Shown here: in pieces, positions 1 through 64,000 of the stretch | How positions within the stretch are numbered: the first letter of the stretch is position 1 | How the letters are laid out: each line of letters opens with the position of its first letter | Source: Desulfurococcales archaeon | Lineage (GTDB): Archaea; Thermoproteota; Thermoprotei_A; Sulfolobales; NBVN01 | Reading direction: 5' to 3' | Assembly: GCA_023255955.1 (NCBI GenBank) | Contig: JAGDWD010000007.1 | Coordinates: 135,929 to 199,928 of the forward strand | Length of the DNA stretch: 64,000 nucleotides | The notes under the pieces: model-generated | Databases searched by the model: none | Told to the model about the DNA's origin: nothing | The model's input: only the letters and a program-made list of their open reading frames with translations | Made by a program: the position numbers and the translations under genes

Positions 1-21
1 GGTTGAGCTACTTAAACTCCT

Positions 22-717
22 CTAGCTAACTCTATTCAATTCTATTATTCTCCTAATTAGTTGGGACGATGAGTAACCATTAATCCTCTCCTTAACCCTC
101 ACCACTTCAACCGGGCTGAGACCACGTCTCTCAAGTTCCCTAGCTAGCTGTGTTTCGTCTACCTGCTGATCCGGTCCTAGCAGTACTATATCGGGGCGGA
201 TCTCCAGTAATGGTTTAAGATAGTCAGTTATGTCCCCCAGTACTGCCCTATATACAGGCTTTAATGAGCTAACTACTGCTAGCCTATCTGCCTCACTCAT
301 GACGGGGGGCCTACCTTTATTTTTCACAACGTTTACGTCTCTAGCCACAACTACATAGGTAAGGCCCAGCTCGTTAGCCTTCCTCAAGAAGTATAGATGG
401 CCTGGATGTACTATGTCGAAAGTACCGGCAACTACGACTTTCTTAACTTTGTTTCTTTCCCACTGGAACTCGGTTAGCCCCAGCATTCTTAGAGAGTCTA
501 TAAGGCCCTCAGCATAGGCGACGCAAGATACCGAAGTTATGTAATCTTCTATACTTAGATAGTACTTAGCATCCTCTAGGTAAAGCCCCGCAAGCTTGAG
601 TATCTCACCTACCTCCCTAGAGGGTTTAGCTGTCGCTTTAGCCTCCTCTAAAGCCTTAGCAAGCATGTCTATGTATTTCCTTACCCTAAATGCTGTGTCG
701 CTCAATTCCTGCACCAC
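22..717 (-). CDS. DUF357 domain fused to cytidylyltransferase-family nucleotidyltransferase (RibL-like FAD synthase family)
   Basis: A 231-residue protein with two parts. Residues 5-82 form a helical DUF357 domain. Residues 92-225 are a nucleotidyltransferase of the cytidylyltransferase-like fold, with GTFDIVHPGH (HxGH at 104-107) and a C-terminal YSSSQLIR motif in place of the usual ISSTxIR. The single-domain archaeal relatives include the FAD synthase RibL, so adenylyl or cytidylyl transfer to a phosphorylated metabolite is expected, but the substrate is not readable. Two GTG codons stand in tandem at the start. The start overlaps the 3' end of dph5 by 16 bp, so the two genes are probably co-transcribed. 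Confidence 0.8.
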   Translation of the reverse strand: MVQELSDTAFRVRKYIDMLAKALEEAKATAKPSREVGEILKLAGLYLEDAKYYLSIEDYITSVSCVAYAEGLIDSLRMLGLTEFQWERNKVKKVVVAGTFDIVHPGHLYFLRKANELGLTYVVVARDVNVVKNKGRPPVMSEADRLAVVSSLKPVYRAVLGDITDYLKPLLEIRPDIVLLGPDQQVDETQLARELERRGLSPVEVVRVKERINGYSSSQLIRRIIELNRVS

Positions 718-1493
718 TTAGAGCTTACTATTTCAATCATCTCAAGCTCGATAGGATGGGGCTTAGGCGATATGAAGATCAGAGTTTGCGGTACCTTATT
801 TATCTCCATCGCCTCCACCTCCTCGAGCCTGCCAGCACATATTGAGAAGTCAGGATAACCTAATGACGCTACAATAGCGACTAACCTGTCTTTGACTACC
901 ACGTTCTCCCTCCTCCTCTCCTCTATCTCTCTCAGTATCTTTAAAGCATCTACAGCCCTCATCGCAATACCTTTCTCACCATCATATTCTAGTAGCAGTA
1001 GAGTATGTAAGTTCTGACTATCATTCGATTTAATGACTTCGTACGGATACTCAAACAATATACCGTCCTTAGGGTAAACTACTGTAGCCACCCTACCTAG
1101 TTTATATACCATTAACCCACTGAAGGTTGCGGCTGTCGGTATAATGCTCACGCCTGGCACTACATGAAATTCGAATCCTGCTCTATGAGCTTCTATTAGT
1201 AAGGTAACGTGCGTTGTTGCTATGAGAGGGTCTCCTGGGGTAATTAGAGCCACGTTCTTACCCTCATTAAGCATACTTAATATAGTACGCCCAGAAAATT
1301 CCTCTAAGTCTTTCCTGGTTACTAATTTAAAGTCCCTCCTCAAGATCGCTGAGAGTTCCGGGATATCTAACCGGCTTGTGTATTCCTCTACTAAGACTAT
1401 GTCGGCCTTGGAGATAACTTCTTGAGCTTCTAAAGTAAGGTACCTAGGAGAAAGACCCATACCTACTAGGTAAAGTTTTCCCTGCTTACCCAT
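702..1493 (-). CDS. dph5: Diphthine synthase (Dph5/DphB)
   Basis: A 263-residue SAM-dependent methyltransferase of the tetrapyrrole-methylase fold. It methylates the modified histidine of elongation factor 2 during diphthamide synthesis. Seen: an N-terminal LYLVGMGLSP...LT..A strand-loop typical of diphthine synthases, an acidic VEEYTS segment near residue 35, the LITPGDPLIATTH SAM-binding loop (about 84-96) and VPGVSIIPTAATFSGL (about 111-127). Length matches the family (about 260). It is followed with a 16-bp overlap by the DUF357-nucleotidyltransferase. Confidence 0.93.
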   Translation of the reverse strand: MGKQGKLYLVGMGLSPRYLTLEAQEVISKADIVLVEEYTSRLDIPELSAILRRDFKLVTRKDLEEFSGRTILSMLNEGKNVALITPGDPLIATTHVTLLIEAHRAGFEFHVVPGVSIIPTAATFSGLMVYKLGRVATVVYPKDGILFEYPYEVIKSNDSQNLHTLLLLEYDGEKGIAMRAVDALKILREIEERRRENVVVKDRLVAIVASLGYPDFSICAGRLEEVEAMEINKVPQTLIFISPKPHPIELEMIEIVSSKWCRN

Positions 1494-1669
1494 CTATGTC
1501 TAGCCCCCATTACAACACTAAGTAGGATTTAGATACTGAAATTTGAGGAACCTGTATGCGTCGCTGCTCTTCTTTAATCCCAGATAATTAGCTTCTTGAT
1601 GTATTACTAGTATTAATGGTGAGGCTTCATTAAAGTTTGCTCGACATCTAAGTTTTAGCTCTGAAGCCA

Positions 1670-3484
1670 TTACTGCTCTATCTTCTCAACGACTTCCTCC
1701 GATATCTTCTTTAACTGTCTGTAATACATCTCAGTAAGTTCCTTCGTAGTTGTGGCATCTTCTGGGCCCTTATCAGGTCTCCACCTAATAAATCTGGGGA
1801 ACCTTATTGATATTCCGGCACCTTTCTTAACCATGTCGCGACAACATGTATGCTGAGGTGATAGGGTAAGCTCAGCACCTAGGATTTCTGCTACTAGGGC
1901 TGGGGTGAGCCAAATGTCTGGCTCTACTTCAGATACTACTCGCGGGTGTCTGTGGTCTATTACGTAGGGAGCTAATATCTCATCCATCTTTTCTAAATCA
2001 GCATCAGTAAACCCAGATCCCACTTTACACACTGTTTGAAATGTGTCGGTATCGGGGTCGTAGGCCGCTACGAGGAGTGCCCCGACCTTACCACCCCGCT
2101 TACCCCTACCTTTGAAAGCTCCCACAGCGACTAGGTCAACGGTATCTATCATCTCGCTCTTGTAGTCCCGCTTATACTTAATCCATAACCATCCCCTAGC
2201 TCCTGCCTGATATATTGATTGGGAATGTAGAGCTTTTACTACGACCCCTTCAGCTCCTTCCTCAACAGCCTTCAAGAAGAATTTCTCGAGGTCGTCAGCT
2301 CTAGTAACTACTACGGCTTCTGAAAGTCTGAATTTGTCGTTCTCGGTGATTATCTTGCTGAGAACCTCCCTCCTCGTTTTAAGAGGTTCATTAAGCATGT
2401 TCCTCCCGTCTACGTAGAGAACATCAAAAAGGAAAACAGCTACCGGATATTCCTTCAGCGCTTCATGTATGTCGTGTTTTCTCTTCCTATGCATTAGCTC
2501 CTGGAAAGGTCTCATAGCACCGGTATCTGGGTCTATGCACACTATCTCCCCTTCGACTATAGCCTCACCTGCCTTGATGAAGTTCTTAGCCATGTCAACA
2601 ACGTCCGGATATTGATGCGTTATGTTCTCCAGTCTCCTTGAAAATATCGTTATCCTATCCCCTGCTTTATGTATTTGAGCTCTCTCACCATCATACTTAT
2701 ACTCGACGAGAGCCTCCCCACCAACTTTATCGAGTATCTCCTGGGGATTGCTAAGCCTTTCAGCCAGCATAGGCCTTAAAGGTATCCCCGGTGTGGGTGT
2801 GATTGCTTTAAGACCCTCCAACCCCTTCGTAGCTAGAACCTTAGCGACGTTTCCTAGATCTGCCCTCACATTATATGCGTACTCAACTAACTGCCTATTA
2901 AGTGATGAACCTGTATATGCTATAGCGATCGCGTCCATTATAGTTGCGTCACCTATCCCCAGCCTAAGCCTCCCCTCTACAAGCCTAGCTATGTACCTCG
3001 CCTCTAGAGGAGTAGCCCTGGAGAGGAGGCTCGCTATAAGATTTACCTTGATGTCCCTGCTCCCTTCACCTGTAGCCTGAGCAACTTTAGCTAATGTATC
3101 ATAAACCTCGACTACGGTAAGCCTGGATGTATCTGCCTTCTGTACAAACCTCGCTAAGCCCCCAACACCTGCTGAAGACTTACCCGCCTTTAACTGCTCG
3201 ATGACCTTTCCTGAGTCACCGAGTTTGTTGTAGAGAGCTTCTATCTCACTCTCTTTAATGCCTAGAGACTTCGATGCGGCCTTAATAAGGAGTTTTATAC
3301 CTACCCCGAGCTCCGGCAAGCCTGACCATTCAGGCCATAACCTACCTTGAAGTAGGTACACCACCTTATCGACTACATCAGGCTCAGTCTTCCTGAAGAG
3401 ATCCACTAATATAGCTGTAAGCTGTGTTCTACTAGTGGTCCTCTCAGCGCTATCTAAAGCCTTAGCCAGAACCTCGAAGAGCAT
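1670..3484 (-). CDS. lig: ATP-dependent DNA ligase, archaeal type
   Basis: A 604-residue replicative and repair DNA ligase. An N-terminal helical DNA-binding domain (1-230) is followed by the adenylation domain with motif I KYDGERAQ, whose Lys263 is the AMP-accepting nucleophile. Downstream are a VEGEIV motif, GAEGVVVKAL (motif IV) and WLWIKYKRDY (motif V), then an OB-fold domain ending with the ISIRFPRF.RWRPDKGPEDATT segment usual for archaeal ligases. Length fits the family (590-610). An ATG start lies 65 bp downstream of nep1 on the same strand. Just past the stop, a 7-bp inverted repeat (1623-1629 with 1662-1668) could form a hairpin. Confidence 0.96.
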   Translation of the reverse strand: MLFEVLAKALDSAERTTSRTQLTAILVDLFRKTEPDVVDKVVYLLQGRLWPEWSGLPELGVGIKLLIKAASKSLGIKESEIEALYNKLGDSGKVIEQLKAGKSSAGVGGLARFVQKADTSRLTVVEVYDTLAKVAQATGEGSRDIKVNLIASLLSRATPLEARYIARLVEGRLRLGIGDATIMDAIAIAYTGSSLNRQLVEYAYNVRADLGNVAKVLATKGLEGLKAITPTPGIPLRPMLAERLSNPQEILDKVGGEALVEYKYDGERAQIHKAGDRITIFSRRLENITHQYPDVVDMAKNFIKAGEAIVEGEIVCIDPDTGAMRPFQELMHRKRKHDIHEALKEYPVAVFLFDVLYVDGRNMLNEPLKTRREVLSKIITENDKFRLSEAVVVTRADDLEKFFLKAVEEGAEGVVVKALHSQSIYQAGARGWLWIKYKRDYKSEMIDTVDLVAVGAFKGRGKRGGKVGALLVAAYDPDTDTFQTVCKVGSGFTDADLEKMDEILAPYVIDHRHPRVVSEVEPDIWLTPALVAEILGAELTLSPQHTCCRDMVKKGAGISIRFPRFIRWRPDKGPEDATTTKELTEMYYRQLKKISEEVVEKIEQ

Positions 3485-3549
3485 TATACCCCAGTAGAAA
3501 CTACTTCTCGAATCTTAAATAAACTTAACTAAATATTTGATGTCCTTAA

Positions 3550-4245
3550 TTAAAGTATGTGTAGTAGTTCCTCACACCCAGTAACTATACGGGACACCAC
3601 AACCCACGTGTCGAGAGGCTCTGGATATATAGAGAAGACGTACTTAGAGTAGGACCTAATCACAGGACTGAAATCACCTCTTGGAAACCCTCCTATAACG
3701 ATTGGGAGTCCCTCTCTTAACGATATACGACATATCTCTGAAGGCTTTTCAATAGATCCCCTCTCATCCATCAATACGATCTCACTTACCCCAAGTTCCT
3801 GCAACAACCTTGGGAAGTCCATAGAGACGACCTCTATTAAAGGCTTGGAAGATCCTGGCGGAACCTTTCCGTATTTGAGTGCCTGCTCCATGAGCCCAAC
3901 AAACCTCAAGTAGTTTCGAGGTATTCTAGTAGCTGGATCTATGAAGATAACATAATCATTTATGGTGTGTACTACGAACCTCAACTTACCCTTTAGGTTT
4001 AACGGTGAGGAGAGAGCCTCAAGTAGTGATATATGGACTATGTCGGGTCGTCCACGCTTCTCTCTTTCTCGCAGCCCCTTCATAGCAAAATAATGTAGGG
4101 ACACATCTAACAGAGTCTCAGCAGGGTTCTTACCTCTTCTCCTAGCCCACTTTACTACAGAGGGATGTCCTAAGATCTCCCGCGGAATAAACTCTAGGGC
4201 TGACTCTGCCAGTATTATGGTGGTAGTAGCTTCCGAAAAATTCAT
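3550..4245 (-). CDS. nep1: rRNA pseudouridine N1-methyltransferase Nep1/Emg1
   Basis: A 231-residue SPOUT-class methyltransferase that methylates a hypermodified pseudouridine of 16S rRNA and assists small-subunit assembly. Diagnostic segments are the KRGRPDIVHISLLEAL block (about 63-79), the IFIDPATRIPRNYLRFVGLMEQAL block (about 104-128) and the C-terminal SAM-knot IVIGGFPRGDFS (about 182-193). The ATG overlaps the stop of the upstream CRM-domain gene by 4 bp, so the two are translationally coupled. This fits a shared role in ribosome assembly. Confidence 0.93.
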   Translation of the reverse strand: MNFSEATTTIILAESALEFIPREILGHPSVVKWARRRGKNPAETLLDVSLHYFAMKGLREREKRGRPDIVHISLLEALSSPLNLKGKLRFVVHTINDYVIFIDPATRIPRNYLRFVGLMEQALKYGKVPPGSSKPLIEVVSMDFPRLLQELGVSEIVLMDERGSIEKPSEICRISLREGLPIVIGGFPRGDFSPVIRSYSKYVFSIYPEPLDTWVVVSRIVTGCEELLHIL

Positions 4246-4538
4246 GTATTCCTCCCACTTTCTCTAGGTTTAGGCTTCTTACGAAGTACAAAGACATGTC
4301 CTCGTACTGTAACTAAATCAGCATCAACTAGCTTAGCTACCTCCTCAGCTATGCTTCGAGTATCTCTCCCCGTACTGGAGAGATATGACCTCAGAACTCG
4401 GACCTTTATGACCTTCTCCTCCTTCAGCTTTCTCTTTATCTCATCTATTAATCCTTCATGCAGCCCGTTCTTACCTATCCTAACTGAAGGTTTCCCATGT
4501 ATCGTAGCTATGCTCCTTCTATCTTTTCTCACTCTCAC
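4242..4538 (-). CDS. YhbY/CRM-domain RNA-binding protein
   Basis: A 98-residue protein spanned by one CRM (YhbY-type) RNA-binding domain. Seen: the conserved P.VRIGKNGLHEGLIDEIKRKLKEEKVIKVR start and a variant of the GxxG loop near residues 35-45, then VAKLVDADLVTVRGHVFVLRKK. Bacterial YhbY associates with pre-50S particles, so an archaeal pre-rRNA role is inferred. The linkage to nep1 through an ATGA overlap supports this. The upstream intergenic region holds TATA-like stretches about 30 and 60 bp before the ATG. Confidence 0.82.
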   Translation of the reverse strand: MRVRKDRRSIATIHGKPSVRIGKNGLHEGLIDEIKRKLKEEKVIKVRVLRSYLSSTGRDTRSIAEEVAKLVDADLVTVRGHVFVLRKKPKPRESGRNT

Positions 4539-4728
4539 ACCACACCTAACTACTTAGTTGCTGATATATGTTAAGTTAGTACCCGCAGATAAATAAATGA
4601 TATATACCTCTTATCCGCAATCAAATGTAGGGTACCTAGTTCCTAAAATAACCAGAGTCAATTTTTCAGTGGATTGCTTTCATATTTTACTAGGTTAGGA
4701 GCTTTAATGTACTTGATGTCAGCACTCT

Positions 4729-5715
4729 CTATATGGTGAATGATAGTGCTAAGGAAATTATGGATAGTAGTAGAGGTACCTTAATGAGGGCCCGCAAAGC
4801 CTGGTCCAGTTTTAACCTCCCCATGGAGTAAGCCACTAAAACAAGTATTGTGAGTACTATAAAGTACTTTATTAATGACATGACAATGCTTAGGGGTGCT
4901 GGGAGTATTGGGGGGATAGGTATCAGCAAGTTAGCGAACAGGAAGACGTATAGGGATATCTCGACTTCATGTAGTAGTATGCTTAGTCCAAGAGCTGGAC
5001 CACTTAACTCGGCTAGGTAGCCTCCAGCTATCTCGGTCTCAGCTTCAGGGATATCGAAGGGCTTCAACATAGTCTTTGAGAGCAGGGCTATTGAGAAGGA
5101 TATAGCTGCTAATATTATTGTAGCTACATGGAAAATCCATTGAAGGGGTTGTTGAGCCCGTAATATGCCGGGGTTGCTGAGAGCGTCCGCAAGAGATAGA
5201 GTGTTTGGTGCGAGAACCTTCACCATAGATATCAATGATATAGCTATGACTGGCTCAAAAACAAGTAGCATCGTGGCGTACCTCACTCCTCCAAAGCCTG
5301 GGTAAGGTGATACACTACCCAATCCTATCAATGACATAGCTATGGAGGCGTAGAAGGTTAAGTATATGAATACCAGGACATCGTATTCAGCTCTTATGTA
5401 GAGTGGGGTTAAAGGCAGTAAGGCGGTACTCGCAGATAGAGCTACGATACCTAGAATAACTAGGTATAGGATCAGCCTAGCAGGAGTGTAGGCACCTGTG
5501 ACTAGCTCCTTAACGAAGAGAAGCTTATAGATGTCTGCGAACGGTTGCAGTATCCCGGCAGGACCTACGTACTTAGGCCCTACCCTGTTTTGGAGCCTAG
5601 CTATAAGCTTCCGCCTATACCACTGGGACACTAAACCCAAGATCGTCAGGAAAGCTAGGCCTGGATACACTAATGCCGTGAAAATTAGTTTAAGGAACTC
5701 TATGAGTGGTTCCAT
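4729..5715 (-). CDS. mbhM: Membrane-bound hydrogenase subunit M (NuoH-like)
   Basis: A 328-residue integral membrane protein with about eight predicted helices, homologous to NuoH/ND1 and MbhM. It anchors the peripheral hydrogenase arm to the membrane. Seen: the first-loop RLQNRVGPKYVGPAGILQPFADIYKLL motif and the charged FDIPEAETEIAGGYLAELSG segment (about 217-236) that in complex I lines the quinone/coupling cavity. It is the last gene of the Mbh operon, 2 bp after mbhI. No gene follows on this strand for 190 bp, so transcription probably ends here. Confidence 0.9.
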   Translation of the reverse strand: MEPLIEFLKLIFTALVYPGLAFLTILGLVSQWYRRKLIARLQNRVGPKYVGPAGILQPFADIYKLLFVKELVTGAYTPARLILYLVILGIVALSASTALLPLTPLYIRAEYDVLVFIYLTFYASIAMSLIGLGSVSPYPGFGGVRYATMLLVFEPVIAISLISMVKVLAPNTLSLADALSNPGILRAQQPLQWIFHVATIILAAISFSIALLSKTMLKPFDIPEAETEIAGGYLAELSGPALGLSILLHEVEISLYVFLFANLLIPIPPILPAPLSIVMSLIKYFIVLTILVLVAYSMGRLKLDQALRALIKVPLLLSIISLALSFTI

Positions 5716-5717
5716 AC

Positions 5718-6044
5718 CTAGACACCCCCTCTGACTGTAACTACTATGACGAGTAGTAAGAGTAGAATCAGCAGGTATGGGAGGGACAGGGCAAACCAGT
5801 CATTGAAGATCCCTGTCTGTACGTGGCCTATCAGAATCTCATATATTCTCTCAAATACCCTCCTCACGGCCCAAGAGATTTCCGTCACTCTCACAGTAAA
5901 GCCTGATTGAGGTTCCCCAGATAAGTAGAGCTCGGTCCTCCTTATGCGGGTCCTCAAGGATATGGGTAGCCAGAGTATTAGAGCTAAAACTATAGACATC
6001 GTGGTCAGGATAGTAGCTATACCTAGAGCATCCATCTTACCCAC
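5718..6044 (-). CDS. mbhI: Membrane-bound hydrogenase small membrane subunit (MbhI-like)
   Basis: A 108-residue protein with a hydrophobic helix at each end (about 7-27 and 84-104) and a soluble, helix-prone middle (RVTEISWAVRRVFERIYEILIGHVQTG). The fit to MbhI rests on size, topology and position between the MrpD-like and NuoH-like subunits. In Pyrococcus Mbh the corresponding subunit bridges the antiporter and hydrogenase modules. It overlaps the upstream mbhH stop by 8 bp and precedes mbhM by 2 bp. Sequence similarity alone is weak. Confidence 0.7.
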   Translation of the reverse strand: MGKMDALGIATILTTMSIVLALILWLPISLRTRIRRTELYLSGEPQSGFTVRVTEISWAVRRVFERIYEILIGHVQTGIFNDWFALSLPYLLILLLLLVIVVTVRGGV

Positions 6045-7629
6045 CTGAAGTAATGTAGTTAACGAAAGCCTCTAAAGCCTTTATTATGTATCTATCTGCG
6101 TATACTAAAGACCTTGATGCGCTGTCGATGGCTAGGCTGATCACCAACGGATTCAAAATCACTAGGAGAGCTATCAGAGCTATGAGGGGTAGGAGCATGG
6201 AGGGACCTCCAAGCCTGTGGGTTTCTATGTCAGATGTTTGAGAGCCGAATAGAGTTGGGTAGATGACCTTTAGATAGCCAAGCATAGCAATCCCGGAAGA
6301 TGCTAGGAGTACAGCTACCAACTCGAACCGCCCCACCTCGATGTACGCCTGGTAGAGAGCGAACTTACTGAAGAACCCGCCGAGTGGTGGTAAGCCTACA
6401 AGTGAGAAACATGCTGCTGCTATTGCTATGCCCACCACCGGGCTAAGTCTACCCACAGCTTTTAGATCTGGTATCCTCCTTGTCTTAGATACCTCTATAG
6501 CCACCCCGACACTCATGAATAGGAGTGCCTTCCCAGCAGCGTGAGTTAGTATATGGTAGGTAGCTGCTTTAACTCCGGCGGGAGTACCTAGGGAGAGTCC
6601 CGTAAATATGAGGCCTAAATGCATTACTGTACTATAAGCTATGAGTCTCTTAACATCGTTCTGCACTAACATCATCACAGATGCGAAGATAGCTGAGAAC
6701 GCTCCTAAGGCGCTTAAGACTGTTCCTAGGTAGGGTGAGAGACTGTAGAAAGAGCTTAGCGGGTCGTATACCCCGAAAACTGTGTATAAGAGCCTAGCTG
6801 AGGTGTATGCTCCCGCATTAACAACTAACCCTGAAAGTATTGCAGATATAGGTGTTGGAGCAGCTGGATGCGCGTCAGGAAGCCAGAAATGATTGGGGAA
6901 GATACCAGCCTTAAACGTGAATGTCCAGAGAGATAGAGCTAAGATAACAGCAACAGCGGCTATGACATTACCCCACGTAAAGAGATCTACGAAAGGCGTG
7001 AGTAACCTGAACGTAGGTCTTGACTCAGCAGCTACTAACCCCATCGTAAGGTTGCCGAAGCTGGCGTAGGTAATTACCGCAGCCAAGAAGTATGAGAGAC
7101 CAGCTAGGGCACCGAAGAACGCGTATTTAATTGATGCCTCTACAGCTTCCTTACTGTTTCTGTAGTAGGCGACTAGACCGTAACAGGTTATTCCTAATAC
7201 TTCTAACATGACGAAGAGATTGAAGATGTCTCCTGTGTAGTATATTCCTAGGAGTCCTGCCTCGAGTCCGAGGAGTAGTGAGTAGTAGTAGGGAGTGCCT
7301 GTATCGCTACCTAAGTACCACGAACTATAGAGAGTTACGAACACTATTATGAAGGCTGTGTAGGTAGCTAGCAAAGTAGAGAAGCTATCTGCCTCATATA
7401 CTATACCTAGAGGTGGGGGCCACCCACCCATCCTATAAACTACTGGTTCACCTACCTGGGATACGTAAACATAGCCTAGTAAAGTCATGAAGAATACGGT
7501 CAAGGTTACTGATAAGGCTACCGCGTGGAAAACCTTTACTGACTTGATCTTTAGGTATATGAGGGGTATAGCAAAGGCTGTGGCTACCAACACTACCGGT
7601 GCAGCCGCGATTAAGTGCATGTGTCTCAC
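6037..7629 (-). CDS. mbhH: Membrane-bound hydrogenase antiporter-like subunit H (MrpD/NuoN-like)
   Basis: A 530-residue, about 14-helix proton-translocating subunit of the NuoL/M/N-MrpA/D family. It carries the expected ion-path residues: the glutamate of the TM5 segment NLFVMLEVLGI (about 137-147), the lysine of FTFKAGIFPNHFWLPDAHPAAPTPISA (about 237-263), and the broken-helix HXL region LIAYSTVMHLGLIFTGLSLG (about 330-349). The GTG/ATG-type start lies directly after the mrpE-like gene with no gap. It would drive H+ or Na+ movement across the membrane, powered by ferredoxin-dependent H2 evolution. Confidence 0.93.
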   Translation of the reverse strand: MRHMHLIAAAPVVLVATAFAIPLIYLKIKSVKVFHAVALSVTLTVFFMTLLGYVYVSQVGEPVVYRMGGWPPPLGIVYEADSFSTLLATYTAFIIVFVTLYSSWYLGSDTGTPYYYSLLLGLEAGLLGIYYTGDIFNLFVMLEVLGITCYGLVAYYRNSKEAVEASIKYAFFGALAGLSYFLAAVITYASFGNLTMGLVAAESRPTFRLLTPFVDLFTWGNVIAAVAVILALSLWTFTFKAGIFPNHFWLPDAHPAAPTPISAILSGLVVNAGAYTSARLLYTVFGVYDPLSSFYSLSPYLGTVLSALGAFSAIFASVMMLVQNDVKRLIAYSTVMHLGLIFTGLSLGTPAGVKAATYHILTHAAGKALLFMSVGVAIEVSKTRRIPDLKAVGRLSPVVGIAIAAACFSLVGLPPLGGFFSKFALYQAYIEVGRFELVAVLLASSGIAMLGYLKVIYPTLFGSQTSDIETHRLGGPSMLLPLIALIALLVILNPLVISLAIDSASRSLVYADRYIIKALEAFVNYITSGG

Positions 7630-8127
7630 CTACTCGAACACCTTAGACAGCCTCCTCTCAAATGGTTCTAGTATCTCCTTATATGTGGTCTCTGGGTCAA
7701 GGCCTACTGCATATATCCAGTGTACATAGTAGAGGGATCTCTGGGGTTCTATATCTACAACTACTGTTCCAGGTGTATTAGTTATAGAGTTCGCACTAGC
7801 TACTATCGTGTAGCTGTTACTAGCTTTGTATGGTACCCTCACTATTGCCGGTTTAACCGGCATGTCTTTGCTAAGTATTATTCTTATAACGGTCCAATGA
7901 GCTTTAAATTCAGCCACCGTCAGATAATAGAAAGCATAACTTACTAAGTTAAAGAATCTCCTAATGCTGAGAGCCTTCGACTCATCCTTAATTAGATATT
8001 TAGAAGCTAGGATACTCCCAGCTATCGCTATTAAAGACCCTATTACTATGTCGTAGGGTGATAAGCTCCCACTAAACACTATATACACCACAAATATCAG
8101 TATCGCCACCGGAACATACTTCCTCAT
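7630..8127 (-). CDS. mbhA: Mrp antiporter subunit E-like (MbhA)
   Basis: A 165-residue MrpE/MnhE-family protein. Two or three N-terminal helices (5-45) are followed by an amphipathic soluble domain, with the family's VRVPYKASNSYTIVASANSITNTPGTVVVDIEP block (about 98-130) and a final TTYKEILEPFERRL helix. It is a structural subunit of the Mrp module. In Pyrococcus furiosus the MrpE-like gene is the first gene of mbh. Here it is inside the operon, between mbhG and mbhH. Confidence 0.88.
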   Translation of the reverse strand: MRKYVPVAILIFVVYIVFSGSLSPYDIVIGSLIAIAGSILASKYLIKDESKALSIRRFFNLVSYAFYYLTVAEFKAHWTVIRIILSKDMPVKPAIVRVPYKASNSYTIVASANSITNTPGTVVVDIEPQRSLYYVHWIYAVGLDPETTYKEILEPFERRLSKVFE

Positions 8128-8131
8128 ATGC

Positions 8132-8539
8132 TCACCCCCTCAACTCCCTTATCTTTCTTGAGTCCAAGGTTCCATAGAGTCTAAAGATTTGGAGTGCTAG
8201 GAAGATCAGAAAGAGATTTACTGCTAATCCTATGACTATCGCGGTTAGGACCAGTGCTTGAGGTAGTGGATCTACAGCTGAGGTAGCGAACTTTATAATA
8301 TCTCCCTCCGATATCGTATCCGTCTTCAGGAGTACGGGTGGTATCGAAGAAGGTTTAAACCCTAAAAATATTGCCAGAACATTTAGCGCGTCTCCTAATA
8401 TAGTCAGTGCGATTATCTTCTTAGTTATGTGGGGTCGTGCTACTATACCGTAAATAGATACTCCTATTGTTGCTAGTAAATTATATAGTGCGAATATTAC
8501 TAGGAACCTCTCAAGGAAGTTAGTGTCCATCACCAACAC
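8132..8539 (-). CDS. mbhG: Mrp antiporter subunit C-like (MbhG, NuoK-like)
   Basis: A 135-residue, three-helix MrpC/NuoK-family subunit. Seen: LYNLLATIGVSIYGIVARPHITKKIIALTILGDALNVLAIFLGF and the C-terminal PLPQALVLTAIVIGLAVNLFLIFLALQIF helix, which matches the DPLPQALVLTAIVIG signature of MrpC. Length is slightly above typical (about 110-125) because of an insertion of about 25 residues before the last helix. The start overlaps the end of the mbhE-mbhF fusion gene by 20 bp. Confidence 0.9.
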   Translation of the reverse strand: MLVMDTNFLERFLVIFALYNLLATIGVSIYGIVARPHITKKIIALTILGDALNVLAIFLGFKPSSIPPVLLKTDTISEGDIIKFATSAVDPLPQALVLTAIVIGLAVNLFLIFLALQIFRLYGTLDSRKIRELRG

Positions 8540-9341
8540 CTAAATACTTTTTGACTGTTTCCTCACGTAAGGATAGGAGCATGAAGATCACAAAGAAACC
8601 GAAGCTGACTGCTAGGAACTCAGCCAGGTTAAGCCATATTAGTGTGCCTGAGATAAGTTGCCCCCAGGCGTAGATCGGGAAAGTAAATGGTGAGTCCACC
8701 TTCATGTAGTTCTGCATCAGGTACGTCTGGACACCAGCGACTATGCCGTAGATTAGCGGTAATAATGTTACAGTAGCTATACCGAGTAACCCCATAGATC
8801 TTAGAGCTACCGCTTTAGATATACCCATCCCGAGCTTACCGAAGGAATACCCTGAAAACACGACAGCAAGGAGGACGGATATGACAGCGAGAGCAGCTCC
8901 TGCTTGGAATCCCCCACCAGGTGTTAGATGTCCATGTACGGCTATAGAGACTGCTATAGCTATGTTCATAGGTATGAGTAGCTTAGTTACTACCCTAACT
9001 ATTATGGAGAGCCCGCTTCCTTGCGTCTTACTTTCTATGTTGGTGATACCTCTGTAGATAGTTAGAGCGGACACTATAGCCATGAAGAACACCGTGGTTT
9101 CGTAGAATGTGTCTATACCTCTATAGTCCCAGACGATCGCTGTTACAGCCTCGGGTGACATGGCGGTTAGGTATCTTAATGATGTACTGGTATCAGGGTT
9201 ATATGTGAGGGCTAGGAACAGCTTTGCTAGATATCTAGTGTCAGAGCTTATTGGTCCGAGTATCCCCATGTATGTAGTTAGATATGCTAACACGAAGATT
9301 ACTGAGATCAGTGATATTAGTACTATGTAGCTTCTCCTCAT
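8520..9341 (-). CDS. Fused Mbh subunits E and F (MrpA C-terminal + MrpB domains)
   Basis: A 273-residue membrane protein made of two modules that are separate genes in Pyrococcus mbh. Residues 1-98 resemble MbhE/the MrpA C-terminus, with VTAIVWDYRGIDTFYETTVF in place of the usual DFRGFDTLGEI block. Residues 108-270 are an MrpB/MnhB domain with the hallmark IPMNIAIAVSIAVHGHLTPGGGFQAGAALA. The total length equals the sum of the two separate proteins, and no stop or internal start decides otherwise. It overlaps mbhD by 4 bp (ATGA) and mbhG by 20 bp, so coupling throughout is likely. Confidence 0.85.
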   Translation of the reverse strand: MRRSYIVLISLISVIFVLAYLTTYMGILGPISSDTRYLAKLFLALTYNPDTSTSLRYLTAMSPEAVTAIVWDYRGIDTFYETTVFFMAIVSALTIYRGITNIESKTQGSGLSIIVRVVTKLLIPMNIAIAVSIAVHGHLTPGGGFQAGAALAVISVLLAVVFSGYSFGKLGMGISKAVALRSMGLLGIATVTLLPLIYGIVAGVQTYLMQNYMKVDSPFTFPIYAWGQLISGTLIWLNLAEFLAVSFGFFVIFMLLSLREETVKKYLGVGDGH

Positions 9342-9595
9342 TCTTCAACCCTCTCGCTTTTTCCTATTAAGAAAAACAGTGCGGCTGGGTATAATCCCAC
9401 TGACACTGGCAGGTAGACCAATACTATATCTGGCGCTCTCAATAAGTAGAATAGGGCAGCATACGCAGCACTCTGAATAGCTGAGAATACTACTGCTTTA
9501 GGGAGGTCTTTCTCTATTACAGCTAGAAAAGTGAATATAAACCCCACCAAGCTAAATATAGCTATTAATACCAACGTGATGTCCATGTTAACCAC
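9338..9595 (-). CDS. mbhD: Membrane-bound hydrogenase subunit D-like (MrpA internal domain)
   Basis: An 85-residue, three-helix protein matching the MbhD-type (DUF4040) part of MrpA: KDLPKAVVFSAIQSAAYAALFYLLRAPDIVLVYLPVSVGL. Position, length and the DLxKAVxFSxxQS...APD block give the identity. Odd: after APD the family usually reads VALTE/VALTQ, but here it is IVLVYL, with no polar or acidic residue at that place. It overlaps neighbours on both sides (8 bp with mbhC, 4 bp with the EF fusion). Confidence 0.8.
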   Translation of the reverse strand: MVNMDITLVLIAIFSLVGFIFTFLAVIEKDLPKAVVFSAIQSAAYAALFYLLRAPDIVLVYLPVSVGLYPAALFFLIGKSERVEE

Positions 9596-9953
9596 CCCTA
9601 TCCTCAGCTAGGTGATCAGCTACAGCAGGTACAGGCCTGGATATTGAAGCCCTGTGCGTTGCCCTCGCAAGGGCGTGAGAACCGGCAGCTGCTAGCATAA
9701 GGAGTAGGAAAGCTGAGACCAGTAAGGACCCGCCCATAAAGAACCTCCACTCCCCTAACTCGGCAAGCGAGAAAGCTACTAAAGCTAGGCCTATTAGAGG
9801 GTAGAAAACTCCGCCGATAGTGCTTACGGTGGCGGCGTGGAGCCTGAGATAGAAGTTCCTAAATCGGTAAATCCCGATAGCACCTATGAGATTAACTATA
9901 CTACCTACAACCACTATACCTAAACCAATATACATTATTATGTCCTCAATCAC
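9588..9953 (-). CDS. mbhC: Mrp antiporter subunit G-like (MbhC)
   Basis: A 121-residue MrpG/MnhG-family membrane protein with three helices. The recognisable block is IGLGIVVVGSIVNLIGAIGIYRFRNFYLRLHAATVSTIGG, close to the family's GLLRLPDxYxRLHAAT signature, followed by two more hydrophobic helices. The C-terminal 20 residues are polar and not conserved in the family. It overlaps mbhB by 8 bp and mbhD by 8 bp. Confidence 0.9.
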   Translation of the reverse strand: MIEDIIMYIGLGIVVVGSIVNLIGAIGIYRFRNFYLRLHAATVSTIGGVFYPLIGLALVAFSLAELGEWRFFMGGSLLVSAFLLLMLAAAGSHALARATHRASISRPVPAVADHLAEDRGG

Positions 9954-10224
9954 CTAGCTCACCTCTTTCCAAGTACTTAGCTATGTATATGTCTAGGGCA
10001 TATGCCCAGAGAACTAATACGACAGTGCATGCCGTCATGATCGGGGACCTCAGGAGTATCCCCATAATACCGAAGAGAACTGCCATCGAATAAAAGAATA
10101 CATCAGCAGCGAGTACTCTATCGGAGAGAGTAGGTCCTTTGTAAGCTACCATGAGAAACAATAAGTAGGATATCGAGAATATTGGAATCACAGCAAAGTA
10201 TATGACGGCCTCAACCATATTCAA
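9946..10224 (-). CDS. mbhB: Mrp antiporter subunit F-like (MbhB)
   Basis: A 92-residue, three-helix MrpF/MnhF-family protein. The conserved GPTLSDRVLAADVFFYSMAVLFG stretch (residues 30-52) corresponds to the family's GPTxxDRVLALDxL signature. It is a small scaffold subunit of the ion-translocating module. It overlaps the upstream ferredoxin-like subunit gene by 4 bp. Confidence 0.9.
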   Translation of the reverse strand: MNMVEAVIYFAVIPIFSISYLLFLMVAYKGPTLSDRVLAADVFFYSMAVLFGIMGILLRSPIMTACTVVLVLWAYALDIYIAKYLERGELGD

Positions 10225-10613
10225 GCACTACCACCTCCCTTTATCGTAGATAAGCTGATGTCTCGCGATGTACCTATAACATGATCAGCCATCTCGAACA
10301 CCTCGGTCACTATATATGCCTTAACTGGACATACAAAAACGCATTGATAGCAGAAGACACACTTACCATAGTCAACTACGGGGAAGATCCCGCGTTGGTT
10401 TTGTTTAAGAGGTTGCGGGAGTTTTTCCATGGTTATAGCATTAGCTGGACAGTCCACTGCGCAGAGGGAGCAGCCAATACACTTCACTAGATCAGCATAG
10501 TGCTTACCTCTAAAACCGGGAGCTACTGTGACCTCACGAGCTACTGGGTACTTCAAAGTAGCTGGTTTTCTAGCTAGGTTCGCTAGGATTTCTCTAAGTA
10601 GGGCTAGTCTCAT
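10221..10613 (-). CDS. mbhN: Membrane-bound hydrogenase 8Fe-ferredoxin subunit (MbhN, NuoI-like)
   Basis: A 130-residue NuoI-like subunit carrying two [4Fe-4S] motifs: CIGCSLCAVDCP (about 45-56) and CVFCYQCVFVCP (about 85-96). These clusters would pass electrons from ferredoxin to the small subunit MbhJ. In Pyrococcus the corresponding gene is last in the operon. Here it lies between the hydrogenase large subunit and the Mrp-like genes, overlapping the large subunit gene by 4 bp. Confidence 0.93.
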   Translation of the reverse strand: MRLALLREILANLARKPATLKYPVAREVTVAPGFRGKHYADLVKCIGCSLCAVDCPANAITMEKLPQPLKQNQRGIFPVVDYGKCVFCYQCVFVCPVKAYIVTEVFEMADHVIGTSRDISLSTIKGGGSA

Positions 10614-11770
10614 CCTACCCTCACCCGAGCAAGGTCTCTCATACTCACATACGTCTTCTTTCCACTCTTCTCGTCTATAACCATCACTCTTTCAGTGCAT
10701 GATATGCATGGGTCGTAGGATGCGAATATTACGGGGACATCGGCTAGCCTGTGTCCTATGTACACTTTCTCAGTATTCAATATATTTAGGAATGAAGGTG
10801 TCCTTATCTTCACCCTATAGGGATTAGCGCCCCCAACACTTACAATGTGGTAGAGAAGCTCTCCTCTGGGAGCTTCAACCCTTGAAATCACCTCACCAGG
10901 CTTAGTAGCTCTTGGAATTGTTTTAGGTATAGCAGGTCCTTGAGGTAATTTCTCGACAGTATATCTAGCTATGCTGACTGATTCCAATGCTTCCCCAAAA
11001 CGGACCATCATCCTGGCCCAAGAGTCGCCCTCATCGCGAGATACTACGTTGAACGGTATTTCGGAGTAAGCAGCGTAGGGGTCGTCCGATCTTACATCAG
11101 ATTTAATTCCAGAGGCCCTGAGTGTAGGCCCGACAATAGATAACCTAAGAGCTTCTGATTTCCTTATTACTCCGACCTCGGAAAGCCTCTTCATTATCGT
11201 GTAATCTTCTTCAAATACCTTCATATAGTACTTTATCCTCTCCTCAACTATTTTTAACTCACTTAATATCCTGTCTCTTCTAACCTCATCTAGATCTCTC
11301 TTAACACCCCCAAGCATGTGTATATCTGCGTGAACTCTATTTCCAGTTACTAGCTCCTTCAGATACATAACTCTTTCCCTATCCCTCATGAGTAACATGA
11401 AGAGAGTATCGAAACCTATAATTTCAGCCATGACTGCTGCTACTAACATATGTGAATGAATTCTCTCTAACTCCATGACGAGGGTTCTTATGTAGTTAGC
11501 CCGCGGTGGTGGTTCTACACCCATCAGCTTCTCAACTCCCTGCACATATGTCTGCATATGAACAGCATTGCATATCCCGCAAACCCTACCGGATATGTAC
11601 ATTCCTCGAACCCAACTATTCTTTTCAAGCAGCTTCTCTATCCCCCTATGGTTATAGCCAGTGTTAACTGAGACCTCAACTACCTCCTCGCCCTCAGTCC
11701 TCACCTTAAGCATTATTGGTTCGTGAAGTGCTGGGTGTTGCGGTCCTATAGGTATCTCTACTATGACCAT
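10610..11770 (-). CDS. mbhL: Membrane-bound [NiFe] hydrogenase large subunit (MbhL)
   Basis: A 386-residue NuoD-related catalytic subunit. Both nickel-binding CxxC motifs are intact: RVCGICNAVH (Cys64, Cys67) and DPCISCTER (Cys355, Cys358). This distinguishes it from complex I and from Mbx/Mbs sulfur reductases, which lack the full set. About 25 residues follow SCTER (after Arg361), the position where HycE-type large subunits are cleaved, and the matching protease gene lies upstream. Predicted reaction: H+ reduction to H2 with electrons from ferredoxin. The gene ends 4 bp inside mbhN. Confidence 0.96.
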   Translation of the reverse strand: MVIVEIPIGPQHPALHEPIMLKVRTEGEEVVEVSVNTGYNHRGIEKLLEKNSWVRGMYISGRVCGICNAVHMQTYVQGVEKLMGVEPPPRANYIRTLVMELERIHSHMLVAAVMAEIIGFDTLFMLLMRDRERVMYLKELVTGNRVHADIHMLGGVKRDLDEVRRDRILSELKIVEERIKYYMKVFEEDYTIMKRLSEVGVIRKSEALRLSIVGPTLRASGIKSDVRSDDPYAAYSEIPFNVVSRDEGDSWARMMVRFGEALESVSIARYTVEKLPQGPAIPKTIPRATKPGEVISRVEAPRGELLYHIVSVGGANPYRVKIRTPSFLNILNTEKVYIGHRLADVPVIFASYDPCISCTERVMVIDEKSGKKTYVSMRDLARVRVG

Positions 11771-11774
11771 CAGC

Positions 11775-12200
11775 TCACACCCCGGAATCTTTTCTTAGGG
11801 GGTAGATCCCCTTCTCGACTACGTCCTCGGAAGCCAGGAACCCTCTCCTAAGCTTGTTATTACCCTCGAAGATAACTCCCATTAGATCGTACGCCTCGAG
11901 CTCACCTCCGAGTGCTCCGGGAACTATATCTATTATCGTTGGTACCACAGCGTTACTTCTATCCACTGTAACTTTCAGTATTAAGGCCGCTCTATGCTTG
12001 ACGCTCCAGAAGATGTAGTTAAGCTCTATTTTCCCCTCCTTAGGAAAATCTATAGCTGTTAGTGACGAGAAGTAGGATTCCTCCATCATCACAGCCTCCA
12101 CAGCTTCTCTAAGCTCGGAAGGAGTGACCAGAGCTACATATCTCCTAGGGGAAATCTCCTTGAAGATGAATTTACCTATGTTAATCTCCACCGTGCTCAC
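11775..12200 (-). CDS. mbhK: Membrane-bound hydrogenase subunit K (NuoC-like)
   Basis: A 141-residue NuoC/30-kDa-like subunit. Seen: LTAIDFPKEGKIELNYIFWSVKHRAALILKVTVDRSNAVVPTIIDIVPGALGGELEAYDLMGVIFEGNNKLRRGFLASE, which parallels the family's conserved TxxDxxP... and EREAYDLFGIxFxGHPxLRR core. It contacts the large subunit in the peripheral arm. It overlaps mbhJ by 20 bp and precedes mbhL by 4 bp. Confidence 0.87.
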   Translation of the reverse strand: MSTVEINIGKFIFKEISPRRYVALVTPSELREAVEAVMMEESYFSSLTAIDFPKEGKIELNYIFWSVKHRAALILKVTVDRSNAVVPTIIDIVPGALGGELEAYDLMGVIFEGNNKLRRGFLASEDVVEKGIYPLRKDSGV

Positions 12201-12645
12201 CTACTCTATCTAGGAGCTTCTTTATGCCGTAAATTACCGCCTCAGGTCTTGGTGGGCATCCAGGTACATATACGTCTACTGGTACGACACTATCTGCTCT
12301 TGAGAAGAGAGGGTAAGAACCAGAGAAGACTCCCCCTGATATCGCGCACGCACCACAAGCTATGACGAACTTAGGGGATGGTGTTTGATCGTAGAGTCTC
12401 CTAAGCCTCTCCGCAGCTTTCTTATTGAGAGCTCCTGTTACGATAATTATGTCGGCATGTCTAGGATTCGGAGCTAACTTAACGCCCAGTCTTTCCGGGT
12501 CGAAGAAAGGTGTGAGAGCTGCTAGGACCTCGATATCACAACCATTACATGCACCAGCATTGAAGTGCATTACCCACGGCGAGTACCTTATCGCCTTCAT
12601 TCCCTCCAGACCCAAGGTTGATAATATGCCTGGTAATTTAAGCAA
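12181..12645 (-). CDS. mbhJ: Membrane-bound hydrogenase small subunit (MbhJ, NuoB-like)
   Basis: A 154-residue small subunit that binds the proximal [4Fe-4S] cluster next to the NiFe site. The four ligand positions are visible: CNGCD (about 33-37), CGAC (about 96-99) and the Cys of VYVPGCPPRPE (about 128-138). The start is TTG. It opens the structural part of the operon, 31 bp after the maturation protease gene, so the accessory and structural genes probably share one transcript. Confidence 0.93.
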   Translation of the reverse strand: MLKLPGILSTLGLEGMKAIRYSPWVMHFNAGACNGCDIEVLAALTPFFDPERLGVKLAPNPRHADIIIVTGALNKKAAERLRRLYDQTPSPKFVIACGACAISGGVFSGSYPLFSRADSVVPVDVYVPGCPPRPEAVIYGIKKLLDRVGEHGGD

Positions 12646-12676
12646 TTAAAGATTCTCAAGCATGTCTTATATGTAC

Positions 12677-13231
12677 TTACTCAGATTTTAATCTCCTTAT
12701 ACTTTTTAATGTTTCACTTAGATATCCATGATCAATGAGAACGTCTAGGAAGGCTTTAATTATTACCCGAATAACCCCTGCTATGGAGTTACTTACACCC
12801 ACATTAAAGTCAAGACATGTCGGTCTAGTACCGACTACGTAAACATCTCCACTAACTAGGTCTAAAAGAGTGCCTAGCTCTATACTATGAGTAGACAGAG
12901 AACCACCGTAGACAGGTATTTCATGCTTCTGGAGCACTACTACCTTAGAGTACGGTACTGGTGCCTCTATAACGTCCAGTAATATCGTAACTTCACTATT
13001 AATCATAAGATCTAAATAAGACTCTAGTGACGTACCAGCATCAACCACAGTCAAGTAATCTCCCTTCGAATACCTAGCTAGGATGTTCTCCAATGCTCTC
13101 GCAATATAGACTCCAAAACCATCATCACACCTAAGTTCATTACCAACACCAACTACTAGTACCCTACCCCGTGTAACAATTGTTTCAAGAAACTTCTTTA
13201 CCTCATTCTCATCCTCAAGTATTAACACCAC
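12677..13231 (-). CDS. Hydrogenase maturation endopeptidase (HycI/HybD family)
   Basis: A 184-residue nickel-dependent protease family member that trims the C-terminus of the [NiFe] large subunit once nickel is inserted. Seen: the VVGVGNELRCDDGFG motif (about 26-40, first metal ligand in the NELRCDD region), TILLDVIEA (about 83-91) and STHSIELGTLL (about 113-123), whose His completes the metal site. It sits between hypF and mbhJ with gaps of 11 and 31 bp, so MbhL is the obvious substrate. Confidence 0.93.
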   Translation of the reverse strand: MVLILEDENEVKKFLETIVTRGRVLVVGVGNELRCDDGFGVYIARALENILARYSKGDYLTVVDAGTSLESYLDLMINSEVTILLDVIEAPVPYSKVVVLQKHEIPVYGGSLSTHSIELGTLLDLVSGDVYVVGTRPTCLDFNVGVSNSIAGVIRVIIKAFLDVLIDHGYLSETLKSIRRLKSE

Positions 13232-13242
13232 ACCCCCACCTA

Positions 13243-15555
13243 CTAACTCCTTATATAAACCGAAGAATAGACCTGGCCCAGAGCTACACCACCGTCGTTT
13301 AGTGGAACAGCCCTCGGGAATACTAGGGTATATCCCTCCTTACTGATCTCAGACTTTATTCCTCGGACTATGACTGTGTTCACCATAGCTCCCCCTCCAA
13401 CAGGTATTAGACGGCTTACTCTCCTACCCTTAGCTACTAAGATTATTGCTTTACCTAGTGCCTGCCCGATGGCGAACTGTGCTGTGTAGGCTATGTCTCT
13501 CATGTCCTTTCCACTCTCTAAAAGCTCTAAAGTCTTAAGAAGGAGGGGGTTCGGGTCTATTTCTACGAGCTCCCCTACCCGCACCATCGCGTCAGCGAGA
13601 TCGTCAGCTAGTAGAGACCCACCAAAAGAAGCTTCTTCAAGTCTTATAGCAGGACTTCCCTCATACTCTCTGTAGCTAGCTACACCCAACATAACTGATA
13701 TGGAGTCTAAGAGGCGTCCGAGACTTGATGAGAAGATCCAGCTCCTCCTCAGGTTATTGAGGAATATCTCAAGCTCTAATCTACCTCCTGGAAGAGTCTT
13801 AAACAGACCCCTCTTCTCGTAGAATAGATCTATCTCTTCAAAACTCATAAATCGGCTCAAATATGAGGCCAGAGCACGTGCTGGGTACTCAGTATCGCGA
13901 TCACTACCACTTAATTTAACGTAAGCTAGCCTTCCAAGCCTCTCATAACCCCTCCTAGAGACCAACATGATCTCACAACCCCACACAGCACCATCATCGC
14001 CATAACCAACACCATCTGCGGCAATACCTATGTATGCCTCCCCCACTAGGCTATTATCAGCCATGGTACTGAGTATGTGTGCCACATGGTGCTGGATCTC
14101 CATGACCTGACCTGATCTCCTACCTACTTCAAGACCAACCATACGCGAGACATATCGAGGGTGCTTGTCAACAACGACGGTCGATCTGTCTAGGTCTACC
14201 CTATACACCTTCGAGAAGTATCTTAGATATTTGAGAAGCTCAGCAATAGACTCCCCATTACTTAGCTCCCCTATATACTGAGTCAGCACGACCTTGTCCT
14301 CGAAAGCTATAGCAGGAGCACTGTGTAGATCTGCTCCCATAGCTACTACATCGTGACTTAACCTTAAAGGGATTCTAATCCATCGAGGGGCGTACCCTCT
14401 AGCTCTTCTAAGGACTACTGGGGCACCATCTGTAAACCTTACAACACTGTCATCTACTCTATTCACTATCTCCCGATCATGAACTAGGAAGTAGTCAACT
14501 ATATTACTTAGCTTCACCCTAGCACAGTCCTCGTCATGACACATAGGTTCGTCAGTCACGTTACCGCTCGTCATTATGGCGAACCTGTCCTTTACGTCTC
14601 TGAGGAGTAGATAGTGTAGAGCTGTATATGGGAGGAATATACCTTCATGAGCCATCCCCGGTGATACGTAGGTAGATACAGGTGAGCCATCTTTTTTCGG
14701 TAGTAGGACTATAGGTCTCTGAGGTGAGGTTAGGAGGCTTCTAGCAGTACTATCTAGAACAACTAGTTTATCAGCTACGGACAGATCGAGAGTCATTACT
14801 GCGAAGGGCTTGGATCGTCTCTTCTTTCTCTCTCTAAGCTTTAAGACTACCTCATCATCAGTAGCTAAGCACGCTATGTGATATCCTCCAATACCTTTAA
14901 CTCCAAGTAGATACCCTTCATTTACTAGTTTAGCAGCCTCCTCTATAGCATCTCTAACATCTACAGGTTCCCAGGTATTCGTGTATAGATATACTCTGGG
15001 ACCGCAAACAGGGCAGGATATTCCTTGAGCATGGTATCTTCGCCTATTCTGAGGATCTCCATACTCCTTCAAGCAATCCGAACATAGAGGGAAGTCCCTC
15101 ATAGACGTTCTATCTCTATCGTAAGGTACTTCATACATCATAGAAAACCTAGGACCGCACCAAACACATGAGTTGAAGGGATATCTATACCTCCTGTCAC
15201 CGGGGTCAAGCACCTCCCGAAGGCACTCATCACATATACTAAAGTCGGGGGGCACCATGGATCGTAGCTGAAGAGTGTTACTGGACTTCTCGATGTCGAA
15301 GCTCGTCCTCCCAGTGGGCTCAGACCTCTCTACAACTACATGCTCTATCCCAGCAGGTTCAGGCACATCCTTCAATAACTTATGGAGAAACAACAAGACC
15401 TTATCAGTCTCCCCTTCTACTAGGATCTCTACTTCAGCTCCCCCAACATTCCTCACATAGCCGCGCAACCCTAAGAATTTCGCTAAGGTGTCAACATAGG
15501 GTCTGAAGCCCACTCCTTGAACCAAACCACTAACCACAATTCTCAAAGCTAGCAC
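13243..15555 (-). CDS. hypF: Carbamoyltransferase HypF
   Basis: A 770-residue protein with the full HypF architecture. Acylphosphatase domain: residues 1-90, with GLVQGVGFRPYV. Two zinc-finger repeats: CDECLREVLDPGDRRYRYPF..C..CGPRF and CSDCLKEYGDPQNRRRYHAQGISCPVCGPR. YrdC-like domain: about 205-390, with KGIGGYH and KKRRSKPFAVM. Kae1/HypF C-terminal domain with QHHVAHILS and GIAADGVGYGDDGAVWGCE. It makes the thiocyanate/CN ligand precursor for the NiFe-site iron. It appears to be the first gene of the Mbh operon. The other hyp genes (A-E) are not in this window. Confidence 0.97.
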   Translation of the reverse strand: MLALRIVVSGLVQGVGFRPYVDTLAKFLGLRGYVRNVGGAEVEILVEGETDKVLLFLHKLLKDVPEPAGIEHVVVERSEPTGRTSFDIEKSSNTLQLRSMVPPDFSICDECLREVLDPGDRRYRYPFNSCVWCGPRFSMMYEVPYDRDRTSMRDFPLCSDCLKEYGDPQNRRRYHAQGISCPVCGPRVYLYTNTWEPVDVRDAIEEAAKLVNEGYLLGVKGIGGYHIACLATDDEVVLKLRERKKRRSKPFAVMTLDLSVADKLVVLDSTARSLLTSPQRPIVLLPKKDGSPVSTYVSPGMAHEGIFLPYTALHYLLLRDVKDRFAIMTSGNVTDEPMCHDEDCARVKLSNIVDYFLVHDREIVNRVDDSVVRFTDGAPVVLRRARGYAPRWIRIPLRLSHDVVAMGADLHSAPAIAFEDKVVLTQYIGELSNGESIAELLKYLRYFSKVYRVDLDRSTVVVDKHPRYVSRMVGLEVGRRSGQVMEIQHHVAHILSTMADNSLVGEAYIGIAADGVGYGDDGAVWGCEIMLVSRRGYERLGRLAYVKLSGSDRDTEYPARALASYLSRFMSFEEIDLFYEKRGLFKTLPGGRLELEIFLNNLRRSWIFSSSLGRLLDSISVMLGVASYREYEGSPAIRLEEASFGGSLLADDLADAMVRVGELVEIDPNPLLLKTLELLESGKDMRDIAYTAQFAIGQALGKAIILVAKGRRVSRLIPVGGGAMVNTVIVRGIKSEISKEGYTLVFPRAVPLNDGGVALGQVYSSVYIRS

Positions 15556-15806
15556 TCACATCCCCAGTTACCTATCTGAACAACACCTTTAGGTTTCAGT
15601 AACCTACCTTCCAGTAAAGATAGTACATCGTGTTAACGTCGTACCACCTAAGCTACCCGGATTCGTAACTAAAAAGTTCTAACAGTAGAGGAAAGTAGCT
15701 GTAGTAGAGGCGTGAACCTTAAGGTTAAGTCTAGAGCTAGGTTGCTGGGTTCTGGAAATAGAATAATATGGGAGGTTGGGAGTGATCGCCTGCTGGGACA
15801 TAGATC

Positions 15807-16883
15807 TTAAATAGCTTTACGTTTCCTCCATACAACATATTTACTTAGTATGTAGTTTAAAATAAAGCCTAGTACTACCCCAGCTAGCTGAGAAATTACT
15901 CTCTCTATAGAGTATCTATAGTATAAAGTATTCGAGAGAACAACTTGAGAAATAAAGTGTGGGATTACTGCCCCGTGAAACTCAATAAGTCTCTTAATAA
16001 CTCCATCACTAAACCTGGATTTGAAGGTCCATACTTCATGTAGAACGAAATTGAATATCGTTGAGGTTTCGAATGCTATTAAAACTGAAACCCAGTGTTC
16101 GAGACCTAGTACGTATCCTAGTAAGGCTACTGTTGCCAGATTCACTAAAGTTCCGAGTCCTCCAACTATGGTGAACCTAATAATATCGTGTGCTAGGTTC
16201 AGTACGTGGATGATGTAATTAAGAATCTCACTAGCACCGAGTTTCGATTTACCCCAAGCTCTTGCTCTGAACTCTATTGGATACTCACATGCTTTGCTGT
16301 ACCTCCCTTTTACTAAGATCTCGAGTAGTATCTTAAAGCCACGTGGATTCAGCTCAACACTGTCTATCACCTCCCTCTTTAGAGCAAAGTAACCTGACAT
16401 CGTGTCCTTAATACTACGAGTTCTTGGCAGTAAGATCTTCGCTATGAGATCAGCACCCCTAGATACTACTCTCCTCATTGGTGATAGGCCGTGCGATGAA
16501 CCTCCCCTCACATACCTAGATCCTACAACTACATCACAACCACTTAAAAGGCTCCTGATCATACCCGGTAACGCCTCCGGAGGGTGCTGCAGGTCAGCAT
16601 CCATAACTGCTATGAACCTTCCTCCAGCTACTTTTATCCCATCAAGTACTGCTGAAGCTAACCCTAGTTTCCCAGGTCTCACTATGAGCTTAATGTTGAA
16701 CTGATCGGATAGAGCCTTAACAGCCTCCGCGGTTCCATCCGGTGAATTATCGTCTACCACTATAACTTCGTATGATATTCGGGACCCAGTCATGACCTCA
16801 TGAATAGACCTTATTAGCTTTGTCACGTTCTCTCTCTCGTTATATGTCGGAATAATGATGCTGACATCAACATCTCGATCCAT
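15807..16883 (-). CDS. Dolichyl-phosphate hexose synthase-like GT2 fused to GtrA-type membrane domain
   Basis: A 358-residue protein. Residues 5-215 are a GT2 glycosyltransferase with SIIIPTYNERENV, VVDDNSPDGTAE and the catalytic DADLQHPPEA. Residues 230-355 are a GtrA/DPMS-type four-helix membrane domain (FTIVGGLGTLVNLATVALLGYVLG...VWRKRK). The pair is known from archaeal polyprenyl-phosphate mannose/glucose synthases, which charge dolichyl phosphate for protein glycosylation. The sugar cannot be told from sequence. It stands alone, with no neighbour within 200 bp on this strand. Confidence 0.88.
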   Translation of the reverse strand: MDRDVDVSIIIPTYNERENVTKLIRSIHEVMTGSRISYEVIVVDDNSPDGTAEAVKALSDQFNIKLIVRPGKLGLASAVLDGIKVAGGRFIAVMDADLQHPPEALPGMIRSLLSGCDVVVGSRYVRGGSSHGLSPMRRVVSRGADLIAKILLPRTRSIKDTMSGYFALKREVIDSVELNPRGFKILLEILVKGRYSKACEYPIEFRARAWGKSKLGASEILNYIIHVLNLAHDIIRFTIVGGLGTLVNLATVALLGYVLGLEHWVSVLIAFETSTIFNFVLHEVWTFKSRFSDGVIKRLIEFHGAVIPHFISQVVLSNTLYYRYSIERVISQLAGVVLGFILNYILSKYVVWRKRKAI

Positions 16884-16958
16884 CGCTGAGCACCCCGCCT
16901 ACCACCATAAGTAACTGGAGAGAGTGCTCGTCTAATAAGAAAAACATTTACGTCTACC

Positions 16959-17331
16959 TCATTTACTTGAGTTCCATGAATTAACGAGTTCCTCAGCTAC
17001 TAAAATTTCAGTGCCGTACATGTTTTTCATGTACTCTAAAGCTGACTCACGATCCTCCCTCTCAAAGACAAAATCGGTAGTGAGAGGCTTGAGCTCCTCA
17101 ATAATACTAGAACTTTTGCTACCCTTCATGGAATGATGGCCCCCATACTCTTATCTCAGGATCTACTGGAAGATGGGAGTCATTAACGTAGAAAACCTGG
17201 ATTCTATGAGCTCTAACTACTTGAGTTATTTTCCGTATATTCCCAGCAATCTGAGCGCATGGCCCACACTTAAGTTTACCAGTGATGAAATCATTAACCA
17301 TGTCTATAACGAGTAGAGCATCTCCTGGCAC
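16959..17331 (-). pseudogene. Frameshifted, shortened isochorismatase-family hydrolase
   Basis: The intact frame (17119-17331, 70 residues) starts MPGDALLVIDMVNDF, the isochorismatase/nicotinamidase N-terminus with the catalytic Asp, and reaches VWGPSF before a stop. A shift of one base at the G5 run (17142-17146, read on the minus strand) restores the family's next block in another frame: HHSMKGSKSSSIIEELKP, ending at 16961. Beyond that the sequence no longer matches the family: the catalytic lysine/cysteine half is missing and the total is about 125 residues against about 180. I read it as a decayed gene. A single sequencing error would not explain the missing half. Confidence 0.75.
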
Positions 17332-17414
17332 AGCTACACACCCAGAGAACCCATACCATAGGTCTAATAAGTATTTGTTGTCTCTGTTACTGAGAGTGAA
17401 AAGTATTTATGGCT

Positions 17415-18389
17415 TTATTTAAAAGATTCCAGGACCTCCTTATTAATTCGATATACGAAGCACGTAACTCCTTCTGTTACTCCCTTTAGTAACTCTAGAG
17501 CATCAGCTCCCTTTACGGTCTGACCGTTCTTTTCTGCCAGTATTCCGAGAACAACACCGTTCTCAAGAATCAGTCTCACCACGATCTTCTCTTTAACAAC
17601 GGCATAGAGAGGTTCTTGATGCTTAGAACTTATGTCTATTAGGGTGTCAACAAGCTGCGCAGCAGATTTTGAGTCTACTGTGGTGAGGAACTGTCCCGAC
17701 GTAATTAATTTATAGAGAAACACTGGGTCCTCAAGAAGATCTGAGTAAATGTACCGATAAATAGTCTCACCTCTCTCTGCAGGTCTGCTTGGTCTTTCAG
17801 GAACTCTTTCAGGGACCACTAAAGCCGTCGATGTTACTTCTACTGAACTGCTAACTGGGGCACTAGGCTGAACCACCTCGAGGGTTATTGGTCTACTAGG
17901 TACGGGGGCTGGGGCAACCGGTTGCTTCATTTTCTTAGCTTCTTTGAGTCTCCGCACGATGTTTGTGAAAACCTCGGGTATCGCCAACAAGAAAGTGTCT
18001 ACTTCTCTAGATACGCTAAACTCTCTCAGAAAGCTTGACTTAACGAACACTTCAAACATTACTTCGGTAGTGTTTTCCTCAGATCTAGAGGCAGTAATAG
18101 TAATATTTAAGTCTGACCTAGGAGGTAGGTAACGTCCGAGGACTATTTCCCCAATTAAGCTGTACTTCACCGTAACTTTTTCGAGGGTTCTTGAAGTCGT
18201 GATTCCCATAGCAATATCCCCCCTTAATCCGAAGGCATTAATGTACATGACTACGTTATTTCCTTGAATAGATTTGATCTCCTTCTGTAATGGAAGTGCT
18301 ACTATCAACTCTTTAGGATTCATCAATAACTCTACCACGTCGTCCATAGAGTAAGGAACAGTAAATTTTATACTTCTTTGAACTGCCAA
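17415..18389 (-). CDS. Two-domain protein with N-terminal SRPBCC-like domain, function unknown
   Basis: A 324-residue soluble protein. Residues 1-158 look like an SRPBCC/CoxG-type ligand-binding domain: FTVPYSMDDVVELLMNPKELIVALP, then alternating strands, and a closing helix VDTFLLAIPEVFTNIVRRLKEAKK. Residues 160-205 are a Pro/Val/Ser-rich linker. Residues 210-324 form a second alpha/beta domain that I do not recognise (GETIYRYIYSDLLEDPVFLYKL...GVVLGILAEKNGQTVKGADALELL). CoxG relatives associate with membranes and molybdoenzymes, but nothing here fixes a function. It is divergent from the Lhr-type helicase gene, with 219 bp between. Confidence 0.6.
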   Translation of the reverse strand: MAVQRSIKFTVPYSMDDVVELLMNPKELIVALPLQKEIKSIQGNNVVMYINAFGLRGDIAMGITTSRTLEKVTVKYSLIGEIVLGRYLPPRSDLNITITASRSEENTTEVMFEVFVKSSFLREFSVSREVDTFLLAIPEVFTNIVRRLKEAKKMKQPVAPAPVPSRPITLEVVQPSAPVSSSVEVTSTALVVPERVPERPSRPAERGETIYRYIYSDLLEDPVFLYKLITSGQFLTTVDSKSAAQLVDTLIDISSKHQEPLYAVVKEKIVVRLILENGVVLGILAEKNGQTVKGADALELLKGVTEGVTCFVYRINKEVLESFK

Positions 18390-18608
18390 GGCCCTCTAAT
18401 ATATATAAGTTACACAGTTTAAAATCGGTTTCCATACTTAACCCAGACCCGGTCCCGAAGTTTTTTATGTTGCCCTGAAAAGCGGTTTAAGTTTAACTAG
18501 TAGGATTGTTTTACGGAAAGTATAAGTGACTTTGCTAATGTACAGCACTGTTTAATAATTTACTCACACATAGTAACTGTTCGGGAGAGTAACGTAATCA
18601 AAGTAGTC

Positions 18609-21233
18609 ATGGAAGCACCTAGGGAGGAGGAGGTCATTAAATTCCTCAGGAAGTATACAGTAGCTTGGTTTAGAAGTGTTTACGGGACATTCACACCTGC
18701 TCAGTTAATGGCTATACCTTACATTAAGCGAGGGCATAACGTACTTATATCAAGTCCTACCGGTACCGGGAAAACCCTTGCCGCGTTCTTACCTATAGTG
18801 GATGAGTTGTATAGTTATGGAGAGCTTGGAGATCTGGAGAATAGGATATACGTTGTCTACGTATCACCTCTGAGAGCTCTGAATAACGATATCGTTAAGA
18901 ACTTGAAGGTACCGATTGATGGAATACGGGAGACAGCTAAGAATATGGGCCTCGCACTCCCAGAGCTTAGAGTAGGTATAAGAACTAGCGATACCTTGCC
19001 CAGTGAGAAACAGAAGATGCTTAGAAATCCACCACATATATTGGTTACGACGCCCGAATCTCTTGCGATAGCCCTCACAGCACCTAAGTTTAGGGAAAAG
19101 TTGTCGGGGGTGAGATGGGTTATAGTTGACGAGGTCCATGAGCTAGCTTCAAGTAAGCGCGGTGCGCATCTAGCTTTAAGTCTTGAAAGGCTTGAGGAGC
19201 TAGTGCCCGGCGAGTTGCAGAGGATAGGTTTGAGTGCTACGATAGCACCTCTAGAGAGAGTAGCCCAGTTTTTAGTGGGATTCAGATCTGACCTAGAGCC
19301 GAGGGAGTGTGTCGTAGTTGATGCGAGGTTCTTGAAGCCTATGGAGGTGGAGGTGCTATGTCCTGCTGTCGATATAATAAGAGGTAGTGCTGATGAGATT
19401 AACGAAGCTATTTACCGGGAGATTAAGAATCTGATCCTCAAACATAGAACAACCCTCATCTTCACTAACACTAGGAGTTCCACCGAGAGAGTGGTATTCA
19501 AGCTCAGGAAGATGTTCGAGAAGGAGGGTATTATAGATGTTGATGAGATCGAGGCGCATCACAGTTCTCTAAGTAGGGATGTGAGGTTAGAAGTAGAGAA
19601 CAAACTTAAGAACGGTGCTCTGAGAGCCATCGTTAGCTCGACATCTCTCGAGCTCGGGATAGACATAGGGTATATTGACGCAGTCATACTGCTAAGTTCT
19701 CCGAAAAGTACTACCAGGTTGATTCAGAGGGTTGGTAGGTCAGGGCACAATGTTAGCGACGTTAGTAGAGGGTATCTACTAGCTGTTGATCGAGACGACC
19801 TAGTTGAGGTAATAGTTTTGGCTAGACTAGCTAAAGAGAGAAAACTCGATAGGGTAAATATCCCCAGGAAACCCCTCGATATACTAGCCCAGCACATAGT
19901 GGGCATGTCACTCGAGAAGAAGTGGCATGTCAAAGAAGCGTACGAAGTGGTACGTAGAGCCTACAATTACCACGATCTGACCTGGAAGGAATTCATCAGT
20001 GTTGTTGAGTACCTAGCCGGGAAATACGAGGACATGCTTACAGCTACGAGAACCTACTCTAAGATAAGGTACTATGACGATGAAGGAACCTTTGGGAGGA
20101 AGAGAGGTGCTAGGATGATATACTACCTAAATTCTGGAGCTATACCAGACGAAGCTAAAATCAGGGTGTTTACTGAGGATGGTAGGTACGTTGGTGATCT
20201 TGAGGAGGAATTTGTAGAGTACTTAGAGCCGGGTGACGTTTTCGTACTAGGCGGCCGGACTTTTCAGTTCGTAGGGTCCAGAGGTATGAGGGCGATTGTG
20301 AGAAGAGTGGAGCATCAGAGACCGACAGTACCGAGTTGGTTCTCTGAGATGCTCCCGCTAGCATTTGATTCAGCAGTAGAAGTAGCGAGGTTCCGAGGAT
20401 TCGTTTCCCAGCTCATAGACTCTCTAGGACCGCGTAAGGCAGTGAAAGAGCTGGCGGAGACGTATGGGGTTGATGCAAGAGTTGCGAAGTATGTAGTAGA
20501 TTACGTCTATGAGCAGAAGAGGTATGTTGGTATAGTTCCGGACGATAAGACCTTCCTAGTGGAACTATGGTATGACGAGGTATCGAGGTCTGATAATGCT
20601 ATATTTCATACCCTCCTAGGTAGGAGAGTTAACGATTCTTTAGGGAGGGCTATAGCTTTACTTGTAAGTGATCTTATAGATATAAATGTGAGGGTTACAG
20701 TTACGGATAACGGGTTCATGCTCACAGTTCCATCGGAGAAGGAGCTCTTCAATGAGGCGCTCATAGCTGAGGTATTTAAGACATTGAAAAGTGATGAACT
20801 TAGGAACATTCTAAGGAGAGCTCTAAGGAGGTCGGAAATACTTAAGAGGAGGTTTAGGCATTGTGCTGAGAGAGCGTTAGCTCTACTTAAAAACTATCGA
20901 GGGGAGGAAACCAGTATAAACAGGAGACAAGTAAACTCTGAGATATTGATGAAGGTAGCTGAGGCCATACCTAACTTCCCGATACTAGAGGAGGCTTACC
21001 GAGAGGTAATGGAAGATGTGATGGACGTATCAAATGCAGAGAATATCCTGAAGTTAATAGAGACTGGTGACATTAAGTTACACATAGTGAGGGTCGACGG
21101 TCCTCCATCTCCATTCGCACATAACATTGTTACTCATGGTTACAGCGATATAATACTTATGGAAGATAGGAGAAAGTTGTTGCTGAAGCTGTATGAGGAA
21201 GTAGCTAAGAGGTTATTAGAGAGAAAGCAATAA
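18609..21233 (+). CDS. lhr: Lhr-type superfamily 2 DNA/RNA helicase
   Basis: An 874-residue helicase of the Lhr-core type. Motifs in order: Q-like TPAQLMAIP, Walker A SPTGTGKTLAAF (GTGKT 52-56), YVSPLRALNND (Ia), TTPESL, DEVHEL (174-179), SATIAP (III), the RecA2 VSSTSLELGIDIG and QRVGRSGHN (VI). A winged-helix and Lhr-specific C-terminal region follows (GGRTFQFVGSRG..., about 545-860). Such enzymes unwind 3'-tailed DNA and RNA:DNA hybrids in repair. Length fits the archaeal Lhr-core family (850-950). The ATG start is preceded by a short AT-rich element near 18551-18562. Confidence 0.95.
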   Translation: MEAPREEEVIKFLRKYTVAWFRSVYGTFTPAQLMAIPYIKRGHNVLISSPTGTGKTLAAFLPIVDELYSYGELGDLENRIYVVYVSPLRALNNDIVKNLKVPIDGIRETAKNMGLALPELRVGIRTSDTLPSEKQKMLRNPPHILVTTPESLAIALTAPKFREKLSGVRWVIVDEVHELASSKRGAHLALSLERLEELVPGELQRIGLSATIAPLERVAQFLVGFRSDLEPRECVVVDARFLKPMEVEVLCPAVDIIRGSADEINEAIYREIKNLILKHRTTLIFTNTRSSTERVVFKLRKMFEKEGIIDVDEIEAHHSSLSRDVRLEVENKLKNGALRAIVSSTSLELGIDIGYIDAVILLSSPKSTTRLIQRVGRSGHNVSDVSRGYLLAVDRDDLVEVIVLARLAKERKLDRVNIPRKPLDILAQHIVGMSLEKKWHVKEAYEVVRRAYNYHDLTWKEFISVVEYLAGKYEDMLTATRTYSKIRYYDDEGTFGRKRGARMIYYLNSGAIPDEAKIRVFTEDGRYVGDLEEEFVEYLEPGDVFVLGGRTFQFVGSRGMRAIVRRVEHQRPTVPSWFSEMLPLAFDSAVEVARFRGFVSQLIDSLGPRKAVKELAETYGVDARVAKYVVDYVYEQKRYVGIVPDDKTFLVELWYDEVSRSDNAIFHTLLGRRVNDSLGRAIALLVSDLIDINVRVTVTDNGFMLTVPSEKELFNEALIAEVFKTLKSDELRNILRRALRRSEILKRRFRHCAERALALLKNYRGEETSINRRQVNSEILMKVAEAIPNFPILEEAYREVMEDVMDVSNAENILKLIETGDIKLHIVRVDGPPSPFAHNIVTHGYSDIILMEDRRKLLLKLYEEVAKRLLERKQ

Positions 21234-21393
21234 GATATACGTCCTACCGCACTTAACTTACCGAACTTCACGAAGATTTAGTTACCAGGAGCTCGCTCTC
21301 CAGGTCAGGGAAGATCGGTATAGGAACTTGAAGCACTTAAGAGACATAAAAACAAATATTGCTGTGAACTAATGTTTGTAGGGACTAAGGACT

Positions 21394-22218
21394 TTGGGTA
21401 AATATAGAAGATACAGAAAGGTTAAGAAAAGAAAGAGAAGTATGAAAAAATTAATGTTGTTGCTAGGGATCCTAATAGCTATAGTCTATACATTCATGAC
21501 TTTTAATGTATCAATACCTGTATCAGGAGATTTCCTAAGTTATTCTTTGTCTGGTGCGAGAACAGTAAACGTGACACTTTTTCGAGTTAAGTACATAGCT
21601 CCTTCAGGGGCTGATAATAATATAGTCAAGGTTTATGTTGATGGAAAATCTACGACGTTTCAGATTCCCGAGGGTAAGGAAGGACATACGATTTACTTAA
21701 ACGAAAGCAGGTTATTTGAGGTTAACCAAGAAAATGTGCGGACTCAAATAGTTGTTCCCAGCGTAGTAAGTAACCTAACATATCCCGGACCTCCACTTAA
21801 TATGACACACATCGGAAGATCTGAAGATTATATAATTTCCCACTACCCCTTCGAACTGTATTTCATCTTCACAACACAGTTATGTAATGTAACGGTCTAC
21901 GCTAAGCCTTCTGGAGTGGTAATAGATGAGCTCAAACTTGAATACACTGCTGGGGAGGACAGACCTAAGGAGGAACTCTATCTCAGGTGTGATGAGGAAG
22001 TTTGTAAAGGATCACCTAGCTCACGTTGCATACTCTCATATAGCGTGATATCTAGATTTACGTATTTCGGGGTCTTCAAACTAGAGTACAGGAATGGTAG
22101 GACCAGCCTCAATTTCATCGATAATCCATGGATTCCAGTATCTCTATATGTTATAACCATGGTCTCTCTCTATATTTTCCTGAAGATATTCTACTATAAG
22201 AAACAGTATGCTACTTAA
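21394..22218 (+). CDS. Sequon-rich membrane-anchored extracytoplasmic protein, function unknown
   Basis: A 274-residue protein with a TTG start. The N-terminus is strongly basic (13 Lys/Arg in the first 19 residues), followed by a helix at 19-37. Then comes an extracytoplasmic stretch of about 210 residues, a second helix at about 247-267 and a basic tail, so both ends should be cytoplasmic. The outside part has six N-x-S/T sequons (N38, N59, N103, N127, N136, N165) and four cysteines (164, 200, 204, 212). Codon use is more AT-rich than in neighbours. I recognise no family. Heavy N-glycosylation and a cell-envelope role are inferred. Confidence 0.6.
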   Translation: MGKYRRYRKVKKRKRSMKKLMLLLGILIAIVYTFMTFNVSIPVSGDFLSYSLSGARTVNVTLFRVKYIAPSGADNNIVKVYVDGKSTTFQIPEGKEGHTIYLNESRLFEVNQENVRTQIVVPSVVSNLTYPGPPLNMTHIGRSEDYIISHYPFELYFIFTTQLCNVTVYAKPSGVVIDELKLEYTAGEDRPKEELYLRCDEEVCKGSPSSRCILSYSVISRFTYFGVFKLEYRNGRTSLNFIDNPWIPVSLYVITMVSLYIFLKIFYYKKQYAT

Positions 22219-22522
22219 GTACAAGATTTCCTTAATCAAGCTCTAGGTCTATTACGCTAGATAAGAAGCCGTGCCTGAGTTCAGGGAGATAGCTTCTCCT
22301 TAATGCATACTTCAAGACATCTATAAAACGCTTCACCAGAAAATCCGAGCTCAGAGCATTCCTCCCGGCATACTTTAACCACATGTGTACGGGTATACGA
22401 ATCTATAGCACTACTCGCTTAGCATCCCCGCTAATAATGCAGGAAGCAATACTTAATATGTGAATGTGTCGTAGTGTACGAAAACGAAGAATAGATTGCT
22501 TTAGTTCCTCATCAGACAAGAA
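22219..22522. other. Intergenic region with no recognised gene
   Basis: About 300 bp between two converging genes. I looked for tRNA-like folds, C/D-box motifs and short coding frames on both strands and found none that hold up. The region is the downstream side of both neighbours, so it may simply contain two termination zones. Confidence 0.5.
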
Positions 22523-23356
22523 CTAGTAAAGCAAAGTGTGAACGCTGTAGTCCTCTATACGCGTAGTCTCGAGGTTTATCTCAACTATAGCTACAGATTG
22601 AGGAGGTAATTCCTCAATGCTCTCTTTACTATTCAGATAATGTAGCAAAGAAGACGAGAAGAATGCGTAAAATTCTCCAAAATTCCTTGTAAGGATCTTA
22701 TAGTATTTGAAGGCAGAGGGATTACTCATCCTATTCTTTGTTAAGTAGAAGCTTATAGAGGTTATCATCTTGTTATCATCATAAAGTATGATCAGGGTAT
22801 TCATAGCTGTCTTTGTATAACGAGCGGCATTTTTAAGGGCTTCAACTAGCTCCTTCTTGTTTACACATGATAAAGCCCTATATACATACTCCCCTAAGTA
22901 GTATGTGTCCGTTATATCTGAAATTCTACTCATACTAAGATCTCTAGATAGAGCTTCGGAATCCATAAGTCCGTTATGAGCTAACCACATCTCGAAACCC
23001 TTCCAGCTAAAGTGTAGCGGGTGGGTATTCACTATCCTAGCAGAACCCTCAGCTAACTTGCGTGAGTGAACTATAGCTGATAACAGAGAATATCTACTAA
23101 GCATGCTCTTCAAGTAGTTCAAGCCTTCCTGATCATGGAAAACAGGTACGGTAGTTCTATAATGCTGGGAAACCAGTCTCCCGTCTCTATCTACACCTAC
23201 AACAGCATAACCCCACCCATCACTATGGCTTCCACAAGTCTCAGAGCCTGAGAGCTCCGCTAAATACGGATCACACTCACTAGCCGTTTTGAACGAATCT
23301 ACATAATCGAGATACCCACCTAAGTTCCTACCTACCAGAGCTAAGAGCCTACACAT
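22523..23356 (-). CDS. Class II glutamine amidotransferase-like protein (Ntn hydrolase)
   Basis: A 277-residue protein when started at the internal ATG, which gives MCRLLALVG with Cys2 as the N-terminal nucleophile. The longer frame (from 23395) would bury that cysteine and would begin inside a TATA box (23393-23401). The sequence follows the YafJ/class II GATase pattern: SHSDGWGYAVVG, AIVHSRKLAEGSARIVNTHPLHF, and WLAHNGLMDSEAL with the Gln-binding HNG. It lacks the partner synthase or sugar-isomerase domain, so it resembles stand-alone gamma-glutamyl hydrolase/transferases. The physiological substrate is unknown. Confidence 0.8.
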   Translation of the reverse strand: MCRLLALVGRNLGGYLDYVDSFKTASECDPYLAELSGSETCGSHSDGWGYAVVGVDRDGRLVSQHYRTTVPVFHDQEGLNYLKSMLSRYSLLSAIVHSRKLAEGSARIVNTHPLHFSWKGFEMWLAHNGLMDSEALSRDLSMSRISDITDTYYLGEYVYRALSCVNKKELVEALKNAARYTKTAMNTLIILYDDNKMITSISFYLTKNRMSNPSAFKYYKILTRNFGEFYAFFSSSLLHYLNSKESIEELPPQSVAIVEINLETTRIEDYSVHTLLY

Positions 23357-23842
23357 ACTGTTCTCACATACTAATTCAAGTTTCATTGAAAACATATAAA
23401 GCCTATGTTCTACCTAAGTTTCTTAATCGATCTTCGGTACCCTATCTTAGTTACTTGACTTTACTTGAGTGCTGGTTAGTAGTTACAGAATCGGTGAAGA
23501 TCAGCGGATTGAGAATATGGTAGGTCTTTAGCTAATCACTAACTTTAAGGATTTGTGGAGTTACAGCCCCATAATTTAGGGTCAGAAATAAGTTAGAGCA
23601 AGAATTCATGAAAACCGCAATTAGCTGGGAGCGTAAAGTCAAGTAAATCTGGGTATCAGCTCCTCGGAAAAGTATGTAGAGGTCGAATTCCATGTTCATG
23701 TTATTATTTCGTACTGGCGAAACTGTTTTGATGTATTTATATTTGCTGGAGGTTAAAGAACCGAAGTTAATAAAAGGTTAATAGGAGGAATTAAAAATAG
23801 CTTACTGTTCTAAGTCTCCTCAGCTAGATATGATTAAGGTTG
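23357..23842. other. Intergenic region, AT-rich, mostly empty
   Basis: The right end is the downstream side of the small DUF5679 gene and the left end carries the promoter of the glutamine amidotransferase-like gene. No open frame of convincing composition and no RNA fold was seen. A GAAGATCAGCGGATTGAG stretch near 23498 has a weak C-box look but no D box at a suitable distance. Confidence 0.5.
23393..23402 (-). promoter_or_regulatory. TATA box of the glutamine amidotransferase-like gene
   Basis: Read on the minus strand, GGCTTTATATG lies about 40 bp upstream of the ATG at 23356. With an archaeal TATA-to-TSS distance of about 25 bp, the transcript would begin near 23371, just before that ATG and after the upstream ATG at 23395. 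This decides the start of the gene. Confidence 0.5.
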
Positions 23843-24028
23843 TTAACTCTTCTTCTTACTTCCCATGAAGACATATACTGTGGTTCCGCAGGATGGGCAC
23901 GTGCCTCTAATGGCTCTCCTACCGTTCTTCAGTATTACCTCCTCAGCGTTCTTCAGCTCCTTCTTCGCTCTGCACTTAACGCAGAACCCTGTTACTGGGC
24001 CTTTGACAGGACCTACAACCTGTGCCAT
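23843..24028 (-). CDS. DUF5679 small zinc-ribbon protein
   Basis: A 61-residue protein with two CxxC knuckles, FCVKCRAKK (Cys16, Cys19) and GTCPSCGTTVYVFMG (Cys44, Cys47). The spacing and the ILKNGRRAIRGTCPSCGT segment are those of the DUF5679 family common in archaea, which is probably nucleic-acid or ribosome associated. Upstream on its strand a TCTTTTAAGC TATA-like element lies about 40 bp before the ATG. It is divergent from ahcY. Confidence 0.85.
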   Translation of the reverse strand: MAQVVGPVKGPVTGFCVKCRAKKELKNAEEVILKNGRRAIRGTCPSCGTTVYVFMGSKKKS

Positions 24029-24163
24029 GGGGCTTCCCTCACTATTTGGGTCTCAAGAGAGCTTAAAAGACTTCTTCAACGCGTGAGACACTAAGTGTTC
24101 ATCGCTCCCGGAACATGGATTATACATTTATGTGGGTAATCTATCAACTGTGGGTACCGTGAG

Positions 24164-25405
24164 ATGTATAGAGTAAGGGATGTGTCACTCGCACCACAAG
24201 GGCTTAACCTGATAGAGTGGGCTGAGCGGCACATGCCGGTACTAATGCGGATTAGGTCTGAGTTCGAGAAAAGTAAACCTCTAGCGGGGGTTAAGATCGG
24301 TGCTGTACTACATGTAACTAAGGAGACAGCCGTCTTAGTTAGGACGTTAATCGCGGGAGGAGCTGAAGTATGGTTAGCTGCCTCAAATCCTCTATCAACA
24401 CAGGATGAAGTAGCTGCGGCCCTAGCTACTGAAGGAGTTAAGGTGTTTGCTTGGCGTGGAGAAACCAGCGAAGAATACTTCTGGTGTATCGAACAGGTTG
24501 CTCGGTCCGACCCTAACATAGTGATTGACGATGGTGGAGATCTCCATGTATTCATCCACGAGAGAATCCAGGAGGCTGGCAGGAATATTTTTGGAGGCAC
24601 CGAGGAAACCACGACTGGCGTCATCAGGCTCAAAGCACTTGAAAGATCAGGCTTACTCAAGTACCCGGTGATAGCAGTTAATGACTCTCGGACTAAGTAC
24701 CTCTTTGATAATAGGTATGGGACTGGACAGTCAACTTTCGACGGAATTATGAGGGCTACTAACATCTTAATAGCTGGTAAGGTGGTTGTAGTAGCTGGGT
24801 ATGGTTGGGTAGGTAGAGGCATCGCTATGCGGGCTAGAGGACTTGGTGCTAGAGTTGTGGTCACCGAGGTAGATCCAGTAAAAGCTCTCGAGGCGGTAAT
24901 GGACGGATTCGATGTTATGCCCATGTCTAAAGCCGCGAAGATCGGGGATGTATTCATTACTGCTACAGGTAATATCGATGTAATAAGAGCTGAACATGTT
25001 TTAACTATGAAGGATGGAGTTATATTAGCGAATGCGGGGCATTTTAATGTCGAGATATCTGTTGACGAGATAGAGAGCATTGCGGTATCAAAGAGAGTCG
25101 TTAGGAGCAACGTAACTGAGTATCTTCTTCCGAATGGGAAGAGAGTATACCTTTTAGCTGAAGGCCGGCTTGTGAATCTCGTAGCAGCCGAGGGCCACCC
25201 GAGCGAAGTAATGGATTTAAGCTTCTCTAATCAGGCTCTAGCGGTTAAGTACCTAATAGAGAATAGAGGTAGAATTGAGGTTAAGGTTCATAACTTACCG
25301 TACGAGATAGATGAAGCTATTGCTAGGATGAAGCTAGAATCCATGAACATAGAGATAGATACCCTTACCGAAAAGCAGATAGAGTATCTGAGGTCCTGGA
25401 AATAA
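24164..25405 (+). CDS. ahcY: Adenosylhomocysteinase
   Basis: A 413-residue S-adenosylhomocysteine hydrolase that removes the product of methyl transfer by reversible cleavage to adenosine and homocysteine. Seen: [41 protein letters not shown] at the N-terminus, the [11 protein letters not shown] substrate site, [18 protein letters not shown], the NAD-binding [31 protein letters not shown] (about 207-237) and the C-terminal [13 protein letters not shown]. Length is typical of the archaeal/thermophilic form. Confidence 0.97.
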
Positions 25406-25492
25406 AGATGTTCTTAACTCTCTGAGAGTTTAAATCTTAGCTACCTCAGCAAACCTACTTAAATCTGAGAGCTAGATACTAAATAGAGAGGT

Positions 25493-27238
25493 GTGGCAAA
25501 AGCCGGAAAGGTGTCGCTGTTGGATGCGGAGAATGTGGTGAGTAAGTACTACAGGCTAATTACGTTCTCCCCCGGTAAGCAGTTAATAGCTATAGCTCTC
25601 CTAGCTATAGTTCTCGTGATTTACTCTCTCCTAGTTACTGTGCCAGCCAGTAATGTGTTAGAATACATTAAGAACCTGTCACTGTACTTAACTGAGTCCC
25701 TAGTACTAATAGCTCTCCTTTCACCACTTAGGCTTACGCGGATCCTCAATTTGAGGCGTATAACTAACTTCACAACAGCAATACTCCTACTGACATTACC
25801 AGCTGAAGTAGTGCTAAGCCGGTTAAGTAATATTAATGGTCTAGGGCTTGCCGCTGCCTCGGGCTTATCATTGCTTGTTTTCTCAGCTTTCTATAAGGTG
25901 TTAACGGCCGTATTGATATCTTTAGGTATATCCATTATAGCTCCAATTTGCGGGATCGTCATATCTGGTCGTGATGTGGGTGCCCTAATTACCGCTATAC
26001 TTTCTGCTAGTTTCATATCGCTTAGTGTAGGGTTAGTAGCTCTCGCTACTATCGAACATCTCGGTAAGAAGAGGGGGATCTCACCATTAAGTTCCTTACG
26101 GGCATTTATGAGAGCCTGGCTCATAGGAGAGCAAGATCTTCTAGAGAACCTCATGCTTGATCTAGGAACAGCAGATAAAGTTGAGGTTAAGACCGTAATC
26201 CTTAAGAGGGAGGAAGGGGAACCGATAGCATTGGTGTTTCCCAGCTTCCATTTCGGTCCCTTTAGAAGTTTAGGTTCAGCAAGGTTTCCATATCTGTTGG
26301 AGGATAGTCTAGAACCTAGTATGAGGGTCTTTGTCTTTCACACACCGTGTTCCCATGAAAGAAACATAGCTACATCTTCGAGGAGTCTTGAGATAGCTAG
26401 GTCAGTGGCGTCCTCAATAGCTAGCTACTACACGCAGATAGCTGAGCATAGGATGTGCAGACCTCTAGTCTTGAGGAAGGGTGAGTGGGAGATATTTACT
26501 CTGAGAGGTCCAACGATGATGGTTTCCTTCTTAACTAATATTGTTAAAGGGAACGATGATTTACCCTACAGTGTTTGGGAAAAAGCCAAGGAGGTTCTTG
26601 ACGGGAAGCCTCAGCTAAACCTGGTAGCTATCGCGGATACACACGCTTTGAAGGGGCCTCCATACGAGGACGTGAACGAGTTTTCACACATCATAGAATC
26701 TCTGAGGAATAGTGAGGAGTGTAGTGTGGAAGAGCTTTATGTGGGTTATGGTGAGGTCGAGGGAGTGAGATGTCCAGAGCTTTGTTACAATAAAGTTAAG
26801 GTCCTGACACTTAGGTTCGGGAAGGATAGATACGTGTTAGTTTATCTGTATGGGAATAACGTAGACCCTCTCACTAGGGAGAAGATAGTGTCACAGTTGA
26901 GGGACCTAGGTTATAAAGAGCCTGTGCTAGTTACCCCAGACGACCATAGCTGCGCAGCATCATTTAAAACAAAACCCTACTTTGTAGTCGCGGACTGTCC
27001 ATACCTTTACGATGCTGTAGCTGAGGCCGTCAAGAAAGCCTCTGAGAATGAGTCTAGGGCTTCGTACGTGACTCTAGAGCATATATTCCACGATGTTGAG
27101 TTAGCTGGTAATAACATATGGAGACTGACTGAGATGATCGATGATTTAGGTAAGGTAGCAGCTCGAGTTATTGTAGCCGTCATAATCCTTACAAACATCT
27201 TGGCTGTGTTAACTGTGCCAGCTCTTTTAAGTCTCTAA
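25493..27238 (+). CDS. DUF2070 family membrane protein
   Basis: A 581-residue protein with a GTG start. Residues 30-190 hold five or six hydrophobic helices, 215-545 form a large soluble part, and a last helix at 555-580 closes the chain. The soluble part contains SFHFGPFRSLGSARFPYLLED (about 250-270), VFHTPCSHERNIATSSRS and a VAIADTHALKG segment, rich in conserved His/Asp as in archaeal DUF2070 proteins. The family's function is unknown. A metal-dependent hydrolase role is only a guess from these residues. The HD phosphohydrolase gene follows after 11 bp, so the two probably share a transcript. Confidence 0.75.
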   Translation: MAKAGKVSLLDAENVVSKYYRLITFSPGKQLIAIALLAIVLVIYSLLVTVPASNVLEYIKNLSLYLTESLVLIALLSPLRLTRILNLRRITNFTTAILLLTLPAEVVLSRLSNINGLGLAAASGLSLLVFSAFYKVLTAVLISLGISIIAPICGIVISGRDVGALITAILSASFISLSVGLVALATIEHLGKKRGISPLSSLRAFMRAWLIGEQDLLENLMLDLGTADKVEVKTVILKREEGEPIALVFPSFHFGPFRSLGSARFPYLLEDSLEPSMRVFVFHTPCSHERNIATSSRSLEIARSVASSIASYYTQIAEHRMCRPLVLRKGEWEIFTLRGPTMMVSFLTNIVKGNDDLPYSVWEKAKEVLDGKPQLNLVAIADTHALKGPPYEDVNEFSHIIESLRNSEECSVEELYVGYGEVEGVRCPELCYNKVKVLTLRFGKDRYVLVYLYGNNVDPLTREKIVSQLRDLGYKEPVLVTPDDHSCAASFKTKPYFVVADCPYLYDAVAEAVKKASENESRASYVTLEHIFHDVELAGNNIWRLTEMIDDLGKVAARVIVAVIILTNILAVLTVPALLSL

Positions 27239-27249
27239 GTAAGTATATC

Positions 27250-28584
27250 ATGGGAGCCTTGAAGTACACGACGATAATAAAGGATCCTATTCATGGCTAC
27301 ATAAGACTGTACGAACATGAGAAATGTCTGATAGATACTGCCCCCTTCCAGAGATTGAGAAGGATATCCCAGCTTCCTACCTCTCAATATGTCTACCCTT
27401 CAGCGAATCACACACGGTTCTCTCACTCTCTCGGTGTAATGTATGTTTCCGGGGTATTCGCGGAGAACCTGTACTCAGATGAAGACGAGGTGGAGAGCTC
27501 AGAAAGGAGTAGGTTGCTTGTAGTAGCGAGGCTTATAGGTCTTCTACACGACATAGGTCATGGTCCTTTCTCACATACATTTGAAGACCACGTTCTGATT
27601 CCCCGCGGATTAAACCACGAAGTTATGGGTGGTAAAATCGTTAGGGAACACCCGGAGATAGTTAGGTGCTTCGAGAAATGTATTGAGAAGGAATTTAATG
27701 TGAGTGTAGAGCATGTCTCTAAAGCAATAGAGTCACCTGTCTTAGAGACTTGGCCGTTCCGCTCTAAGGTAGGTAACGTCAGTGAAGTCCCGCTCTACTA
27801 CGTTATTAAGGGCCCCTACAGTGCTGACATAATAGACTACCTACTCAGAGACTCTTACTTCACTGGTGCTAACTACGGGCTCGGGCTTGACTGGACAAGA
27901 CTCGCTTACCACTCTAAGATAGTTGGGGACTCGTTGGTACTAGAGTACAAGGCTAGGGACGTACTAGACCATTTACTTCTAGCTAGACTATATATGTTTA
28001 AGACAGTCTACTACCACAAAACTTCAAGAGCTTTCGATAAGGTCCTAGGCACAATTCTTCAGAAAACTGAGCAAGTGCTAAGGATTCCGGAGGCTCTAGA
28101 GCAACCAGAACTATATACAGAGCTGGACGATAGCTATGTTTTAGCTAATCCAGATATAAGAAAACTTGAAGAGGCTAGGTACGTACTTAACCGTATAATC
28201 CCCTACAAACTTGTTTATGAAATAATACAACCCCTAGAAAAGGTCTCGTCTACTCTAATAAAAATAGGAAGGAGCTTAATAGAAGGGATAATAAAGGAAG
28301 AATTCAGTAAGTTAGCCGGGGCTCTCGATGATGAAGCCGTATTTGTTGATAGCCCGAGACTACCAACAAACCCCATGTTTGAAGAAGCCGAGATAAGTAT
28401 ACTTAAACCGGATGGATCCATAACTAAAACCCCTATAAGGGAGACCGTAGCCGGTATTATGCCACACGAAGTGAATTTCTTCCGTGTATACCTGCACAGG
28501 AAACATATAGATTATTTAGATAGGCTTAGGACGCGTGTGACCGCTCTCTTCGGTAGTGCTGACGAACTAAGACCGTTCTACTAG
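27250..28584 (+). CDS. HD-domain phosphohydrolase (SAMHD1/dGTPase-like)
   Basis: A 444-residue metal-dependent phosphohydrolase. Ligand motifs: RFSHSLGVMYVSG (His59), LLHDIGHGPFSHTFE (His100, Asp101) and SADIIDYLLRDSYFTG, which supplies the distal Asp. The N-terminal IKDPIHGYIRLYEHE and FQRLRRISQLP are typical of the group that includes SAMHD1 and archaeal dNTP triphosphohydrolases. The likely job is hydrolysis of (d)NTPs or related nucleotides. The substrate is not determined by sequence. It is coupled to the DUF2070 gene. Confidence 0.88.
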   Translation: MGALKYTTIIKDPIHGYIRLYEHEKCLIDTAPFQRLRRISQLPTSQYVYPSANHTRFSHSLGVMYVSGVFAENLYSDEDEVESSERSRLLVVARLIGLLHDIGHGPFSHTFEDHVLIPRGLNHEVMGGKIVREHPEIVRCFEKCIEKEFNVSVEHVSKAIESPVLETWPFRSKVGNVSEVPLYYVIKGPYSADIIDYLLRDSYFTGANYGLGLDWTRLAYHSKIVGDSLVLEYKARDVLDHLLLARLYMFKTVYYHKTSRAFDKVLGTILQKTEQVLRIPEALEQPELYTELDDSYVLANPDIRKLEEARYVLNRIIPYKLVYEIIQPLEKVSSTLIKIGRSLIEGIIKEEFSKLAGALDDEAVFVDSPRLPTNPMFEEAEISILKPDGSITKTPIRETVAGIMPHEVNFFRVYLHRKHIDYLDRLRTRVTALFGSADELRPFY

Positions 28585-28991
28585 TGAGTATAGCATAGCT
28601 ACCGTTTGTCCCTAGATGCTCGTTGATGTGGGTTTATGTTTGTTTATTGTGTCTAGGGACTTCCACCTCGTCCACAGGGTTTTCCCTACCCCTGTGGGTC
28701 ATGGGCGGCTGTCGAGCCCAACGGCATGGGGCTCCCATCTACGTCTAACCCCGCAGAGCTCGGAGCATTGCTCCCATCACTCAGCAGGGTGTCCAAGCTA
28801 CCTACAGGAATGAAGTTAATAAGTCTAACATATAACCCCAGAGCACAGCAACCCTAAAAACCATAAACACAACGACCACTAATCAAAAACAGAACAGCCC
28901 TACTCACAATTCTGGTTTCCCGGAGCTGAGGGAGTTCAGTACAACGAGTTGTGGATTATACTTGTTAACGTTTTTAGTCTAAGCTACTCTT
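28585..28991. other. Long intergenic region between the HD and glycerate kinase genes
   Basis: The left 230 bp hold the structured element described separately. The right part (28821-28991) is AC-rich on the plus strand, without palindromes or a convincing frame, and should contain the promoter of the glycerate kinase gene. Confidence 0.5.
28600..28820 (-). other. Highly structured non-coding stretch, possible IS200/IS605 TnpB 3'-end/omega-RNA relic
   Basis: Four perfect inverted repeats lie close together: GTCCCTAGA/TCTAGGGAC (28608-28616, 28652-28660), CCACAGGG/CCCTGTGG (28672-28679, 28690-28697), GAGCCC/GGGCTC (28714-28719, 28729-28734) and GGAGC/GCTCC (28762-28766, 28770-28774). It is far more GC-rich than other spacers here. 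On the minus strand an open frame of about 40 codons ends at a stop near 28687 (..GSPMPLGSTAAHDPQG), followed by GGTGGAAGTCCCT. That mix of protein tail, hairpins and GGTGGAAG is what I would expect at the right end of a TnpB element. No TnpB catalytic part remains. A stable housekeeping ncRNA is the alternative. Confidence 0.4.
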
Positions 28992-30383
28992 GTGGTTATG
29001 GAACTTAGGATGTCTGTCCACTTAAGGGAGGGCTTGATAAAGAATCGGGATATGCTAGCTAGGACTAAGCTACATTTAGATGTTCTTGAGGTTCTTGAAG
29101 TAGGGCTTGCCGCAGCAAATCCGAGAACGGCTGTCAAGAACTTTATTTCACTGAGAGGGGATACTCTGTGTTTCCGAGATGAGTGCTTCCGTTTTAATGG
29201 TAGGGTCCATGTCGTAGGCTTTGGGAAAGCTGGAGCGGGTATGGCCCTGGGCTGCGAAGACTCCTTAGGGGATGTCATTGTAGGTGGTGTAGTTATAGTT
29301 CCCACACTCGATGTCCACGAGAAACCTAGGAAGATATTACTAGTTGAAGGAGATCATCCAATACCCAAAGAAAAAACCCTCAAGGCAAGCCAGGCTCTGG
29401 TCTCATACGTACAGGAGAACGTAAAGGAGGGTGACACAGTAATCGTCCTAATCTCCGGTGGAGGATCAGCCCTCTTCGAGATACCCTACCCACCCCTAAC
29501 CTTAGAAGATGTAGCTATAACGACACGTAACCTCATGCGAGCTGGAGCCGACATAATCGAGCTCAACACTGTCCGCAAGCACATCAGCCATGTTAAGGGA
29601 GGGAGATTCATAAGGTTCCTCGAGAAGGCAGGTGCTGTGTTCTCTCTAATAGTGTCCGACGTTGTAGGTGATCCCCCGGAGTTCATCGCTTCAGGACCTA
29701 CAGAAGCTGATACTACGACCTTCAAGGATGCTTACGAAGTCCTCCAAAGAAGGAGGGTGTGGGATCAACTACCGGACAGAGTTAAGGACTTAATACTCGC
29801 AGGTGTTCGTGGGGAAATACCGGAGACGCTGAAACCGGGTGATAGACTCCTCACTAAGGTCAAGAACTTTATTGTAGCAAGTAACTCGATATCTCTTGAG
29901 AGAATGAAGATCAGAGCAGCTGAGCTCGGATATAGAGTAACGATACTCACATCTATGATGGTCGGGGAAGCTAGGGAGGTGGGTAAGTTCCTAGGGGGTG
30001 TAGCCAAACACCTTACTAAATATAAGAATCCCGGGGAGAAGATAATGATACTTCTAGGTGGGGAAACTACGGTCACAGTCCAAGGTAACGGTGTCGGAGG
30101 TAGGAATCAGGAGCTCTGTGTAGGGTTTTCACTATCTGTTCGAGGTCTAGGTAATGTTGTGCTAGCATCTATAGGTACGGATGGAGTAGACGGTAACAGC
30201 CCAGCAGCAGGAGGGATATGTGATGGCTACCTGGTGGATGAGGCTGTAAAGTTAGGTATGGACCCACACAGGTACCTACTCGACAACGATACATACACAT
30301 TACTTAAATTCTTAGGGAGGGCCATAGTAACCGGCCCTACTGGTACAAACGTCAATGACTTAGTAGTAATTGCTGTGGAGTAG
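28992..30383 (+). CDS. Glycerate 2-kinase (GckA/MOFRL family)
   Basis: A 463-residue two-domain kinase of the DUF4147-MOFRL family, which phosphorylates D-glycerate to 2-phosphoglycerate in archaeal non-phosphorylated or semi-phosphorylated sugar breakdown. Seen: HVVGFGKAGAGMALG near residue 72, VEGDHPIPKEKTLKAS, VLISGGGSALFEIPYPPLTLEDV, LNTVRKHISHVKGGRF, SDVVGDPPEFIASGPT, and the C-terminal GVGGRNQELC, SIGTDGVDGNSPAAG and VTGPTGTNVNDLVV motifs. Several starts are possible (GTG 28992, ATG 28998, ATG 29010). Confidence 0.93.
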   Translation: MVMELRMSVHLREGLIKNRDMLARTKLHLDVLEVLEVGLAAANPRTAVKNFISLRGDTLCFRDECFRFNGRVHVVGFGKAGAGMALGCEDSLGDVIVGGVVIVPTLDVHEKPRKILLVEGDHPIPKEKTLKASQALVSYVQENVKEGDTVIVLISGGGSALFEIPYPPLTLEDVAITTRNLMRAGADIIELNTVRKHISHVKGGRFIRFLEKAGAVFSLIVSDVVGDPPEFIASGPTEADTTTFKDAYEVLQRRRVWDQLPDRVKDLILAGVRGEIPETLKPGDRLLTKVKNFIVASNSISLERMKIRAAELGYRVTILTSMMVGEAREVGKFLGGVAKHLTKYKNPGEKIMILLGGETTVTVQGNGVGGRNQELCVGFSLSVRGLGNVVLASIGTDGVDGNSPAAGGICDGYLVDEAVKLGMDPHRYLLDNDTYTLLKFLGRAIVTGPTGTNVNDLVVIAVE

Positions 30384-30392
30384 GGATAGCCC

Positions 30393-31787
30393 TTGAACCT
30401 CGTCGATGCGGCGTTAATAGTAGCGTTCTCCCCCTTAATACTTACCCTAACCTTACACTCCATTTACATTCTATCAAGTTCTTATAGCAGAAGAAATGAG
30501 GAGAGAGATCGAAATACATGTTCCCCTCCTAAAACAATGAGTGTAGGTATAGTTATACCAATAAAGAATGAGCCTATAGAGCTTGTTTGTAGTGGTGTAA
30601 CCTACTTAGATAAAGTATTGAGAGACCTATACCGGGATATCTTCCTCTACATAATATCTGACGATGACGAGACGTACGTAGATGAACTTAGAAAATCACT
30701 TAGAGGTTTAGAGCTGAGGTTGCCGGTGACAGTCGTAAGAAGAGGTGGTTCAGGAGGGCGTGTAGCAGCACTGAATTACGCTCTCTATAACGTCGTTAAG
30801 GAGGATTTGATGCTGGTTCTCGATGTCGATGCTCGACCTAGTAGAGAGTTCTTCGAGGAGCTATTGAGTTGTTCCCTATGTAACGATGTATGTGTAGGTC
30901 ACTGGGTGGGATACTGGACTACGAGCACTAGAATAGCGAAAGCTTTAGCGCTCTCTACAGATCTCGTAGCTACAGCTCTTTACAGGGGTAGGCAGTCCCT
31001 AGGTCTCCTACTATTTCCTCTCGGCTCCGGCACACTCTTCAAGACGGGTGTCCTCAAAGCCATCGGGGGCTGGGAGTACGGGACTCTTCAGGATGATGTG
31101 ATAATAGGGATGAAGCTCCACGGTGCTGGCTACAGTGTTAGCTACTCGAGTAAGGCTATAGTGCGGGTACTCGTTCCATCATCTTATAGAGCTTTCAGGA
31201 TACAGCAACTTAAGTGGGCTTACGGAGCTTTAGAGAGCCTTAAGTACAGCTTCAAGTACCTGAATAAGAAAGCCGGGTTCCTTAAGTCTCTGGAGGCAAG
31301 GCTCTACACACTTCAGTACCTGCCCGCGATGTCCACGTTAATAGCCTCCACAATCATTCCAGTACTAGCAATAACGTTCTCCACAGATGTCAGCCTCACC
31401 TCGATGTTTATTGTCGGGATAGTGCCAACTCTCTACGTAGTGAGCATACTAAAGGCTCTCAAACGGGAATACGGCTCAATCATCAGGATCCTCAAGACAT
31501 TGGGAACGACGTCAGCTATAGGCCTCGTAGTAGCCCCAGTAGTTGCTAAGGGAGTATTCTTAGGTGCTCTCGGCAAAAAATTAAAGGCTCCAGTAACTCC
31601 TAAAGGTTTCGAAGATCGAGAAAACTATAGAGAGTACCTTGAAGAGTACTTAGTAGCGATCCTCTCAGCCATCTTAGGAAGCATCTCACTATTCAAAGGC
31701 CTCTACATAGCGTCAACTCTAGGACTACTCCCGTTAGCAGCCTTAGCATACACTTTCCTTAGAGCCACTAAAGTGAGTTCAAGCTAG
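30393..31787 (+). CDS. Membrane glycosyltransferase, GT2 family
   Basis: A 464-residue processive-type GT2. One N-terminal helix (about 5-26) is followed by a cytoplasmic catalytic domain with VIPIKNEP, SDDDETYV, VLDVDARPS (the DxD metal site), LQDDVIIGMKL (catalytic Asp region) and RIQQLKWAYGA (the QxxRW-like acceptor motif, here QxxKW). Four or five helices occupy 305-460. It probably makes or extends a surface polysaccharide or glycolipid. The start is TTG, 9 bp after the glycerate kinase stop, so the two genes may share a transcript though their roles differ. Confidence 0.85.
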   Translation: MNLVDAALIVAFSPLILTLTLHSIYILSSSYSRRNEERDRNTCSPPKTMSVGIVIPIKNEPIELVCSGVTYLDKVLRDLYRDIFLYIISDDDETYVDELRKSLRGLELRLPVTVVRRGGSGGRVAALNYALYNVVKEDLMLVLDVDARPSREFFEELLSCSLCNDVCVGHWVGYWTTSTRIAKALALSTDLVATALYRGRQSLGLLLFPLGSGTLFKTGVLKAIGGWEYGTLQDDVIIGMKLHGAGYSVSYSSKAIVRVLVPSSYRAFRIQQLKWAYGALESLKYSFKYLNKKAGFLKSLEARLYTLQYLPAMSTLIASTIIPVLAITFSTDVSLTSMFIVGIVPTLYVVSILKALKREYGSIIRILKTLGTTSAIGLVVAPVVAKGVFLGALGKKLKAPVTPKGFEDRENYREYLEEYLVAILSAILGSISLFKGLYIASTLGLLPLAALAYTFLRATKVSSS

Positions 31788-31969
31788 GAGATTTTAGGGT
31801 AAGGTGTTATGAATGAAATTATCAAGTAAGTCTAGCTCTAAGGATAGTTCAGATTCATCTATACCCTCAGAATAACTCTAGGTGTCGTTAGCTCTGTATG
31901 TAAGGCATCTGTGTTTTGAAGTCTAGTTACAGATTTGAAGGCTTAAAAACTACTTCGAATAGCAGTAGG

Positions 31970-32266
31970 TTAACTTCTCTTTTCGGCACAGCAAGGAGTT
32001 GATCTACGTGATTTAATTGGTTCTTTGACTTGCTTGGCTGCCATGTAGGCGCAGTAACCCCCTATAGCTCCACCAATAGGAAGCCCTAATAAGGTGAGGT
32101 ACCATAGAGGTGTACCTGGTTCCGATGGTTTTAATGAACCCCAAATAGCTCTTTCAATTCTTCCAACAATAAGAGCAAGCATTAATAAAGCAAGAATCCA
32201 CGGCCATCTTATTATCATACATACTTTAGGTACTCTCACCTTCACCTCACTAACACCCCATAACAT
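31970..32266 (-). CDS. Small two-helix membrane protein, function unknown
   Basis: A 98-residue protein with predicted helices at about 23-40 and 55-76, a short basic N-terminus and a C-terminal tail that contains CC and several Lys/Arg. I recognise no family. The composition is that of a genuine membrane protein, but there is no operon context: the neighbours are a converging GT2 gene and a nearly empty spacer. It may be lineage specific. Confidence 0.5.
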   Translation of the reverse strand: MLWGVSEVKVRVPKVCMIIRWPWILALLMLALIVGRIERAIWGSLKPSEPGTPLWYLTLLGLPIGGAIGGYCAYMAAKQVKEPIKSRRSTPCCAEKRS

Positions 32267-32635
32267 TATTCATAGTAGCTCTAATAACCTTACAATATGT
32301 TAAGTAATTTTCTATAGTAGATAGCGTTTTACACTCTTTCGGACATTGATTCCCAGCTTTCAAGGAAGTAATCCCTTCTGCAATCCTCTTCCCAGTCAAG
32401 CTGTCAAAGGTTGTCAGGCCTATCTATCAAGAATTGACAAGTCCTTTACTACATCGGGTTTACGCTTAGTTCGTAAGCATAAAGCCAGCTAAGGAAGTAC
32501 TCACCCAACTGGTTTACGCTTATGCTCATAAGTGGAAACCTAGGTAGGGCTGCTCCTATAATCTTAGGGTAGACCTGAGCTTTAGATGGTCTAGGTGGAA
32601 TACCCCTACAGGAGTAGAGCCAGGGTGGTAGGGTT
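32267..32635. other. Intergenic region with degenerate coding remnants and a short direct repeat
   Basis: Read on the minus strand, about 60 open codons (about 32445-32635) give a protein-like but unrecognised peptide with GIPPRPSKAQVYPKIIGAALP and end at a TAG near 32451. A second remnant (32331-about 32454) reads QLDWEEDCRRDYFLESWESM with one in-frame TGA upstream. GGTTTACGCTTA occurs twice (about 32457 and 32513). I take it as debris of one or two lost genes, possibly insertion-sequence related. Confidence 0.35.
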
Positions 32636-33604
32636 CTAGATATCGAGGCTGACCCAGTCTACTGTAGCTTCATCCAGGTTAATCACGGTTCTACCAAGAG
32701 AATTCATTCTCAGCGGACCAAGAATTTTGAGGATAGCGTCAACCGGGAACTCAGTAAATCTTGCTCTATGACTAATTAGGTAGATCTCATCATCGACAGA
32801 CAGTGAGGATATTACTACGTGTGCTTTCATTATAGCTGGAGTTCTATAGTCACTTTCAGTAACCCTAACTACGAACTCACCCCACCGTACATTACTGTAT
32901 GGGCCTACAAATCCCGTTATCCTGTTACAGTTCAGGATTCTTATAGTTACTTTCTTACCCCGGAACTTACCCTGTAGATACTTCCGAGTTAGAAGCTCAG
33001 CATGAGTATCTGTCCCAAGAATTTCCGAGACCTCACTAACTTCATAGTAGGCATCAAAGCGGTTTAAATGATCTAAAGCACCGTTTGCGTAGAGTAGCTG
33101 CACCTTCTCGTAGGCTCCCGGGCTATCTAAACAATGCACATCTATATCGGACTCAACCCCGAAGTATCCTCCCAGGTAAGAGCCTGCTACACCACATTCT
33201 AACCCAACGTCATCGAACAAGCGAAGAATCTCATTAACTTCTTCAACCCTACTGTAACGTCCATCGTGAAGCCAGCTAAGGATATTCAGGACGTCTTCCC
33301 AGGGGACTACCGGGACGTCCCTACCAAGCTCCTCAATATACGTGATGTAGTGTGGATAATACCTCTCAATAATACTCATCGCCTCAAAGTATCTCTTTAC
33401 TTTCTTACCTTCAAATACCCTGGGAACAGCTACTAACCCCTCAGAGCTGTGAATACAGCCCTTCACAACCCACAAGCTCCCATCATGGTGCTTAATTAGA
33501 TCACCTTCAATAGCAGGGAAATTCCCCAGAACAGGTAGCTTACAGCGTTTTGGGTCAGGCAAGGATAACCTCATCACCTCCTCAATACGGCTCTTCCTCA
33601 TCAT
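32636..33604 (-). CDS. Predicted nucleotidyltransferase (Pol beta-like fold), archaeal family
   Basis: A 322-residue protein. The central segment CGVAGSYLGGYFGVESDIDVHCLD has the GS-x(n)-DxD pattern of the DNA polymerase beta-type nucleotidyltransferase fold (Gly141-Ser142, Asp153, Asp155). It is flanked by an N-terminal domain (IEGDLIKHHDGSLWVVKGCIH), which resembles archaeal DUF-type predicted nucleotidyltransferases. The C-terminal part holds a beta-rich region. Substrate and role are unknown. It has no operon partner. Confidence 0.6.
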   Translation of the reverse strand: MMRKSRIEEVMRLSLPDPKRCKLPVLGNFPAIEGDLIKHHDGSLWVVKGCIHSSEGLVAVPRVFEGKKVKRYFEAMSIIERYYPHYITYIEELGRDVPVVPWEDVLNILSWLHDGRYSRVEEVNEILRLFDDVGLECGVAGSYLGGYFGVESDIDVHCLDSPGAYEKVQLLYANGALDHLNRFDAYYEVSEVSEILGTDTHAELLTRKYLQGKFRGKKVTIRILNCNRITGFVGPYSNVRWGEFVVRVTESDYRTPAIMKAHVVISSLSVDDEIYLISHRARFTEFPVDAILKILGPLRMNSLGRTVINLDEATVDWVSLDI

Positions 33605-33776
33605 CCATGATAATTATAGAAAATAAACATAATATAGCTAATCTAATCGGTACACATCTAATTTCAGCTTAAATAACTGGGGGATTGAAGTACGTGAATG
33701 CCGTACATGTTACCAGCTGTTTTAAATAGCAGGTTATGTTGTGATAGTGAGATTAGAGGTAAGGTCGGTACATTCC

Positions 33777-35831
33777 CTAACTTAGACCTAAAGTTTCTGG
33801 GCTGCTATTCTCTCTCAGTCTTCTGTATTCCCTAATTATAGCCTCTATCTCTTCCAATGTTAACCCTTTCCGATAAAGCTCTCTTGCCCTCCTTATCTCC
33901 TCAACTTTTTTAATTGTTTCCTTCACTCTATCTACTACTTCACGGCTCACTATCGCTACATTGTCTAACATACCGAGATCCTCACCTTTAACTACCGGTA
34001 TAGCCATGTCATTAACTAGCTTTTCTAGTTGATCCTCGGGGAAAGAACCCGGTACTACCAGTCCCAGTCTATGTTTCTCTAATATCTCAACGATCTTACT
34101 AGCATGATCTATAGGTAGATTGTCTACGAACACTGCACTGTCCTGCTCTATCTCATCTAGTAAATCCGTTAGGCGTTCTATAGATGGTACCCTACGCAGT
34201 ACGATGAGCTCTCCCCTAGCTACACCTACTAAGAGTCCAACAATCTTATTGTAGTGTTCCTTGATGGTGTCGTACTCACGTCTCACATCATCCAAGCTCT
34301 TCACGGTGTTGATGAGTCTTTGGGTTAGCTCATATACTTTACGGTCCTTCATTACGCTTCTCGATATATTTGCTAGCTCTGTCTCTACTAGGTATCTCAA
34401 CCTATTGAGGTCCTCCTCCAGGGTCTTAATCCTGGAGAGGAGATGGCGTTTCTCGGACTCTAGAACCTCAACAAGTTCCTCCAGCTCCCTTATCTTCTTC
34501 TTCATGTTCTCATTAGTCTCGAGAAGAACTCTAGCCTCGCGAACTATCTCAGATACCCTTCCTTCAGATTCAGCTGTGCTTAAGGTCTCAGATATCACTT
34601 CCTCAAGTATAGAAGCTATGGTTTGCCCCTCAATAAGTTTGATCTTATATTTATCCATATCTATAGATTTCTTATCTAACCCCATCTCAACTAACTTATC
34701 TTCCAGTTCCCTAATCTTACTCTCTATAGATCTATAAGCAATCAAGGCAGCAGCTAAAGCATCCCTAACGTGCGTGTCCTTAATCTCCAAGTTGTTGGAG
34801 GTAGCGTAAGTAGCTACAATCGACTCCTTCTCATGTACCCTAAGATCCCTATCCGGAGTAAATATCTTAGCACCTAAGGCAGCAGCAACCTTCTTAACAA
34901 ACTCTGATAGATTGTGTTTATCTGTAGCTACTAGGATTACTCTACCGAGACCTCTAAGAAGAGAGATAACGTCGTCCCTATCTAATCCTCTACCGGACTT
35001 TACCAGTAGTACACGTCCATCGAGATCTAACACAGCTATACCTACTTCAATACCTGGATCCAGACCAACTATTAGGTACTTGGTACCGTATTCTTGGGGT
35101 GGGATGAGCTGCTTCAGGGGAACTATGCTTATTACAGGTCTTATTTTAACTACGACGTCATGGCCTCTCACTTTTTTAACTAATCCATACAATTTCTCCC
35201 TATCACAGTATACCGTGAATACAGCTGACTCTACCCCTCCCTTACTTCTTCTCAGTGTGACGTCATACTCTATAGACTCCGACCTCAACGCCTCCTCTAT
35301 TTTCCTGACGGTCTGTGCTACTACTGCCCTAATGCCTCTCCTAAACCTATTAGCACTACTACCGCCAGACCTACCGGATCTGCCGCCGTATACATAGACC
35401 TTAACCTTCTTACTAAAGACTTCAACTTCCCTCCCAAGACCCTTACTAGCTAGTGTAGCGATGATAAGTGCTGATAGCTTAGAATCTAGCTTTCCGTGAG
35501 GAATCTCGACCCCAGCTTCCTTAGCTACTACGCGAAGATCTTTCAACCCCTTCTCATCTAAGTTCACCTGCACTATCCTAATTCCCGGTGGGAGTAAGCT
35601 GAGGAACTTCAGTAAATTACGTATAGAACCTCCAAGCTCCAGTATGTTATCTACAGCTAGAACACTTGGCTTCAACTCCCACAACATTCTGATTAATCTA
35701 CTAGCAGATACCTCATCTACCTTCACTATTTTTTCTCCCTTAATTACCGCTATCGAGAAAGCGAAGTCGCTTAGCTTACCCCCGGGTCTTGCCACATCTA
35801 CACCAAAGTAAACATCACCGCTAGATTCCAT
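33777..35831 (-). CDS. DUF460 protein: RNase H/RuvC-like nuclease domains with coiled coil
   Basis: A 684-residue archaeal protein of the DUF460 (COG2433) family. Two RNase H-like cores are visible, VYFGVDVARPGGKLSDF (about 7-23) and YLIVGLDPGIEVGIAVLDLDGRV (about 249-271). Acidic residues AVDN and TDKHNL follow, then a long coiled coil at about 420-545, rich in Glu/Lys/Arg heptads, and a small C-terminal alpha/beta domain. The family is predicted to act on nucleic acid but has no assigned role. It overlaps rio2 by 11 bp, an arrangement that hints at ribosome or RNA metabolism. Confidence 0.85.
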   Translation of the reverse strand: MESSGDVYFGVDVARPGGKLSDFAFSIAVIKGEKIVKVDEVSASRLIRMLWELKPSVLAVDNILELGGSIRNLLKFLSLLPPGIRIVQVNLDEKGLKDLRVVAKEAGVEIPHGKLDSKLSALIIATLASKGLGREVEVFSKKVKVYVYGGRSGRSGGSSANRFRRGIRAVVAQTVRKIEEALRSESIEYDVTLRRSKGGVESAVFTVYCDREKLYGLVKKVRGHDVVVKIRPVISIVPLKQLIPPQEYGTKYLIVGLDPGIEVGIAVLDLDGRVLLVKSGRGLDRDDVISLLRGLGRVILVATDKHNLSEFVKKVAAALGAKIFTPDRDLRVHEKESIVATYATSNNLEIKDTHVRDALAAALIAYRSIESKIRELEDKLVEMGLDKKSIDMDKYKIKLIEGQTIASILEEVISETLSTAESEGRVSEIVREARVLLETNENMKKKIRELEELVEVLESEKRHLLSRIKTLEEDLNRLRYLVETELANISRSVMKDRKVYELTQRLINTVKSLDDVRREYDTIKEHYNKIVGLLVGVARGELIVLRRVPSIERLTDLLDEIEQDSAVFVDNLPIDHASKIVEILEKHRLGLVVPGSFPEDQLEKLVNDMAIPVVKGEDLGMLDNVAIVSREVVDRVKETIKKVEEIRRARELYRKGLTLEEIEAIIREYRRLRENSSPETLGLS

Positions 35832-36714
35832 TAGCTAGCCCCTTAACGTAGCTGACAGCTTTCTCCAACTCCAGGGTGACACCGTATCTACGCTTAAAAA
35901 ACCTTGCTATGGTAGATAGATCCCTCCTTAAATATTCATCTGCTAGAGGATCCTCCTTACTGACATATTGGGGCCAGTCTATTATGTACGGAACTTCAAT
36001 AGAGTTTCTTACTGATACAATTATGTTGTACTCACTCAGGTCTGAGTGAACTATCCCTACATGAATGTAGGCATCTCTTAAGGTCATTAGTATGTAGTTT
36101 AACATGCCTTGAGGGTCTCTAGCATTTCTATACCTATATAGATCCACACCCTCGATATACTCCATTACCACTGCATGCCTATTCCATCCCCAGACTTTTG
36201 GTACTAGGTCGGTGTACTTCATTAGGGAGGTAAGCACTTTATACTCCCTCTCAGCAGCTATCTTGGAGGCTTCAAGCCATGAAGGTTGATCGATCACGTA
36301 CCCTCTATACCTCACCACCTTCTTAAAGCTCACTCTACCTATCTTGTAGAGCTTTATGACAGCTGTAGTATCTCCAGCTACCTTAGCTAGGTACAGGACA
36401 CTTTCCTTACCGGTACCAACTAGCGGACCTATGTGAGTTACTACACCCTTCTTCACTAAGTCTATGATAGCTAGGCAATCGAGCCCCAAGTACGTCAAGC
36501 GGTATGTCGTCATCGATGGGTGCTTCTCCACGAGCTTCAGCTTCCTCAGTTTCTCTAACTCCCTAGCAAAAACCTTCTCATTTAAATGTGACTTCTTGAA
36601 GAGAAGCTCCTCAGGGACGTATTCAAACCTACCTAAATACCTATCTAACACTGATAGAATAGCGATACCACAATCATCTAACTGCTTACATGTGCGGGCT
36701 AATCTATGTTGCAA
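35821..36714 (-). CDS. rio2: RIO2-type serine/threonine protein kinase
   Basis: A 297-residue atypical kinase for 40S/30S subunit maturation. An N-terminal winged helix (about 10-85) ends with YRLTYLGLDCLAI. The kinase domain has a nucleotide loop GPLVGTGKESVLYLAK, the AVIKLYKIGR lysine, the catalytic HSDLSEYNIIV (HxDxxxxN) and the metal-binding PYIIDWPQYV. These are RIO2 signatures rather than RIO1. It starts 15 bp after the small upstream gene and overlaps DUF460 by 11 bp. Confidence 0.94.
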   Translation of the reverse strand: MQHRLARTCKQLDDCGIAILSVLDRYLGRFEYVPEELLFKKSHLNEKVFARELEKLRKLKLVEKHPSMTTYRLTYLGLDCLAIIDLVKKGVVTHIGPLVGTGKESVLYLAKVAGDTTAVIKLYKIGRVSFKKVVRYRGYVIDQPSWLEASKIAAEREYKVLTSLMKYTDLVPKVWGWNRHAVVMEYIEGVDLYRYRNARDPQGMLNYILMTLRDAYIHVGIVHSDLSEYNIIVSVRNSIEVPYIIDWPQYVSKEDPLADEYLRRDLSTIARFFKRRYGVTLELEKAVSYVKGLANGI

Positions 36715-36729
36715 CTTGCTGACTCCTCA

Positions 36730-36936
36730 CTAGGATGGGTAAGACCCGCTAAGACTATCTACGTAACCTATCTTCTTAAGTAGTTCTATAGCCTTATTAG
36801 CACCTTCCTCAGGGTTTTCGGCCCTAACATTTATGACTATGTTAGTATTCTTGATCTTAAACCTGTACCTCTTCTCACCCATATACACATATTCATCGAT
36901 CAACTCCAGATCAATGACCTTCTTCTCCATGAACAC
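36730..36936 (-). CDS. Small conserved-looking protein upstream of rio2, function unknown
   Basis: A 68-residue alpha/beta protein: a strand-rich start (VIDLELIDEYVYMGEKRYRFKIKNTNIVINVRAENPEE) and a helix (EGANKAIELLKKIG). I do not recognise a family. Its tight 15-bp spacing to rio2, a clean ATG and normal composition make it a likely real gene that is first in the rio2-DUF460 transcript. Confidence 0.65.
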   Translation of the reverse strand: MFMEKKVIDLELIDEYVYMGEKRYRFKIKNTNIVINVRAENPEEGANKAIELLKKIGYVDSLSGSYPS

Positions 36937-37134
36937 ACTTCCAGTAACTATAATAGAATCAGGTGGTTTTATCCTTTTAATCTGAAGTTCTCTAGCAGTT
37001 AGCTCTGTGATTATAGACCTCCGAATTTAACACATTAAGGCACTGTAGGTGAGATCTACCACTAACAACAGCTAAACTTCAATAATTACGGAGCTCTCTA
37101 TAGAACTTTAACAGAGATACCATGTTTGAATGTC

Positions 37135-37953
37135 CTAATATTCACATAGAACTAACTCCTCTCCTCGGGATACCTCCAAAATCTTCGAAGCAGAGCCCAT
37201 ATTAACTGCTAACTCACCATATCCGAAGCTGTTTTCATAGAATACTAGAGTTCCGGGAGGAGTAACTGAAAATACTCTCTCTACTAACGCCACAACATCC
37301 TTCTTCCTCGTTCTCACCTTCAGCTTGCTACCTATACCAACCCTGAGAACTTCGGTAATGTTGTTAAATCTATCCGAAAGAACTACGTTACCGAATCTAT
37401 CGATATGCACTACCCACACCTTAACACAACCACCGAGAACCTCCATCCCAAAACGGATTACCGGCTTAACCAGGTCTTTCGGGTCTAGCGGATCCCCTAA
37501 AACGTTGAGGTCGGTTCCACAGGCTATTCTCGCAGCTATCGGTGTAAATATGTCTCTCCCATGAAACGAAGAGGAGATAGGCTTCCTAAAGAACTCCTCG
37601 CGGTTCAATACGATTACGCGTTCTATCCCGTCATCATGAGCAGCTGGTGTTAGTAACCCATTATCGGGCCCTACAAAGTAGTAGTTCCTAGTAGCTATAG
37701 CTATGGGTCTTCTAGAGCTCCCAACACCTGGGTCGACCACCGACACGAAAACCGTTCCTTCGGGGAAGTATTTGTAGACAGATAGAAGTGTGAAAGCTCC
37801 TTGAACGATGTCATATGGAGCTATCTCATGGGATATATCTACCAGCGATAAATCTCTACAAATACTTAGAGCAACACCCTTCATAGCTGCGACATACGGA
37901 TCAACATTCCCGAAGTCTGTTAGAAAGCCGATGATTCCGCAAGGACTGCGCAT
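37135..37953 (-). CDS. SAM hydroxide adenosyltransferase (DUF62/chlorinase-fluorinase family)
   Basis: A 272-residue protein when started at the ATG giving MRSPCGIIGFLTDFG. The open frame extends back to 38130, but that would run through the 5' end of the divergent rpiB-like gene. Family motifs: FLTDFGNVDPYVAAMKG, ISHEIAPYDIVQGAF, VVDPGVGSSRRPIAI, FVGPDNGLL and FHGRDIFTPIA. The archaeal enzymes split SAM with water/hydroxide into adenosine and methionine. Its physiological purpose is debated. Confidence 0.88.
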   Translation of the reverse strand: MRSPCGIIGFLTDFGNVDPYVAAMKGVALSICRDLSLVDISHEIAPYDIVQGAFTLLSVYKYFPEGTVFVSVVDPGVGSSRRPIAIATRNYYFVGPDNGLLTPAAHDDGIERVIVLNREEFFRKPISSSFHGRDIFTPIAARIACGTDLNVLGDPLDPKDLVKPVIRFGMEVLGGCVKVWVVHIDRFGNVVLSDRFNNITEVLRVGIGSKLKVRTRKKDVVALVERVFSVTPPGTLVFYENSFGYGELAVNMGSASKILEVSRGEELVLCEY

Positions 37954-38046
37954 TATCCCCCAGAAGGAGTTGAAAGAGCTCTTATAAACCGCATTATATC
38001 GCATAGTTATTAGTTTCCGTGAAGAGTGTTGTTGGTGTAGCAATCG

Positions 38047-38502
38047 GTGAGGAAGGTAATTGTAGGTGCGGACGATCTTTACCAGTGCGCTAAAGCAGTA
38101 GTTGAGTACCTCAAGGAGAAAGGTTATCACGTCGAAGTTGTAGGATCTCTAAAGACCGGAAAACCCGAGCCCTGGCCTACCGTGGCTTATGAAGTGGCTG
38201 TAACCGTAGCTAGAGGTGAGGCTTCATGGGGAGTCGTAATATGTTATACAGGTACTGGAGTCTCAATAACCGCCAATAAAATTTATGGGGTAAGGGCAGC
38301 ACTATGTAACGATCCCCAAACAGCTCGAGGTGCTAGGCTATGGAACGATGCTAACGTCTTAGCTATGAGTGGGAGACTTGTAACTGACATATTAGCGAGG
38401 GAGATAATCGACGCATGGATTTCTGTTGAAGCTCCAGACCCATCCGAGTTAAATAACATAGAGAAACTTAAAGAAATAGATAGAACCCATAGAAGAACGT
38501 AA
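38047..38502 (+). CDS. rpiB: Ribose-5-phosphate isomerase B (RpiB/LacAB family)
   Basis: A 151-residue protein with a GTG start. Family motifs: VIVGADDLYQCAKAVVEYLKEKGY (normally GSDHAG...LK), then GVVICYTGTGVSITANKIYGVRAALCNDPQTARGARLWNDANVLAMSGR, which holds the catalytic Cys and the GTG phosphate loop. The N-terminal active-site His of classical RpiB (GSDHAG) is replaced by DD, so a related sugar-phosphate isomerase activity is possible. It is divergent from the SAM hydrolase gene, with about 90 bp between. Confidence 0.8.
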   Translation: MRKVIVGADDLYQCAKAVVEYLKEKGYHVEVVGSLKTGKPEPWPTVAYEVAVTVARGEASWGVVICYTGTGVSITANKIYGVRAALCNDPQTARGARLWNDANVLAMSGRLVTDILAREIIDAWISVEAPDPSELNNIEKLKEIDRTHRRT

Positions 38503-38686
38503 ACATATTCCCAGCTACTTTATCACCATCGTCATTGATTTATGTGGGATGGGAGAAGTAAGTTTTGTGCATCCATATTAAACGGACTTACACAGCATCC
38601 GGGTAGAGGCGTGCCGTACTAGCTAATAACAGCATGTAGAATAATGTCGGCAGACTAAGTAAGTTATCTAAAGCGTTATTAAGTAA

Positions 38687-38697
38687 AGTATTTATTT
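38687..38697 (+). promoter_or_regulatory. Probable TATA box of the aldehyde:ferredoxin oxidoreductase gene
   Basis: AGTATTTATTT lies about 35 bp upstream of the TTG start, with a GGTGGT ribosome-binding stretch at 38719-38724 between. It is the only TATA-like element in the 224-bp spacer at a suitable distance. Confidence 0.4.
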
Positions 38698-38726
38698 CCC
38701 ACTAATGAAGCAATTACGGTGGTACT

Positions 38727-40577
38727 TTGAAAGGTTGGTTTGGGAAATATCTGTACATAGACTTGTCTAGCAAATCCTTCAAGTATGTGGATATCCCTGG
38801 AGACGTTTTAGTGGATTATATTGGAGGTAGAGGTTTAGCAGCTAGATTACTATGGGATTTAAACCCGGTCGGTGTTAACCCTCTATCACCAGAAAATCAC
38901 CTAATTCTTGCTGTAGGCCCTCTAACTGGCTTCCCACTACCGTCATCAGGTAAGATGGTCCTAGCCTCCAAATCCCCTATAACTGGTGGGTATGGTGATG
39001 GAAATATCGGTACTAGGGCTGCTGTAGAGTTAAGAAAGATGGGGGTGGACGCTGTAGTTATTAAAGGTAAGGCTACAACACCTACAGTTCTCCACTTAGA
39101 TTGTGGGAACGTAATATTCAAGGATGGACGAGACTATTGGGGCTTGACGACCGTAGATACTGAGGAGAAGCTGAAGAAGGAGCTCGGTAAGGATGTGGCT
39201 GTATTGAGTATAGGTCCTGCTGGTGAGAAGCTAGTTAAGTATGCTACGGTGATAAGTGAGTTCGGTAGGTCTGCTGGAAGACCCGGTATCGGAGCTGTTA
39301 TGGGATCTAAGAACCTTAAAGCTATAGCTATCCACGGATGCTCCGAGCCTGAGCCAGCTGATAGAAGTGAGCTACTAAGGTTAGGTGCTGAAGCGTATAG
39401 GAAGGTCAAGGAGTCCCCCGGCTATGAGTTCTGGTGTAGGCAGGGAACTATGGCAACAATCGAGTGGTCGCAGAAGAACTCCTGTTTACCAACATACAAC
39501 TTCAGTGAAGGTGTCTTCGAGGATTGGGAGGGTATAGACGGGTACATCATGGAGTCAATGAAGGTCAGAGTGAAGGCTTGTCCTAACTGTAACATGCCCT
39601 GCGGTAACGTAGTCAAATACGTTACGTCAACGGACTCCGGTGAAGCGGAGCTAGACTACGAAAACGTAGCTATGCTTGGGTCAAACATAGGTCTAGCACC
39701 CCTCAACAAGGTGGCACACATAAACTACCTAGCAGACATCTACGGCATAGATACGATAAGCTTAGGAAACGTGATAGGCTACGCCATGGAGTTAAGTGAG
39801 AAGGGGATTCTCAGTGAGAAGATCGAGTGGGGAGACTACTCTAAAGTCAAGGAGCTTACTAGGCAGATAGCTTATAGGGAGGGTATAGGAGACCTCCTAG
39901 CGGAGGGTGTTGCTGCAGTCTCCCGCAAGCTCGGTGGGGATGCCTTGAAGTATGCGGTTCACGTTAAAGGTCTCGAGGTATCTGCCTATGACTGCCACGC
40001 AGCACCTGGAATGGCGCTGGCTTATGCTACCTCACCGATCGGAGCTCATCACAAGGATGCTTGGATGATAGCTCTCGAGGTCAGAGTAGGTAGGTTTGAC
40101 TACACGAAGGAGAAGGTTGAGAGAGTGATCTGGCTACAGAACATAAGGGGAGGTATGTTCGAGTCCCTAACAACATGTAGGCTTCCGTGGGTGGAGGTAA
40201 GCCTCGACCTAGAGTACTACCCCAAGCTTCTAACTGCTGCTACAGGGTACACGTACAACTGGGATAAGATATATGAGACTGCTAACAGGATCTACACCTT
40301 AATCAGGGCATTCTGGGTGCGTGAATACGCAGCAGCAGGTCTGAAGTGGTCCTACCAGCAGGATCTACCACCAGCGAAATGGTTCACACAGCCTCTATCT
40401 AAAGGACCTCTAAAAGGAAGTAAACTCGATGCTGACGGGTATATGAGGATGTTGAGGTGGTACTACGAGTTACGTGGTTGGGACGAGGACGGCGTACCGA
40501 GGAGATCTACACTAGAAAGATTAGGCCTTAGCTACACAATTCCGGTACTTGAGAAACTAGGAGTTAAGCTGTCCTGA
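38727..40577 (+). CDS. Aldehyde:ferredoxin oxidoreductase family tungstoenzyme
   Basis: A 616-residue member of the AOR/FOR/GOR/WOR family, which oxidises aldehydes and reduces ferredoxin using a tungsten bis-pterin and one [4Fe-4S] cluster. The cluster ligands are CPNCNMPC (Cys285, Cys288, Cys292) and Cys485 of SLTTCRLPW. The pterin-contact segments SGKMVLASKSPITGGYGDGNIG and GPAGEKLVKYATVISEFGRSAGRPGIGAVMGSKNLKAI are present. Odd: the motif usually read as YDPRG...GxGLAYATSNRG is YDCHAAPGMALAYATSPIGAHHKDAW, which suggests a subfamily other than classical AOR. The start is TTG. Reduced ferredoxin from it could feed the Mbh hydrogenase. Confidence 0.9.
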   Translation: MKGWFGKYLYIDLSSKSFKYVDIPGDVLVDYIGGRGLAARLLWDLNPVGVNPLSPENHLILAVGPLTGFPLPSSGKMVLASKSPITGGYGDGNIGTRAAVELRKMGVDAVVIKGKATTPTVLHLDCGNVIFKDGRDYWGLTTVDTEEKLKKELGKDVAVLSIGPAGEKLVKYATVISEFGRSAGRPGIGAVMGSKNLKAIAIHGCSEPEPADRSELLRLGAEAYRKVKESPGYEFWCRQGTMATIEWSQKNSCLPTYNFSEGVFEDWEGIDGYIMESMKVRVKACPNCNMPCGNVVKYVTSTDSGEAELDYENVAMLGSNIGLAPLNKVAHINYLADIYGIDTISLGNVIGYAMELSEKGILSEKIEWGDYSKVKELTRQIAYREGIGDLLAEGVAAVSRKLGGDALKYAVHVKGLEVSAYDCHAAPGMALAYATSPIGAHHKDAWMIALEVRVGRFDYTKEKVERVIWLQNIRGGMFESLTTCRLPWVEVSLDLEYYPKLLTAATGYTYNWDKIYETANRIYTLIRAFWVREYAAAGLKWSYQQDLPPAKWFTQPLSKGPLKGSKLDADGYMRMLRWYYELRGWDEDGVPRRSTLERLGLSYTIPVLEKLGVKLS

Positions 40578-40590
40578 TAGGGTGCTAAAG

Positions 40591-40600
40591 CTTTATAAGC
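40591..40600 (+). promoter_or_regulatory. TATA box of the eIF1 gene
   Basis: CTTTATAAGC, a near-consensus archaeal TATA element, is centred about 39 bp before the ATG at 40635, which predicts a leader of about 10-15 nt. Confidence 0.5.
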
Positions 40601-40634
40601 ACAACTACGATTTTTATGTGAAGTAGGGTGCGGA

Positions 40635-40970
40635 ATGGAGGGTAAGGGAAAGTTAAGCTTGGAATCAATATGCGGGGGTTTACCTGAGGAACTATGTCTC
40701 CAAATAAGTTCTGGACAACAAATCGTTAAAATAAGAGTAGAGAAGAGGAAGTTCGGGAAGGAGGTAACAGTAATAGAAGGTCTTGATGGAAGCATCTACA
40801 ACTTGAAGGAAGTAGCCTCCAGACTCAAGTCCAGGCTCGCTGTCGGTGGTACAGTTAAGAACAATCATATAGAGCTACAAGGAAATCAGAAAGTCAGGGT
40901 TAAGCAGGTACTCGTGGAGGAGCTGGGGATACCGCCAGAGAACATAATAACGATAGAATCTGAGGAGTAG
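40635..40970 (+). CDS. Translation initiation factor aIF1 (SUI1 family)
   Basis: A 111-residue SUI1-domain protein that controls start-codon fidelity on the small subunit. The SUI1 core is visible: QIVKIRVEKRKFGKEVTVIEGLDG, then LKEVASRLKSRLAVGGTVKNNHIELQGNQ and VKQVLVEELGIPPENI. It has its own promoter, and the converging tfb gene ends 45 bp after it. Confidence 0.94.
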   Translation: MEGKGKLSLESICGGLPEELCLQISSGQQIVKIRVEKRKFGKEVTVIEGLDGSIYNLKEVASRLKSRLAVGGTVKNNHIELQGNQKVRVKQVLVEELGIPPENIITIESEE

Positions 40971-41015
40971 GCTCCCAATAGGTAAAAGAAGTAAAAATAA
41001 CCTAGGTTTTACTTC

Positions 41016-41945
41016 CTATTCCTCCGGGAGCTCGAGCTTGAGACTGCGTACAAGTTCTCTATATCTGTTTCTGACGGTTACCTCAGTTACACCTACAACG
41101 GCTGCTATGTCCTTCTGAGTTCGTTTTATTCCTAGCATCTGGGCTGCTGCGTAGACAGCAGCAGCTGCTACCCCTGTTGGATCTTTACCTGCTGTAATAC
41201 CGAGCTTCTTAGCCTCCTCTAGGAGCTCTATAGCCTTCTTTGCGACCCTACCGCTCAGTCCTAACGCTGAGACTATTCTGGGTACGTAGTCGGCTGAGTC
41301 TGTTGGTGGGACCCTTATTTCCAGGTCTTTCACTAACATTCTATAGCATCTAGATATCTCGCGTTTATCTGCCTTAGTTACACTAGCAATCTCGTCGAGG
41401 AGTCTAGGTATTTTATGGATCCTGCAGGCGATATAGAGAGATGCTGCGGCCACAGCCTCCACAGATCTACCTCGTACGACACCTCTCTCTATGGCTCTCC
41501 TATATATAGCGACGGCCTCCTCCTTTATGGATTTCGGAAGACCTAGCTGGTCAGCTATTCTCTCTAACTCAACAGCAGCTTGAGTTATGTTTCTATCTAT
41601 AGAGCTCTGTATCCTAGTCCTAAGCTGCCACTTCCTCCAACGCATAGCCTCAAGTCTCTTCTTCATCTCCAACTTCTTACCGGTTGCGTCCTTATCCCTC
41701 CAATCTATGACCGAGGTTAGACCACCATCGTGAATCATTGGTGATAGTGGAGAGCCTGCTCTAGACCGCTTACTCTCCTCGTCAGAAGTAAAAGCTCTCC
41801 ACTCCGGTCCCTGATCAACTACCCTCTCCTCTATAACCTCTCCCGTTTCAGAGCAGACATACTGCCCCCTAACCTCATCGAAAACTATCTTGTCAGGCGG
41901 GCACTTACTCTCCTTTGTTTCCTGATTAATCTCTTCAGAAACCAT
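41016..41945 (-). CDS. tfb: Transcription initiation factor B (TFB) with reduced zinc ribbon
   Basis: A 309-residue TFIIB homologue. It has the B-finger/linker [38 protein letters not shown] and two cyclin-fold repeats (about 110-205 and 210-305), ending in a HTH that recognises BRE. Odd: the N-terminal zinc ribbon, normally two CxxC pairs, reads C15-PP-D18 ... C31-SE-T34, so the second and fourth ligands are missing and zinc binding is doubtful. The rest is well preserved. I suspect this is a feature of the lineage rather than decay. Confidence 0.95.
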
Positions 41946-41986
41946 TTAACCCACCGAAAACCTTATTTTCCGACACTCTGAGTCGC

Positions 41987-41996
41987 TATAAAAGCT
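41987..41996 (-). promoter_or_regulatory. Probable TATA box of the tfb gene
   Basis: Read on the minus strand, AGCTTTTATA is centred about 46 bp before the ATG. A second TATA-like AGCTTATAAGC lies further upstream, near 42010-42020. Confidence 0.4.
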
Positions 41997-42044
41997 TACG
42001 ATAGCAGAGCTTATAAGCTTTTCGTTTTAACATAAAACATGAAG

Positions 42045-42122
42045 CTATCATAGCTCAGCCTGGTGGAGCACCCCGGCCTTGTAAGCCCAGGAGTCACGGG
42101 TTCGAACCTTGCCGCGGCTCCA
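42045..42122 (+). pseudogene. Degenerate tRNA-Thr(TGT) copy
   Basis: The sequence follows the intact tRNA-Thr(TGT) at 44888-44961 through the D-arm (TAGCTCAG..GG..GAGC), anticodon loop (GGCCTTGTAAGCC), GGGTTCGAA loop and a CGGCTCCA end. The structure is spoiled: the 5' acceptor strand (..GCTATCA) does not pair with CGCGGC, the lower anticodon stem has C-C and C-A mismatches, and the T-stem has an A-C mismatch and G-U pairs. I read it as a relic, not a working tRNA. The 3' part overlaps the last codons of the broken ABC gene on the other strand. Confidence 0.7.
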
Positions 42123-42736
42123 AAACCACGTGCTGACCCAGAATTGACTTAAATTCCTCGGCAATCCCCTCAGCGATTATCCTCCCCTTATCTATTATCG
42201 AGATCCTGTCACACAACTCCTCAGCCTCGTCCATGTAGTGGTCGTCATTATTATCGTTATGTTTTCCCTTCTTACTGCTCACTATGTAGTCCCAGATCTT
42301 GGCCTTGGCCTGCAGGCCAAGGCCTAATGTCAGCTCGTCGAGGAAGAGGATCTCCAGCCTCCTCATACTGCCTGAGAAGTTCCTAACCTGCTTATGCGTG
42401 AATTCTCTTAAATCAACGAAGTCAAGTAATTCGGTGATCCTCCTAGTCAGGGACTCCCCGCTCAGACCGTAGAGCCTCCGTGAATGTACATGTTGTCGTA
42501 GCCTGTTAGTTGGTCGTCTAGGCTGGGGTCTGAAACACTATCCCGATCTTCTTCCTCACCTTGCCGAGTTCCTTGAGCACGTCATGTCCGGCCACACGGA
42601 CCCTCCCGAACGTGGATTTGAGGAGTGTTGTGAGTATATGGATTGCCGTGGTCTTCTCAGCTCCGTTAGGTCCCAGGAGGCCGTAGATCCCCCTCCTCAC
42701 AGTGAATGTCGCGTTATCCACGGCCACGTTGTCCAT
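42094..42736 (-). pseudogene. Broken ABC transporter ATP-binding protein
   Basis: Two open pieces (42518-42736 and 42094-42366) and a shifted middle rebuild a daunorubicin/multidrug-type ABC ATPase. Damage is of several kinds. The Walker A reads GPNGAEKTT instead of GPNGAGKTT. One C is missing after FQTP, so the frame changes from PA-stop to SLDDQLTGYDNMYIH. A second shift follows near 42480. The signature reads FSGSMRR, about ten residues between it and Walker B are gone, and Walker B reads FLDELTLGLGL. The C-terminus runs into the tRNA relic. It was formerly an operon with the PadR gene, 2 bp upstream. Confidence 0.88.
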
Positions 42737-42738
42737 CC

Positions 42739-43169
42739 CTAACTCCCCTTAGGGATCATTAGTATCTCGAGAACCCGCGACTCGAAATCCATTATCACCT
42801 TCCTGAGCTCCATCAACTCCGCGTCGCTGAGTCTCCAAGCATTGATAGCTATCTCCCTCACTAGATCAAACAGCTTATCGTAACCGGCTGACCCGAACCT
42901 CTTGAGCGACTCGGCAAGCCTTAAGGCTTCCTTGAGGTCGCTTTCATGAAGTTCCAAGTACTTAAGGTCATTCTCACTCAACCTGTATACCCTAGCCCCC
43001 TCAATCAAGGAGGCCTCCACACCGACTAAGCCGTCGCGGATGGAGCTCCTCAGAACCGGGTACACGACTCCCGTGCTCAACCTAACCCCGATTAAGTCCT
43101 CCAACGACTTGATTAACCCGTAGACATGTTTTGGCTGATCCCTCAGAGCGCGAGAATCACCAACCTCAT
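42739..43169 (-). pseudogene. Frameshifted PadR-family transcriptional regulator
   Basis: The open part (42739-43104, 121 residues) contains the PadR core: IGVRLSTGVVYPVLRSSIRDGLV...VYRLSENDLKYLE. The first helix lies upstream in another frame (MRLVILALL from an ATG at 43169, then GDQPKHVYGLIKSLEDL), so one base was lost around 43145. PadR genes directly before an ABC ATPase usually control drug-efflux pumps. Here both genes are broken, and no permease gene was found. Confidence 0.75.
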
Positions 43170-43260
43170 GTACCCCCTCAACACAGTTATTCTTGGAAGC
43201 AATCTATTCATCGATATATCTATAAACATACCAGAAGTATATAAGCGCTTCCGACCTTCT

Positions 43261-43280
43261 CCCCGCTCTGAAGAGCGGGG
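43261..43280. terminator. Perfect GC-rich hairpin
   Basis: CCCCGCTCT-GA-AGAGCGGGG is a 9-bp perfect stem with a 2-nt loop (or 8 bp with 4 nt), followed on the plus strand by CTTTC. It lies between the DGC relic and the PadR relic. It may be a transcription terminator. Hairpins of this form followed by GGGGCTTTC also occur at the ends of archaeal IS200/IS605 elements. Confidence 0.5.
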
Positions 43281-43340
43281 CTTTCAGTTGTAAGGATGTG
43301 TAGTCAATACAGACACTAAAACGTAGTTATTTTGTTAACA

Positions 43341-43663
43341 CTAAGTTAGGTACCTGCTGATGAATTCACTAACCACTTTATCGGATATCTTCGCCACCTC
43401 TTCCTCGCCGAAGTCTAGTGAGGGCATCTTGTTAATCCCTTCCTTGGCTACCACTACCTCGTACGTGGGGTCTATCCCTCTCTACTTGAGGACACATTAA
43501 TCGCTATGACTACCTTAGCCTTCTCGAAGATCTCTATGTGTGTCTTACTACCAGTACCCACATCTGAGAGGCAACACATCCTGACCTTGTCAGGGAATGC
43601 CTTGCTCAGCCCCCTAGTAACCTCGTTACCGACCTGACCCACCATAGAAGCACCGTCGCACAC
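43341..43663 (-). pseudogene. Broken DGC-domain (putative zinc-binding) protein
   Basis: The 63-residue frame at 43472-43663 starts MCDGASMVGQVGNEVTRGLSKAFPDKVRMCCLSDVG, the DGC-domain opening with its conserved cysteines, and breaks off after VVIAIN. The expected GCPxxC block is lost. The rest continues in another frame as GIDPTYEVVVAKEGINKMPSLDFGEEEV and stops at 43341. A deletion plus frameshift removed the metal-binding middle. It follows the DIMB gene on the same strand, a setting in which such proteins are common. Confidence 0.75.
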
Positions 43664-43750
43664 GGCAATAATTATTAAGTCGCTAACGTGTGTGACGCAG
43701 TGTGGGAGTAGCTGGTACCTACTTGACGTGGACGTAGGAGTGCCTAGGAC

Positions 43751-44143
43751 TCATCGACCACCGTGGTGATCGTGTAGCTCGCGCGGCTCCTCAGCCTCCT
43801 TCAGCTCGTTATTAACGAACATTCTGATGGTCTCTTCAAGCGTTATCAAGCCCTCAAGTGTTTCCGGGATGAAGTACACCTTAACGCCACGCTCCCTAAG
43901 CATGGTGAAGGCACTGTGCCCCATACCCTGAGCTATCAGGGCGTTCACACCGTACGACGTCAGTAGATCAATCACGCCCGCCCCCCTCCCATGCTCGTGC
44001 TTCACATGAGGGTTCTCAATCACCTGTGAAATCTTATATTCCTTACCGTCAACCTCAACCAAGGTGAAGTAAGGAGCTCTGCCGAAGTGGGGGCTGAGGT
44101 AGTGCTTCCCGCTGACCTCAATAGTCGGTATCCCCACGATCAT
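43751..44143 (-). CDS. Dinitrogenase iron-molybdenum cofactor (NifX/NifB-C) family protein
   Basis: A 130-residue DIMB-fold protein: SPHFGRAPYFTLVEVDG, VKHEHGRGAGVIDLLTSYGVNALIAQGMGHSAFTMLRERGVKVYF, then a His-rich tail (HDHHGG). The family binds metal clusters or carries Fe-S/Mo precursors. No nitrogenase genes are near, so a general metal-cluster or orange-protein-like role is more likely. Intact, it sits 11 bp after the DUF5320 gene. Confidence 0.87.
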   Translation of the reverse strand: MIVGIPTIEVSGKHYLSPHFGRAPYFTLVEVDGKEYKISQVIENPHVKHEHGRGAGVIDLLTSYGVNALIAQGMGHSAFTMLRERGVKVYFIPETLEGLITLEETIRMFVNNELKEAEEPRELHDHHGGR

Positions 44144-44154
44144 CCAAGGAGCCC

Positions 44155-44412
44155 CTAGCTACCTTTCCTCAACTCCTCAAGTCTCTTATCTATTTCCTTG
44201 ATGACTGTTTCCGTTAGATATTTCTTTATCTCCTCTAAGTATCTTATCTCGTCCTCTTTACTTAACCACGGTGGGTAGTGGTACGGCCACCGCCACCAAC
44301 TCCTGAACCACCAACCAGGCCTCTCGTAAGGCGGTATGTAACTCCATGGCCCGTGACCTGGATACAGTTTACTACACATCCACCAACCCATGTTTTCCAC
44401 CAACTGAAACAT
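44155..44412 (-). CDS. DUF5320-like small Trp/Pro-rich protein
   Basis: An 85-residue protein. The N-terminal half is rich in Trp, Tyr, Pro and Gly (WSYIPPYERPGWWFRSWWRWPYHYPPW) and the C-terminal half is a charged helix (EDEIRYLEEIKKYLTETVIKEIDKRLEEL) resembling the coiled coil of DUF5320. In many anaerobes such proteins are encoded beside DIMB and DUF134 genes, as here. The function is unknown. Confidence 0.7.
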   Translation of the reverse strand: MFQLVENMGWWMCSKLYPGHGPWSYIPPYERPGWWFRSWWRWPYHYPPWLSKEDEIRYLEEIKKYLTETVIKEIDKRLEELRKGS

Positions 44413-44434
44413 ATTTCACAGTTAATAAACTTTT

Positions 44435-44776
44435 CTATTCTTGCTCGGCATTATTCCTCAAGGAGCTTGAAACAAGTTTAAACGGCTTCCTCTCAGCCAG
44501 TGCTTGAGCGACCTTAAATCTGCAGGACTCGAGCACACGCCAGAAAGTCGCCTTAGACATCCCAAGTCTGGTGGCTGCCTCATCAGTGGTTAAACCCTCA
44601 ACGTGAACCAACCTAAGAGCCTCCACCTCGTAGTCGTAAACCTCAACATAACCAGAGGTATCCAGACCTTCAACACCCTTAACAGGGAGGTAGATGATTT
44701 CATGTACCCTTCCAGGACTGACTGAAAACCCTGGAGGGACCCTATACCTCCATCTACAAGGAACACCCCTAGGCAT
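44435..44776 (-). CDS. DUF134 (UPF0251) HTH DNA-binding protein
   Basis: 113 residues from the ATG giving MPRGVPCRWRYRVPPG, the family's standard start (MPRPxxxRxV). The frame could extend 19 hydrophobic residues further upstream, but that is atypical. The C-terminal half contains a sigma-r4-like HTH: DYEVEALRLVHVEGLTTDEAATRLGMSKATFWRVLESCRFKVAQAL. It probably regulates the DUF5320-DIMB-DGC genes that follow it. It lies about 110 bp from the intact tRNA-Thr and reads away from it. Confidence 0.87.
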   Translation of the reverse strand: MPRGVPCRWRYRVPPGFSVSPGRVHEIIYLPVKGVEGLDTSGYVEVYDYEVEALRLVHVEGLTTDEAATRLGMSKATFWRVLESCRFKVAQALAERKPFKLVSSSLRNNAEQE

Positions 44777-44887
44777 TGCGAACCCCGTTACCAGAGATAA
44801 TAAGCTAACAAACATTAAGAGCATTACGCCCAAACCCGATGAAGACCCGTAAAACCTAAAAACGTCGGTTAGGTAGGTATTAATGGG

Positions 44888-44961
44888 GCCGCCGTAGCTC
44901 AGCTCGGTAGAGCGCCGGCCTTGTAAGCCGGATGTCGCGGGTTCAAATCCCGCCGGCGGCT
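44888..44961 (+). tRNA. tRNA-Thr (TGT)
   Basis: All stems pair: acceptor GCCGCCG/CGGCGGC with discriminator T, D-arm GCTCAGCTCGGTAGAGC, anticodon stem CCGGC/GCCGG with loop CTTGTAA (anticodon TGT), and T-arm GCGGG-TTCAAAT-CCCGC. CCA is encoded directly after (44962-44964). There is no intron. A degraded copy lies 2.8 kb upstream and the accessory genes lie between the two. Confidence 0.96.
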
Positions 44962-45133
44962 CCAGGTCACCGTACCCTGACTTTCACGGTGTCCTGAAGG
45001 ACAGTTTTCAGCTAGGTAGTTATGGCAGTAAGCTTCATAACTTCCTTTAAGCCCTCCAAAGATTCACTACCAAATCTCAAACATGTCTATCGGCATCCAC
45101 TATCTGAGATATCAGGATAGGCAGAGCCGTTTT

Positions 45134-45604
45134 CTATGCCTCCGATTTCCTTCTCTTCTCTCTAATAAACCAGAGAGCTAGGATCAATAAGGTTGCTCCA
45201 CCGCTAGCCATGAGGGCATTAGCCATGTTAGCGGCCATAGCGGCTAAGGCTAGTTCCCTTATAAGGATTATTACGCCCATCTCTATGAATCCTTCGAGGT
45301 ATCTCTCACCACCTATACTTGAGATAATAAAGCTCCTAGTAAGTTCTATCAATATTATCAGTACTAGAACATCAGAAACTATTATCTGGAGCTCACTTAA
45401 GGAAGACTCTACTCTAATGGACGTTAAGTCCCTGGCCAATATTACTAAAGCTATGAGAGCTAGTATTATCAGTACAACTACGAGAACCGCTTCCGTAAAC
45501 TCGATGAGTTCTTTAGCTACCCTGGTCACTATTAATACAAAACTGCGGACCTTCTTACTGAGGCTTCTGGTAGGTAAGATATTCTCACTGGTCAATATCC
45601 TCAC
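45134..45604 (-). CDS. PsiE-like membrane protein
   Basis: A 156-residue protein with four predicted helices (about 33-57, 70-90, 105-125, 130-147). The arrangement LIEFTEAVLVVVLIILALIALVILARDL..., VLVLIILIELTRSFI and YLEGFIEMGVIILIRELAL follows the phosphate-starvation-inducible PsiE family. The molecular function is unknown. It stands alone between tRNA-Thr and the divergent trm1 gene. Confidence 0.65.
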   Translation of the reverse strand: MRILTSENILPTRSLSKKVRSFVLIVTRVAKELIEFTEAVLVVVLIILALIALVILARDLTSIRVESSLSELQIIVSDVLVLIILIELTRSFIISSIGGERYLEGFIEMGVIILIRELALAAMAANMANALMASGGATLLILALWFIREKRRKSEA

Positions 45605-45719
45605 CCAGGTCTAATTAAAGATAGTGCTTACCCCTTAAGAGGTTTACGTATATGTTTTCTATTGAGACATAGGTTATTGTTAGACTAGTAGAAAAGTATT
45701 ACTAAACAGTCTGTGAAGT

Positions 45720-46928
45720 ATGTTTAGATGTGGAGGTGCTATGACAGTACCCGACGAACTTGTGGAGTTTGTTGAGGGCAGGGTTAAGCTCCTGATATAT
45801 AATCCAGAGAGGTATAGAAGATCTGACGGTGTTTATGAGCCGTCATGGTCCCCAGTATTCTATAATCCAGTAATGGTCATCAATAGAGACTTCAGCATCC
45901 TTATAGCTGCTTCCCTAGGGTTTAAAGATGCTACTGTCTTAGACGCACTATCTGGTACTGGAGTAAGAGCTCTAAGGTATTGCCTCGAAGTACCTGATGT
46001 AGTGAAGTGCTACGCTAACGATGTGGATAGCCAAGCCTATGAGCTTATAGTTAGGAACATATCTCACAATAATCTCGAGTCTAAGGTCATAGCACTGAAT
46101 GAAGATGCTAACATCGTTATGTACTCGCTCAAGAAGTCCGGTGTGAAGCTCGACCTCATAGACATAGATCCCTACGGATCACCAGCACCCTTCCTCAGAG
46201 CAGCATCATGGTCTGTAAGGAATGGTGGGTACATCGGTGCGACAGCTACTGATATAGCGTCCCTATCTGGAAACAAACCTTGGGCTGGTACACGAAGATA
46301 CTGGTGCTACCTCACTCCCACAGATGTACCCAAGATTCTAGCGTTAAGGGTTCTAATGGGTTACGTAGCTAGGATAGCAGCTGAAATCGATAGGTATGTA
46401 GAGCCCGCCACCTACCTACTAGGGAACCACTTCATCAGGGTCCTCTACAGAGTAAAGAAAGGTGCGACAGCTGCTGACGCTATGTTATCAAAGAGCTTAG
46501 GATTCATGAAGTACTGTAGGTACTGCGGTTACAGGGAGTTCACATATGAAACCTATGAGAGGGTCTGTAAAATATGTGGTAATAAGCTCGAATACATCGG
46601 ACCTCTTTGGATTGATAAGCTAGTAAATAAAGAGCTAGTAGGGAGGGCTAGGAACATACTACCTTCATATTCGTATATGACTTCAGCTAGCAGACTATCT
46701 AAGATACTCGAGCAACAGTCAGTAGAAGCTGATGCGGAGGCTTTAGTACCTTACAATGTGGTCCAGCTATCGAGTAGGTTAAGGACGAGTTCACCGAAAA
46801 TTTCAAAGGTCATCGAATGCCTTAGAGCTGCTGATTACTCCGCGGTAAGATACTACGGGGAGGAGGCAGTTATAGGTACTAACGCACCGTACGATTCTTT
46901 GGTTACCTGCTTAAAACAGGGATCGTAA
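45720..46928 (+). CDS. trm1: tRNA (guanine-26-N2)-dimethyltransferase Trm1
   Basis: A 402-residue SAM-dependent enzyme that dimethylates G26 of tRNAs. Seen: VFYNPVMVINRDFSILIAA, the SAM-binding VLDALSGTGVRALRY, LIDIDPYGSPAPFL (the catalytic DPYGxP) and GATATDIASLSG, then a C-terminal zinc motif CRYCGYREFTYETYERVCKICG. The ATG at 45720 gives seven extra residues. A second ATG at 45741 (MTVPDELVEF) is equally possible. Confidence 0.94.
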   Translation: MFRCGGAMTVPDELVEFVEGRVKLLIYNPERYRRSDGVYEPSWSPVFYNPVMVINRDFSILIAASLGFKDATVLDALSGTGVRALRYCLEVPDVVKCYANDVDSQAYELIVRNISHNNLESKVIALNEDANIVMYSLKKSGVKLDLIDIDPYGSPAPFLRAASWSVRNGGYIGATATDIASLSGNKPWAGTRRYWCYLTPTDVPKILALRVLMGYVARIAAEIDRYVEPATYLLGNHFIRVLYRVKKGATAADAMLSKSLGFMKYCRYCGYREFTYETYERVCKICGNKLEYIGPLWIDKLVNKELVGRARNILPSYSYMTSASRLSKILEQQSVEADAEALVPYNVVQLSSRLRTSSPKISKVIECLRAADYSAVRYYGEEAVIGTNAPYDSLVTCLKQGS

Positions 46929-47205
46929 CAAAGCTGAAGTATTTAATGACTAGGGATATGTATTTGTACCATGTTCTACTATAGTTAATTCGAGATATGT
47001 TACATAGTCTCATTCCAGCTACATGAACCTCTTCTTTGAACCTTACTATATATAGAGAGTTACCAAAATATCTCAATACGAAATAAGCAAGAATTATGTT
47101 TAAACTTATCGCTAATCAGGTCAAATGAGGTCCAGAAGCATTTATCTAGATACTCGTATCCACTCACAAAACACTTCTTCAATTACGGAGCTAGCATTTC
47201 CTTAG

Positions 47206-47529
47206 TTATTTTTGAGGCTTTACAAGAATGAGACCTCTGTACTTACTCACCATGATAGCATTACCGGATTTTACCAGTTCTCTGATGACAGCCCTAGCTA
47301 AACTTACCTTCACACCAAGTGATGATGCTAGCGAGGACGGTGTAACAATCTTAGATTCAGTTAGAACCTTGGATGCTCTTTCAAGGAGCTGATCCGACAA
47401 ACCTAGACTAACCTTTTTAGTGGGCTTCTCCTCCTTAGCCTTCTTAGCTTGTTCCTTCACTTCTTTAGCCTTCTTTCGTGCTTCCTTATCCATCACACTT
47501 AGAGGCTTCTTAGCTTTTCCTCCACCCAA
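47206..47529 (-). CDS. rps25e: 30S ribosomal protein S25e
   Basis: A 107-residue archaeal/eukaryal small-subunit protein. A Lys-rich N-terminal tail (about 1-42) is followed by a winged helix: LSDQLLERASKVLTESKIVTPSSLASSLGVKVSLARAVIRELVKSGNAIMVSKYRGLILV. The start is TTG (TTGGGTGGAGGA). It has its own promoter. Confidence 0.93.
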   Translation of the reverse strand: MGGGKAKKPLSVMDKEARKKAKEVKEQAKKAKEEKPTKKVSLGLSDQLLERASKVLTESKIVTPSSLASSLGVKVSLARAVIRELVKSGNAIMVSKYRGLILVKPQK

Positions 47530-47560
47530 TTTTACTCTCCATATGAGGACCGTATTTCAG

Positions 47561-47570
47561 TCTTATAAAT
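47561..47570 (-). promoter_or_regulatory. TATA box of the S25e gene
   Basis: ATTTATAAGA on the minus strand is centred about 37 bp before the TTG start, which gives a predicted leader of about 10 nt. It is one of the best matches to the archaeal TATA consensus in this window. Confidence 0.5.
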
Positions 47571-47631
47571 TTTAGAGAGTTCGTGGAACGCACTTATACT
47601 TCTCTTTAAAATTCTCTCTAGGGCCGTCATA

Positions 47632-48984
47632 GTGTCGGGACCCGGAGGCATCATCACTAAGCTACGATATCTAAGCTCCGTAGCTGTGGTGGGTGCCTCA
47701 CCTATTAGAGGAAAGATAGGCTACGAGCTGGTTCGAAATATTGTTAGCTTCGGATTTGAGGGAGATATATATCCAGTGAACCCTAAGTACGGTGAAGTAC
47801 TAGGTCTGAGGTGTTACAATACAGTACGGGAGATTCCGGGTAAGGTAGATCTAGCAGTTGTGGCTGTACCTGCTCCATCAGTTGCCGACGTCTTGAAGGA
47901 TTTGTGCTATAAGGACGTGGATATAGCGGTAGTAGTGTCTTCGGGGTTTAGAGAAAGGGGTCGGATGGAGCTGGAAAACTCCATTAAGAGAATAGCTAAT
48001 GAGTGCAATATGAGGGTGATAGGACCTAACTCAGCAGGTGTGACCTCATCCCCAAGCAGGCTTCATGCAAGCATAGAAATCCTCCCGAAGCCGGGTAAGG
48101 TAGCAGTAGTATCTCACAGTGGTGCTGTAGGGGGTGTAGCTATTCATGAGCTACGGAAGTATGGCTCAGGCATAAGCTACTTTATCAGTTTAGGTAATAG
48201 TGTCGATGTCAGTTTAGAGGAGGTAATATACGAGCTAGCCGGAGACCCCGATACTGAGGCGGTAGTGGTTTACGCTGAGTGGGTTAAGAACGGTAGGGAG
48301 TTTATGGAGGCCTTGAGGAAGCTATCAAGGAGTAAACCAGTTACGGTAGTAAAGGGAGGGTGGGGTGAGACTAGCTCTAAAGCCGTGTTATCGCATACCG
48401 GGGGAATGGCATCATCGTACGAAGTGTTTAAAGCTGCGGTGAGGCAGGCTGGCGGAGTTCTAGCTGAAGAGATAGAGGAGGCTGTAGCAGTAGTAGAAAT
48501 ACTCAGGAAACTAGGAAATCTAGGCACCGTAAATCGCGTACTCATTGTGACGAATTCAGGGGGATACGGAATTCTACTAGCGTCCCACCTAGAAGTTACT
48601 GGGGTGAGATTGCCTGAAGTGAGTCAGGAGCTAAGAGAGCGGCTAGAGCAGCTAGCAGGTAAGGAGTTTACCGGGAGCAACCCCATCGACTTTGGAGGTG
48701 ACGCTAAGTCTGAGGACATAGGGAGAGCGCTCTCAGCTCCCGAGCTTCAATCACATTATGATCTAGCTGTAGTAGTATATGTACCTACATCAGCTGAGCC
48801 CCCTGAAAACATATGCGAAAACTTCAAGAAAGCCGTCGAGTCGGTTCCTACAATATACTTAGTAGCAGGCGGTGGATCAGAGGATCTACTTAACTGCTTA
48901 TCTGAGTCTAAACCCTCGACCTATAGACTCCTATATCTATCTAAGCTGGTTTCAGAGCTAGCTAGACGGATCCGGATTACCTAG
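47632..48984 (+). CDS. ADP-forming acyl-CoA synthetase alpha-subunit-type protein
   Basis: A 450-residue protein with a GTG start. The layout is a CoA-binding domain (VAVVGASPIRGKIGYELVRNI..), two ligase-CoA domains (VVSHSGAVGGVAIHEL, then VVKGGWGETSSKAVLSHTGGMASSYEVFKAAVRQAGG) and the catalytic His in SHTGG. Such enzymes make ATP from acyl-CoA plus ADP and phosphate in fermenting archaea. The beta subunit (ATP-grasp) is not next to it and not in this window, so substrate and partner are unknown. Confidence 0.85.
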   Translation: MSGPGGIITKLRYLSSVAVVGASPIRGKIGYELVRNIVSFGFEGDIYPVNPKYGEVLGLRCYNTVREIPGKVDLAVVAVPAPSVADVLKDLCYKDVDIAVVVSSGFRERGRMELENSIKRIANECNMRVIGPNSAGVTSSPSRLHASIEILPKPGKVAVVSHSGAVGGVAIHELRKYGSGISYFISLGNSVDVSLEEVIYELAGDPDTEAVVVYAEWVKNGREFMEALRKLSRSKPVTVVKGGWGETSSKAVLSHTGGMASSYEVFKAAVRQAGGVLAEEIEEAVAVVEILRKLGNLGTVNRVLIVTNSGGYGILLASHLEVTGVRLPEVSQELRERLEQLAGKEFTGSNPIDFGGDAKSEDIGRALSAPELQSHYDLAVVVYVPTSAEPPENICENFKKAVESVPTIYLVAGGGSEDLLNCLSESKPSTYRLLYLSKLVSELARRIRIT

Positions 48985-49139
48985 ATCTTAAGGTAGTCTC
49001 TAGGAAGTCCTTAGTGAGCTGATTAAAGTTCTTAGCCCTCCCGACTACCTCTTCTCTCAAGGTTTCCAAGCATGTAAGCTACCCATAAACTCTCTTCTCA
49101 GATTCCCCTTCATTATTGTAGTAGCTGGTTTCGTGCTAC

Positions 49140-50069
49140 TTAGGTAGGTATCACATCTCGCTGGGTTGTTACTAGTACCGACCCGTCCTTGAGGAGTAAA
49201 ACGGTTTCCTCGAACTGTGCGACACGGCTACCTGGGGTATCGCTGAGGACTGGGTAGGCTGTGAGGCATCCTGAGCTGCTCAGGTTCTTGAAGATTTCAC
49301 GTAATCTGCTTACACCTCCAACTACGATAATCAACTCGGGGAACCATCTCTCAGAGAAGGGTAATGTTCTAACTTTCTTGAATACCTCCTTAATTATCTG
49401 ATCCTCAGGGAGTTCCTCACATTTTGTGTACCGCCTAATTGAGTATATATTAATTCTTTTCTCTTCGTGGACTATGCCACGTCCGGTCGAGGCAAAGGGC
49501 TCTATAGCATACGCAGATCCTAGTGTGAGACGGTTGAAGTTTAGAGGATCTCTGTAGTTAGGTATGGTTTCCCCGGCATGAATGGTGTATTCTGCTAAGC
49601 TATGGCCACTCAGGTTCCTTACGGGCTTAAAGCCCCTACTCTTTATCACCTTCTCTATCACAGCACCTATGTCCGATGCTCTAATTCCTGGCTTGATAGC
49701 CTTCAAAGCTCTATCGAGAGCTTCCCTAGTAGCTTCAACTAGATCTCCATACTTATCACTAAACGAGATAGTTATAGCTGTGTCAGCTATGTATCCATCG
49801 ACATGCACTCCTATGTCTATCTTAACCACGCTCTCCTCCGGGACGGTACCGACATCATCTATGTATGCGGTTCTGTGTGCCGCCTCATTGTCTATGGAGA
49901 TGTTAACTGGAAATGCCGGTTCAGCACCTAACTCCCTTATATAGTTCTCGAGAGATGTGACGACGTCAAGTATTTTATCTCCGGGCCTTACCTCCCTTAA
50001 CGCCCTGGCCTTAACCTTCTCAGCGATCTCACCGGCTCTCAGGTACTTCCTCACTACCTCCTCGTCCAA
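49140..50069 (-). CDS. map: Methionine aminopeptidase, type II
   Basis: A 309-residue metalloprotease that removes the initiator methionine. Ligands in order: VKIDIGVHVDGYIADTAI (both Asp), SGHSLAEYTIHAGETIPNY (His), AIEPFASTGRG (Glu) and AQFEETVLL (last Glu). Family features FPVNISIDNEAAHRTAYIDD and the type II insertion are present. Length is typical of archaeal MetAP2-like enzymes (295-310). Confidence 0.96.
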   Translation of the reverse strand: MDEEVVRKYLRAGEIAEKVKARALREVRPGDKILDVVTSLENYIRELGAEPAFPVNISIDNEAAHRTAYIDDVGTVPEESVVKIDIGVHVDGYIADTAITISFSDKYGDLVEATREALDRALKAIKPGIRASDIGAVIEKVIKSRGFKPVRNLSGHSLAEYTIHAGETIPNYRDPLNFNRLTLGSAYAIEPFASTGRGIVHEEKRINIYSIRRYTKCEELPEDQIIKEVFKKVRTLPFSERWFPELIIVVGGVSRLREIFKNLSSSGCLTAYPVLSDTPGSRVAQFEETVLLLKDGSVLVTTQRDVIPT

Positions 50070-50350
50070 GATCTCTCCAGTTTTCTAAGATGCTCTAACC
50101 TAAATGTATTTAAGGGCTTACCGGTCAGACGGGGATTCTAAGACATCACCCATCAAAAGCGGCAGATCTCCTCATCCCGCCTATCCAGCTCCAACTACCT
50201 ACTCAGCCCTGCGCGAGTTCTTCACTTTTCTGCCCTTTCGAGCTTCATCACTAAGATATGTACAGCTTCAGAACATTTTAGCTTTATGTTCCGCGCGAGC
50301 ATAGCTAACAATTTATTTTGTAAACCCTAGTTGAACCTGGTGTACTCTAG

Positions 50351-51346
50351 GTGATTTGGAAGATACTTTCATATCCTAGGTTCAAGCTCACATCCCTACC
50401 GACACCGATGGAGAGATCGATTAAGCTAGGTAAGGAGTTAGGTATAGAACTCTTCATAAAGCGTGATGACGTTATGGAACTCTGTCTAGGAGGTAATAAG
50501 GTCAGGAAACTAGAGTTCATAGTAGCAGACGCTATCCGCAAGGGCTGTGACGTACTGATAACCCGCGGTGCTACACACTCGAACCATGTGAGGCTGACAG
50601 CAGCCGCTGCGCGGAAGGCGGGGATGGACGTCTATGCCGTGATAACACCGCCTGGTAATATGGATACGCAAGGTAACATACTACTCGATAGACTTCTCGG
50701 TGCCACGCTAGTCCCAGTTGAAAAGACTGAGGAGGCTGACGACGTTATGAGAAGTATAGCTGAGAAGCTGAGGTCCGAAGGTAGGAGACCCTACATAATC
50801 CCAGCAGGAGGTGCCTCTGAGATGGGGGTTTTAGGTTACACCCTCGCAGCTTTAGAGATCCTTGAGCAGTCAACACTTCTCGGGGTAAGACCGGAGTATA
50901 TAGTGCACGCCACGGGAACGGGAGCCACTCAGACCGGTCTAACACTAGGCCTTAAACTACTCGGTGCGGAGAACGTGAAAGTAATCGGGATTTCAAACGG
51001 TAGGAAAGCTTCGGACGTAGTAAAGAGGCTTGTAGAGCTCTTCAACTCGACAACTAGTATGCTCGGCTTAGACGTCAGAGCCTCGGAGGATGACTTCATA
51101 GTTTATGATGAGTACGGATTCGGAGGTTACGGTGTCATAACTAGGGAAGTAGTAGAGACGATGAAGTACGTCGCTAGGACGGAGGGGATACTTCTAGACC
51201 CAGTATATACGGCTAAAGCGATGTACGGTCTTATAGATCTGGTCCATAGAGGCGTAATAAGGAAAGGTAGTACAGTAGTCTTCATACATACCGGGGGATC
51301 TCCAATACCGTTCCAATACGCGGGTAAAATAGCTGAGTATCTCTAG
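50351..51346 (+). CDS. PLP-dependent D-cysteine desulfhydrase/ACC deaminase family protein
   Basis: A 331-residue fold-type II PLP enzyme. KRDDVMELCLGGNKVRKLEF contains the PLP lysine (Lys50). RGATHSNHVRLTAAAARKAGM, PAGGASEMGVLGY, ATGTGATQTGLTLGLKLLG (phosphate loop) and VFIHTGGSPIPFQYAGKIAEYL follow. The family includes D-cysteine desulfhydrase, ACC deaminase and L-cysteate sulfo-lyase, and the sequence alone does not choose. The start is GTG. A 280-bp spacer before it shows nothing else. Confidence 0.88.
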   Translation: MIWKILSYPRFKLTSLPTPMERSIKLGKELGIELFIKRDDVMELCLGGNKVRKLEFIVADAIRKGCDVLITRGATHSNHVRLTAAAARKAGMDVYAVITPPGNMDTQGNILLDRLLGATLVPVEKTEEADDVMRSIAEKLRSEGRRPYIIPAGGASEMGVLGYTLAALEILEQSTLLGVRPEYIVHATGTGATQTGLTLGLKLLGAENVKVIGISNGRKASDVVKRLVELFNSTTSMLGLDVRASEDDFIVYDEYGFGGYGVITREVVETMKYVARTEGILLDPVYTAKAMYGLIDLVHRGVIRKGSTVVFIHTGGSPIPFQYAGKIAEYL

Positions 51347-51363
51347 GAGTTCCCAGCTCTAGC

Positions 51364-52206
51364 TTACGAAGCTTGTTTTATTTTTAGCCCAGCAACCTCG
51401 TTGTAAACGTGGAAAAGGTAGTCAGGGTCCGCACTAAAGACGCGCATGTCATGTGGTATGTCTTCAGGTACGTTTCCGACACACTCTCTAAGTCTTTTAC
51501 GTAGGGAGCGTCTTCTCTGATTAAATAGACACTTAAGAAACTCCTCGTAGCCGATAAGCTCCTCACTCCACAACCTCTTTCTCCTCAGTACGACGACTGT
51601 GGACCATACCTTCGGTCTGGGTCTGAAGGAGCTTGGAGGATATTTCCCCCCTAGATCCACGTCCATGAATGTTCTAGTGAAGGCGGTGATCCTACCGTAG
51701 CTCCTTGAGCCGGGGGACGACGCTATCTTCTTAGCGACGTCATCCTGAAGTACTAAGATTGCTGCTTTAACGGGAGACTTGACTAATGATGCTATTATTC
51801 TCGATGAGATAACGTATGGGGTGTTTGAAACCACGACACAGCTATCTCTGAGGGATCCTATTAAGGGCACACCATCTGAAGCAACTATGTCGACTAAGCT
51901 ACTTGAGAACGTACTGCGGAGGTAGTCTAGGAACTTTAAATCTATCTCCGAGGCTATGACATACCCAGAGGACTTTTCGAGAAATAGCGTGAGTGACCCG
52001 AGACCTGAGCCAAGCTCGTAAACGTAGCATGTTGTGTGCTGGCAGATATTGATGAGCTTTGTAAGCACCTCAACCGCAAGATTGCAGTCAACTAGGATAT
52101 GCTGTCCCAGCTTCTTCACCATTTTAAGCTCTCGGGCTCTTTGTGAGAGCCTCTTAAGCTCGTAACATGCCCTTAAATAGTTAAGCGCCTCCCTACTAGG
52201 CACCAC
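51364..52206 (-). CDS. ksgA: 16S rRNA N6-adenine dimethyltransferase (KsgA/Dim1)
   Basis: A 280-residue SAM-dependent enzyme that dimethylates two adjacent adenines near the 3' end of 16S rRNA. Seen: KKLGQHILVDCNLAVEVL, VYELGSGLGSLTLFL (SAM loop), IASEIDLKF, VVSNTPYVISSRII (NxPY catalytic motif), FRPRPKVWSTVVVL and FLKCLFNQRRRSLRKRL. It is divergent from the Grc3-like kinase gene, with only about 10-40 bp between starts. Confidence 0.93.
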   Translation of the reverse strand: MVPSREALNYLRACYELKRLSQRARELKMVKKLGQHILVDCNLAVEVLTKLINICQHTTCYVYELGSGLGSLTLFLEKSSGYVIASEIDLKFLDYLRSTFSSSLVDIVASDGVPLIGSLRDSCVVVSNTPYVISSRIIASLVKSPVKAAILVLQDDVAKKIASSPGSRSYGRITAFTRTFMDVDLGGKYPPSSFRPRPKVWSTVVVLRRKRLWSEELIGYEEFLKCLFNQRRRSLRKRLRECVGNVPEDIPHDMRVFSADPDYLFHVYNEVAGLKIKQAS

Positions 52207-52216
52207 CTAGAGTTAA

Positions 52217-53536
52217 GTGTACCTGGTCTATATACTCTGGGTTCGGTTAGTGAGTTCAGCGATTGATGTGGTACTAGGTGAAGGTAGGGTACTGAGGGTA
52301 ATCGGCCCAGCTAGGATCGATGTAATTTCTGGGACTATCTTAGCTGTCGGGTCGAAGTTTACTTCAGGAGCCTCAATTGTCGTACATAAGTACAGATCCT
52401 ACGGGATTAAGGCTCTGTCGGAAGTTAAGCTCAGGGTCACCTTAGGTGAGGGCTCTAAGATCGAAGAAGTTAAGGAAGGTGAGGTAGTGGATGATTGGTT
52501 GAAGGCTTCCGAGCAAGTTCTTCATATATGTCGGAGGTCGCCGTGTAAGGTCCTCATAGCAGGCCCACCTGACTCGGGGAAGTCCACCTTCGCAGCATTC
52601 GTCGCTAACTACCTGAGAGAGGCTGGTATGAAGGTCTGTGTAGTGGAGGGTGATATAGGTCAGGAGGATGTTTTAGTTCCCACAACTATAGCTCTAGCTG
52701 AGGTATCAAAGCCGATTCTATGGTTGAGAGAGTTAGAGGCTTTAAAGTTCAGGTTCGTTGGATGTACTTCTCCACAGTACTGCTATTCCGAGAGTATACA
52801 AGCCATTAAAGAGTTAGTGGATGAGGCTGTTAAGATGGGCTTTAACGTTATAGTGGTGAATACTGATGGATGGGTCAACACTACCCTTGCTCTAGAGCAT
52901 AAGCTCTCTATAGTAAGATGGGTCAGACCGGACGTTATAGTAACGACTTCCAGTGAGTTATACAGCTACTTCTTGAGGTGCCTAGGTAAATTTGCTAAGA
53001 TCATAAATATCCCTAAGCCGACCGTAGTACGTGAGAGAAGCAAGGAGGAGAGGAGAGAGCTTCGGGTAGCAGCCTACAGAAGATACCTGAGTAAGGGTAA
53101 GCCTAGGAAGGTAAAACTCGATAGTATCGGGATAATTGGTGCTTGCTCCCTCTGCGGGGAACCCCTCACTAAAGACGATGTTAAGAACCTGCTGAAGGTC
53201 CCGGAAAATGTTCTTGAAAAAGTAGTTTACTCATCACGATTCGGTGATACGGTATTCTTAGTTGTGAAAGAACCGGTAGAGCTCTCAGCGAGTTCGTCGG
53301 GTCTTGAGAAGGTCTTCACTATCGTAGCTAGGGACATGGTAGGTTCGATAGTAGCTATTCTTGGGAGTGACATGCGGGAGGTCGGTATCGGTGTAATATT
53401 AAGTGTTGATATAGAATCGCGGGAGCTTACTATCCTGACTCCCTGGGACGGAGAGATTCGAGGTTTAATTGTTGGTAAAGTAAGATTGACTGAGGAATTC
53501 GAGGAGATGGGTAAGGTGATTCGATGTACTCTCTGA
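52217..53536 (+). CDS. Polynucleotide 5'-hydroxyl kinase, Grc3/Clp1 family
   Basis: An up to 439-residue RNA/DNA 5'-kinase. Walker A is GPPDSGKSTFAAFVANYL (about 118-135) and Walker B-like VCVVEGDIGQED follows, with VVNTDGW further on. Family members act in tRNA splicing and pre-rRNA processing. The frame starts at GTG 52217, but the GTG at 52250 (VSSAIDVVLGEG) fits better with the divergent ksgA start. It overlaps the UbiD-like gene by 13 bp, so a non-isoprenoid gene leads this operon. Confidence 0.87.
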   Translation: MYLVYILWVRLVSSAIDVVLGEGRVLRVIGPARIDVISGTILAVGSKFTSGASIVVHKYRSYGIKALSEVKLRVTLGEGSKIEEVKEGEVVDDWLKASEQVLHICRRSPCKVLIAGPPDSGKSTFAAFVANYLREAGMKVCVVEGDIGQEDVLVPTTIALAEVSKPILWLRELEALKFRFVGCTSPQYCYSESIQAIKELVDEAVKMGFNVIVVNTDGWVNTTLALEHKLSIVRWVRPDVIVTTSSELYSYFLRCLGKFAKIINIPKPTVVRERSKEERRELRVAAYRRYLSKGKPRKVKLDSIGIIGACSLCGEPLTKDDVKNLLKVPENVLEKVVYSSRFGDTVFLVVKEPVELSASSSGLEKVFTIVARDMVGSIVAILGSDMREVGIGVILSVDIESRELTILTPWDGEIRGLIVGKVRLTEEFEEMGKVIRCTL

Positions 53537-54822
53537 GTAATGTCGTCCGACAACACGTAGAGAAAGGATATGTGTATAGAATCGATAGGGAGCTAGACCC
53601 GGAACTAGAGCCTACGAAGTATATCATGAAATCAGATAATGCTGGGACTACACTATTATTTAAGGTACGAGGTTCCACCCTGGAATGTGTTAGTGGAGTA
53701 ATCAACACTAGAGAGAAATTATATGAGGTTCTTAGAGTTAGTAGAGATGAGGATGCTTACTCTAAGGTGATTAACTCATTAAATAGTAGGTCTCGGCAGA
53801 GCTTAAGGGAAGCAAGCTTTAGAGAGAATTACCGGGAGCTGTCGAGCTCCGCTCTATCCCTACCTGCAATAAAGTTCTACTCAGTTGACGGTGGTAGGTA
53901 CATCACTTCCTCCATAGTTATCGCGAAGACCCCGGATCTCGACTCCTATAACGCTTCAATACACAGACTTATGTACCTAGATAACCAAAGGTTTGCGATA
54001 AGGTTAGTTCCCAGACACCTATACAGTATCTACGAGACAAACAGGAAAGCCGGTAGGGATACTGAGGTAGCTGTAGTCATAGGTGCTCACCCGATTGTAG
54101 AGCTAGCAGCATCAATCTCACCACCCTACGGGGTTTTCGAACTTGAGATGGTGGGGAACCTAGGTGGGGAGCCCCTCGAAGTAGTTCGGACCCCGAAGTA
54201 CGGGATACCGGTACCGGCAAGAGCCTCCGTAGTAATGGAGGGTAGGATCACCAGGGAACTAGTCAGGGAGGGTCCTTTCGTAGACATTCTGGGCCTCCCA
54301 GATAGAGTCCGTGATCAACCGGTACTAGTAGTTGACTCGGTTTACGTACCTAGAGAGGATCCTGAGTATTTCCACGTCATACTTCCCGGAGGTAACGAAC
54401 ACATGCTCTTGATGGGGTTCCCTAGGGAGGCTGCTATATGGGATAGTGTGAGGAGGGCTGTACCGAAGGTTAAGAAGGTCAGGCTCACGAAGGGTGGGGG
54501 GATGTGGCTTCACGCAGTAATCTCCATTAAAAAGGTTGCTGAGGGTGATGGTAAGACTGCTATAATGGCTGCCTTCGCCGCCCATCCCAGCTTAAAGCAT
54601 GTAGTGGTTGTAGACGATGATGTTGATCCAGACAAACCGGAGGAGGTTGAATGGGCTATAGCTACGAGGTTGCAGGCTGGTAAGGGTCTTGTCATTATAC
54701 ACCACGCTAGAGGCTCCACTCTTGATCCGAGTTCTGAGGACGGACTGACAGATAAGGTAGGTATCGATGCCACCGCCCCCCTCAACCGCCGTGAGGAGTT
54801 CATAAGGCCTATAGTTGAGTAG
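53524..54822 (+). CDS. UbiD-family decarboxylase, probable anhydromevalonate phosphate decarboxylase
   Basis: A 432-residue prenylated-FMN-dependent decarboxylase. Seen: NQRFAIRLVPRHLYSIYETNRKAGRDTEVAVVIGAHPIVELAASI, ANxG-like EMVGNLGGEPLEVVRT, VPARASVVMEGRI, EGPFVDILG and KHVVVVDDDVDPDKPEEVEWAIATRLQ. UbiD homologues beside aconitase-X genes decarboxylate trans-anhydromevalonate 5-phosphate to isopentenyl phosphate in the archaeal modified mevalonate pathway (established for Aeropyrum pernix). That pairing holds here, with an 8-bp overlap to the next gene. Confidence 0.88.
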   Translation: MYSLSNVVRQHVEKGYVYRIDRELDPELEPTKYIMKSDNAGTTLLFKVRGSTLECVSGVINTREKLYEVLRVSRDEDAYSKVINSLNSRSRQSLREASFRENYRELSSSALSLPAIKFYSVDGGRYITSSIVIAKTPDLDSYNASIHRLMYLDNQRFAIRLVPRHLYSIYETNRKAGRDTEVAVVIGAHPIVELAASISPPYGVFELEMVGNLGGEPLEVVRTPKYGIPVPARASVVMEGRITRELVREGPFVDILGLPDRVRDQPVLVVDSVYVPREDPEYFHVILPGGNEHMLLMGFPREAAIWDSVRRAVPKVKKVRLTKGGGMWLHAVISIKKVAEGDGKTAIMAAFAAHPSLKHVVVVDDDVDPDKPEEVEWAIATRLQAGKGLVIIHHARGSTLDPSSEDGLTDKVGIDATAPLNRREEFIRPIVE

Positions 54823-56005
54823 GTGTTCGAGAATGTTCTTAACTAAGGAAGAAGAGAGAATACTAAGTGGAGATCTCGGGGTAGCAGCGGAGAGGGCCTT
54901 AAAGGTAATAGTTAGAGTTGGTGAGTCCTTAGGTGCTGACAGGCTAGTAAAGATATCACATGCTCACGTATCTGGCGTATCCTACTTCAATATCTTGGAC
55001 TACGGAGTAGAGTTTCTTGAGGATCTGTTGAGATCGGGAGCAAAGTTCTCAGTTTTCACTACTGCTAACCCATACGCTGTCATCTCTGGCTACAACAATA
55101 AGAACTTTGAGCCGGGTATAGTAAGTAAGCAGTTAAGAGTAATCAACTCCCTAAGAGATATGGGCGTCAAGCACTTCACCTGCACCCCATACTACGTTAG
55201 GAGACCATCCGCTGGGGAGCATCTAGCATGGGCTGAGAGTAGTGCCGTGCTCTACGCAAATAGCTTACTTGGAGCTATGACAAATAGAGAGCCGGGTATC
55301 ATAGCGCTACTAGCTGGAATCGTTGGAAGAACCTACCTCGGTGATGCCCATAGAGGATTACCCAGAAGTGCGGATTTCCTGGTCAGCGTGGAGAAACCTA
55401 GAGACGTGTCTGAGGCAGGTGCTCTCGGTCTTCTCGTAGGTGAGGCAGTAGGAGGTAACATCGCTGTGGTTGAGGGACTTGAAGGTCTTCCAGAGGCATA
55501 CATAAAGGAGTTCTTAGCAGCATTTGCTGTTAAGTCCCCAGCACACGTAGTCGTTCTTAAGGGGATAACCCCCGGGTATAGCGACGTAGATACCTCTAAG
55601 GCGGAGAAACTACGGTTTTCACGATTGGATATAGCTGAGATGTACGCAGAGCCTAAAATATCGGAGTGCCGCTCACCTCTCTTCCTAGTAGGATGCCCCC
55701 ATCTTTCAAGTGAGGAACTTAGTGAGGTTTTAGCTAAGGTTGGGGAAGTCAGTCGCGGAGAGTTATGGATCACCGTAGGAGATTACCTGGAAGCAATTGG
55801 GCTAACTCTATCCTCACACAGGGGAGTTAAGGTAATTACCGGTGCTTGTGCGGTCGTCACGAAGTTAAGTACCTTGGGGATTGACTGCGTAGTAACAGAT
55901 TCTGCTAAGGCACTCTCATATATACCTAAGTTATCTGGGGTAAGAACATTCCTTATCAGCAGGTCGAGATTGATTGAGATGGTGATGGGTCTTGATAGAG
56001 ATTAA
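54815..56005 (+). CDS. Aconitase-X large subunit (DUF521), probable phosphomevalonate dehydratase large subunit
   Basis: A 396-residue DUF521/aconitase-X catalytic subunit. Seen: FLTKEEERILSGDLGVAAERALKVIVRVGESLGADRLVKISHAHVSGVSY, FTTANPYAV, HFTCTPYYVRRPSAGEHLAWAESSAVLYANSLLGAMTNREPGI and LVGCPHLSSEEL. Cysteines in these blocks would bind the [4Fe-4S] cluster. With the small subunit it dehydrates mevalonate 5-phosphate. It overlaps its neighbours by 8 and 14 bp, so expression of the set is coupled. Confidence 0.92.
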   Translation: MSRCSRMFLTKEEERILSGDLGVAAERALKVIVRVGESLGADRLVKISHAHVSGVSYFNILDYGVEFLEDLLRSGAKFSVFTTANPYAVISGYNNKNFEPGIVSKQLRVINSLRDMGVKHFTCTPYYVRRPSAGEHLAWAESSAVLYANSLLGAMTNREPGIIALLAGIVGRTYLGDAHRGLPRSADFLVSVEKPRDVSEAGALGLLVGEAVGGNIAVVEGLEGLPEAYIKEFLAAFAVKSPAHVVVLKGITPGYSDVDTSKAEKLRFSRLDIAEMYAEPKISECRSPLFLVGCPHLSSEELSEVLAKVGEVSRGELWITVGDYLEAIGLTLSSHRGVKVITGACAVVTKLSTLGIDCVVTDSAKALSYIPKLSGVRTFLISRSRLIEMVMGLDRD

Positions 56006-56993
56006 CCTCGAGCCGGTGGGGCCTGCCCCTAAAGAGGTAATCTGCGGTGAGATAGTCGTATATAGAGAGCTAGTATCACCTCTAGGCGATATAGACCCCA
56101 ACACCGGGCATTTAAGAGGTGTTGGAGGTATTAAAGGTAAGATTCTAGTAGTAAAAGGTTTTACAGGTAGCACGGTAGGTCCCTACATCGTATACTCCCT
56201 CAAGAAGAGGGGGATAGCACCTAAGGCTTTAATAGTAGAGCAGGTAGATGCTAACGTCGTAGCGTCAGCAACCCTGGCTGAGATACCACTCTACAGAACT
56301 AGCAATATAGAGTTACTTACCGGCCTCCTGAGTAGAGGTAGGAAAATAGGCTGTGTGGAGGGTGGCAAGCTGAGGATGCGTGGTTTGGTGATAGCAGTAG
56401 AGGGTCTGGATGGTGCGGGTAAAACGACTATCGCCCATAAGCTCCTCGAGGCTTTACGAAGATGCGGTTACGATTCCGTATATACCTATGAGCCATACCA
56501 CAGTGATATCAGGAAGATCTTCGAGTCCGGTACTATGAAGTTGACACCTGCTGTTGAGGCATTGCTGATGGTTGCTGATAGATATGCTCACTACGAGGAA
56601 GTAATAAAGAGGGAAGTTGAGCTAGGTAGGATAGTTATCTTGGACAGATACAAGTATTCAACTCTAGCTTATCAAGGAGCTGCTGGAGTTCCTGTTGAGT
56701 GGCTTCGGGAGCTTCAGAAGTACCTACCCGATCCTGACCTAAGCATATACTTGGATATAGATCCTGAAGAAGGATTAAGGAGGAAAGTAGGTACTACAGC
56801 TCACTCTCTTACCTACTTCGAGAACCTGGAGAGGCTTAAAAAAGCTCGGGAAATCTACATCGAGTTATCTTCAAGAGGAGAACTATTGCTAGTGAACTCA
56901 TCTGCCGAGCTTTCAAGCGTTGTCCGGGAGGTTATAGAAGTCGTTGAAGAAAGGCTTGGACTCAGTATCTCAGGCTGTTTAATGTCGCAGTAG
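55992..56993 (+). CDS. Aconitase-X small subunit (DUF126) joined in frame to thymidylate kinase
   Basis: A 333-residue open frame with a TTG start. Residues 1-128 are the DUF126 swivel domain (VVKGFTGSTVGPYIVYSL with catalytic Ser60, then VDANVVASATLAEIPLY), the small subunit of phosphomevalonate dehydratase. Residues 129-333 are a complete dTMP kinase: P-loop VEGLDGAGKTT (136-146), EPYHSDIRKI, DRYKYSTLAYQG and DPDLSIYLDIDPEEGLRRK. No stop separates them, but Met129 (ATG 56376-56378) follows GAGG and could start a separate kinase. Fusion is the plain reading and independent initiation is the alternative. The 3' end overlaps fau-1 by 139 bp. Confidence 0.88.
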   Translation: MIEINLEPVGPAPKEVICGEIVVYRELVSPLGDIDPNTGHLRGVGGIKGKILVVKGFTGSTVGPYIVYSLKKRGIAPKALIVEQVDANVVASATLAEIPLYRTSNIELLTGLLSRGRKIGCVEGGKLRMRGLVIAVEGLDGAGKTTIAHKLLEALRRCGYDSVYTYEPYHSDIRKIFESGTMKLTPAVEALLMVADRYAHYEEVIKREVELGRIVILDRYKYSTLAYQGAAGVPVEWLRELQKYLPDPDLSIYLDIDPEEGLRRKVGTTAHSLTYFENLERLKKAREIYIELSSRGELLLVNSSAELSSVVREVIEVVEERLGLSISGCLMSQ

Positions 56994-58396
56994 ATATTAA
57001 TGGCTTCTCCCAATCCCTTGCTTATGTATTCATATATTTCCTGGCTTAGGTAGATGAAGTTATTCGCGATAAGGGATCTCAGCTCTTCCTGATCTACTAA
57101 CTCGCAAGAAGAGTTATCTACTCGGACAAGGTCTATGGAGAGATCAACATATTCTACAGTATTCGGGATCACGATCTCCGGTTTAGTGTTGAAGTTTACG
57201 TAGACTCCCTTGAGCTTGCCGTCGCTATTAAAGTAGTAGTGTACTATGTACGGGGTTCCTTCATACACGACGGTCCTTACTATATCTCCAGGCTCCTTCC
57301 TCACTCCTAAACCATCATAAACTCCACCCGACCTTATTCTCCTAAGAAGCTCGAGTTCCAGTCTCTCATCATACGATATCTTGGCTATGTTGGCTGAACC
57401 GAGTCTTATGTAATGACCATCGAGTTTCCTGTGATATATTGAGACCTCACCAACTTCCTCAGCAACCTTAGCTATGAATTTCCTGACAGTCCTCCTCAGT
57501 AAATCACTACTAATGTAACCCGATACTTCATCAAGTAGCTCGGCTATATCTCTATAAAGACCTTTGGACGTCTTTAAAATATGGTGGTAGTCTACTGTAG
57601 GAGTTACCACCCTTCTGTAGCTATCGAGATACAGCTTAGCGTCATAAGTTAAGAATATCGAGATTATCCTCTCACCGTTGGTTACGACTGAGACGTCCCT
57701 TAGTTCCCTAGTTTTCTCTTCCACCATCTCAAGCTGCTTGACTAGTCTCGGCAGCTCAGTTGCTATAGCTTCTAGATCAGCCTCATCGGAGTTACTTCTC
57801 CACTTAATGCTTAAGCCCTGCCTTACATACTTAGATGAGAGAGCCAACAATTCCGATATTCTGCCCTTATTTCTTATGTGTGGGCTGAACAACACCCTCG
57901 AACCTTTCCACACGACTGCGAAGTCTCCAACTACCCTCGCTCCAGGAACGACTACAATCGTGTCCTTCGGGTTCATCGGGACCCTTATAACGGATACGGG
58001 AAGTAAGCTACCTCCCTTGCATTCTTTATACTCTATCAGCTCAGCAAGTCCGTAAGGAGTCTCTACGAAGCATTTTCCTTCACGAGCTCCTCTAACCCTT
58101 GCTACAAGCGTAGCGTAGAGTCCTATTGGTGATGTATGTGATATTGTTGCTGGCACCCTCCCCACGATGGTTTTGGCTATAGCCTCCGAATGTTCGTAAT
58201 GTCCTATAACCAGTATTTTTGATGCATCATCATTATCCGTCTTCACAGTCACATCAGCTGGCAACCCCTTATTAGGGGGTACACCTAACCTCCTCACTAA
58301 CACGTCGCTGACATCGACAAGTGTATAGCCCTCATCCACAAGAATCTTAGATATAGCTGTTGCATAGATCCCCCTAACCCTGACCCTGACAGCCAC
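56855..58396 (-). CDS. FAU-1 family RNA-binding protein/ribonuclease (RNase E/G-like with DUF402)
   Basis: A 513-residue protein matching archaeal FAU-1. The N-terminal S1/RNase E/G-like half has VRVRGIYATAISKILVDEGYTLVDVSDVLVRRL and RVPATISHTSPIGLYATLVARVRG, a coiled helix lies at 225-240, and the C-terminal DUF402 domain has GDIVRTVVYEGTPYIVHYYFNSDGKLKGVYVNFNTKPEIV and VEYVDLSIDLVRVDN. FAU-1 binds AU-rich RNA and is reported to act on pre-rRNA. A Ser/Thr-rich tail (about 480-513) overlaps tmk on the other strand. It lies 17 bp after the UPF0147 gene. Confidence 0.88.
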   Translation of the reverse strand: MAVRVRVRGIYATAISKILVDEGYTLVDVSDVLVRRLGVPPNKGLPADVTVKTDNDDASKILVIGHYEHSEAIAKTIVGRVPATISHTSPIGLYATLVARVRGAREGKCFVETPYGLAELIEYKECKGGSLLPVSVIRVPMNPKDTIVVVPGARVVGDFAVVWKGSRVLFSPHIRNKGRISELLALSSKYVRQGLSIKWRSNSDEADLEAIATELPRLVKQLEMVEEKTRELRDVSVVTNGERIISIFLTYDAKLYLDSYRRVVTPTVDYHHILKTSKGLYRDIAELLDEVSGYISSDLLRRTVRKFIAKVAEEVGEVSIYHRKLDGHYIRLGSANIAKISYDERLELELLRRIRSGGVYDGLGVRKEPGDIVRTVVYEGTPYIVHYYFNSDGKLKGVYVNFNTKPEIVIPNTVEYVDLSIDLVRVDNSSCELVDQEELRSLIANNFIYLSQEIYEYISKGLGEAINIYCDIKQPEILSPSLSSTTSITSRTTLESSADEFTSNSSPLEDNSM

Positions 58397-58413
58397 ACCT
58401 TATACCCCAGTTC

Positions 58414-58698
58414 TCAGTCTCTAATACTTGACAGTATCGCAATTATGTTCCAGATGGTTGTTCTAGCATAGGAAGGCATGTTAGGATCTTGGCTTATCTC
58501 ATCTAAAATACTTACAGCATTAGCAGCTCTCACTCCCGGTGATAAGGACTTATCGCTGAGCATCTTCAATGCTTCGAAAGCCGCTCTCCTTATGTTCCTG
58601 GGTATCCCGGAATCAACTATTATCCTATTGAGCATGGTGGTGACCTGATTTATCTTCATCTCATTTACCTGCTCCCTGCTGATGTTCGGTCCACTCAT
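58414..58698 (-). CDS. UPF0147 family protein
   Basis: A 94-residue all-helical archaeal protein of UPF0147: TTMLNRIIVDSGIPRNIRRAAFEALKMLSDKSLSPGVRAANAVSILDEISQDPNMPSYARTTIWNI. The function is unknown. It is first in a two-gene unit with fau-1 (17-bp gap). Its promoter is in the 144-bp spacer upstream. Confidence 0.9.
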   Translation of the reverse strand: MSGPNISREQVNEMKINQVTTMLNRIIVDSGIPRNIRRAAFEALKMLSDKSLSPGVRAANAVSILDEISQDPNMPSYARTTIWNIIAILSSIRD

Positions 58699-58842
58699 AG
58701 CCCAACCCCTATACTTAGTTTAACCCTCGCATCTTAAAAGCGGTTAACCTCTCTTTTACCTTTGGAGAGACTGAATCAAAATTTTCGAGCTGTAGATAAT
58801 CTATATTGAATCGTAGTTATAGGGTATCTCAACTTAAATTAT

Positions 58843-59094
58843 TTATAACGCTTTGATACCAGCCCGAAGAGCCAGGTCTCCCGGGTTCTTCCTGATTTTA
58901 TAGGGGCTTATCCTGATATCGTTATTTGATGGTATCTTAAGTTTCCTACCACAGTTAGGGCAGCTATCACCGAGCTTAGCCATAAGTTCTGAGGGTGTGG
59001 GCAAACCGTACGAGTCTTGTCCAACTTTAGTGAACTCGTAGAGTACGTAGTTGCAGGAACTGCAGCGGTAAATTACGGGCAAGCATTTCACCAT
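58843..59094 (-). CDS. Archaeal zinc-ribbon protein, function unknown
   Basis: An 83-residue protein with two CxxC pairs, YRCSSCNYVLYEF and DSCPNCGRKLKIP, about 33 residues apart, and a basic C-terminus (ISPYKIRKNPGDLALRAG). Such ribbons are common in crenarchaeal small proteins that bind RNA or polymerase. I cannot name the family. Confidence 0.7.
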   Translation of the reverse strand: MVKCLPVIYRCSSCNYVLYEFTKVGQDSYGLPTPSELMAKLGDSCPNCGRKLKIPSNNDIRISPYKIRKNPGDLALRAGIKAL

Positions 59095-59217
59095 GGTTTT
59101 CTATGGTGTAATACGTAGTTAAGTAGCACCTCACTAAATACTCATAGCGATCAGAAAGGAGATTTAATACTACCTAACTCTACGAGCTGAGGACATCCAG
59201 GAAAACATAAAAGAATT

Positions 59218-59385
59218 TTATGTTAGTAACACCCTCCGTACCTTATGTCCTGCTCCATGCCTTCTATTTAAATATTCACTGATAGCCAATCTAATAACCT
59301 CAGATCTACTAAGACCGAGGCTACTAGCAGCCTTATCTAGCTTGAGTAATGTTTCTTCGTCCAGCTTAAACGTTATTACACGCAT
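59218..59385 (-). CDS. Ribbon-helix-helix DNA-binding protein
   Basis: A 55-residue frame: MRVITFKLDEETLLKLDKAA, SSLGLSRSEVIRLAISEYLNRR and a basic tail. This is the CopG/MetJ-type RHH pattern: a strand with alternating residues, then helix-turn-helix with GLSRSEVIR. It is probably a small transcriptional regulator. The short length explains why it is easily missed. It has no toxin partner nearby. Confidence 0.8.
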   Translation of the reverse strand: MRVITFKLDEETLLKLDKAASSLGLSRSEVIRLAISEYLNRRHGAGHKVRRVLLT

Positions 59386-59479
59386 TACACCACCGTAGAG
59401 GGCTGGAGTGAGTTTGTTATGTAGTTTCAGATAAACTTGTTACATAGAGGGGGATCAGTGAAACTAGTCGGGAAAGTGG

Positions 59480-59565
59480 AGCCGGGGGCGGGATTCGAAC
59501 CCGCGAAAGAGCGGGTTTCTACGACCACTGCAGCCCGCCGCCTTAGGCCGCTCGGCCACCCCGGC
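59480..59565 (-). tRNA. tRNA-Cys (GCA) with 11-nt intron
   Basis: Read on the minus strand: acceptor GCCGGGG/CCCCGGC, D-stem GCC/GGC, anticodon stem GCGGG/CCCGC, T-arm GCGGG-TTCGAAT-CCCGC. The anticodon loop is too long. Removing TGGTCGTAGAA (59517-59527) after position 37 leaves CTGCAGA with anticodon GCA. The discriminator is T, as expected for tRNA-Cys, and CCA is encoded (59477-59479). The intron is at the canonical 37/38 position. Confidence 0.88.
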
Positions 59566-59602
59566 TCCATAAAGCATGATTTTCCAGAGCTTAAAAACTT
59601 CA

Positions 59603-60946
59603 CTAGCGTACTCTCAACGCCCGTACTTTCTCCAGCTCTGCAACCACCTTCTCTATAGCTTTTTGTGGGGACATAGCTATAACTTGAACACCCTGGCTTC
59701 TTAGGGCCTTCACATTCTCTAACTCTATATTAAGTAAGTCAAACCTTAAGACTTTGTATAGTACATCAAGAAGCCTGTCCTTAGAACCGAAAAACGTGAT
59801 TAATGGTGCTATAACTATGAACTTAACACCTCTTTCTTGAGACCTCCTTGCTAGCCCCGCTAACTCGAGTACCCTTTGTTTACTTAATACTGGGGAGAGG
59901 ATTATAGTTGCTGATACATGGTCAATCAAATCCCTCAGCCCGGTCAGGCTTTCAGGACGTAAAGGAGACTCTGCTCGAATGGTTGGCTCGTATCTAGGCC
60001 ACTCAATACTAGTAACCATGTTTAGTATCTCAATGAAGTCTTTGTAGTTTCTAGCCTCCGAACCGACCTTGACACCGTCCTCCGTCAGTACTATGAAGAT
60101 AAGTCTATCCCTCCTCTTAATGAGGTAGTTAGCTAGGGCTACTGCTAGGTCAGCACATTGCTCAAAAAGAGATTTAGGGGTACCGATAAACATGTAACTT
60201 GAAGCATCTAGGACTAGGGCTACCCTGAGAGAAGTCTCCACTTCGAAAACCTTGACGTGGAGCTTCCCAAGTCTTGCTGTAGCCTTCCAGTCTATATATC
60301 TGAGCTCATCTCCAGGTTGATACTCCCTAGTACTATGATATTCTATACCTGTACCAGGTGTAAGAGTTCTAGCACCTGAAGAAGATCTTACGATACCATA
60401 CCACCTAGCAACAGGCGCGGTACTAACCTCCGGGGGAATCTTCAGCGATATAAGCTCTTTGTAGTACACAACACGTTCAACTAACTGAAACGGATCGGTT
60501 ATAGCGACCCTCAAAGGCCCCACAATATGAAGTCCTGTACGTCTATTCAGTAATATCTCCACCATCTGATTTGTTGCTATCTCAATCCCCTTAGACAGCA
60601 CGAGTCTCCTGTACGTGGAGGAGAGTTGAGGGGGTATAGCTACATAGAGCTTACCTACTAACAGTCTTGCTGTATGTGTGGAGATCACCACACGAAAACG
60701 AAGCTTTACGTACTCTCCCTCCACATGAGTGCTAAAGTCGTTGAGCTCACATACGAGTCTCCTACTAGCAACAGTCAAATAGTTGACGTATGTAGCTACG
60801 TATGTAACGAAGAGAGCTACCGCACTCAAGGCCTCCAAGACGTTACCGTTAAAGCAGGCTACTACCGAAGAGGCCATAATCAATAAACAGACTACGTAGA
60901 ACCTCCTAGTTATGGTAAGCTCTTGCTTCCTAGCCGTAGTCGACAC
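59603..60946 (-). CDS. DUF58 family protein with vWA-like domain
   Basis: A 447-residue protein. Two N-terminal helices (about 16-52) are followed by a beta-rich part and the DUF58 hallmark TREYQPGDELRYIDWKATARLGKLHVK, then a von Willebrand A-like domain beginning VALVLDASSYMFIG. DUF58 proteins usually work with MoxR AAA+ ATPases. None is visible here, though the genes upstream encode membrane partners. It overlaps the DUF4350-like gene by 17 bp. Confidence 0.88.
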   Translation of the reverse strand: MSTTARKQELTITRRFYVVCLLIMASSVVACFNGNVLEALSAVALFVTYVATYVNYLTVASRRLVCELNDFSTHVEGEYVKLRFRVVISTHTARLLVGKLYVAIPPQLSSTYRRLVLSKGIEIATNQMVEILLNRRTGLHIVGPLRVAITDPFQLVERVVYYKELISLKIPPEVSTAPVARWYGIVRSSSGARTLTPGTGIEYHSTREYQPGDELRYIDWKATARLGKLHVKVFEVETSLRVALVLDASSYMFIGTPKSLFEQCADLAVALANYLIKRRDRLIFIVLTEDGVKVGSEARNYKDFIEILNMVTSIEWPRYEPTIRAESPLRPESLTGLRDLIDHVSATIILSPVLSKQRVLELAGLARRSQERGVKFIVIAPLITFFGSKDRLLDVLYKVLRFDLLNIELENVKALRSQGVQVIAMSPQKAIEKVVAELEKVRALRVR

Positions 60947-62228
60947 CTACTACACTTCTCTCTAGGACGGACATCAGCTTCTCAGCAGACTTCAGTAATC
61001 TGAGAGTCATGAGTCTCCATATAGGTGCAAAGAGAAACATTTCCCTACCCAATATAAAGCTGGAGCGTCTCAAGAACCTGACCAAGGCGGTAGCGTCTTT
61101 CCTATCCAGACCTGCTCTCTCCAAACAGGTTACAGTATCCTCACCTAACCCCGTAGGACAACCCACTATCTCTACAGCTCTGATTATAGTCTCGTAAACC
61201 CTCCTGAAATCCTCTCTACTCTTCCAAGCGATGACACTCGAGCCCTCCCACAGCTCTTTACTTCCCTCGAATCGTGTGAGTAGCACCAGCACCATAATAA
61301 CAATAGCTAGAGCACCGAGCTCCTCTCTGAGACCGAGAAGAGGATCGTTTTTATAGGACTCTAAGGTCTTCTCCAAGTTCTTCATATAGTAAACAAAGTC
61401 GTTTAGTAGAGTAAGGTATGTAGAGGTATTTGAAGTGTGGAGGAGGCTCTTATAGAGAGTAGGGTCTGATCTGTATTTACTGGACTCTACATAAATTAAG
61501 CAGTTACTGCTACAGTACCTTCTAATAAGGAGTACCAGGAGTTTCACTAACTCACTGTAGGATCCTCCAAGCTCGAGAGCCTGGTTCGCTAGTATACTCC
61601 CATCACCTATAACGACTACGGTAATACTACCCAACCTCTCCACACAGCCAACAGGCTTTAACTCAGGTACAGAAGATTCGGGACTATAAGCCTCAGCATA
61701 TCCTATAACTTCATCGCAACCCGAGAGGTCCGAGGCTTTGTCTAGCCTAAGGGCTACCCTACTCTGCTCGATGGTGAAGATAGCTCTAGGATATGGCTCG
61801 TAATATTCATCAAGGATGTGTTTCCCACTTATCCTCACCTTAGATCCTAGAACTTCCAGGACAGTGTTCGAAGAAACAGACTCGTCAGCTACGATAAGAA
61901 GCCCCCCAGACGAATTCAGGAGCTTAGCTATTGCTACCGCTTCACGGATCTTGTAACCGTACTCCGGGGACGTTAAGACTACGCACACTCTCTCCCCGGA
62001 CTTTACCTGCTCTAGGTAGCTCCAGTTAGAGACGTAGACCACTCTCATTCCGTAACTCCTGAGGAGCTCCACGAACCTGGATAATCCGAACCGTCCGGGG
62101 TTTATTGGTGAAGACCCTGGTGAGTAAGGAGAAGGTAAGTCGACGTATTCAAGGATAGCTGTAGAGAACACTATAAACACTAGGAGGGCCAGAAGAGCAA
62201 TACTCAGTACTCTCAGTGCTACTGACAT
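60930..62228 (-). CDS. DUF4350-like membrane protein
   Basis: A 432-residue protein with a signal-anchor helix (6-27), then SPYSPGSSPINPGRFGLSRFVELLRSYGMRVVYVSNW and LNSSGGLLIVADESV, a GATase-like domain as in DUF4350. A second helix lies at about 305-320 and a cytoplasmic C-terminal helical part follows (KSREDFRRVYETIIRAVE...). It is found with DUF58/MoxR genes in archaea and actinobacteria. It overlaps both neighbours. Confidence 0.65.
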   Translation of the reverse strand: MSVALRVLSIALLALLVFIVFSTAILEYVDLPSPYSPGSSPINPGRFGLSRFVELLRSYGMRVVYVSNWSYLEQVKSGERVCVVLTSPEYGYKIREAVAIAKLLNSSGGLLIVADESVSSNTVLEVLGSKVRISGKHILDEYYEPYPRAIFTIEQSRVALRLDKASDLSGCDEVIGYAEAYSPESSVPELKPVGCVERLGSITVVVIGDGSILANQALELGGSYSELVKLLVLLIRRYCSSNCLIYVESSKYRSDPTLYKSLLHTSNTSTYLTLLNDFVYYMKNLEKTLESYKNDPLLGLREELGALAIVIMVLVLLTRFEGSKELWEGSSVIAWKSREDFRRVYETIIRAVEIVGCPTGLGEDTVTCLERAGLDRKDATALVRFLRRSSFILGREMFLFAPIWRLMTLRLLKSAEKLMSVLERSVVGVDYG

Positions 62229-62410
62229 TTTTTCTCACTAGCTTGGAGGCTTATGAGCCGTAGACCTGCTGAGAGAATGGCAAGCCCTGAAACTAGAGAT
62301 ACTATGGACGTCGCTACCATGGCGAGCATCATGAACACAACAGACATAGCTAGCATCACAAGCGATACTAACAGAAACATCAGAGCAATACTTCTAAGTG
62401 AGATACTCAT
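62219..62410 (-). CDS. Small two-helix membrane protein of the DUF58 operon
   Basis: A 63-residue protein that is almost entirely hydrophobic (about 7-29 and 33-52) with a short polar tail. It overlaps the DUF4350-like gene by 10 bp and the upstream gene by 4 bp, which supports translation. I know no family for it. It is probably a small subunit of the same membrane complex. Confidence 0.6.
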   Translation of the reverse strand: MSISLRSIALMFLLVSLVMLAMSVVFMMLAMVATSIVSLVSGLAILSAGLRLISLQASEKKCQ

Positions 62411-62967
62411 ATTAGCCCCAACCCCCTAAAAAGATCTCCTAGATGACATATGGACTCAACTACCTTCATGAAGAATTCGGAAGTAGGTTCGGGGAAAGCT
62501 AAGGCAATGACCACTATAACCGCTGACGTGGTTAGACCTGCGTAGTAGACAGCCCTGTGGATTTTCTCGGTCAAAATAGGTAACGCGGTAAGTACAGATA
62601 GAAATACCGTTGCTAGGAGGGTGAGGAGTCTGCCACTCGTAGTCGCATTTCCGATGAAGAACATAACCACAGGATAGATAACCAACGTTAAGGAGAAGAT
62701 GAGAAGCACTGAATACAGAATCTCAAGTACTTCAGCATTGTACTCTGCTACTGTTAAAGCCTTCAATGTGTGGTGTGCGTACAAAGCTATAAACGCTAGT
62801 AGAGCCATATTACCGAAAACTGTTTCGATAGCAAAAACGAAGAGGGGGTGTCCCTTCAATGCCCCGAGGTATGAGTATCCCAATAAGAACAGTGACAGTG
62901 AGAGCACTATAAACACCACTACCAGACCCTTATTAACAGCTGATCTAACCTGACCCAAGCTACTCAC
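62407..62967 (-). CDS. Multi-helix membrane protein of the DUF58 operon, function unknown
   Basis: A 186-residue protein with five predicted helices (about 13-33, 43-64, 78-103, 110-128, 138-156) and a C-terminal amphipathic segment. It is the first gene of a four-gene overlapping unit with DUF58. I recognise no family. Confidence 0.6.
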   Translation of the reverse strand: MSSLGQVRSAVNKGLVVVFIVLSLSLFLLGYSYLGALKGHPLFVFAIETVFGNMALLAFIALYAHHTLKALTVAEYNAEVLEILYSVLLIFSLTLVIYPVVMFFIGNATTSGRLLTLLATVFLSVLTALPILTEKIHRAVYYAGLTTSAVIVVIALAFPEPTSEFFMKVVESICHLGDLFRGLGLI

Positions 62968-63081
62968 TCCCAGGAAGCTCTTCTTTCAAACGTTAAAAGA
63001 ATATGAGGCATGCTACATAGTGTTCTACTGAGAGTCAGTGAGAATATCGGTAAGATATAGTTCTTTAAGGATGAGGAAATG

Positions 63082-64000
63082 TTATTCAGCTACCATGTAG
63101 CAACCAGGTCTTTTTTCATATATGTCTCCTGATCTTTTTAGGTTACCTACTATTCTCTCAAGGGTTCCATGATCGATCCCTACTGCCTGCGCAAACCTCT
63201 CTAGCTCCGCATACTTAACGCATTCGTCTCTTCTGCCGTGCTCTCTTATATACTCCAAGACCGCTATCTCCTTGTCTCTGAGGCTCTTGGCTTTCCCTGT
63301 CATGAATATATCTACGTCTATCAATCCGGTCTCAACATCCATCCCAACTTTCTCCAGGACGGAATTCATTAATCTCACAGCCTCTAAGGCGTCTTCAGCG
63401 TCAACCTCATTCTTCAATGCCATCTTAGCGTGTGCCTCAGCAAGTCTTATGAGTGCTTCAAGCTGTCTCGTAGTGATAGCTAGGGGGGCGTTTGGATCAG
63501 CAGCACTTCTCTTTCTTAGCTCTATATAGTAGTTCTCAATAATTTTTGAAGCCTCATCGCTGAGTCTCGGCTTAACGTACTTCCTAGCATATGCTATATA
63601 CTTCCTCATGATTTCTGGGGGAATCTCAGCTCTAGCTCCCTCCGTACTATGAACATCTAGAACGTGTCTCACTATCTGCCTATCTCGGTCTATCTCGGCT
63701 ACATCCTTGATTATGAATATTAGGTCGAATCTTGATAGGATCGTAACAGGTAGGTTGATATTACCTGGAAGCCCGAGGCTATCCACATACCTCCCACGCT
63801 TCGGGTTCCCAGCAGCAAGTACTGAGGCCCTCGCACTGAGCCTAGCATGTATCCCTGCCTTAGATATCGTGACAGTACCTTGCTCCATAGCCTCATGGAT
63901 AGCAACCCTATCCTCATCCCTCATCTTATCGATTTCATCTACCGATACTATGCCCCCATCTGCTAGGACCATAGCACCAGCCTCAAGGAAGAACTCACCA
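63082..64000 (-). CDS. mcm: Replicative DNA helicase MCM (C-terminal part; gene continues past the window)
   Basis: The frame is open to the window edge (GEFFLEAGAMVLADGGIVSVDEIDKMRDED, Walker B and its approach). It continues with AIHEAMEQGTVTISKAGIHARLSARASVLAAGNPKRGRY (sensor 1 region), ILSRFDLIFIIKD (arginine finger) and DEASKIIENYYIELR (lid), then a C-terminal winged helix (EYIREHGRRDECVKYAELERFAQAVGIDHGTLERIVGNLKRSGDIYEKRPGCYM). The 5' part, with the zinc finger and Walker A, is outside the window. Confidence 0.96.
   Translation of the reverse strand, partial: GEFFLEAGAMVLADGGIVSVDEIDKMRDEDRVAIHEAMEQGTVTISKAGIHARLSARASVLAAGNPKRGRYVDSLGLPGNINLPVTILSRFDLIFIIKDVAEIDRDRQIVRHVLDVHSTEGARAEIPPEIMRKYIAYARKYVKPRLSDEASKIIENYYIELRKRSAADPNAPLAITTRQLEALIRLAEAHAKMALKNEVDAEDALEAVRLMNSVLEKVGMDVETGLIDVDIFMTGKAKSLRDKEIAVLEYIREHGRRDECVKYAELERFAQAVGIDHGTLERIVGNLKRSGDIYEKRPGCYMVAE

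Follow-up and report, generated by a model that had tools for sequence, protein, structure and literature searches.

Positions 28602-28900 of the window (the whole 64,000-nt stretch of DNA analysed, from a Desulfurococcales archaeon) are occupied, on the minus strand, by a 299-bp internal-deletion derivative (MITE) of an IS607-family transposon, and not of an IS200/IS605 element. The locus is almost certainly an IS607 MITE with a complete TnpB guide-RNA scaffold, and we consider it probable that this archaeal MITE, made of a left end (LE), a TATA-like box, a complete omega-RNA and a right end (RE), uses TnpA and TnpB in trans. The element is located between an HD-domain gene (27250-28584, plus strand) and a glycerate 2-kinase-like gene (28992-30383, plus strand). 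The hairpins that a preliminary description had reported at 28600-28820 are indeed there, but they are just a part of the unit, whose features are as follows.

28602-28900 (-), whole non-autonomous element, 299 bp, with ends taken from 22 aligned copies with unrelated flanks
28857-28900 (-), LE, first letters GGGCTGTTCTGTTTTTGATT, common to the LE of a TnpA-bearing copy on contig C10
28861-28867 (-), putative LE box TTTATGG, at element position 34
28791-28856 (-), MITE-specific leader; a 77-nt query gave 23 matches in the own genome, every one at MITE copies
28816-28823 (-), TATA-like box CTTATTAA, a putative promoter 25 nt ahead of the first stem
28602-28794 (-), predicted omega-RNA scaffold (fold z -3.8; covariation over 27 homologues), with a predicted start near 28794
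28748-28790 (-), Helix 1, 28780-28790 with 28748-28758, enclosing 28770-28774 with 28762-28766; 8/11 outer pairs double-changed in alignment A1
28714-28734 (-), Helix 2, 28729-28734 with 28714-28719; 5/6 pairs double-changed
28671-28698 (-), Helix 3, 28690-28698 with 28671-28679; 5/9 pairs double-changed
28608-28660 (-), Helix 4, the long-range right-end stem, 28649-28660 with 28608-28619; 7/12 pairs double-changed
28686-28781 (-), TnpB C-terminal frame remnant, shortened in the window copy, matched by tblastn to TnpB residues 374-422
28602-28610 (-), RE terminus GACAAACGG with the GG dinucleotide, from the aligned copies and the RE pattern
28582-28601 (-), predicted guide, i.e., the host DNA directly past the RE, assigned by position, which overlaps the HD-domain gene at its stop codon

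The query 28590-28900 retrieved 47 matching pieces from the own genome, many covering query positions 1-300. Twenty-two copies with an end-to-end BLAST match start with GGGCTGTTCT and finish with GACAAA(C/T)GG, with abrupt borders and unrelated flanks; the GG dinucleotide is present at both ends in all of them, and past the terminal GG(G) no fixed motif that might serve as a TAM was found to the left of the element. Alignment A2 contains these 22 and one more copy, two of its rows being clipped by 1-2 bases at an end. Patterns written for the two ends matched the own genome 33 times for LE and 44 times for RE, with 0 matches for the reversed-pattern controls. Within 3 kb, 26 LE-RE pairs were formed, 25 spanning 259-320 bp and one 466 bp, with none of the 26 below 259 nt, and 7 LE and 18 RE were left unpaired. 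We are thus dealing with a multicopy, non-autonomous mobile element having its own left end, and not with a relic outliving its nuclease gene as had been supposed. The HD gene is followed by such an element in none of six congeners, but their downstream DNA differs and provides no exact empty site.

The two 259-bp copies show the plain plan and the longer ones add the leader, a stretch of about 66-77 nt that in this genome is restricted to the 23 long MITEs, is missing from both 259-bp copies and was found in none of the TnpB genes examined. A TnpB-like protein tail on the minus strand had been indicated previously and is present, but its frame stops about 20 nt short of GGTGGAAGTCCCT instead of just before it; in just 5 of the 21 own MITE copies read does this frame run to its usual end. 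The 466-bp copy on C10 and the copy at C1:256787 still have about 100 residues of TnpB and resemble intermediates. Some copies are rearranged internally: in L028 (C12:247518) and L030 (C3:89836) the loop of helix 3 is reversed (GGTTTTCCCTACC versus GGTAGGGAAAACC in the other copies), as if flipped between the inverted-repeat arms of that helix, and in the own copies L019, L020 and L021 the arms of helix 2 apparently derive from two sequence types, giving a mismatched stem, which points to recombination or gene conversion between copies. In the viral collection, GAGGTGGAAGTCCCTAGA has one exact match, at L148:3760-3777, on a virus-like contig (IMG/VR, 88 kb) in which an element of this type may be present.

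The partner TnpA and TnpB genes are also found in this genome. On contig C2, an IS607 TnpA of the serine-recombinase type (215 aa, NF033518, 239.7 bits, 1.6e-71, with a cut-off of 110 bits) precedes a TnpB of 435 aa, after which comes a like scaffold; the RE of this copy is a variant with two mismatches, and its LE was unmatched by the pattern. Two pieces are closer to the MITEs than the C2 copy: a matching LE with a TnpA that runs off contig C10 at its end, and the 3' end of a TnpB gene with which contig C3 opens, followed by the RE shared with the MITEs. The kinship with IS607 at both ends is thus seen on two separate pieces, the C10/C3-type copy being split by contig ends. Residues D191, E279 and D365, which we take to be the catalytic ones of TnpB, are invariant across four TnpBs. 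In 41 genomes, a match to the RE/omega-RNA and an IS607 TnpA were both present in 17 and both absent in 17, with one only in 4 and 3 (Fisher p 3e-5, kinship ignored). Assembly breaks fall within TnpA or TnpB genes at the C10 end, C3 start, C11 start and C4 end, and intact transposon copies are therefore probably under-counted. A search of solved structures with TnpB gave no match at E 0.001, and a PF07282 match at C12:367283 was discarded as a TnpB, being below the family cut-off and beside an ORF that, in our reading, resembles a radical-SAM protein.

The right-hand 190 nt or so of the element, running to the RE, is a homologue of the scaffold at TnpB 3' ends. The hairpins are real and belong to the minus strand: its fold reaches -78.5 kcal/mol versus a shuffle mean of -62.5 (z -3.8) and beats 200 of 200 shuffles, the plus-strand fold being weaker (z -1.8, with 7/200 shuffles equally good). 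Perfect inverted repeats of 9 bp (28608-28616/28652-28660) and 8 bp (28672-28679/28690-28697) were found, together with GAGCCC/GGGCTC (28729-28734/28714-28719) and a GGAGC/GCTCC repeat lying within an outer stem. Alignment A1 was composed of the window sequence, 20 TnpB-linked and 6 TnpB-less sequences (L058, L061, L065, L067, L068, L072), that is 27 of the 29 full-length sequences among 65 loci with any match, the near-identical L089 and L111 being omitted. Across its five helices, 93.4% of 1160 pair cells are standard versus 79.6% in shuffles, both sides are changed in 26 of 43 pairs versus 17.2, and the covariation score is 0.396 versus 0.146, falling to 0.030-0.096 when partners are slid by 1-3 columns. 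RNAalifold applied to A1 returned the same stems and an extra closing stem (47 pairs, 27 double-changed). In a set of 26 TnpB-less sequences picked by eye (23 of the 37 TnpB-less copies from other genomes and three own ones), 88.9% of the cells are paired versus 76.0% in shuffles, again with 26/43 pairs double-changed. In the TnpB-bearing relatives the stems overlap the last tnpB codons, hence the sequence carries both messages. The preliminary reading is thus borne out where it takes the locus for a TnpB right end that retains the guide-RNA scaffold and what is left of the TnpB tail, given the homologous sequence at TnpB 3' ends, the covariation and the tblastn match of the tail; neither a lack of homologues beside TnpB nor a lack of stem covariation was observed.

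Outside the own genome, TnpB-less copies repeat one plan, namely LE, TATA-like box, omega-RNA and RE, in eight other genomes, an observation that is new. Scored right ends in 56 stretches from other genomes were split into TnpB-linked and TnpB-less copies, and in many of the latter the left end and a TATA-like box are soon followed by the first scaffold stem. Of 37 TnpB-less copies, 20, drawn from eight other genomes, open with an LE-like sequence and have a box 32-39 nt further in, and by the same pattern no LE-plus-box was found in the other 17, copies within one family not being independent in these counts and the wider box patterns, used here and for the RE scoring, being partly picked after inspection. 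A de novo promoter search in the upstream regions of 30 genes of the window returned no clear TATA motif, and a fixed 5-mer test was therefore used instead. The word TTATA occurs at -260 to -205 from the RE in 16/36 TnpB-less copies and in 1/12 TnpB-linked ones; the six other 55-nt bins have it in 0-4/36, and shuffles gave a mean of 4.3 with a maximum of 12 over 2000. In the own genome, a box-like sequence is placed 222-224 nt from the RE in 22/22 aligned copies, varying between copies and weak in several.

The TTTATGG of the window LE is a weak form of TTTATAA, a box that TnpA-bearing relatives have in nearly the same position. As the same box is present in the LE of TnpA-bearing copies, the simplest origin of the plan would be a deletion by which the guide RNA came to lie behind the promoter of the transposon itself. 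In two of the elements, L163 and L199, the scaffold is similar to the one that goes with a second subtype of TnpB (about 44% identity), which argues for a repeated origin.

If the copies in the own genome were selected for folding, an excess of pair-keeping changes would be expected. In 23 own copies, stem substitutions break a pair no less often than they preserve one: transitions of the pair-keeping type are 11 versus 15 of the breaking type, and 38 of the changed stem cells are still paired versus 42 unpaired, which counts against selection on these copies themselves. The recombinant, mismatched arms of helix 2 in several of them likewise weigh against it. Diversity among them is lowest in the last 20 nt and in the right-end stem (helix 4), and this can be explained by TnpA binding. 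Both observations suit an ordinary MITE kept for its DNA ends, in which TnpA needs the LE and a long RE and the folding is a useless leftover of the TnpB-bearing parent, a reading that we regard as possible though rather doubtful. It is at odds with the lack of any own LE-RE pair below 259 nt and does not predict by itself that MITEs of two TnpB subtypes, in several genomes, are cut immediately ahead of the first stem and have a comparably spaced TATA-like box. What speaks for a function of the omega-RNA is thus that the plan recurs and that shorter derivatives are lacking, and not purifying selection among the home copies.

The assignment to IS200/IS605 originally proposed does not hold, since the family is IS607, with its serine recombinase and GG ends, and 22 copies share no fixed left motif. 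Y1-transposase genes (IS200/IS605-type) do exist in the genome, at C9:6733-8240, C12:353205-354712 and C5:114759, two of them near TnpB genes. With these at hand, the minus-strand TnpB tail remnant and the right-end scaffold might be ascribed to the defunct remains of a single IS200/IS605 insertion, but we hold this to be very improbable: the 25 pairs of 259-320 bp refute it for copy number and, as to family, the matching TnpB adjoins a serine recombinase and not a Y1 transposase. The Y1 enzymes were rejected as partners, the TnpB at the C9 Y1 locus being just 25% identical to the IS607 one. Still less credible is an unrelated structured host RNA (orphan ncRNA) merely resembling TnpB ends, which would agree with Rfam giving no match at the locus at the gathering threshold and weak, far sub-threshold matches alone at lax ones, but is refuted by the homology to TnpB 3' ends, i.e., by direct TnpB parentage, and by the dispersed copies.

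Returning to the IS607 MITE working in trans, we infer its mode of action as follows. The TnpA of an IS607 copy elsewhere would move the MITE into GG sites; minus-strand transcription from the box would yield the scaffold of about 190 nt, reading through the RE into host DNA that would act as guide. TnpB supplied in trans might then load the MITE RNA and cut an unoccupied copy of the same site, and repair from the occupied copy would restore the element, to its own benefit. The use of 28582-28601 as guide is modelled on the passages of PMC10711439 dealing with the reRNA of IS607 TnpB. That the MITE is a mobile guide-RNA gene, driven by a promoter and served by TnpB in trans, appears likely enough to test.

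Guide RNAs (reRNA/omega-RNA) of IS607 TnpB are known from ISXfa1 (PMC10711439) and ISFba1 (PMC11061315), and in the passages concerned, as in our model, the RNA begins at the 3' end of TnpB, crosses the RE and continues into the flank, and the ends of IS607 elements recombine where their dinucleotides match. Unlike those RNAs, which are beside their own TnpB, the MITE is devoid of a nuclease gene and has a TATA-like box directly before the scaffold, the likeness concerning the layout of the RNA and the ends. In Staphylothermus marinus, passages of a 2009 paper (PMC2678158) describe MITEs of about 260 nt, in 14 copies flanked by inverted repeats, which resemble the region upstream of four transposase ORFs, the transposable elements of that genome being assigned to IS607. 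By this description they are, like ours, short archaeal non-autonomous elements linked to IS607, and the same passages make no mention of guide RNA. SMN1 of Sulfolobus islandicus, 320 bp and mobilised by the IS transposase ISC1733, is by description a crenarchaeal non-autonomous element of similar size, whose guide-RNA content is not described in the passages in question (PMC3718332). The PATEs of Haloquadratum walsbyi differ: the relevant passages of PMC3119063 derive them from IS605 and describe palindromes close to the termini, a target of 4-5 bp and, for some, a reduction to 52 bp.

Guide-RNA-only IS607 elements did not appear in the titles and abstract openings of the literature found, which covered few subscription papers. 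Within that same coverage, the joined reading of an IS607 MITE as a stand-alone guide gene was likewise not found. A 2023 study in Nature on TnpB and transposon spread may mention coding-free IS605 relatives with guide RNAs.

More broadly, and tentatively, since we rate this extension a little below an even chance, IS607 elements of these archaea may have repeatedly shed both genes to become promoter-driven mobile guide-RNA genes, which take their guides from the adjoining host DNA and, with TnpA and TnpB in trans, would cut empty copies and so protect their own site, one nuclease being served by dozens of self-acquired guides. Cas12 is considered to descend from TnpB. Should guide-RNA elements that stand alone thrive on a nuclease in trans, they would represent a natural intermediate between a one-guide transposon and a system of many guides with one nuclease, and there would be a reason for these MITEs to keep about 190 nt of the right end; with about 25 natural guides, a single small genome lends itself to testing retention by self-targeting.

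What the first reader, a model, noticed from the sequence alone, without database searches (positions are those of the whole stretch)
55992..56993. Phosphomevalonate dehydratase small subunit fused in frame to thymidylate kinase
The DUF126 (aconitase-X small subunit) frame has no stop and runs straight into a complete dTMP kinase with its P-loop. I know these as separate proteins, one in isoprenoid synthesis and one in DNA precursor synthesis. A true fusion would tie DNA-precursor and lipid-precursor enzymes in one polypeptide. Alternatively, the kinase starts at the internal ATG (Met129, preceded by GAGG) and the small subunit lacks its own stop codon, so two products could come from one frame. 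Either case is unusual.
Basis: partly seen in the sequence, partly recalled or inferred. Interest (0 to 1): 0.7.

Follow-up and report, generated by a model that had tools for sequence, protein, structure and literature searches.

The report
Mevalonate dehydratase subunit fused to dTMP kinase
In one genus of heat-loving archaea, a piece of a membrane-lipid-precursor enzyme and the cell's only detected dTMP kinase (a DNA-precursor enzyme) are encoded as one continuous protein; the fusion is real and shared by all seven species examined, and it probably arose when two neighbouring genes lost the stop and start signals between them.

Summary
Window 55992-56993 (+) is one open frame of 333 codons: an AcnX swivel domain (phosphomevalonate dehydratase small subunit), then a complete dTMP kinase. 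All seven species held of this genus (order Sulfolobales; six are named as MAGs from several projects) carry the same open fusion, 56-62% identical, with no indel in the 30-codon junction. Outside the genus, none of the other genomes examined (222 of the class, plus a sample of the phylum) showed a fusion; there the two genes are often adjacent or overlapping in an unchanged gene order. Both domain trees put the seven fusions in one clade, so one origin.

The alternative (kinase starting at Met129) fails as a general explanation: the residue is Pro or Phe in the other six species. Five of seven have no ATG/GTG/TTG that could start a whole kinase, whereas all 25 unfused kinase genes do, 20 with a ribosome-binding motif. 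The fusion is the only detected copy of this kinase in all seven genomes. Two AlphaFold models (pTM 0.92) give a confident, rigid junction.

Best reading: one bifunctional polypeptide that tethers dTMP kinase to the dehydratase. The architecture is new to us; each half is ordinary. Functional coupling is undemonstrated.

The parts
55992..56993 (+). Fused gene: PMDh small subunit + dTMP kinase, 333 aa, TTG start, TAG stop
55992..56375 (+). AcnX type-II small subunit (swivel) domain, residues 1-128; catalytic-serine motif Ser60-Thr61-Val62 conserved
   Evidence: Pfam AcnX_swivel_put; phmmer to 7cnr_B, TkPMDh small subunit, E 3e-14; Ser62/Thr63/Val64 role from PMC8184944
56376..56990 (+). dTMP kinase domain, residues 129-333: P-loop EGLDGAGKTT at 137-146, TYEP at 165, ADR at 195, DRYKYSTLAYQG at 218
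   Evidence: TIGR00041 DTMP_kinase 139.5 bits, cut-off 83.25; PDB fold matches to dTMP kinases; motif positions
56304..56393 (+). Junction, residues 105-134: no stop and no indel in seven species; pN/pS 0.53; no shared start codon
56376..56378 (+).
   Evidence: Pro/Phe in the other six species; no usable SD spacing
55981..55985 (+). SD-like GGTGA, 6 nt before the TTG start; a GGTG-type motif stands at about this place in all seven species
54815..56005 (+). PMDh large subunit (AcnX), overlapping the fused gene by 14 nt; Cys123, Glu141, Cys294 and Cys345 stand at the places expected for the Fe-S ligands and the acidic residue (true start may be ATG 54833)
   Evidence: PF04412 E 1e-99; 7cnr_A E 6e-58; positions
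53524..54822 (+). UbiD-family decarboxylase, probably anhydromevalonate phosphate decarboxylase, next step of the pathway
   Evidence: TIGR00148 and PF01977
52217..53536 (+). CLP1-type P-loop protein, first gene of the same block
   Evidence: PF16575; synteny

Best explanation
The gene makes one polypeptide of about 37 kDa in which the swivel (small) subunit of archaeal phosphomevalonate dehydratase (AcnX type IIb) is joined, with almost no linker, to the cell's only detected dTMP kinase. The ancestor had the two genes adjacent in the operon CLP1-ubiD-acnX(large)-acnX(small)-tmk; loss of the stop of one and the start of the other in the ancestor of this genus fused them in place. The small-subunit half pairs with the large subunit, encoded just upstream, to dehydrate mevalonate 5-phosphate; the kinase half makes dTDP. 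The kinase is therefore carried on the dehydratase complex at fixed stoichiometry. Shown: the fusion, its conservation, single origin, lost separate start, single copy, conserved motifs, confident predicted fold. Inferred: both activities are kept, the complex forms, and no substrate is channelled (the pathways share no metabolite).
For: Open frame with both domains; same fusion in 7/7 species, none among the other genomes returned from the class or a phylum sample; no junction indels and pN/pS below 1; no shared internal start, five of seven with none, against 25/25 unfused genes with one; one clade in both trees; unchanged gene order in fused and unfused relatives; only PF02223 copy in 7/7 genomes and only PF01989 copy in the window's genome; catalytic motifs kept; mevalonate kinase and isopentenyl phosphate kinase encoded elsewhere in all seven; AlphaFold pLDDT 95.5 and pTM 0.92 for two species, pLDDT 97-98 across the junction.
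Against: No protein or RNA data. The genomes are draft assemblies (six named as MAGs), so a missing second kinase in an unassembled part cannot be wholly excluded, though all seven agree. In the window's own species ATG129, TTG132 and GTG133 could give some free kinase. Proteolytic separation after translation cannot be seen in sequence. Neither activity has been measured.
Confidence: 0.82

Rival explanations
1. One frame, two products: the full fusion plus a separate kinase started inside the frame (ATG129, TTG132 or GTG133 in the window).
For: In the window's species in-frame start codons exist at 122, 129, 132 and 133, with a GAGG 9 nt before TTG132. L003 has a GTG at position 122 with AGGT 8 nt upstream.
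Against: None of these is shared by the genus. L002, L006 and L007 have no ATG/GTG/TTG at positions 105-141; L004 and L005 only a GTG inside the P-loop region. All 25 unfused kinase genes keep a start and 20 keep an SD, so the genus has lost these signals.
Confidence: 0.1
2. Two products by processing: the fusion is translated whole and then cut at the junction by a protease, so the mature enzymes are separate.
For: Nothing direct; the domains are separable in relatives.
Against: The junction is predicted as two ordered strands with a two-residue turn, pLDDT 97-98, not a floppy exposed linker. The junction is less conserved than the domains (pN/pS 0.53 against 0.29) and shows no obvious fixed cleavage motif.
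Confidence: 0.05
3. The fusion has a regulatory purpose: dTMP/dTDP binding or kinase motion changes dehydratase activity (or the reverse), coupling DNA-precursor and membrane-precursor supply.
For: The fusion was kept through large divergence. The two domains are predicted to pack rigidly, and the small subunit moves by ~26 degrees on substrate binding in TkPMDh, so the kinase would move with it.
Against: No shared metabolite and no measured effect. The genes were already operon neighbours, so a near-neutral stop loss explains the fusion, and loss of the separate start would then lock it in.
Confidence: 0.15
4. The kinase half has become a kinase of the mevalonate pathway rather than a dTMP kinase.
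For: It sits in, and is fused to, the mevalonate gene block.
Against: Isopentenyl phosphate kinase and mevalonate kinase are encoded elsewhere in all seven genomes. It is the only PF02223 copy, scores as dTMP kinase above cut-off and keeps the family motifs in all seven.
Confidence: 0.02

Closest known systems
AcnX type-IIb phosphomevalonate dehydratase (Aeropyrum pernix ApPMDh, Thermococcus kodakarensis TkPMDh, PDB 7CNR/7CNS)
   Same: Separate large subunit with conserved Cys/Glu positions; small subunit with the STV motif; gene block with a UbiD-family decarboxylase
   Different: In the characterised enzymes the small subunit is a free protein of about 130-135 residues; here its C-terminus continues into dTMP kinase
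dTMP kinase (Tmk; Aquifex aeolicus 2PBR, Sulfolobus tokodaii 2PLR)
   Same: Whole fold and motifs
   Different: Has a 128-residue enzyme subunit in front of beta-strand 1 and, in most of these species, no start codon of its own
[quoted passage not shown]
   Same: Also has a swivel domain whose C-terminus is fused to another domain (order 4-linker-1-2-3, PMC8184944)
   Different: There the partner is the enzyme's own catalytic part; here the catalytic part remains a separate gene and the partner is an unrelated kinase

Membership tests
AcnX type-IIb PMDh small subunit | AcnX swivel domain | tested here: met
   PF01989 67.7 bits, cut-off 27; 7cnr_B E 3e-14
AcnX type-IIb PMDh small subunit | Catalytic Ser-Thr of the STV motif (Ser62, Thr63 in TkPMDh) | tested here: met
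   Ser60-Thr61-Val62, invariant in the seven fusions
AcnX type-IIb PMDh small subunit | Partner large subunit with Fe-S cysteines and Glu, encoded separately | tested here: met
   54815-56005, Cys123/Glu141/Cys294/Cys345 (ligands named in PMC10040528)
AcnX type-IIb PMDh small subunit | Small subunit is a free-standing polypeptide | tested here: not met
   No stop before the kinase in 7/7 species
AcnX type-IIb PMDh small subunit | Dehydrates mevalonate 5-phosphate in a 1:1 complex with the large subunit | not testable with these tools
   Needs the purified complex
dTMP kinase | TIGR00041 equivalog score above cut-off | tested here: met
   139.5 against 83.25 bits
dTMP kinase | P-loop, DRY and AYQ motifs | tested here: met
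   Invariant or nearly so in seven species
dTMP kinase | dTMP kinase fold | tested here: met
   Foldseek TM-score to target 0.77-0.89, probability 1.00
dTMP kinase | dTMP phosphorylation | not testable with these tools
   Needs assay or complementation

The most novel reading that the evidence does not exclude
The rigid fusion is a regulatory device: nucleotide binding by the kinase and the swivel motion of the dehydratase influence each other, coordinating DNA-precursor and membrane-lipid-precursor synthesis.
Probability: 0.15. Interest if true: 0.75.

Novelty: new variant of a known kind. Interest (0 to 1): 0.45.

Why it matters
Two essential, metabolically unrelated enzymes appear to be bound in one polypeptide, with the kinase's own start lost in most species of the genus. 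It gives a clean natural case of operon neighbours becoming a protein fusion, with unfused intermediates (same frame, a single stop between the genes) still present in relatives, and it makes the Rosetta-stone question testable: does such a fusion imply functional coupling, or is it drift made permanent? For annotation, the fused protein should carry both names.

Tried and rejected
Sequencing error or chance open frame: rejected by seven species. Internal start at Met129 as the genus-wide mechanism: rejected. Kinase as a replacement for isopentenyl phosphate kinase: rejected, IPK present in 7/7. Second free tmk or small-subunit gene: none found. Independent fusions elsewhere: long-frame candidates G378, G419 and G483, whose kinase ORFs were read in full, show no AcnX swivel domain by eye or by the profile match, only non-conserved upstream frames; G181 has the two genes back to back in one frame with a single TAG between them; G013, G020 and G024, flagged with frames of ~360, also have a TAG. 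Literature: no paper in the held library links AcnX or DUF126 with thymidylate kinase in a relevant way. A first alignment for structure prediction misplaced small-subunit tails onto the kinase and was replaced by one with trimmed tails.

Full report
OBSERVATION. Frame 55992-56993 (+) translates without a stop to 333 residues. Residues 29-100 match the aconitase-X swivel domain and 136-313 thymidylate kinase, both well above Pfam's cut-offs; NCBIfam names the second half dTMP kinase above its cut-off. Upstream on the same strand lie a CLP1-type P-loop gene, a UbiD-family decarboxylase and the AcnX large subunit, each overlapping the next by a few bases. This is the modified archaeal mevalonate gene block; mevalonate kinase and isopentenyl phosphate kinase are encoded elsewhere in the genome.

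CONSERVATION. A search of 60 relatives found the fusion, stop-free and full length, in all seven species of the genus (56-62% identity to the window's copy) and in none of the 53 others. A search of 229 genomes of the class returned it only in the same seven, and a sample of 398 genomes of the phylum returned no other (the match lists of both wide searches are cut, so weaker places were not all seen). Three phylum genomes with unusually long frames around the kinase were read: none carries the swivel domain in front of it. Six of the seven appear as named records, MAGs titled Sulfolobales, Desulfurococcaceae or Thermoproteota from several projects, so an assembly error is not a plausible explanation.

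ANCESTRAL STATE. By my count, 31 of the 53 unfused genomes have the small-subunit gene followed within about 100 bases by the kinase gene on the same strand (21 of 24 in the family). The gaps run from slight overlaps to 66 bases, in the same or a different frame. G015, G026 and G181 have both genes in one frame with a single stop between them, the state from which a fusion is one short step away. Gene order around the block (ksgA, CLP1, ubiD, acnX large, small, tmk, DUF402, UPF0147) is essentially the same in fused and unfused relatives (in L035 DUF402 lies further off). Trees of the kinase domain and of the small-subunit domain each put the seven fusions on one side of a branch (support 100/99 and 99/96): one origin, then inheritance as a unit.

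ONE PRODUCT OR TWO. The residue there is Met only in the window; it is Pro or Phe in the six others. Within positions 105-141 three species have no ATG, GTG or TTG at all, and two have only a GTG inside the P-loop region, too late for a whole kinase. By the same test all 25 unfused kinase genes have a start, 20 of them with a Shine-Dalgarno-like motif 4-10 bases upstream (the species are related, so this is not a formal significance test). By contrast, the start of the fused gene has a GGTG-type motif just upstream in all seven. The junction has no indel; its pN/pS is 0.53 against 0.29 for each domain (synonymous sites are near saturation, so these are rough). The separate start has been lost in most of the genus, and there the kinase should reach the cell only as part of the fusion. 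Some internal initiation in the window's own species remains possible.

FUNCTION. The small-subunit half keeps the Ser-Thr-Val motif; in TkPMDh Thr63 binds the substrate's carboxyl group and Ser62 lies next to its C2 (PMC8184944). The large subunit keeps residues at the places of the Fe-S cysteines and the glutamate (PMC10040528). The kinase keeps the P-loop, ADR, DRY and AYQ motifs, and its predicted fold matches solved dTMP kinases. Only one PF02223 kinase was found in each of the seven genomes and one swivel domain in the window's genome, so both halves are presumably essential (inference). Because mevalonate and isopentenyl phosphate kinases exist separately, the kinase has not been recruited into the mevalonate pathway.

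STRUCTURE. AlphaFold models of the window's protein and of a divergent congener's fusion (L006) both give pLDDT 95.5 and pTM 0.92. The last strand of the small subunit (126-129) is followed after two residues by strand 1 of the kinase (132-138), with pLDDT 97-98 through the junction. The two halves are thus predicted to be rigidly placed, not hung on a flexible linker; only the seven fused rows can inform this packing, so it should be held loosely. In TkPMDh the small subunit rotates about 26 degrees on substrate binding, so the kinase would move with it. Since dTMP kinases are generally dimers (own knowledge), a (large + fusion)2 assembly is expected but untested.

VERDICT. A real, genus-wide, single-origin fusion of two ordinary enzymes that were operon neighbours. 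As an architecture it was not found in the held literature and should be annotated as one bifunctional protein. Whether it couples lipid-precursor and DNA-precursor synthesis is open; a near-neutral stop loss made permanent by loss of the kinase's own start is the simplest account.

Noticed in passing
56855-58396 (-): The convergent DUF402 gene ends with about 40 residues, read antisense over the 3' end of the fused kinase gene, that are absent from relatives, whose DUF402 stops before reaching the kinase's conserved part. It looks like a separate stop-loss extension in this species.
   Followed up: partly
59477-59565 (-): ARAGORN reports a tRNA of unclear identity (4-base anticodon gcag); Rfam confirms a tRNA. 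The anticodon loop is about 18 bases, as if it held a short intron; possibly tRNA-Cys(GCA).
   Followed up: partly
51364-53536: A KsgA-type rRNA dimethylase gene and a CLP1-type P-loop gene flank the mevalonate genes with conserved order in fused and unfused relatives, CLP1 overlapping ubiD.
   Followed up: no
42043-42121 and 44888-44964 (+): Two tRNA-Thr(TGT) calls by ARAGORN about 2.8 kb apart; Rfam supports only the second at its gathering score.
   Followed up: no
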